Below, piece after piece: positions 1-21,726 of a stretch of DNA of 21,726 nt; position 1 is the stretch's first letter, and each line of letters begins with the position of its first letter. Source of the stretch: a virus; the IMG/VR virus record IMGVR_UViG_3300030331_001605, positions 1-21,726 of that record. One strand, given 5' to 3'. The notes under the pieces were generated by a model that was given only the letters and a program-made list of their open reading frames with translations, did no database searches and was not told where the DNA came from. The position numbers were made by a program, and so were the translations under genes.

Positions 1-557
1 CTAACTCTTGTAATGTTACTTCTACCTCTGGTCCTACGTGTTTGACGGAATCTTATCATTTTTTCGCCGTCACTTACAGTACCGTCACCTGACTGATCGT
101 ACCAATCAAATATATCCAGCAGTTCTCTGAATAAATCTTCGAACTTGCCTTCATAATATTGGATCTTCTGTACTTCAGCACTTTCTGGATTACCAAAATC
201 GGCAATCTTGGGTAACAAGTATTCTTTCAATGTGTAATAAGCACACATATCTGTAAAGTCTGACTTACGTCCTATGATATTTTCAGGTACAAAAGGTGGT
301 ATATTGTTTATATCACTATAACCAACACCTGCTGAACCTAAATATTCTCTCCATCTAGCACTAGCACGAATCTTTTCATTGATTCTGTTAGTGGCTTTTT
401 GTGTAAGATCTTCGAGATAATTGTTTAAATTACCAGGGGCATCAGGAACATCTGTAAAGTTAATCTCATTGGCTTCAAATAGCCTTTGATCTTTGTCCTT
501 TACGTCAACTGCTTCTGCGTAACTAATTACTGTTGATCCTGATAGTATAAATGCCAT
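1..557 (-). CDS. Head-completion/connector-like protein, partial
   Basis: This reading frame begins with ATG at 557 and runs off the left edge; 185 residues are visible. It follows the capsid gene by 13 bases on the same strand, the usual place for a head-completion or head-tail connector protein. I do not recognise the family from sequence alone. The visible part is mostly charged and probably helical. Residues 154-165 (DQSGDGTVSDGE) fit the EF-hand calcium loop: D at 1, S at 3, D at 5, G at 6, V at 8 and E at 12. The visible C-terminal part is Arg/Thr-rich. An AGGAG ribosome site lies just upstream, inside the space after the capsid stop. The connector role is inferred from gene order only; the frame itself is convincing. 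Confidence 0.75.
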   Translation of the reverse strand, partial: MAFILSGSTVISYAEAVDVKDKDQRLFEANEINFTDVPDAPGNLNNYLEDLTQKATNRINEKIRASARWREYLGSAGVGYSDINNIPPFVPENIIGRKSDFTDMCAYYTLKEYLLPKIADFGNPESAEVQKIQYYEGKFEDLFRELLDIFDWYDQSGDGTVSDGEKMIRFRQTRRTRGRSNITRV

Positions 558-570
558 TACTCAACTCCTA

Positions 571-1518
571 TTACGCAGATGCTATGCCTGAAGGTAAGTT
601 GTTACTTCTAACGAATCTGAGCCCTACTGCTTGTCCGATTAGTCCTTCTAACAATGCTTGGTTTGCCAAGTCTTGTGAAATACCTGCGATTGCTCCGCCG
701 GCAATACCACCTACACCGTTAAGTTCACTAGCAAGTTTAAGTTCTTGTGCTGGTGTTATAACTGCGTAGTAGAATCCACCTACGTCTGCTGGGGCATTTT
801 GTGCCCTCAGATTAGCAACTGACTTACTGAACTGTGCCAACGATGCTGTGGATGATCCCACACCACTTTGTGTAGCAACTGCTCTAATAAAGTTACTTCT
901 GATCTGAGCAAATCCATTTCTTAATGTAGCCACAAAGTCGTGGTTGTCATTTTGGATATCGTTGAACATCTTGACTGATGGATCTCTCTTGATCGCATAT
1001 CCCATTGCTTCATTACTGAAAACAACGGCTAAATCTGCGGTTGTAATTTCTGTGTTAGCATTACCATCGTTAGAAACGTTGATACCTGAAATATCTGTTA
1101 GTGCTGATGTACCGCCTGAAAGCATTACTCTCATACCTTCTACGTCTGTTGCTTGAGCAATAGATCTTGAAAGTCTTGTAACTAATGCGTTTCTGACTGT
1201 GTCCATGCCACCGTCTTCAAGTGCTTCTTCAGAGATTGTTGAACCTGCTGATTTTTTGTTTACAGATAGTGTTACTGATGTTGGATTGAAATTGAAACCA
1301 TCATTAATGAGGTCTGCGTTATCCGATACACTCGTGTTACCATCTGGGTAGACGTTAGTCAATGGAATCTTCATCTGATTACCGATTGCGCCACTTAGGT
1401 TATATGAGTTTACAATTAATGAAGGATTTGGAAGTAAGACCGCATCATCATAATATGGAATAAGGTCTGCCACTACGTCCGCATATAGTTCATTAATTTG
1501 TGCTGTTGTTGTTGCCAT
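571..1518 (-). CDS. Major capsid protein (HK97-fold type, predicted)
   Basis: This 315-residue protein follows the scaffold gene directly and sits two genes after the portal, the canonical position of the major capsid protein. The N-terminus (MATTTAQINELYADV) is helical and is followed by a long beta-rich body with alternating Asn/Thr/Val stretches. The segment around residues 70-135 (NADLINDGFNFNPTSV, then STISEEALEDGG) resembles the P-domain and spine-helix region of phage coat proteins that lack a long propeptide. No protease gene is seen nearby and the N-terminus has no obvious delta domain, so assembly probably depends on the separate scaffold. AGGAG lies 8 bases before the ATG. The capsid role rests on size, order and general composition; a database fold match was not possible here. 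Confidence 0.85.
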   Translation of the reverse strand: MATTTAQINELYADVVADLIPYYDDAVLLPNPSLIVNSYNLSGAIGNQMKIPLTNVYPDGNTSVSDNADLINDGFNFNPTSVTLSVNKKSAGSTISEEALEDGGMDTVRNALVTRLSRSIAQATDVEGMRVMLSGGTSALTDISGINVSNDGNANTEITTADLAVVFSNEAMGYAIKRDPSVKMFNDIQNDNHDFVATLRNGFAQIRSNFIRAVATQSGVGSSTASLAQFSKSVANLRAQNAPADVGGFYYAVITPAQELKLASELNGVGGIAGGAIAGISQDLANQALLEGLIGQAVGLRFVRSNNLPSGIASA

Positions 1519-1539
1519 AATTTTTCTCCTATATGTGCA

Positions 1540-2406
1540 TTATCTGAGTGTCCTAGAGTTACCTATATCTCTATGACTTCTCATTTTATCTATATTCTTA
1601 CGGATCATAGAATCTGTTATTTGATTCCTGTTTAATGATCTGTTAGTGTTTCGCAAATTGACAAATGCTGATCTGTACTCGGGATCTGACTTCATTCGAC
1701 TTTCATCGACTCCTGTTGTTTTCCCTGAATCAACTTTTGCTGAATCCACGTCATAAGTGTCAACACCTTTTTTGGCAAATGGCAAACCTAGACTTTTACC
1801 AACTACTTCTACAGCAGTTTTATAGTCTGGCTGTTCACCATCAGTGGTAAGATAATCCTCACCATTCTTGATGGCAAATGTTTGCCCTTCAACTTGAAAC
1901 ATATCTCTGGCTTTCATCAAGTCTACCACAGCATCTTTTTGCTCTGGCTTCCATGTAGTAGGCATGCTTTCCTTTAGTGTACTAATATGCTCTCTTACAG
2001 CATAGTCTGTTTTGACTTTGCTTAACTCTGCTTTGAGTTCTTCAACTGTTTGCTCCCTTTTTTGAACAGCACTTTTTAGTGCTTCAACGTCTAGAGAATT
2101 ACTCTCTGGAGAGGCTGATCTCAGTTGGTTTACTACCTGTTTTACTTGTCCAAAGTTATCAACTTCCAAGTCTTGAAGTATTCTACTTTCTACATCCTTC
2201 TTGGCATTTACAGCAATCCTATCAGTTTCTTCACGTGTGTAAACACGTTTGCCATCTACATAGAATTTGCCTTCTTTATGCTCTAGAGAAGGGCCTTTTG
2301 GTGCTTCTACTTCTACTTCAGATTTTTGGTCTTGTACCTCAGTTTCTGTGACTGGTTGCACTGTTTCACCTGCAACTGGTGTATTTACATCTAGTCCTTC
2401 TGACAT
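1540..2406 (-). CDS. Capsid assembly scaffolding protein
   Basis: A 288-residue, highly charged protein encoded between portal and capsid genes, where phage scaffolds normally lie. The first 45 residues are acidic and rich in Val/Glu/Thr, followed by a short YVDGKRVYTREE segment. Residues about 95-150 form a Lys/Glu/Leu-rich heptad pattern consistent with a coiled coil. The C-terminus is Arg/Asn-rich and basic (SHRDIGNSRTLR), matching the coat-binding basic tails of scaffolds such as that of P22. No protease catalytic motif is visible, so I favour a pure scaffold over a protease-scaffold fusion. An AAGGAG ribosome site precedes the ATG. It probably fills the procapsid and leaves or is degraded before packaging. 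Confidence 0.8.
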   Translation of the reverse strand: MSEGLDVNTPVAGETVQPVTETEVQDQKSEVEVEAPKGPSLEHKEGKFYVDGKRVYTREETDRIAVNAKKDVESRILQDLEVDNFGQVKQVVNQLRSASPESNSLDVEALKSAVQKREQTVEELKAELSKVKTDYAVREHISTLKESMPTTWKPEQKDAVVDLMKARDMFQVEGQTFAIKNGEDYLTTDGEQPDYKTAVEVVGKSLGLPFAKKGVDTYDVDSAKVDSGKTTGVDESRMKSDPEYRSAFVNLRNTNRSLNRNQITDSMIRKNIDKMRSHRDIGNSRTLR

Positions 2407-2449
2407 TGTTTTCTCCTTTTAGTCCCTGAGTGGGGTTATATTCAAGGTA

Positions 2450-4189
2450 TTATAGACCATTTTCACTGCTAGTACTATTAAGCAGTTCTTCTAATCTATT
2501 GCGTACCTTGTCACGCATAACTTCTTTTATTCCTGGGGCATTGATACTGTTTCTTTCTTCATAATCAACACCTGGATTGTTCTTTTCTAGTTGTAGTTCA
2601 TATTCACCATGCGATTTGAATGGCATGTGTATAACTGTGCCATCTTCTAATGTATGTGTATGTGTACCACTACCTCCTAGTTCTCTTGCCCTTGCTTCTG
2701 CTTCTGCTTGTGTGGCAAATTCTTCTGCTACAAATTCTGTAACTGTACTTGTAACAGCACTAGGTCTTTCTAAGAAAACACTTTCATATTTTTCATAAGC
2801 ATCTATTAATTGTGTCATTTCATGTATTTCATGCTCTAGTGCTCTCTTGTTATATTGTCTGTTGTAACTAATTTTAAAGTCTTCTGGTTTCATTTGGTTT
2901 GTCCAATCAAAATACATATCGAACAATTTGCTTTCTGCGTTCTCTAAATTAGTTGCTTTCTTTCTGATCAGTGCCGCAAGTTTGTCATCAAATACTTCTA
3001 TTTGATTGCCACTACGTGCACTTCTAATTAAGTCTTCACTACGCAACATAGATATTTGCGTTAGTTTGTTTATTTTGCTGTCTATCAATTCTCTTATTTC
3101 TGATATTGCGTCTAATGGTGGTGACGCAAATTGATACACAAAGTTCTGTTGGTCGCCAGTCAATCCTCCCTGGACTCTGATTACTGCTCCAGGTTCTGCT
3201 CCTACTTGCCCATCATTTAGGCTGTCTGTGGTTTCATCTACTACTAATGTTGGATGGGCACCATATGTAATAGCACTATATATTTCAGCACTATCACCAT
3301 ATATGCTACGTTGTATTTGTGCTACATCAAATATTATTGTACTACCAATATTGCTGTGTACTTTTACATTTTGATATAGTGTAACTATTGGTATATATCC
3401 TAGTTCATTTACTTGTCTTATTCTAAATGTGTTTTCACCTACTTGTTCTAAATTTGCGTCATCAACTGGTGGTGTATAATCTTCATCATTTCCTACAAAA
3501 ATTGTATCTATAAATTCTGGTGTAAGCACTCTATATACAGCATGTGATTCATTTTCTTCTAGTTTGATCACCATATCGTCAAGTTTTAGGTTACCGTCTA
3601 TATCATACTTGTAACTCCAATTGGTTACATCTTCTGGTGTGTGTATTTTGAATTTGGGTATATCACTGCCTGTTGGTTTGTAACAACCTATGTGTAATAC
3701 ACCATATACTGTTGTTAGTATATCTACTTGGCTCATGAATTCTGCTAATGTAGAACCTTCTCCATCTACGTCTTCTACAAACATATCCATTTCTGGTTGT
3801 TCACCTAATTGACGTTGTGGAGGATTACGAAACAGTATAGCATTATATTCACTTGCTATAAGTTTTACATAATTGTACACAGGTGTATTATCAATTTTTT
3901 CACTGTAAAAACTACCACCTAGATAATCCTGTCCTTTTGATACTTCATTTTTTGTAAGTCCGTGTTCTACTTTGGCTTTAAACTTTGCTACATATGATCC
4001 GTCCTCACTTCTTTCATATGTGTTTATGGTTTCACTAGGTGTATTGAGATCTACTTGATATGCTCTGAGATATTGAGCATCTTTGTATTCTGGTCCTGAG
4101 TGATATGAATTGATTGCTAAACGCCAGTCATCATAATACTTGTCGTATAATGAATGCGTGCCAGTTATATAGTCTATGTATTCTGACAA
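2450..4189 (-). CDS. Portal protein
   Basis: A 579-residue protein upstream of scaffold and capsid genes. It has the features of SPP1/HK97-like portals: an N-terminal helical clip/wing region, a beta-rich centre (about 175-290), then a long helical crown with ELIDSKINKLTQISMLRSEDLIRSARSG around 370-400, typical of the portal stem/tunnel loop. It should form the dodecameric ring at the capsid vertex and dock TerL. The start is a TTG at 4189, with GGAG five bases upstream; no in-frame ATG occurs in the first 100 residues. A late-promoter-like GATAAATA lies 35 bases before the start. Residues 506-531 hold a His-rich segment (H510, H512, H521, H527) that looks like a small inserted module. The frame and role are well supported. 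Confidence 0.88.
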   Translation of the reverse strand: MSEYIDYITGTHSLYDKYYDDWRLAINSYHSGPEYKDAQYLRAYQVDLNTPSETINTYERSEDGSYVAKFKAKVEHGLTKNEVSKGQDYLGGSFYSEKIDNTPVYNYVKLIASEYNAILFRNPPQRQLGEQPEMDMFVEDVDGEGSTLAEFMSQVDILTTVYGVLHIGCYKPTGSDIPKFKIHTPEDVTNWSYKYDIDGNLKLDDMVIKLEENESHAVYRVLTPEFIDTIFVGNDEDYTPPVDDANLEQVGENTFRIRQVNELGYIPIVTLYQNVKVHSNIGSTIIFDVAQIQRSIYGDSAEIYSAITYGAHPTLVVDETTDSLNDGQVGAEPGAVIRVQGGLTGDQQNFVYQFASPPLDAISEIRELIDSKINKLTQISMLRSEDLIRSARSGNQIEVFDDKLAALIRKKATNLENAESKLFDMYFDWTNQMKPEDFKISYNRQYNKRALEHEIHEMTQLIDAYEKYESVFLERPSAVTSTVTEFVAEEFATQAEAEARARELGGSGTHTHTLEDGTVIHMPFKSHGEYELQLEKNNPGVDYEERNSINAPGIKEVMRDKVRNRLEELLNSTSSENGL

Positions 4190-4223
4190 TTTTTCTCCGT
4201 AAATTTATAGATGTTCAACAAAG

Positions 4224-4231
4224 TATTTATC
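4224..4231 (-). promoter_or_regulatory. Late-promoter-like box GATAAATA upstream of portal
   Basis: On the minus strand this reads GATAAATA followed by C. It lies 35 bases before the portal start, which gives a short leader containing the GGAG ribosome site. The octamer matches the T4-type late promoter (TATAAATA) in seven of eight positions and recurs elsewhere in the window in similar places. No -35 element is needed for that promoter class. Confidence 0.6.
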
Positions 4232-4249
4232 TTTTTATCACAAAATTGG

Positions 4250-4278
4250 TTGACCTTTCCTGTAAATTAGTATATAAT
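4250..4278 (+). promoter_or_regulatory. Sigma70-like promoter for a candidate ncRNA
   Basis: TTGACC at 4250-4255 and TATAAT at 4273-4278 are separated by 17 bases, an almost ideal host sigma70 promoter. The predicted transcription start, about 4285, coincides exactly with the first base of a 12-bp closing stem of the downstream RNA candidate. Confidence 0.75.
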
Positions 4279-4284
4279 AGTAAT

Positions 4285-4473
4285 GTTGGATGGCATATAT
4301 TTAACAATTGACTTTAAGGAGGAAACTGTTAGTAGTGTGTAAGACTGGTGTAGTTACAAGTCGATGCCATTCAACAACTTAATACACAAACACATCACAT
4401 AAGTAAAATTGGCTTGTCCTAACAAACCTACCTCGTAAGAGACAAAGAACCTCAGGATGCTGGGGTTTTTTTG
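4285..4473 (+). ncRNA. Candidate structured non-coding RNA
   Basis: A roughly 190-base transcription unit with its own promoter and terminator and no substantial reading frame. GTTGGATGGCAT (4285-4296) pairs with ATGCCATTCAAC (4364-4375) as a 12-bp stem with a single G-U pair. Inside it, GACTT (4310-4314) pairs with AAGTC (4358-4362). A perfect Shine-Dalgarno sequence, AAGGAGG (4316-4322), lies within the loop but is followed only by a possible GTG-started 15-residue peptide (4335-4382). The 3' half is A-rich with a small CTC-GTAA-GAG hairpin (GNRA-type loop) near 4433-4442. It could be a trans-acting small RNA, a ribosome-site decoy, or a short leader-peptide transcript. I do not recognise a known family. 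This also accounts for the long gap between portal and cassette. Confidence 0.6.
4448..4473 (+). terminator. Rho-independent terminator
   Basis: AACCTCA pairs with TGGGGTT across the six-base loop GGATGC (one T-G pair), followed at once by a run of T residues. This would end the candidate ncRNA and separate it from the cassette promoter four bases further on. Confidence 0.8.
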
Positions 4474-4476
4474 TGG

Positions 4477-4505
4477 TTGACAGGCTAAGATAAATATGTT
4501 ATACT
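4477..4505 (+). promoter_or_regulatory. Sigma70-like promoter for the sugar cassette
   Basis: TTGACA at 4477-4482 and TATACT at 4500-4505 are 17 bases apart. The expected start point, about 4512, falls on the ATG of the 58-residue gene, so its mRNA may be leaderless. A GATAAATA box (4489-4496) lies within the spacer, so both an early (host sigma70) and a late-type promoter may overlap here. Confidence 0.75.
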
Positions 4506-4511
4506 ATACGA

Positions 4512-4688
4512 ATGTATGAAATAATCACAGAGCCTAATAAAGAATTTTTTATTGGTACAAAGTATTGGAATAATCATGCGTGTGCTTTAGCATACTGTCA
4601 TTTACTAAACCAACGATTACCCAACATTTTCTTTGGTGTTAGGCCCGTTAATGATAAATATTTATCAACAAAGAGAGATCATGAATAG
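4512..4688 (+). CDS. Small hypothetical protein, 58 residues
   Basis: ATG at 4512 opens a 58-residue frame (MYEIITEPNKEFFIGTKYWN...) that ends at TAG 4686-4688, overlapping the next gene's ATG (4681) by 8 bases. The same stop-start overlap style joins the rest of the cassette. The composition is protein-like, with a Trp, several Tyr/Phe and a central ACALAYCHLLNQ segment that may form a helix with two cysteines. No Shine-Dalgarno sequence lies before the ATG; the sigma70-like promoter would place the transcript's 5' end at or next to the start codon. I do not recognise a family. A role tied to the following HTH gene is possible from position only. Confidence 0.55.
   Translation: MYEIITEPNKEFFIGTKYWNNHACALAYCHLLNQRLPNIFFGVRPVNDKYLSTKRDHE
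4653..4666. promoter_or_regulatory. 14-bp perfect palindrome, late box or operator
   Basis: GATAAATATTTATC is a perfect inverted repeat that places the GATAAATA octamer on both strands. It ends 14 bases before the ATG of the two-HTH protein. It may be a late promoter for that gene, or an operator bound by a dimeric regulator, perhaps the HTH protein itself. Confidence 0.4.
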
Positions 4689-5088
4689 AATAAATTTTTT
4701 CGAAAAATGGGGCATACGTTGTAACGAAATAGCCGAAATAGAAGGTGTTACACCAGAAGCAATCCGTATGCGTGTAAAAAACTTTGGCAATCCATGGCAA
4801 AGAGCAAAAAAAGCCAGTAAGTTTGAACTTAAATATGGTAAAACAATCAAAGAACTAGCAGAAGCAGAAGGTGTACATCCTGTTACTATTGCTAGACGTG
4901 AATATTTGTATGGTGATGCTTATTATATTACACCTTTAGCAGACGGTTCTATCAAAGAGACTTGGAACAAAGGCAAAACTTTTTCAGGAGAACATTGGTC
5001 TACAAATCCAAACAGTGGTTTCTCAGGTTCTAGAAGAGGCAGACCACAGTTTATGGATCAATACTATGATAGAAACAAAAAATCCTAA
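4681..5088 (+). CDS. Tandem helix-turn-helix DNA-binding protein
   Basis: A 135-residue protein with two successive helix-turn-helix units, at residues 14-37 (NEIAEIEGVTPEAIRMRV) and 55-78 (IKELAEAEGVHPVTIARREY). Both follow the pattern E-[IL]-A-E-x-E-G-V-x-P-x-x-I, so they look like an internal duplication. The C-terminal part carries WNKGKTFS and SRRGRPQF; the latter contains an RGRP AT-hook core. Such modules occur in phage regulators and as DNA-binding domains attached to homing endonucleases, but no nuclease motif is seen here. The ATG at 4681 was chosen because AAAGAGAG precedes it; an upstream TTG in frame (4633) lacks a ribosome site. It may regulate the cassette. Confidence 0.75.
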   Translation: MNRINFFEKWGIRCNEIAEIEGVTPEAIRMRVKNFGNPWQRAKKASKFELKYGKTIKELAEAEGVHPVTIARREYLYGDAYYITPLADGSIKETWNKGKTFSGEHWSTNPNSGFSGSRRGRPQFMDQYYDRNKKS

Positions 5089-5713
5089 ACTAAAAATTAT
5101 ACAAGGCGATGAACAACAGATTGCCCGTAATCTCAACAGATTGCCAGACATAGATGAAAATATATTGGCAGTTAGACAAGAATTTATTGGCAAACCAGAA
5201 GTTTGTCACACATTAGTATCACATATAATACGTTTAAGACGTAAACCAAAAGACTCCGAACAACGTAAATTGTTTATGGAGTTACTAGAAGAATATCTCG
5301 ATGTTTTCCTCCAACATATGGATATACGTTGGTTGCTGAGCATTTGTGACACCATGGTGGACATAGGTGACCCTATCACAAGTGCTACAGCAATGAACAT
5401 AGTACAATGTATAAACAGATGTAACATAGACAGCACAATACTTGTAAATGTAGTAGACGGTAGATTAAATGAAAACAGATTGGCACAAGAAATAAAAGTG
5501 CCTACTTGGGGTGGTATGATCACAGCAGATATACCCTCAGGTGATATGATATACAATATGATGAATAGATTAGATAGTGTTGTAAGCAAACATGATTTAC
5601 TTTGGAAAATATGGTGTGAAATAAAAAATAGAAGTAGACAGGACCAAAACATTGTGTTGAACCATTTGTGTTCAGCAAGTAGATTTAGATACCAAAGGAG
5701 TTTCTTTCCATGA
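5066..5713 (+). CDS. Hypothetical protein of the sugar cassette, 215 residues
   Basis: ATG at 5066 gives 215 residues; an in-frame GTG at 5015 would add 17, but those extra codons are only a shifted reading of the upstream gene. The start overlaps the HTH gene by 23 bases, and the stop overlaps the glycosyltransferase start (ATGA). The protein looks helical: basic N-terminus (KNPKLKIIQGDEQQIARNLNRLP), an RLRRKPKDSEQRKLFMELLEEYLDVFLQ helix around residues 75-100, a WLLSICDTMVDIGDPITSATAMNI segment, and a basic C-terminus. No catalytic motif or membrane segment is evident. I do not recognise the family. Its place just before the glycosyltransferase suggests a linked role in surface glycan or virion modification, but this is only context. 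Confidence 0.75.
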   Translation: MIETKNPKLKIIQGDEQQIARNLNRLPDIDENILAVRQEFIGKPEVCHTLVSHIIRLRRKPKDSEQRKLFMELLEEYLDVFLQHMDIRWLLSICDTMVDIGDPITSATAMNIVQCINRCNIDSTILVNVVDGRLNENRLAQEIKVPTWGGMITADIPSGDMIYNMMNRLDSVVSKHDLLWKIWCEIKNRSRQDQNIVLNHLCSASRFRYQRSFFP

Positions 5714-6417
5714 TAGATATAGTATGCTTCAGTTGGGGTCCTAAGTTTGATCCTGAATATGTAAACAATTTATACCATAGTGTAAAACGTAACACAACTG
5801 TAGAACACAGATTTATATGTTACACAGACAGACCCAAAGGCATAGAGTGTGAAACAAGACCATTTCTAGTAGACTTACCTGTTTGGTGGTATATCATAGG
5901 CCTTACAAATCCAGAACATGAACATCATAACAAAGTTGTATATATGGACCTGGATACTATAATCACAGGTAATATTGATGATATACTTAATATGGATGTA
6001 CCATTTGCTACAATAAGTGATTTTGGTTGGCCCAGTGGCTTACAAACTGCTTGGATCATGTGGGATAAAACTGTGCGTGATAATGTGTGGAAATACTTCA
6101 CAAGCAAATACCAACCCAGTGAATATCCAGATCTAGATTGTGATTACACACAATGGGGTGGTACAAATCAGTTTTTAGAAGAGTGTATGGGTGTAGTTAG
6201 AATAAACAGGAATCCTGTACCAGCAATACAAGACGCACCGCCTGTGATACGTTTACAAAACAAATTTCCAGGCACATGTGTAAGTTACAAAGTAAATCAA
6301 TTACATGCTGTACAGCAGTTAGACAAACACATAAAGATGGTATTCTTTCATGGCAAACCTATGCCACATGAAGTAAGAAACATAGAATGGATGAAACAAC
6401 ATTGGAGAACAGCATGA
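5710..6417 (+). CDS. Glycosyltransferase, GT8-like
   Basis: A 235-residue protein with the layout of a GT-A fold family 8-type glycosyltransferase. It has an N-terminal beta strand and nucleotide-binding start (MIDIVCFSWGPKF), a YHSVKRNT helix, then VVYMDLDTIITGNID with the metal-binding DxD pair D80/D82, followed by acceptor-site loops (YTQWGGTNQF) and a late HGKPMPHE segment where GT8 enzymes carry the HxxGxxKP-like metal/diphosphate motif. It would move a sugar from a nucleotide-sugar donor to an unknown acceptor, perhaps a virion protein, host surface glycan or DNA. ATGA overlaps join it to both neighbours, and AGGAG lies upstream. The next gene encodes a sugar-nucleotide epimerase-type enzyme, so donor supply and transfer are probably linked. 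Confidence 0.85.
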   Translation: MIDIVCFSWGPKFDPEYVNNLYHSVKRNTTVEHRFICYTDRPKGIECETRPFLVDLPVWWYIIGLTNPEHEHHNKVVYMDLDTIITGNIDDILNMDVPFATISDFGWPSGLQTAWIMWDKTVRDNVWKYFTSKYQPSEYPDLDCDYTQWGGTNQFLEECMGVVRINRNPVPAIQDAPPVIRLQNKFPGTCVSYKVNQLHAVQQLDKHIKMVFFHGKPMPHEVRNIEWMKQHWRTA

Positions 6418-7328
6418 AGATATTGATAACAGGTGGAGCAGGATTTATAGGCTCATATGTAGTAGAAAAATGTATTCAAAGAGGGCATGAGCCGATAATA
6501 TTTGATCATTACAACAGACAAGAACAATATCCTTGTCCTGTTATACTAGGTGATGTACGTGATGAAGTTGCTGTAACAGAAGCAATGGCACATGTAGATG
6601 CTTGGATACATTTGGCCGCAGTATTGGGTACACAAGAAACTATTGATAATCCAAGACCTGCCGCACAAAGTAACTTAATGGGTGGACTAAACATGTTAGC
6701 CGCCGCAAAACAATACGGCTTACCAGGTACATATATTGGCGTAGGTAACCATTGGATGAACAATCCTTACAGTATAACCAAAACAATGATAGAACGTTTT
6801 GTAAACATGTACAACAAAGAACACAACACCAAAGTAAACATAGTGCGAGCCATGAATGCTTATGGTCCAAGACAAAGACCTGTACCACCATGGGGAGACA
6901 GCAAAGTAAGAAAGATTACTCCATCGTTTATATGTAGGGCACTAGAAGGCTTAGACATAGAAGTATATGGCGATGGCAAACAGATATCAGATATGTGTTG
7001 GGTAGGAGATGTAGCACATGCCTTAGTTGTAGCCACAGAAAAAGCCGCACAAGACATAGTGTTTCCAGAACCTGTAGAAGTAGGACCAGCACATAGCAAA
7101 CAAGTAGGTGAAATAGCACACTTGATTGTACACTTAACAGGCAGTAACAGTAAAGTAGTAAACTTACCAATGCGTCCAGGAGAAATACCAGGTGCCACAG
7201 TAAGTGCTGATGTAAACACACTAAAACATGTAGACATGACAGAAGCCAGTCTTATGCCAGTTGCTAAAGGCATGGAGATCACTATAGAATATTATAAGGA
7301 ACTGTTAGATGCGAACAAAAAGGCCTAG
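6414..7328 (+). CDS. NAD-dependent sugar-nucleotide epimerase/dehydratase
   Basis: A 304-residue extended short-chain dehydrogenase. The start MKILITGGAGFIGSYVVE contains the Rossmann GxxGxxG signature (residues 7-13), followed by a GDVRD cofactor loop, HLAA at 66-69, the active-site Y119-x-x-x-K123 (YSITK), and NAYGPRQRP at 148-156, all typical of GalE/RmlB-like enzymes. The usual Ser/Thr-rich segment before the catalytic Tyr (SSxxVYG) is replaced by YIGVGNHW, so the common catalytic Ser/Thr appears absent. ATG 6414 overlaps the glycosyltransferase stop as ATGA, with GGAG upstream; an earlier in-frame ATG at 6387 lies inside the glycosyltransferase gene and is less likely. Exact substrate cannot be told. 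It likely makes or modifies the sugar donor for the neighbouring transferase. Confidence 0.88.
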   Translation: MKILITGGAGFIGSYVVEKCIQRGHEPIIFDHYNRQEQYPCPVILGDVRDEVAVTEAMAHVDAWIHLAAVLGTQETIDNPRPAAQSNLMGGLNMLAAAKQYGLPGTYIGVGNHWMNNPYSITKTMIERFVNMYNKEHNTKVNIVRAMNAYGPRQRPVPPWGDSKVRKITPSFICRALEGLDIEVYGDGKQISDMCWVGDVAHALVVATEKAAQDIVFPEPVEVGPAHSKQVGEIAHLIVHLTGSNSKVVNLPMRPGEIPGATVSADVNTLKHVDMTEASLMPVAKGMEITIEYYKELLDANKKA

Positions 7329-7476
7329 AAAATACATTTACATAAATGGACATAGATTGCGTAGACCAATCACAGAAGGCTACAAAAAGTTTCTAGAAGC
7401 AACATTACCCATTATAGATCCGCATAGAGACTTAAATATAGGTAACATATCACCTAACAAAAAAGATGAAGATTGA
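7309..7476 (+). CDS. Small basic hypothetical protein, 55 residues
   Basis: ATG at 7309 starts inside the last codons of the epimerase gene (20-base overlap), with AAGGA eight bases upstream. The 55-residue product begins MRTKRPRKYIYINGHRLRRP, strongly basic, and ends with a hydrophilic SPNKKDED tail. The stop overlaps the next gene's start by 11 bases, matching the packing of the cassette. I do not recognise it. The basic N-terminal half may bind nucleic acid or another acidic partner. Confidence 0.65.
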   Translation: MRTKRPRKYIYINGHRLRRPITEGYKKFLEATLPIIDPHRDLNIGNISPNKKDED

Positions 7477-7705
7477 CAACAAACCAGATCCGCATGATGC
7501 TTTCAAAAGAGGTTTTGTACAAGTTGTAAATGAATACAGCAAAGATCCTACTGATCAAAAGCAAAACAAACTACAAAAGATTGTAAAGGACGCAATACAA
7601 AAAGATGGTAACTTGCTTTACTGGTTCAATACTATGTTTAAGTGGGAGAATACTCCCTTTGGTTTACATGTACAGTTCAAACACAATCCTAAAATACCTT
7701 CCTAG
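7466..7705 (+). CDS. Small hypothetical protein, 79 residues
   Basis: The last gene of the plus-strand cassette: 79 residues starting MKIDNKPDPHDAFKRGFVQVV, with a hydrophilic helical middle (TDQKQNKLQKIVKDAIQKDG) and an aromatic C-terminal part (LLYWFNTMFKWENTPFGLHV). The start overlaps the preceding small gene by 11 bases. The end overlaps the end of the convergent minus-strand membrane-protein gene by 17 bases, so the two transcription units meet tail to tail without a visible terminator. No family is recognised. Confidence 0.6.
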   Translation: MKIDNKPDPHDAFKRGFVQVVNEYSKDPTDQKQNKLQKIVKDAIQKDGNLLYWFNTMFKWENTPFGLHVQFKHNPKIPS

Positions 7706-7865
7706 AATTTATTTCACTGCCATATCCAATTAAAATACATAATACAGTTAGTGGTATGAACCATGGGTGTATTAAGTTTAACATATGACCCCACAACAAA
7801 CTTATGCCTGTTAGTGTAAATGTATTCATGGGTAACATGTTTGGTTTTTCTGGTGTTATCTTCAT
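7689..7865 (-). CDS. Small membrane protein, 58 residues
   Basis: ATG at 7865 is preceded by AGGAG at a good distance and overlaps the stop of the previous gene (ATGA). The 58-residue protein has a short polar N-terminus (MKITPEKPN) and two hydrophobic stretches, about residues 16-32 and 33-49, split by HPW, then a short polar tail. It could be a small hairpin membrane protein; a holin is possible from size and shape, but there is no lysin gene next to it. A longer in-frame opening back to 7982 has no ribosome site and is not preferred. Confidence 0.6.
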   Translation of the reverse strand: MKITPEKPNMLPMNTFTLTGISLLWGHMLNLIHPWFIPLTVLCILIGYGSEINSRKVF

Positions 7866-8065
7866 ATCTTCTCCTCTTTGATTAATTCTGCTTTTAGGCC
7901 ACCGTAATGACCCATTGTGTACTTCAATGCCAATAATATATCTGTTTCTGTGCCTGTGTAACTGTAGTCTTTTGTGAAACAATAGTCACTGTTTGGTTTA
8001 CATTGTCGATACGTTATTGTGTATGTTCTACTCAGTAGTGAAACTGGTGCTTGATTCTTTTCCAT
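7862..8065 (-). CDS. Small hypothetical protein, 67 residues
   Basis: A 67-residue frame starting MEKNQAPVSLLSRTYTITY, with two cysteines (RQCKPNSDYCF) and a basic/acidic C-terminus (AELIKEEKI). It overlaps the upstream gene by 38 bases and ends in an ATGA overlap with the membrane-protein gene, which supports it as a real coupled gene. The ribosome site is weak. No family is recognised; the two Cys could form a disulfide or bind metal. Confidence 0.5.
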   Translation of the reverse strand: MEKNQAPVSLLSRTYTITYRQCKPNSDYCFTKDYSYTGTETDILLALKYTMGHYGGLKAELIKEEKI

Positions 8066-8312
8066 CTTTATTAAGTATGCTCATGCTTTTTCTTGCTGGT
8101 AATAATTCAGTTGACATAGGCTGGCTCATGCGTAAATTATCTGTAATATCTATAGTATCCATTTCACCTAATATGTTTATGCCTGCTCTTTCTAACAATG
8201 GTGCTATCATTACCATTTGGTCTAGTGCTGAATACTTTGGTCCTGCGTACTTCTTGTTCTTGCGTTTTAGTGCTTTGCGAAATCTTTTTTGTGCTAATTT
8301 ATTTTGATTCAT
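8028..8312 (-). CDS. Small basic hypothetical protein, 94 residues
   Basis: A 94-residue protein with a very basic N-terminus (MNQNKLAQKRFRKALKRKNKKYAGPK), then a hydrophobic-helical stretch (YSALDQMVMIAPLLERAGINIL) and a polar tail. It starts within the last codons of the upstream gene (14-base overlap). It belongs to the run of small genes after TerL. The basic head suggests nucleic-acid or capsid-lumen binding, but I do not recognise the family. Confidence 0.55.
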   Translation of the reverse strand: MNQNKLAQKRFRKALKRKNKKYAGPKYSALDQMVMIAPLLERAGINILGEMDTIDITDNLRMSQPMSTELLPARKSMSILNKDGKESSTSFTTE

Positions 8313-8511
8313 CTTTTTTGTTTCCCCATATTCTATCCCAACCGTCTTTGTACTCTTGTGAATTGTCTGAACTTACAATACCACTGCCTGGTTTGAAGCC
8401 TTCTGACTTATCACGTTCACCACGTAAGAAAGGATTTTTGGCAATGATCTTTTCATTCTTAATCCATTGTGCTGAACCTTTTTTGGGTACGTTTTTGCCT
8501 GTAAATGCCAT
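8299..8511 (-). CDS. Small hypothetical protein, 70 residues
   Basis: The start at ATG 8511 (MAFTGKNVPKKGSAQWIKNEK) lies 8 bases after the TerL stop. A longer in-frame opening from 8607 would overlap TerL heavily and has no support. The product is hydrophilic with a Trp near each end and the motif NPFLRGERDKSEGFKPGSG. No Shine-Dalgarno sequence is visible: the bases before the ATG are GATAAATACTATT, so translation may be coupled to TerL or the late-type box may yield an almost leaderless mRNA. Family unknown. Confidence 0.6.
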   Translation of the reverse strand: MAFTGKNVPKKGSAQWIKNEKIIAKNPFLRGERDKSEGFKPGSGIVSSDNSQEYKDGWDRIWGNKKDESK

Positions 8512-8516
8512 AATAG

Positions 8517-8524
8517 TATTTATC
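8517..8524 (-). promoter_or_regulatory. Late-promoter-like box GATAAATA after TerL
   Basis: The octamer overlaps the TerL stop codon (TAA) and ends five bases before the ATG of the 70-residue gene. If used, the transcript would start on or next to that ATG. Overlap with coding sequence makes chance occurrence possible. Confidence 0.35.
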
Positions 8525-9758
8525 TCGGCATGAAGCCTGACCGCCTTCTTTGAGGTGTATGTACGTTGAAATGTGTTTGCTGTAATGGGAACATTTGCCA
8601 CACACAATATTTAAGTGCGTCAAACATGTGATCATATCCTGTGCTTTTGTCTGGTACCCTACTGCCTTCTTTGTAACTGAACTTGGTAAGGCTGTCTATG
8701 GTGTGTTTACATTTAGGATCTATGTGTAGTTTTACTTCACCATTTGTGCTACGCAATCTACTGTTTACTGCCGCAATGGCATCCTTAACTGGCGGATTTG
8801 TTTTTGGTGTACGCACTTTGAAACCACCATTGTGTAGTATCATGTGATCTGTTAGTCCACCTGCACTTGTTTTACGTTGATTACCACTGGCATCTGGGTA
8901 CACAAATATTTGACGCATAAGACCATATCTACCTTGTATTTCTTTTACCATATCATTTGTACTGGCACCCATTAACATTATTTCATCTATAACATGTAAA
9001 TGATCCTTGTACTGTAACATAATACAGGCACTGAAGTTGTCTGTGTTAAAGTCCATGCCTATGTGTAATGCGTTACTGGGTGATAGTTCTGGTGCTGTTT
9101 TGATGTTTTCTTTGTCAAATGCGTATGCTATTATACCTCTGGCATCTTCAAATGTAGCATTGAATTCTTGGTTAAATGTGCGTTCATCTAAGTCACGTTT
9201 TGCGGCTTCTATTTCTTCTTTGGGCACATGTCCACCTTGTAGTGTGGTAAACTGGTGACTGCTCCAATCTTGTAGTGCGCCAGCATTGTTGTACAGTTCC
9301 CAAAAATGATTTCTTCCAAATGGTGTACCAATGAATAAGGCATGTCCTCCTGTGTCCGATAATGTAGGACGTAACACACTACTGTATGTTTCTGGATCCA
9401 TACTGGCAAACTCATCAAACACAATGAAATGCCACTTTGTACCACGTAAGGCTTCTTTGTTGTCCGAACTGCGTAATGCTATAACACTACCATTTACCAG
9501 TGTTATCTCCAAGTCCGAATGATTTATTTTCTTGATCCAATTCTTTTCTGCTAACATCTGTATGAGATCATTCAGTATAACGTTCTTTGCTTGTCTATAT
9601 GTTGTGGCAATGTACAAACAACGTCTGTTGGGATATCTGGCAAACTTGGCTAATTCATTGATTGCTAAGAATGTTTTACCAAAACGTCTGCCGGCTACAA
9701 CAACACGAAAACGTGCTTTGTCTTTGCTGATAAGATTTTGGCTTTTGGTGAGTTTCAT
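8520..9758 (-). CDS. terL: Terminase large subunit
   Basis: The packaging motor: an N-terminal ATPase and C-terminal RNase H-like nuclease, 412 residues from ATG 9758. Motifs seen (numbered from that start): Walker A GRRFGKT at 23-29, an adenine/Q-like KARFRVVV segment before it, Walker B FIVFDE at 111-116 with catalytic Glu, coupling motif IGTP near 143-146, then nuclease residues in GMDFNTD (D236), YPDASGN (D289) and GYDHMFDALKY (D376, D380). Length is normal for a compact phage terminase. The start at 9758 overlaps the methyltransferase stop as ATGA; a second ATG nine bases upstream would add MAC and cannot be ruled out. It acts at the portal with TerS. Confidence 0.95.
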   Translation of the reverse strand: MKLTKSQNLISKDKARFRVVVAGRRFGKTFLAINELAKFARYPNRRCLYIATTYRQAKNVILNDLIQMLAEKNWIKKINHSDLEITLVNGSVIALRSSDNKEALRGTKWHFIVFDEFASMDPETYSSVLRPTLSDTGGHALFIGTPFGRNHFWELYNNAGALQDWSSHQFTTLQGGHVPKEEIEAAKRDLDERTFNQEFNATFEDARGIIAYAFDKENIKTAPELSPSNALHIGMDFNTDNFSACIMLQYKDHLHVIDEIMLMGASTNDMVKEIQGRYGLMRQIFVYPDASGNQRKTSAGGLTDHMILHNGGFKVRTPKTNPPVKDAIAAVNSRLRSTNGEVKLHIDPKCKHTIDSLTKFSYKEGSRVPDKSTGYDHMFDALKYCVWQMFPLQQTHFNVHTPQRRRSGFMPR

Positions 9759-10582
9759 ACACGCCATATGTAGATTTTGTCTACACCCTTTTTGTTGATG
9801 TTTTGTCCTAACTGTTGTGATAAGTTTTCTTCTGCGTCAGCACAAGGTATATATTGTGTTACTTTGGCATACATATCTGGTGATATATTGAATGCTATGT
9901 GTCCGCCTGGTTGTATGTGTTGTTTACACTTGTGATATAATGGCACAAAGAAGTTTTCATAGTAATCTGTGTCACTTTGCCATGGTGTCATGTGTTCATA
10001 TATTTCTAAGTTCACATAAGGTGGTGATGTCAGCACAAAGTCATAGTGTATTTTGCTGAAGTCTACATCCAAACAGTTTTCAAACAACATACACAAACGT
10101 TGTGATTCCAAGTACTCTATCATGTCTGTGTAAGCAGTACGCATTTGTGTATTGGTATCTATACCCACATAGTCTATGCCTAACACCCAAGCACCCAACA
10201 TTCTACCGCCCCAACCTGCTGTGGGATCTAATACAGCAGTAGCATTATACTTTTGGTATAACTGTTTGGCACATTGAGCCTTGAACATCACTATACTGCC
10301 ATAATTTATTCTGTAGCATTCAAACACATTACTGGCAGGGTTTGGACCTAATCTGCCACGTTTACTGGTATCACTTAACAGTTTGCTCCACTGAGCAGGA
10401 TCACTGTGGATTTCATATAGTGTTTTGCCACCTTGACGTTTGGTACGCATGAGATTTTTCAATTGAAAATGATACAAAAAAGGATTGCCAGCAAACTTTT
10501 TACCATTTATTAAGTTGCGTAAGTCTTGATCTAGTTGTTGTGGGGTGAGAAGTTTGTGCGTCTCAATGTCTGTGATATTCAT
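9755..10582 (-). CDS. DNA methyltransferase-like protein (amino-MTase type)
   Basis: A 275-residue SAM-dependent methyltransferase. Motif I appears as LDPTAGWGGR (residues 118-127) and motif IV as TSPPY (185-189), the signature of amino-methyltransferases acting on exocyclic nitrogen; SPPY is often seen in N4-cytosine enzymes. PGGHIAFNIS (225-234) follows as a later strand. Motif I precedes motif IV with about 60 residues between and no large target-recognition domain, so the specificity is not predictable. Residues 1-110 form a separate helical, basic N-terminal part. It lies between TerS and TerL with ATGA overlaps at both ends, so it should be made together with the terminase. It may protect phage DNA from host restriction or mark DNA for packaging; an RNA or protein substrate cannot be excluded. 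Confidence 0.82.
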   Translation of the reverse strand: MNITDIETHKLLTPQQLDQDLRNLINGKKFAGNPFLYHFQLKNLMRTKRQGGKTLYEIHSDPAQWSKLLSDTSKRGRLGPNPASNVFECYRINYGSIVMFKAQCAKQLYQKYNATAVLDPTAGWGGRMLGAWVLGIDYVGIDTNTQMRTAYTDMIEYLESQRLCMLFENCLDVDFSKIHYDFVLTSPPYVNLEIYEHMTPWQSDTDYYENFFVPLYHKCKQHIQPGGHIAFNISPDMYAKVTQYIPCADAEENLSQQLGQNINKKGVDKIYIWRV

Positions 10583-10746
10583 CGTAAAAGTGCTGGATTA
10601 GGGGCATTAAGCATTTTTGATTTAAGAATTACAGCAAAACCACACATTACACATTCATGAGAATAACTGTTTGCTGTATCTTGATTGAGTTTCCGGTTAG
10701 TTAACTCCGTGGAGATCAAACCTAACCCAGCATATATATTTATCAT
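10579..10746 (-). CDS. Small CxxC protein, 55 residues, between TerS and methyltransferase
   Basis: This short frame starts at ATG 10746, overlapping the TerS stop (ATGA), and ends at TGA 10579-10581, overlapping the methyltransferase ATG (ATGA). The double overlap fills the apparent 160-base gap between the two larger genes. The 55 residues begin MINIYAGLGLISTELTNRKLN and include HECVMCGF (C32, C35), half of a zinc-ribbon-like site, then a basic hydrophobic stretch (AVILKSKMLNAPNPALLR). No second CxxC pair is present, so metal binding would need a dimer or His residues. Family unknown. Confidence 0.65.
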   Translation of the reverse strand: MINIYAGLGLISTELTNRKLNQDTANSYSHECVMCGFAVILKSKMLNAPNPALLR

Positions 10747-11201
10747 TCGTCATCAATCCATGGTAGGATTTCTGTGCTTTCATTGTCTATGGGGTTGTCA
10801 CTCATGCCTAAATAGTTCTTACTGAGAAATATCATCAGCACTCTGTCGCCACTTAGTGCTTGTTGTAGCATTTTCTGGCGTAAACGTTGTTTCGTAATTA
10901 ATTTGTTCTTTGTGATTATATCACGGAAATTATCCATGAAGGTCTGTAATTTGACCCCAAAGAAGTCTGCCATTTCTTTGTTTGTACAGTGATATTGTGC
11001 TAATTTGGCTACTTCTTCTTCTGGAATAACCTGTTGATTTTCGCCACGACCTATTATTCTGCCTTTCACAGTTTTATCGCCATAACGTATGTTTTTTACC
11101 CTGTAATGTTTGTCTTGTGCTTCAAACTGCTTTGAACCTTCACTTTGTGTGTGTTCATCTAGGGGTTTGTTATCTGAAAAGTCTTCATATTCATTTGACA
11201 T
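10743..11201 (-). CDS. terS: Terminase small subunit (predicted)
   Basis: A 152-residue protein, first of the packaging block. Residues 1-35 are acidic and polar. Residues 60-95 form a helix-turn-helix (EEEVAKLAQYHCTNKEMADFFGVKLQTFMDNF), as in small terminases that recognise the packaging site. Residues 100-135 form a basic helix followed by MIFLSKNYLGMSDN, a pattern common near the C-terminal part of many TerS proteins. The acidic end (ILPWIDDE) may contact TerL. The ATG has a good AGGAG ribosome site and a GATAAATA box 47 bases upstream. The call rests on the HTH plus LSKNYLGM pattern and linkage to TerL. Confidence 0.85.
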   Translation of the reverse strand: MSNEYEDFSDNKPLDEHTQSEGSKQFEAQDKHYRVKNIRYGDKTVKGRIIGRGENQQVIPEEEVAKLAQYHCTNKEMADFFGVKLQTFMDNFRDIITKNKLITKQRLRQKMLQQALSGDRVLMIFLSKNYLGMSDNPIDNESTEILPWIDDE

Positions 11202-11247
11202 TTGCGTCTCCTGTAAGTCACTATTGTCGTTAGTGTAAACGTGTATG

Positions 11248-11255
11248 TATTTATC
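11248..11255 (-). promoter_or_regulatory. Late-promoter-like box GATAAATA upstream of TerS
   Basis: GATAAATAC on the minus strand, giving a leader of about 40 bases that contains AGGAG. It lies in non-coding DNA directly after a terminator-like hairpin, the most convincing placement of this octamer in the window. Confidence 0.65.
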
Positions 11256-11277
11256 AACTTTTGATTCGAATCATGGT

Positions 11278-11295
11278 AAAAAGGTCTAAAGACCT
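11278..11295 (-). terminator. Short terminator-like hairpin upstream of TerS promoter
   Basis: On the minus strand AGGTC pairs with GACCT across TTTA, followed by a T run of five (the last stem T included). The stem is only five base pairs, so strength is doubtful. It may insulate the TerS promoter from transcripts coming from the right. Confidence 0.4.
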
Positions 11296-11304
11296 ATTCA
11301 TTTC

Positions 11305-11325
11305 GCAACCACTACGTGGAGTTGC
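11305..11325. other. Hairpin in the non-coding region
   Basis: GCAAC (11305-11309) pairs with GTTGC (11321-11325), continued inside by CAC/GTG with a three-base loop and a two-base bulge. It is flanked by TTCATGAA, a small palindrome. Function unknown. Confidence 0.35.
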
Positions 11326-11368
11326 TTCATGAAAGTTTTTTCTTACATTCTGTTTTAGAAGTTTCAGT

Positions 11369-11403
11369 CAGAAGGAACCACTCTCGGTTCCCTCCTCATT
11401 CTG
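11369..11403. other. Strong hairpin with bulged CTCCTC
   Basis: GGAACC (11374-11379) pairs with GGTTCC (11386-11391) across ACTCTC; outside this CAGAA (11369-11373) pairs with TTCTG (11399-11403), leaving CTCCTCA bulged. On the plus strand CCTCCT (11391-11396) is anti-Shine-Dalgarno-like; on the minus strand it reads AGGAGG. The 11-bp stem in a gene-poor stretch suggests a structured RNA element on one strand. Confidence 0.45.
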
Positions 11404-11562
11404 TATTCATTGTGTACAGCCATGTATTGGAAGCAGGTATTTTATCACAGTTCATTGGATCTCTTGCTCACTCCACACCTGCCAAGGCCTAGTATATGCT
11501 TCGTTCTCTGTACATATATTGTTTATGAACTATTGTGTAACCGGATAACAGAAACAATCCTT

Positions 11563-11718
11563 ATGAGTGTGGTTACCAAAATCGCCACGTTTGTCTCAGC
11601 CTATATGTCTGGGGGCCAGCCTTATGTTCTGTTTGTAAAGGGTTCTGTGTTTGCCAATGTTTGCCTAACACTTTTACTTATCATCTGGTCAAAAAAATCC
11701 CCCTATAAAGATGAGTAA
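11563..11718 (+). CDS. Possible small membrane protein, 51 residues
   Basis: The frame from ATG 11563 encodes MSVVTKIATFVSAYMSGGQP..., with hydrophobic stretches around residues 3-15 and 29-42 and a charged end (SKKSPYKDE). Its stop lies in the loop of the terminator at 11697-11728. The frame is open upstream to about 11410, but that part looks random. There is no Shine-Dalgarno sequence, and codons such as ACG, GTC, GGG, CAG and CTG are unlike the neighbouring plus-strand genes. It may equally be a chance frame within a non-coding region. Confidence 0.25.
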   Translation: MSVVTKIATFVSAYMSGGQPYVLFVKGSVFANVCLTLLLIIWSKKSPYKDE

Positions 11719-11728
11719 ATAGGGGGAT
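11697..11728. terminator. Strong hairpin terminator, best on the minus strand
   Basis: ATCCCCCTAT (11697-11706) and ATAGGGGGAT (11719-11728) form a perfect 10-bp stem with a 12-base loop. On the minus strand seven T residues follow at once (11697-11691), an excellent terminator for transcripts arriving from the 12383 end of the small-gene run. On the plus strand only AATTTT follows, so it is weaker there. Confidence 0.8.
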
Positions 11729-11764
11729 AATTTTACGATATTTAATTTAGGAATTTACTATGCC

Positions 11765-11855
11765 GGGTAATTGCTACCCTGAATAATAAAAGTGAAGAGC
11801 CACTATCGAAGGTTTATGATATAAGGCAACATTAACTATGAGAAAGTGCCTCTTC
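11765..11855. other. Structured intergenic stretch, two hairpins
   Basis: GGGTA (11765-11769) pairs with TACCC (11775-11779). Then GAAGAGCCACT (11794-11804) pairs with AGTGCCTCTTC (11845-11855) with one mismatch, enclosing about 40 bases. A tiny plus-strand frame (ATG 11760, eight codons) overlaps the first hairpin. No gene of normal size is present between the terminator and the 11947 gene; this could be a small RNA or a leader region. A minus-strand GATAAATA lies next to it at 11862-11869. Confidence 0.35.
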
Positions 11856-11915
11856 AATAATTATTTATCAAAAATCTATTTGTGTTCAAAAAAATCAAGG
11901 TTGACTATACAAAGA

Positions 11916-11923
11916 GATAAATA
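11916..11923 (+). promoter_or_regulatory. Late-promoter-like box GATAAATA upstream of 149-residue gene
   Basis: The box lies 24 bases before ATG 11947, with AAGGAG between. It shares the longer form GATAAATA-YR-TTATAC with the plus-strand site at 4489-4504. TTGACT at 11901-11906 lies upstream, but spacing to any -10 hexamer is not ideal. Confidence 0.55.
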
Positions 11924-11946
11924 CATTATACGATAAGGAGAAAACT

Positions 11947-12396
11947 ATGAAACACACTATAAAATACAAAAAGATTACTGGACACAAGACTGAAATCAAT
12001 ACTGTATTTGTAAAGATGAGTAGAACAGACAAACAACTGTTGTTAGATATACTACAGGATGGTTTGTATGTGATCTGTGAAGCACAACACGAATTTACAC
12101 TTGTAAATGAATTTGTTGTACATGAATTCAAACAGTTAGGCAAAGGCAAGTACTACAAAAACCGCAAATACATAGGCATAGTTGCGGCAATAGGTGGTAT
12201 GCTAAAACAACACAAGAAAACCAAAGACAAAGACTTTACTATACATCAAATAAAGAACATAGAAGGTATATTAGCAGGATTTGACAAAATAAATCACGTG
12301 TTGAAGAAAGCAGACTGGCCTGAAACCATATTTGCGCCTGTTATTGAATTTGAAGAATCAGAAGAAGACGTACATCAACTGTTTACTTACGTTTAG
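11947..12396 (+). CDS. Hypothetical protein, 149 residues, opposite strand
   Basis: A plus-strand gene with a clear AAGGAG ribosome site and an upstream GATAAATA box. The 149-residue protein starts MKHTIKYKKITGHKTEINTVFVKMSRTD, has a probable helical middle (KQLLLDILQDGLYVICEAQHEF), a Lys-rich stretch (QLGKGKYYKNRKYIGIVAAIGGMLKQHKKTKDKD) and an acidic C-terminus (IEFEESEEDVHQLF). No catalytic or membrane motif is seen. Codon choice (ACA, AGA, GTA, ATA) is like the plus-strand sugar cassette. Its end overlaps the convergent 12383-12697 gene by 14 bases. As a single opposite-strand gene it may be a regulatory or accessory (moron-like) gene; that is inference. Confidence 0.7.
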   Translation: MKHTIKYKKITGHKTEINTVFVKMSRTDKQLLLDILQDGLYVICEAQHEFTLVNEFVVHEFKQLGKGKYYKNRKYIGIVAAIGGMLKQHKKTKDKDFTIHQIKNIEGILAGFDKINHVLKKADWPETIFAPVIEFEESEEDVHQLFTYV

Positions 12397-12697
12397 CAGT
12401 CCTGTTGCGATTTATTTCGTGCCAACCTTTCTTTTCATTGTACATGTAATACCTTATTGGCATTTGGCTGAAATCTAACACATCACCTTGAAAATAAAAC
12501 ACTCTGTTGAGGTTTGCGTTGTTGTTTTGACCTAAGTAATGCTCTAGTACCTTTTCACCTGTTCCCGTTGCGTGTAGAAGGTGTATGTGCGTATGCACTT
12601 GTGTTATTGTGTGGTGATTCCTACCACGTTTTTTACTGTGTAATTTTTTTAGTGTTCTGCGAATTAGATCACTTTGATAATTTGTTAATTTGTTCAT
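12383..12697 (-). CDS. Hypothetical basic protein, 104 residues
   Basis: The last gene of the minus-strand small-gene run. The 104-residue product starts MNKLTNYQSDLIRRTLKKLHSKKRGRNHHTITQVHTHIHLLH, very basic and His-rich (HH, HTHIHLLH), followed by NLNRVFYFQGDVLDFSQMPIRYYMYNEKKGWHEINR and a basic tail. The start overlaps the preceding gene by 29 bases. The His cluster could bind metal or nucleic acid, but no known nuclease or lysozyme motif is certain. Family unknown. Confidence 0.6.
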   Translation of the reverse strand: MNKLTNYQSDLIRRTLKKLHSKKRGRNHHTITQVHTHIHLLHATGTGEKVLEHYLGQNNNANLNRVFYFQGDVLDFSQMPIRYYMYNEKKGWHEINRNRTAKRK

Positions 12698-12986
12698 CTA
12701 CCCAACTTTTTATTCCAGGATATCCCCACAATGCCATTGCCAAGATGACGCCGCCATCTTCCATGCTTTTACCTTGTGCTACTGCCCTTCTATAGTTAGG
12801 TTCATGTCTTGCTATAAAACTTTTTATACGTTTAATTGTGTCTAGTGATAGGTTGTCAGCATTGGCAAGTTGATTTGCCCTTGCTACACCTACAGGTGTT
12901 CCTGCTCTTTTGCTTTTTGGTAATTCTTTGCGAATAGCCAGTGCTCTTCTGGCTTTGTCTTGTGCTGTTTTTGGAGGTACTGGCAT
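12669..12986 (-). CDS. Conserved phage protein, DUF-type, 105 residues
   Basis: A 105-residue helical protein beginning MPVPPKTAQDKARRALAIRKELPKSKRAGTPVGVARANQLANADNLSLDTIKRIKSFIARHE. The pattern VP-x(2)-x-x-x-A-RRAL...R-x-G-x-TPVG-x-ARA-x-LA...LS-x-[DE]TI-x-R[IM]-x-x-[YF][FI]-x-RHE is one I recognise from many phage and prophage proteins, sometimes fused to head proteins, of unknown function. The C-terminal part (GGVILAMALWGYPGIKSWV) also resembles that family's W/G-rich end. The start overlaps the preceding stop as TAATG. It is probably a virion or head-associated protein; no enzyme role is claimed. Confidence 0.72.
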   Translation of the reverse strand: MPVPPKTAQDKARRALAIRKELPKSKRAGTPVGVARANQLANADNLSLDTIKRIKSFIARHEPNYRRAVAQGKSMEDGGVILAMALWGYPGIKSWVDEQINKLSK

Positions 12987-13201
12987 TATCTCAAGTCCCT
13001 GTCGTGTTTACGACTGCCTCGTATAAAACTGTTTACTCTGGCCATTGCCCATTGTGTCATGCCTACACCAGGTCTTGAACCTGTTAACCATGCGGCTTCT
13101 CCACGTTCAAACACTTTCTTAAGTGTACTGTAAGGTATGCCACTTTCTTTTGCTTTTTTACGCAATGACTTTTCTACTGCTTTATTTTGTCTTCTTGCCA
13201 A
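12986..13201 (-). CDS. DUF5824-like small phage protein, 71 residues
   Basis: The sequence KSLRKKAKESGIPYSTLKKVFERGEAAWLTGSRPGVGMTQWAMARVNSFIRG matches the pattern I know from the DUF5824 phage family (KKA-x-x-SGI-x-Y-x-x-LK-x-V-x-x-RG-x-AAW-x-TG-x-RPG-x(3)-QWA-x-ARVNSF). Function is unknown, but it often occurs among structural or head-associated proteins and near the PVPPKTAQ-type family seen next door. The 71-residue length fits a stand-alone domain. It overlaps the previous gene by 20 bases and is joined to the next by TAATG. Confidence 0.75.
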   Translation of the reverse strand: MARRQNKAVEKSLRKKAKESGIPYSTLKKVFERGEAAWLTGSRPGVGMTQWAMARVNSFIRGSRKHDRDLR

Positions 13202-13376
13202 GTCTCATCCTCTCATCTATCATGCTTTGTGGTACTTTTTTGCCTGCTTTGGCTAATGCTTTCATACGTTTAGTAATACTTGCTAATTGACTACGTTTTG
13301 TACCTTTTGTACCACTAAGATACTTCTTTGGTAGTCCTGTTTTTTTGTCTTTTGGTGGCCTTCTAAACTTTGCCAT
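13182..13376 (-). CDS. Small basic protein with GLPKKYLSG motif, 64 residues
   Basis: A 64-residue, very basic protein: MAKFRRPPKDKKTGLPKKYLSGTKGTKRS, then a Lys/Met-rich helix. The KTGLPKKYLSG motif is one I have seen in short proteins of marine phages, often together with the two families encoded just downstream. No function is known. It is joined to the upstream holin-like gene by a TAATG overlap and overlaps the DUF5824-like gene by 20 bases. The strong positive charge fits nucleic-acid contact, for example inside the capsid. Confidence 0.65.
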   Translation of the reverse strand: MAKFRRPPKDKKTGLPKKYLSGTKGTKRSQLASITKRMKALAKAGKKVPQSMIDERMRLGKKTK

Positions 13377-13609
13377 TACATCATACCTCCTAATATGGCG
13401 GCTAATAGGGTAACCAGTGTGGTTATTGTACCACCCATAATTAATATAATGCGATTGTCTAGGCGATCTAATCTTGCCTGAAAGAATGTTCTGTTTTCTT
13501 TTACAGCCTCTTTTAGGTCATCTATATCCTCCATCATATGGGTTAGATGATTGTTTTTGATCTGCTCAATCTCTTTTGCTAATTCTCTTGTTGTTACTCT
13601 ACTAGCCAT
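13376..13609 (-). CDS. Coiled-coil plus single membrane helix protein, holin-like
   Basis: A 77-residue protein with a charged helical, coiled-coil-like N-terminal part (residues 8-52, ELAKEIEQIKNNH...DDLKEAVKENRTFFQARLDRLDNRI) and a C-terminal membrane segment (about 53-75, ILIMGGTITTLVTLLAAILGG). This layout matches XhlA/haemolysin-type holins or holin accessory proteins, and small phage membrane proteins generally. No endolysin is visible next to it, so a lysis role is a reasonable guess only. It overlaps the previous gene by 8 bases and the next by TAATG. Confidence 0.65.
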   Translation of the reverse strand: MASRVTTRELAKEIEQIKNNHLTHMMEDIDDLKEAVKENRTFFQARLDRLDNRIILIMGGTITTLVTLLAAILGGMM

Positions 13610-13976
13610 TATATCCTATTGCTTCTCTCAATTGTTCTAACTTATCTCTGTCTTGCTGTATCAAACAAGGTACATGTGTACTATCACCACCTTCATCTGG
13701 ATGACTCCATAACCATTCACTGTGGTCATACTTTTTATTTAACATATCACACATATCTGACAGTTGTTTTGCTGTCTTATTTTTCATTACATAGACAAAT
13801 GCTTCCATCTTACTTTGTTTGAATGTTACGGCAATTGTGTTTAAATTGCTTTCATCATTGTCCCAAATAAGTATAGAATCCATAAGTTTATAACTCCAAG
13901 GGCATACTTTACGAATTCTAGCAAAGTATTTTACCCAGGTGCTATCCTCTCTTGCTACCTTTCCTTTTACGTCCAC
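13602..13976 (-). CDS. Hypothetical protein, 124 residues, GTG start
   Basis: The frame opens with a GTG at 13976, inside the 3' part of the preceding 36-residue gene (35-base overlap); a stop lies just upstream in this frame. No ATG occurs until residue 32, yet residues 10-31 (DSTWVKYFARIRKVCPWSYK) look like genuine protein, so the early start is favoured despite the lack of a ribosome site. Later parts include SILIWDNDESNLNTIAVTFKQSKMEAFVYVMKNKTAKQLSDMCDMLNKKYDHSEWLW and a polar end. The alternating strands and helices suggest a small globular alpha/beta protein. Family unknown. Translation is probably coupled to the preceding gene. Confidence 0.6.
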   Translation of the reverse strand: MDVKGKVAREDSTWVKYFARIRKVCPWSYKLMDSILIWDNDESNLNTIAVTFKQSKMEAFVYVMKNKTAKQLSDMCDMLNKKYDHSEWLWSHPDEGGDSTHVPCLIQQDRDKLEQLREAIGYNG

Positions 13977-14052
13977 GTTTTTGTTTTTGTTTTTTCAATA
14001 TGGCTTCTTGTAAGGCTTTAGGTAATTTTTTCTGTTTAGGTGTTAGTGCCAT
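13942..14052 (-). CDS. Tiny Lys/Arg-rich peptide, 36 residues
   Basis: ATG 14052 overlaps the previous stop (TAATG) and opens a 36-residue frame beginning MALTPKQKKLPKALQEAILKKQ and ending in a Lys/Arg/Gly tail with SKRG. About half the residues are Lys, Arg or Gln, with a short amphipathic helix (LPKALQEAIL) first. Its end matches the SKRG ending of the 30-residue peptide next door, so the two may be related. It is probably a nucleic-acid-binding peptide. AGGAG and GAGG lie upstream. Confidence 0.55.
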   Translation of the reverse strand: MALTPKQKKLPKALQEAILKKQKQKRGRKRKGSKRG

Positions 14053-14144
14053 TATCCTCTTTTACTCCTTCTTTTGCCGCCACGTTGTGTTTTTCTTTTT
14101 TTCTTTTTCATTCCGCCTCTTTGAGACCGTTTCATTCCTGCCAT
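14052..14144 (-). CDS. Tiny protamine-like basic peptide, 30 residues
   Basis: ATG 14144 has an AAGGAG ribosome site at good spacing and encodes 30 residues (MAGMKRSQRGGMKKKKRKTQ, then RGGKRRSKRG), of which half are Lys or Arg. It ends in TAATG with the following gene. The extreme charge resembles protamine or histone-tail-like peptides. It could condense packaged DNA, coat RNA, or be a short virion protein. A chance frame is unlikely given the ribosome site and the precise overlap. Confidence 0.55.
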   Translation of the reverse strand: MAGMKRSQRGGMKKKKRKTQRGGKRRSKRG

Positions 14145-14156
14145 TTTATTTCTCCT

Positions 14157-15272
14157 TTAATGTCCTGAGTTTACAAATGAACTCAGTGTATATGCGTTTG
14201 CGTTTGTACCCCCACTTGCGTTAGTAGGGAATCCTTTTACATGAGAACTGTTGTTAGGGCATAGATATACATTTGCTGTATCACTTGTTGCTCCAACAAA
14301 TTCGTCCTCACTTGGTGATATTGCTATTGTATTTGTAGTGCCTGCTAAAGGATCTATTTCAAATACATTATTAGCATCAAATGGTGCCAAATATAAATTA
14401 CCATTTGGTGCGGCTGTACCACCTATAAATGCGTTTGTACCCTGTCCATGTGAAAATGGTTCATCTACTGCTTTTGTAGTAGGATTCAAACGTAATATTG
14501 TACTACTATTGTAAGATATTCCGTATATGTTACCATCTGCTCCTGTTAAAGCACCTTGACATAATAATTGTCCTGTGCCTTTTCCTGTACTATATCTGCT
14601 ACTTGTACCTGCGGCTGGATCTACTTCTAAAAATCCATCATCTTGTAATGGCGCACAATAAATGTTACCATTTGGATGTACTGTACCTGATATAACACCT
14701 GCGTCAGTAAATGAGGCACCAAATGTAGGTGTTGATACTGTAACAGGTTCTGTACTACAATCAACTTTAATAAATTTACTTTCATTTTGTGGAATACAAA
14801 ATACATTACCTGTAGTGTCTACTACAGCACCGTTGTATTTGTTATCGCCACTAATACTTACACTAATTTGTCTGCTTGTTCTGTTTACAGGATCAAATTC
14901 TAATACTGAACTAGCACTAAATGGTGCCAAATATATGTTACCATTTCTACCTAAACACCCACCTGTGTAGTTGTTACTTCCTAATCCACTTAATGTTATG
15001 GCTGTATTTACATGTGTACTTGGATCATATTCCTTTAAATTATTCTGATTACGACCAATAAAGTAAATGTTGCCATTCGGTGCTCTCACGGCGCCTCTAT
15101 ACGCATTACTACCACTAGAACTTGCTACATTAACTACTGATCCTGCCGCACCACTGTATTGTGCTACTTCTGTGTTAAACTGTGAAACGTTTGCTTGATC
15201 CGGCCAGTCTGGATATACTGCTGACGCAGAAGCAACTGTTTTGAAAAATCCTTGTCTAGCACTAAAAGGCAT
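14157..15272 (-). CDS. Seven-repeat beta-propeller-like virion protein
   Basis: A 371-residue protein built of about seven repeats of roughly 40-45 residues, each with a form of [AG]-x(4)-[NDT]GN[IVL]Y-x-x-P...-[LF]-x-[EV]-[FVY]-[DN]P. Clear copies contain APNGNIYFIG, GRNGNIYLAP, TTGNVFCIP, HPNGNIYCAP, GADGNIYGIS, APNGNLYLAP and TANVYLCP. Seven blades suggest a closed beta-propeller, probably a carbohydrate- or receptor-binding tail protein. The first 45 residues are non-repetitive and may attach it to the virion. The gene starts within the last codons of a 44-residue gene (11-base overlap) and lacks its own ribosome site. It lies directly after the large fibre gene, which supports an adhesin role. 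Enzymatic activity is not indicated. Confidence 0.78.
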   Translation of the reverse strand: MPFSARQGFFKTVASASAVYPDWPDQANVSQFNTEVAQYSGAAGSVVNVASSSGSNAYRGAVRAPNGNIYFIGRNQNNLKEYDPSTHVNTAITLSGLGSNNYTGGCLGRNGNIYLAPFSASSVLEFDPVNRTSRQISVSISGDNKYNGAVVDTTGNVFCIPQNESKFIKVDCSTEPVTVSTPTFGASFTDAGVISGTVHPNGNIYCAPLQDDGFLEVDPAAGTSSRYSTGKGTGQLLCQGALTGADGNIYGISYNSSTILRLNPTTKAVDEPFSHGQGTNAFIGGTAAPNGNLYLAPFDANNVFEIDPLAGTTNTIAISPSEDEFVGATSDTANVYLCPNNSSHVKGFPTNASGGTNANAYTLSSFVNSGH

Positions 15273-15396
15273 AATTTGCTATATGGTCATCAGCACTTGC
15301 TTTGTCAGTTACAGCATTTGTTTCTACTAACATTTCTGCTCTTGCTTCATGGAAACCATTATCAGTTAAATATTTTATTAGTTCTTGATCTGTCAT
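15262..15396 (-). CDS. Small hypothetical protein, 44 residues
   Basis: ATG 15396 has AGGAG six bases upstream and encodes 44 residues beginning MTDQELIKYLTDNGFHEARAEM, predicted helical, ending DDHIANYAF. It fills the gap between the tail fibre and propeller genes and overlaps the latter by 11 bases. It may be a small chaperone or linker for one of its neighbours, but there is no direct evidence. Family unknown. Confidence 0.65.
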   Translation of the reverse strand: MTDQELIKYLTDNGFHEARAEMLVETNAVTDKASADDHIANYAF

Positions 15397-15404
15397 TTAT
15401 ACTC

Positions 15405-18400
15405 CTATGCGTATGCTTTAGTTAAACTTGCGTAATAAACACTACCATCAAAGAATATACTAATTACATCAATGGCCCCACCTGCTGTACTTAATGTTTT
15501 ATCACCACCAGCAAACTTCATACTACTGGTTAATGCGTGTGATCCTGTGCCATCTTGCGTAATAATTACAGTAGCACTTGTACCTGCTACAGCATTTGCT
15601 ATTGTGTTAAGTGTTATACCTCCAGTGGCTGTAAGTGTAAATATACTACCATTTGTAGCATTTATATCACCACTTACATCACCTGTTTTATTACCTAATG
15701 CTACAGCAGTTTCATTAAACTTCTTGAGTACTGTTGTGGCACCCTGTATTGTACCAGTAGTTGTTACATTACCACCACTTACATTTCCTGTTGCTGTTAC
15801 TACTCCTGATGTTTGAATACCTGTACTGCTGATATTTGCCCATTCAGTACCACTTTTCAGTGTGTTGAAACCACCTACAATGTTACCAGTTGAGTAAGCA
15901 TTACCTGATTGGAAAAAACTTACTTTGTTTGTACCAAACAGTGATGTTTCACCATTTACACTAGATAAGAAGCCGTGTGCTTCATTGTCATCAGTGTCAA
16001 TACCTTTTTTACCTTGTGGTGTTGACACAAAGTACATGTCAGTACCTGTATTTGCTGTCCATGTTTCTGATGCTACAGCATACATACCACCAGGCAACAT
16101 ACTTCTTGTTCTAGGTGCTACTTCTTGTTCTGAACTGCCAAAGAAACCATAAACACCTATACCTTGATTAGCAATTGGTCTATGTGTTGCTTCATTTGTA
16201 CTAACATTACTGTTTGCTGTACCTAACAGCATTCTAGCACCACCAGTACTTAATTCTTGAATGTTACCACTAGTAACACTATCTTGAATAGTTTTGTCTG
16301 TGAATTGTTTAAAACGCATACCTGTTGTAATAGGTGGATCAAGAGCAGTTCCTGTATCAGTAGATAGATCATCAGTACCATTCCAAACAGCATTTATACC
16401 AAATGAAGGATAAAAAATATGTCCTGCCATTGTGTCATCATATCTGGCATCATTACCAATAAGAACTATGTTACTAAACTTTGGACTACCTTGTGTTGGT
16501 GCTAAAACTGTTTCTTTTGTGCTTCTAAAGAGAGAAGAACTTGTTGGGAAACCAGTACCTACTGTTATGTTAGCAAATGTTAAAGGTGTTGTTTTTACAC
16601 TCAAACTACCTGCTGTAAAACTGCTGTAGTTGTCAATATGACCATTATCACTTACAATATGTGCGTTTTTGTCTACAGGCAAGTAGTTGGTTATACTACC
16701 ACCACCAGCACTATAATCACCACTAAGTCCTGTACTGAATGCTATTTGATCACCGTCACTGTTACGCAACGTATGATATATACCTCTACCAAACGAACTA
16801 CTACCACTATCAAACCATGTAAAGTCTACTGGAGATGGTTCACTCATAATCACATTGGCTTTACCCACAGTAAATCCAAGATGTGAAAAAGTTGTACTGT
16901 TTGCTAGACTTGTTGTAAATGCTTTGTCACTTAATGGATATGTATAACTTTGATAATCTGTAGTTTCAGTACTGTTTATAAGCACCATACCATTAGTGTA
17001 TGTGTTAGCAAGATCAGGTGCTTTAGCAAGACCAGTACCATAGTTTTCTTCAATAGTACCTACAATCTCAACAACATTTGACCCTGCTGTAAAGTAAATA
17101 CCAGCATTTGCCAAGAAACCTCTACCAACTAATATAGAACCGTGATATGTTTCTGCTGTACTTCTGGTAAATGCCGCATTTGGTCCTCTAAATGTAGCAG
17201 TAGATTTTATTGCCCTACCTTTTGGTGATATTGTTATACCTTCTGTTTCATTAGTACTGTCTATAAATGTATTAACTTTGGTATCTTTATGTCCTTTTAG
17301 TGTAATATCACTAGTGCTTTCTGCTTCTAAACTATTTAAATTTGTTAAAGCATTACCTAAATTAAAAGCATTACTAGTTGTTACAAAGTTGTTTTGTGGT
17401 GTAACTTGTATGCTGGTATTACTTGTAGATCCAAGAAATATTTTACCAGTATTCAAAGCACTTACACTACCAGCAGGTCCTTGTGGTCCTTGTGGTCCTG
17501 TAGGTCCTGTGCTACCACCTGGTCCTGTTGATCCTACTTCACCTTTTTGTCCTTTATCACCAGCACTACCTTGAGATCCTTGTGGACCTTGAGCACCCTG
17601 TGGTCCTTGTGGTCCAGTTGCTCCAATTTCACCTTTTTGTCCTTTGTCTCCTGCTGTTCCTTGTGGTCCTTGAGATCCTTGTGGACCTTGAGCACCCTGT
17701 GGACCTTGTGGTCCAGTTGCTCCAATTTCACCTTTTTGTCCTTTGTCTCCTGCTGTTCCTTGTGGTCCTTGTGGTCCTGTAGGTCCTTGTGTACCTTGAG
17801 GTCCAAGTTCTCCTTTCTGCCCTTTATCACCAGCAGTACCCTGTGGTCCTTGTGGGCCACTAGGTCCAGTTTCTCCTTTTTGACCTTTGTCACCAGCAAC
17901 AAATGGCGCATTTTCTATGTTTGTTATGTTCAAAAATGTTGTTGTGCCGTCATGTATATAGTTTATAACGTCAACGTTTGCTGGATTACTACTTAATGTT
18001 GTGTAATTGTTGGCAAATTTTATGTTTGTATATGTGTTAGGATTATCAAATCCTCTGTTACCAACAGCATCTTGTGTTAAGAATAATGTACCTGTGCCAC
18101 CTGCTTGTATATCTGGAAATGATAATCCTGTGATATTACCTGTAAGTGTAGCAGTAAATTGTGTGCCTGTTGATTGATCAAAACTCACAGCACCATTTAC
18201 ATTGCCTTTTGCTACTGTGGTTTCTCTGAATTCTTTTAGTAATAAATTTGCTGTGGGTACTACTGTTTCTAAACTACCGGCAGTTAAGTATCTGTTTGAA
18301 CTACCTTGAGGTAGATTATCACTTGTAAAAGCACTTAAATTTACTGCTATATCATTTGTGTTTACAGTTATACCTGTACCTGCGCCTACATTTAGTGTTA

Positions 18401-18962
18401 CATCACCACTGGTACCACCACCTGTCAAACCAGATCCTGCTGTAACACCTGTAACATCTCCGACTTGTCCGTTGATTGTTAATGTGTTTGCGGCATCATC
18501 ATATGATAAGGATATACCAGTACCGCCTACTAATAAATTAGCAACACGATCATCTACTTTTTCTGCGTTGAAATCTAAGCCACTATCTATTACAAATGAT
18601 TGTACTCTTGCGTTTGTATAGTATAAATTTGTACCTTCAGTTAAACTGCCTGTGTTTGGCAATACAGCATTTACTCTTGCGTCTGCTCTAGTATTTGTAA
18701 AATATAAATTAGTGTTACCTTCAGATAAATCATCTGTGGTTTTGCCTGTGAATAATGCGGCACTATCAATACCTATAACACCTGTGGTGCTATTGTATGT
18801 TATTGGTGAAGTGTTACTAAGTGCGGCTCTAACATCACTGTTAGAAACTGCTACTGCTGTACCTACTGTGATATTTGAAGGTGTTGCTGTTACTGTTACT
18901 GTATTTGTTGCTTGGTTTACACTTACCGAATTTTGGGTTGCTGTTACTGTTACGTTAGACAT
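15405..18962 (-). CDS. Large tail fibre protein with collagen-like domain
   Basis: A 1185-residue trimeric-fibre-type protein. Residues 1-230 are Thr/Asn/Val-rich and contain phage fibre repeats [19 protein letters not shown] (about 79-97), [18 protein letters not shown] (107-124) and [12 protein letters not shown] (216-227). Residues 239-346 form a globular beta domain. Residues 357-499 are collagen-like Gly-x-y triplets with repeated GDKGQKGE and GPQGPQG blocks. Residues 500-1075 form a long beta-rich shaft or head, and 1076-1185 duplicate the 239-346 domain. The protein should be the main host-recognition fibre. AGGAGG precedes the ATG. The fibre role is strongly supported by the motifs; the receptor is unknown. 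Confidence 0.88.
17571..17768. repeat. Tandem 99-base repeat in the collagen-like region
   Basis: Two nearly identical copies of a 99-base unit (about 17571-17669 and 17670-17768) encode 33 residues each, that is 11 Gly-x-y triplets with [16 protein letters not shown]. Less similar copies flank them. Such repeats can change copy number by recombination or slippage and so alter fibre length. Confidence 0.8.
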
Positions 18963-18971
18963 TTAGGCCTC

Positions 18972-19478
18972 CTATGTTGTTGTCAATGCTGTGAATCCTG
19001 CTGACGTACTAGGTTTACCTAAAGTTGAATCTGGTGAATATCTATGTATCAATGCCCATCTATGTTCATCAACTACTGCTGGTGTTACTCCTGTATTAGT
19101 CCATCTGACCCCAACTACTGTTATTGGTGTTTCACCTCTACTATCAGGTAAAACATTGCCTGTGTACAAATTACCAGGTATAGTTATGTTTACTGTACCG
19201 TCTACGTTGCTTAATCTGTTTATATTACTAGAGGCTATTTCTGTGTTAGCAAAAAAGCCTGTAATAGTTGAATCTGTAAAGTTTGGATCGCCTGTAGTTC
19301 TATCATATGTTAAACTGTTTACGACTAATGTTTGAGCACTTAATTCAAAGTTATAATTTGTTATATTTGTGCCGTAGTTGTATGTGAATGTTGATGCTGA
19401 ATCTTTGAATACTTCCAATACTTGGACATTATCAGCACCACCTAAATATTTTGAAAAGGATAAAAGTCTTCCACTCAT
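18972..19478 (-). CDS. Tail fibre-associated structural protein (predicted), 168 residues
   Basis: A 168-residue, beta-rich protein immediately before the tail fibre gene (10 bases apart). It begins MSGRLLSFSKYLGGADNVQVLEVFKD and has alternating Thr/Asn/Val strands, with DEHRWALIHRYSPDSTLGKP near the end. The RWALIHRYSPD-type segment looks familiar from proteins next to fibres in marine phages, but I cannot name the family. It is probably a fibre-attachment or baseplate-associated protein. An AGGAG ribosome site is present, a GATAAATA box lies 60 bases upstream, and a hairpin stands in the leader. Confidence 0.65.
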   Translation of the reverse strand: MSGRLLSFSKYLGGADNVQVLEVFKDSASTFTYNYGTNITNYNFELSAQTLVVNSLTYDRTTGDPNFTDSTITGFFANTEIASSNINRLSNVDGTVNITIPGNLYTGNVLPDSRGETPITVVGVRWTNTGVTPAVVDEHRWALIHRYSPDSTLGKPSTSAGFTALTTT

Positions 19479-19500
19479 TATGCTACTCCTGAAGGGTATT

Positions 19501-19524
19501 CCTATAGCACTGAGGCACTATAGG
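19501..19524. other. Inverted repeat in the leader of the 168-residue gene
   Basis: CCTATAG (19501-19507) and CTATAGG (19518-19524) form a perfect 7-bp stem with a 10-base loop. On the minus strand it lies between the GATAAATA box and the ATG, and is not followed by T residues, so it is more likely a leader structure or mRNA-end element than a terminator for that strand. Confidence 0.45.
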
Positions 19525-19538
19525 CTTTATTACTGTTA

Positions 19539-19546
19539 TATTTATC
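19539..19546 (-). promoter_or_regulatory. Late-promoter-like box GATAAATA upstream of 168-residue gene
   Basis: The box lies directly after the stop of the glycine-rich gene and 60 bases before the next ATG, in non-coding DNA. It could drive the 168-residue gene and the large fibre. Confidence 0.55.
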
Positions 19547-19548
19547 AA

Positions 19549-21261
19549 TTATGCTTGGAATACACGATATTTCAGTTTAGATCTTACTATTACTGTGCCA
19601 TTACCGCCGCCTTGTTCGTGTAATTCTTTACCGCCTTTGTTTACAATAAATTGTACACTACCGCCACCACCAATATTAGCATTTGAACCTCCTTGTCCTG
19701 GATCTCCTGGTCTTGCTAGATAACTGTTGTTTCCTGGTCCTTGCGTGTTAAAGTTTACGTGACCACCTGTCATTAGACTACCACCAGTATTAAAACTGTT
19801 TAAGTCAAATCCCTGTAGATCAAGGAATGTGGGTCCACCACCACCTCCACCACCATAAAATACTGTATTACCTGCTGTATTAAAAATTGTGTAACTTACA
19901 CCATCACCACCATCACCACCAGTTTTAGCAGAATTATAACCATTGAATACATTTACAATAGCATTTGCGTTGCCTTTACCACCTATAGCACCAGCACCGC
20001 CACCACCACCACCGCCAAGTGGTCTTAAATTAGATACGCCTGAACTATGCGGTGATACTAATTGTTCTGTAAAATGAGGACCATGAAGTTCAACATTACC
20101 TACAGGACCATTGCTCAAACTAGCATTAGCAGGAAATACACTAGGTGTACTGAATGCTATTTTTACATAAGGTCCGTTGTAGTATCTTTGTTGGAAAGTA
20201 TTTGCTTGTGGACTGCCTATTCCTGCTTTACCATGTCCAGCACCGTGTCCACCCTGTGAACCTTGTCCAGCACCAGTTACACTAGCATTACCTGGTCGAC
20301 CTTTGAATATAGAACTAAGGTTATTATTAAAACCACCAACCACAAAACTAGAAATATCTGTTGATTCACATGCCGCACCACCACCTGATCCACCATCTCT
20401 ACCGTCTATGGTGTTATTTAGAAAACCTAATTGTTGTATATTATTACCTGATACTCCAGATACTCCTTCACCAGCACCTACGAAAGGTCTAGCACAACCT
20501 CCGCCTCCACCACCGTTGGCAACAATGGTTGTAAGTCCACTATCTATACTACTATCTCTACCATCACTGTTGGCATAAGTATCAAAACTACCACCTACAC
20601 CTACTGTTACAGGCACATTGTCTGTGTTTGCTAAGAATACTTCACGATTTACAACTTCTCCACCACCGCCACCACCAACTGATGTTACACCTGCGTTGAA
20701 CACGTTGGCAATGTTGGCGTTAAGTTGATGTCCTGTGGCTCCACCTCCGCCTACAACAAGTGCTCTTACTTTGTTAAGTCCTGTAAATGAACTTAAACTT
20801 TGAATTTGTAAATTACCATTAGCACTGAATATTGTTAAGTTTGCTTTACCATCTGCTGTTGTTGTACCAGCAATCTTTGGACCATCTACTTCTACTATGT
20901 TTGTAACAGGCGATGTTACTATATTTTTGCCTACGTCTGAATTTATTCTACCTGATATACTGATACCAGTAGCAGATGTATTTTCACTGTCTAATGTTCT
21001 ACTTATTGAAACAGTATTACTACCACTGATTACTGTATTACCAGCCTGTGTACCATTTATGAAATCACTTGAACTTACTCCGTTGAATTGAAAAAAGAAT
21101 GTTAGACCGTTGGCACGATCATCTGAAAATGTAATGTCATATGTAATAATGTTATTAGCATTACCACTAATTGTTGTATTTACAGTACCTGTAAGATCTG
21201 CTACAGTTTTTTGTACTACACCTTTGTTATTTGTATTATAAAAAAATTTATTCTTTGCCAT
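19549..21261 (-). CDS. Glycine-rich adhesin-like virion protein
   Basis: A 570-residue protein with two parts. Residues 1-150 are Thr/Asn-rich and beta-like (VADLTGTVNTTISGNANNI, DGPKIAGTTTADGKANLT). Residues about 160-570 contain many poly-glycine runs: VRALVVGGGGATG, VGGGGGGEVV, VANGGGGGG, LGGGGGGGAGAIGGKG, YGGGGGGGP, and end with GGGNGTVIVRSKLKYRV. The [VL]VVGGGG...NGTVIVR frame is typical of glycine-rich surface domains (Gly_rich type); poly-glycine blocks also form the receptor-binding tips of gp38-like adhesins. It is most likely a receptor-binding or fibre-tip protein. AGGAA precedes the ATG, two bases after the previous stop. The C-terminal poly-glycine sheets may form a polyglycine-II-like lattice, which is inference. 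Confidence 0.75.
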   Translation of the reverse strand: MAKNKFFYNTNNKGVVQKTVADLTGTVNTTISGNANNIITYDITFSDDRANGLTFFFQFNGVSSSDFINGTQAGNTVISGSNTVSISRTLDSENTSATGISISGRINSDVGKNIVTSPVTNIVEVDGPKIAGTTTADGKANLTIFSANGNLQIQSLSSFTGLNKVRALVVGGGGATGHQLNANIANVFNAGVTSVGGGGGGEVVNREVFLANTDNVPVTVGVGGSFDTYANSDGRDSSIDSGLTTIVANGGGGGGCARPFVGAGEGVSGVSGNNIQQLGFLNNTIDGRDGGSGGGAACESTDISSFVVGGFNNNLSSIFKGRPGNASVTGAGQGSQGGHGAGHGKAGIGSPQANTFQQRYYNGPYVKIAFSTPSVFPANASLSNGPVGNVELHGPHFTEQLVSPHSSGVSNLRPLGGGGGGGAGAIGGKGNANAIVNVFNGYNSAKTGGDGGDGVSYTIFNTAGNTVFYGGGGGGGPTFLDLQGFDLNSFNTGGSLMTGGHVNFNTQGPGNNSYLARPGDPGQGGSNANIGGGGSVQFIVNKGGKELHEQGGGNGTVIVRSKLKYRVFQA

Positions 21262-21262
21262 A

Positions 21263-21661
21263 CTAACTTCCTGGTGGCGTTGGCCACGTTACATCTTCTT
21301 TGTTACTTGGATTTGGGTATGTGTTTGTTATGTCTCTTAATGCTTGTCTATAAGTTTGCCATTCTGCTTTTTTACTGTCAGATAATGGAGAATCTACTGC
21401 CTGTGTCCAATCACTAGCAGTGAGCATAATGTCTCTTCTTTCTCTCATCCATGCTGTAACAGGAATCAAGTTTTGATTGTGTAAAACAACAGGAGGATCT
21501 TGTGATACATCTACTTTACAATGTCTTTCATGACATTTGCCAGCCATGTATGTTGTACCTGGATTTACATTACAAAGTTTTTGTACTTTGGCTTCATTGC
21601 CTATGTAATTATGAAATGCTATTCTACCGTCTGACTCATAATAAACAATCCAATTATTCAT
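21263..21661 (-). CDS. Phage tail assembly chaperone-like protein
   Basis: A 132-residue protein. The C-terminal half, ERRDIMLTASDWTQAVDSPLSDSKKAEWQTYRQALRDITNTYPNP...VTWPTPP, matches the pattern RR-x-x-L-x-x-[ST]DWTQ-x-x-DSPLS-x-x-KKA-x-W-x-x-YRQALRD...WP-x-P of phage tail-assembly-chaperone/fibre-associated proteins (Phage_tail_APC type). The N-terminal half holds NNWIVYYESDGRIAFHN and three Cys (CNVN, CHERHC). It lies next to the adhesin and fibre genes, which fits a folding or attachment role. AAGGAG lies about ten bases before ATG 21661. Confidence in the family is good; its exact partner is unknown. Confidence 0.8.
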   Translation of the reverse strand: MNNWIVYYESDGRIAFHNYIGNEAKVQKLCNVNPGTTYMAGKCHERHCKVDVSQDPPVVLHNQNLIPVTAWMRERRDIMLTASDWTQAVDSPLSDSKKAEWQTYRQALRDITNTYPNPSNKEDVTWPTPPGS

Positions 21662-21726
21662 TATTCTATATCTCCTTTGTTGATACGCAACATATCATAT
21701 TTTAAGTTGTGAAAACCAACTGTATT

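Follow-up and report, generated by a model that had tools for sequence, protein, structure and literature searches.

In this study we describe domain A, a structured RNA which, judged by comparison of its relatives, is a real and previously undescribed phage RNA. It was analysed in a virus record of 21.7 kb (IMGVR_UViG_3300030331_001605), the whole stretch of which is called the window. Our tentative reading, held with somewhat less than even confidence, is that the window unit is a non-coding phage RNA, about 189 nt long and composed of two separately mobile structured domains, A and C, the first of which acts in trans and is bound by a protein. The features of the unit are as follows (all on the + strand):

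4250-4278, sigma-70-like promoter TTGACC-N17-TATAAT (11/12 consensus match; 6 nt between -10 box and P1)
4285-4375, domain A, structured RNA with conserved AGGAGGAAACUGUU (covariance model R1, covariation)
4285-4296, P1 5' arm GUUGGAUGGCAU, pairs with 4364-4375 (both-side changes at 11/12 P1 pairs, 10 homologues)
4301-4306, P2 5' arm UUAACA, partner strand 4327-4332 (L006 and L080 have a compensatory switch from UA to AU)
4316-4326, purine motif AAGGAGGAAAC (GAG predicted paired with upstream CUU; AGGAGGAAACUGUU identical in 10/10 homologues)
4327-4332, P2 3' arm UGUUAG (fold, covariation)
4333-4340, conserved linker UAGUGUGU with GUGUGU core (GUGUG fixed 12 nt from GGAGG, 9/10 homologues)
4343-4362, P3 hairpin GACUGGUGUAGUUACAAGUC (also in L004 and L118; missing or altered in other homologues)
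4364-4375, P1 3' arm AUGCCAUUCAAC (fold, covariation)
4400-4473, domain C: UAAGUAnnnnUGGCUUGUCCUAAC motif, hairpins H1 and H2, terminator hairpin (motif then hairpins, 26 viral contigs)
4442-4473, intrinsic terminator AACCUCAG-GAUG-CUGGGGUUUUUUU (fold; equivalent hairpin and T-run in most domain C relatives)

Relatives and database searches

A 20-mer of the domain A core was present in four IMG/VR contigs. The set was widened by looser patterns and a terminase-based collection to ten distinct elements: the window, L001/L002, L003, L004, L006/L007, L014, L017/L120, L080, L102 and L118, so that nine distinct relatives, all in IMG/VR phage contigs, stand besides the window. Exact copies occur once per record (11 carrier records and the window; the records are fragments). 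A still looser core pattern found no further phages, and matches of the core pattern in a Blautia genome, which lack P1, were rejected as chance.

The search of the window against Rfam 15 gave no hits at the gathering threshold and only chance hits when relaxed, the domain A relatives gave none at gathering, and ARAGORN found no tRNA or tmRNA match. No description of the domain A RNA was found in the literature, and DNA search found no homologues in cultured phages. Five of the latter, the pelagiphages HTVC111P, HTVC112P, HTVC202P and HTVC026P and phage DSL-LC06, are distant portal relatives of the window, at 24-27% identity only.

Covariation of domain A

At the level of sequence comparison, the evidence that domain A works as RNA is strong. 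AGGAGGAAACUGUU is invariant across all ten elements. The P1 arms differ (GUUGGAUGGCAU, GUUGAACGACAU, GUUGAACGAUAC, GUUGAAUGAUAC, GUUGGAUAGCAC, GUUGAACGGUAC, AGGCGGUAACAC, UGGUAGUAGCAC), each having its complement downstream. Both-side changes occur at 12 of the 17 helix pairs and 95.9% of the cells in the helix alignment are paired, a pair count which leans slightly towards pairing, the arms being hand-trimmed with bulges of 1-2 bases removed; the covariation score was 0.614, compared with 0.244 for shuffled alignments and at most 0.181 for slid controls. The 12-bp stem proposed by the sequence-only reading of this DNA is present, its first base lying 6 nt after the -10 box, and the compensatory changes which that reading had set as its own test were found at 11 of the 12 pairs.

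Covariance model R1, constructed from six domain A elements with the window excluded, found the window element at exactly 4285-4375 (56.8 bits, E=1e-8) together with the other held-out elements (L014, 6e-6; L102, 9e-5; L006, 2e-4), and scored the strand opposite to the window element far lower. The window has all the marks of the family, i.e. covarying P1, P2, AGGAGGAAACUGUU and GUGUG. An inner GACTT/AAGTC pairing, also suggested earlier, is not supported: in the window, L004 and L118 the partner of AAGUC is GACU within its own P3 hairpin, and GACUU sits in the strand opposite the purine motif. The tip helix is not proven, because changes in it are one-sided, falling only in the strand that pairs with GAGG. 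Pairing of domain A UGUUAG with domain C CUAACA was considered and rejected, as it is lost in L006 and L080, where domain A has UGUUUG.

A DNA-level site (cos/pac or origin) would agree with the single copy and the location near terS in many phages. We regard it as very improbable in view of the covarying arms, which lie 50-80 nt apart around an asymmetric conserved inside, the compensatory change in P2, the promoters at the first base of the stem and the terminator at the end.

Transcription unit and domain C

The promoter reported for the unit was confirmed at its place with 11 of 12 consensus positions, and P1 starts at the predicted +1 in both the window and L004. The L004 promoter matches at 12/12 and ends 7 nt before P1; that of L118 matches at 11/12 and lies 68 nt upstream of domain A. 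The hairpin said to close the unit was recovered at about 4442-4473, clear in the fold and with seven T at its end; the promoter/terminator scan did not flag it. These results support the claim that the non-coding RNA is self-contained, with a promoter and a terminator of its own. The window copy is predicted to be driven by the sigma-70 promoter as a separate transcript, and in the window and L118 domain A would form the 5' half of a longer transcript and domain C the 3' half. The 191-nt window RNA is more stable than its shuffles (z -2.36), which taken alone gives modest support. A second near-perfect promoter, TTGACA-17-TATACT, located at 4477-4505 (+) immediately 3' of the window terminator, probably serves the next gene.

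Domain C consists, in this order, of UAAGUAnnnnUGGCUUGUCCUAAC, a hairpin around conserved UUGUCCUAAC, a second hairpin and the terminator hairpin, and the window carries the complete pattern, in which UAARUAnnnnUGGCUUGUCCUAAC precedes a hairpin and then one resembling a terminator. The H2 stem covaries strongly (1.359 vs 0.256 shuffled, with hand-trimmed arms), and a T-run was noted in 19 of the 29 listed copies, the remaining ones shown keeping a strong hairpin. Exact copies occur once in most records tested. Such comparisons establish domain C as a second conserved RNA element ending in a terminator.

The A + C unit is also present in L118 (L118 and L027 come from one contig, and the L027 TerL shares about 60% identity with that of the window) at the window-equivalent place, between the portal and a homologous HTH-like gene. 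Domains A and C are separated in L001, L003 and L080. In L006, whose portal is 97% identical to that of the window, there is no A + C unit here and domain A is located behind terS; the unit is therefore a module that can be gained or lost. A conserved block UAGUAAUUGAUnUUUGGCAAnAU..GGCUACUUG within a stem was also noticed upstream of domain C in L010 (about 2650-2880), L014 and L102.

Genome position and the terS slot

Domain A is located directly behind terS in seven elements, as the sole filler of this slot in L001, L003, L017 and L080 and nested in a larger element in L006, L014 and L102. In the window, L118 and L004 it follows its own sigma-70-like promoter, and the terS slot of these records (window, L004, L118/L027) is taken by another RNA type. 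In L017 a methyltransferase gene separates domain A from terL; therefore domain A is not tied to terL and is not a terL leader. Translational coupling to terL was rejected as well: short frames end at the terL start in L001 and L003, while L006, L014, L017 and the stand-alone copies differ.

In most near relatives terS is directly followed by an RNA that has a variable inside and a long closing stem covering the terS-terL spacer, and such RNA is found behind terS also when other genes come next. L015, L006 and the window have homologous spacer frames with differing hairpin caps. These observations speak for a packaging-associated RNA working with TerS, of which domain A would be one slot type, similar to phi29 pRNA in role only. 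The packaging RNA of phi29 is a structured phage RNA whose ends pair over a long stretch and whose sequence varies; these are traits of domain A too, and the latter often lies beside terminase genes. The domain A phages, in contrast, have TerS and TerL without a phi29-like ATPase context, and in 3/10 of them (window, L004, L118) domain A lies away from terS with a different RNA in the slot; moreover, isolated pelagiphages with related TerS have no domain A-like element in the regions read behind their TerS genes. A packaging role is quite improbable. We give a low probability to the related proposal that domain A is one type of rapidly changing terS-linked RNAs which aid terminase or late expression in trans and can move to a promoter of their own.

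Several other structured regions were observed around terS. The RNA behind terS in the window (10591-10732, -) has the stem UGCUGGGUUAGG/CCUAAUCCAGCA and the motif CUCCACGGAGUU..CCGG, and the listed 55-aa ORF overlapping it (10579-10746) is probably not a gene. Upstream of terS, at about 11290-11485 (-), lies a conserved structured RNA, GGCAGGUGUGGAGUGAG..AAGAGAUCC..ACCUGC..GAGGAGGGAACCG..GGUUCCUUCUGAC, common to L001, L004, L015, L018 and L048, with its end near a hairpin and T-run; it has no Rfam match, and the plus-strand ORFs 11316-11492 and 11410-11718 are antisense to it. The more distant relatives L040, L042 and L034 have a common spacer motif behind terS (UAAGACCUCUGCC..GUAGUAGGGAU..ACAGAGGC), and L046, L052, L062 and L081 carry a repeated block, GAUUUGAUGAUAGCAAGUGGC..AGUCAGAAGGAACCUGUU..GGUUCC, possibly another structured RNA.

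Purine motif and the ribosome

The sequence-only reading had described an exposed AAGGAGG. The motif itself is present at 4316-4322, but its GAG(G) or GGA part is predicted to be paired with a pyrimidine-rich run of varying letters, the unpaired probability being mostly <0.1 in nearly all homologues. It could still act as a 30S decoy or ribosome-binding RNA, in which AGGAGG would bind the anti-SD of the 16S tail and thereby sequester 30S subunits or attract them: AGGAGG is invariant, GUG stands at a fixed 12 nt, and the predicted duplex (-10.2 to -12.2 kcal/mol, calculated with a general bacterial 16S tail which may not be that of the host) outweighs the predicted cost of opening the motif, 4.0-5.2 kcal/mol. 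Conservation, however, extends beyond the anti-SD complement, with AAAC in place of UGAU, and goes on as AAACUGUU and GUGUGU; the motif is predicted half-paired, and neither an optimally spaced start codon nor a conserved frame accompanies it. We consider a decoy unlikely.

In the RNA of the lambda bar minigene a very short frame comes after an SD-like sequence, and domain A resembles this RNA in the SD-like sequence and, in L004 and L118, in an MCS-stop frame; it differs in its frame of 3-20 codons, the spacing of 12 nt and the partly paired SD. The 15-codon GTG frame behind AAGGAGG does exist in the window. The peptide leader derived from it finds no support, as the GUG frames are unrelated after Met-Cys, and a conserved peptide or minigene was rejected on the differing frames (MCKTGVVTSRCHSTT, MCS, MCS, MCSWTIMS, MCQYSRSTH and others). 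For an antisense RNA against the phage's own genes, no conserved complementary site was found in them.

Action in cis or in trans

The main rival to action in trans, possible though rather doubtful, is a cis-acting leader, i.e. an RNA for processive antitermination in the manner of put, or one that regulates its own transcript in some other way; it would fold as RNA polymerase leaves the promoter and let the enzyme through the terminator at 4448-4473 and those beyond. The put RNA of HK022 is composed of two adjacent stem-loops in about 70 nt and needs no protein to suppress termination in cis; putL is located immediately after PL (PMC9378689). P1 at the predicted +1 in the window and L004 recalls this arrangement. 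Domain A is likewise a strongly folded phage RNA of about 70-90 nt with a promoter before it and terminators beyond it; both the window and L118 have a terminator and then co-directional genes after domain A, the terS-slot copies would precede late genes, and every domain A copy lies upstream of co-directional genes. On the other hand, put has two tandem stem-loops, lacks a long closing stem and occurs twice per phage, whereas domain A, in which two adjacent stem-loops are not found, has a long closing stem around an inner hairpin and one copy per record. Several domain A copies, unlike put, have no nearby promoter, and that of L118 is 68 nt away. The need for readthrough is also weaker, because the promoter at 4477-4505 directly follows the window terminator.

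As the first choice of function we infer a structured RNA that acts in trans and binds a protein through a hairpin. P1 and P2 would fix the shape of the purine-rich inner loop, a phage or host RNA-binding protein would recognise this loop and the GUGUGU linker, and the RNA might serve as a scaffold or titrating partner. Acting in trans, it could be produced as part of the terS mRNA or by a unit of its own. Action in trans seems preferable because there is one copy of the element, whose form is the same in either setting, and we prefer protein binding to anti-SD pairing since conservation follows AAACUGUU and GUGUGU and not the anti-SD complement.

Conclusions

Domain A is a new, well-supported structured RNA, and its carriers are uncultured marine phages, distant kin of pelagiphages. 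GOLLD, ROOL and similar Rfam RNAs were likewise found by covariation, with function at most partly known (PMC12286853, PMC2864571); domain A is far smaller than GOLLD and ROOL and has no Rfam match at gathering and none credible at a relaxed threshold. It couples strict conservation of one strand with free movement across genome positions. Almost all terS 3' spacers of the near relatives contain an RNA, which makes a role of RNA in packaging, late expression or host takeover testable.
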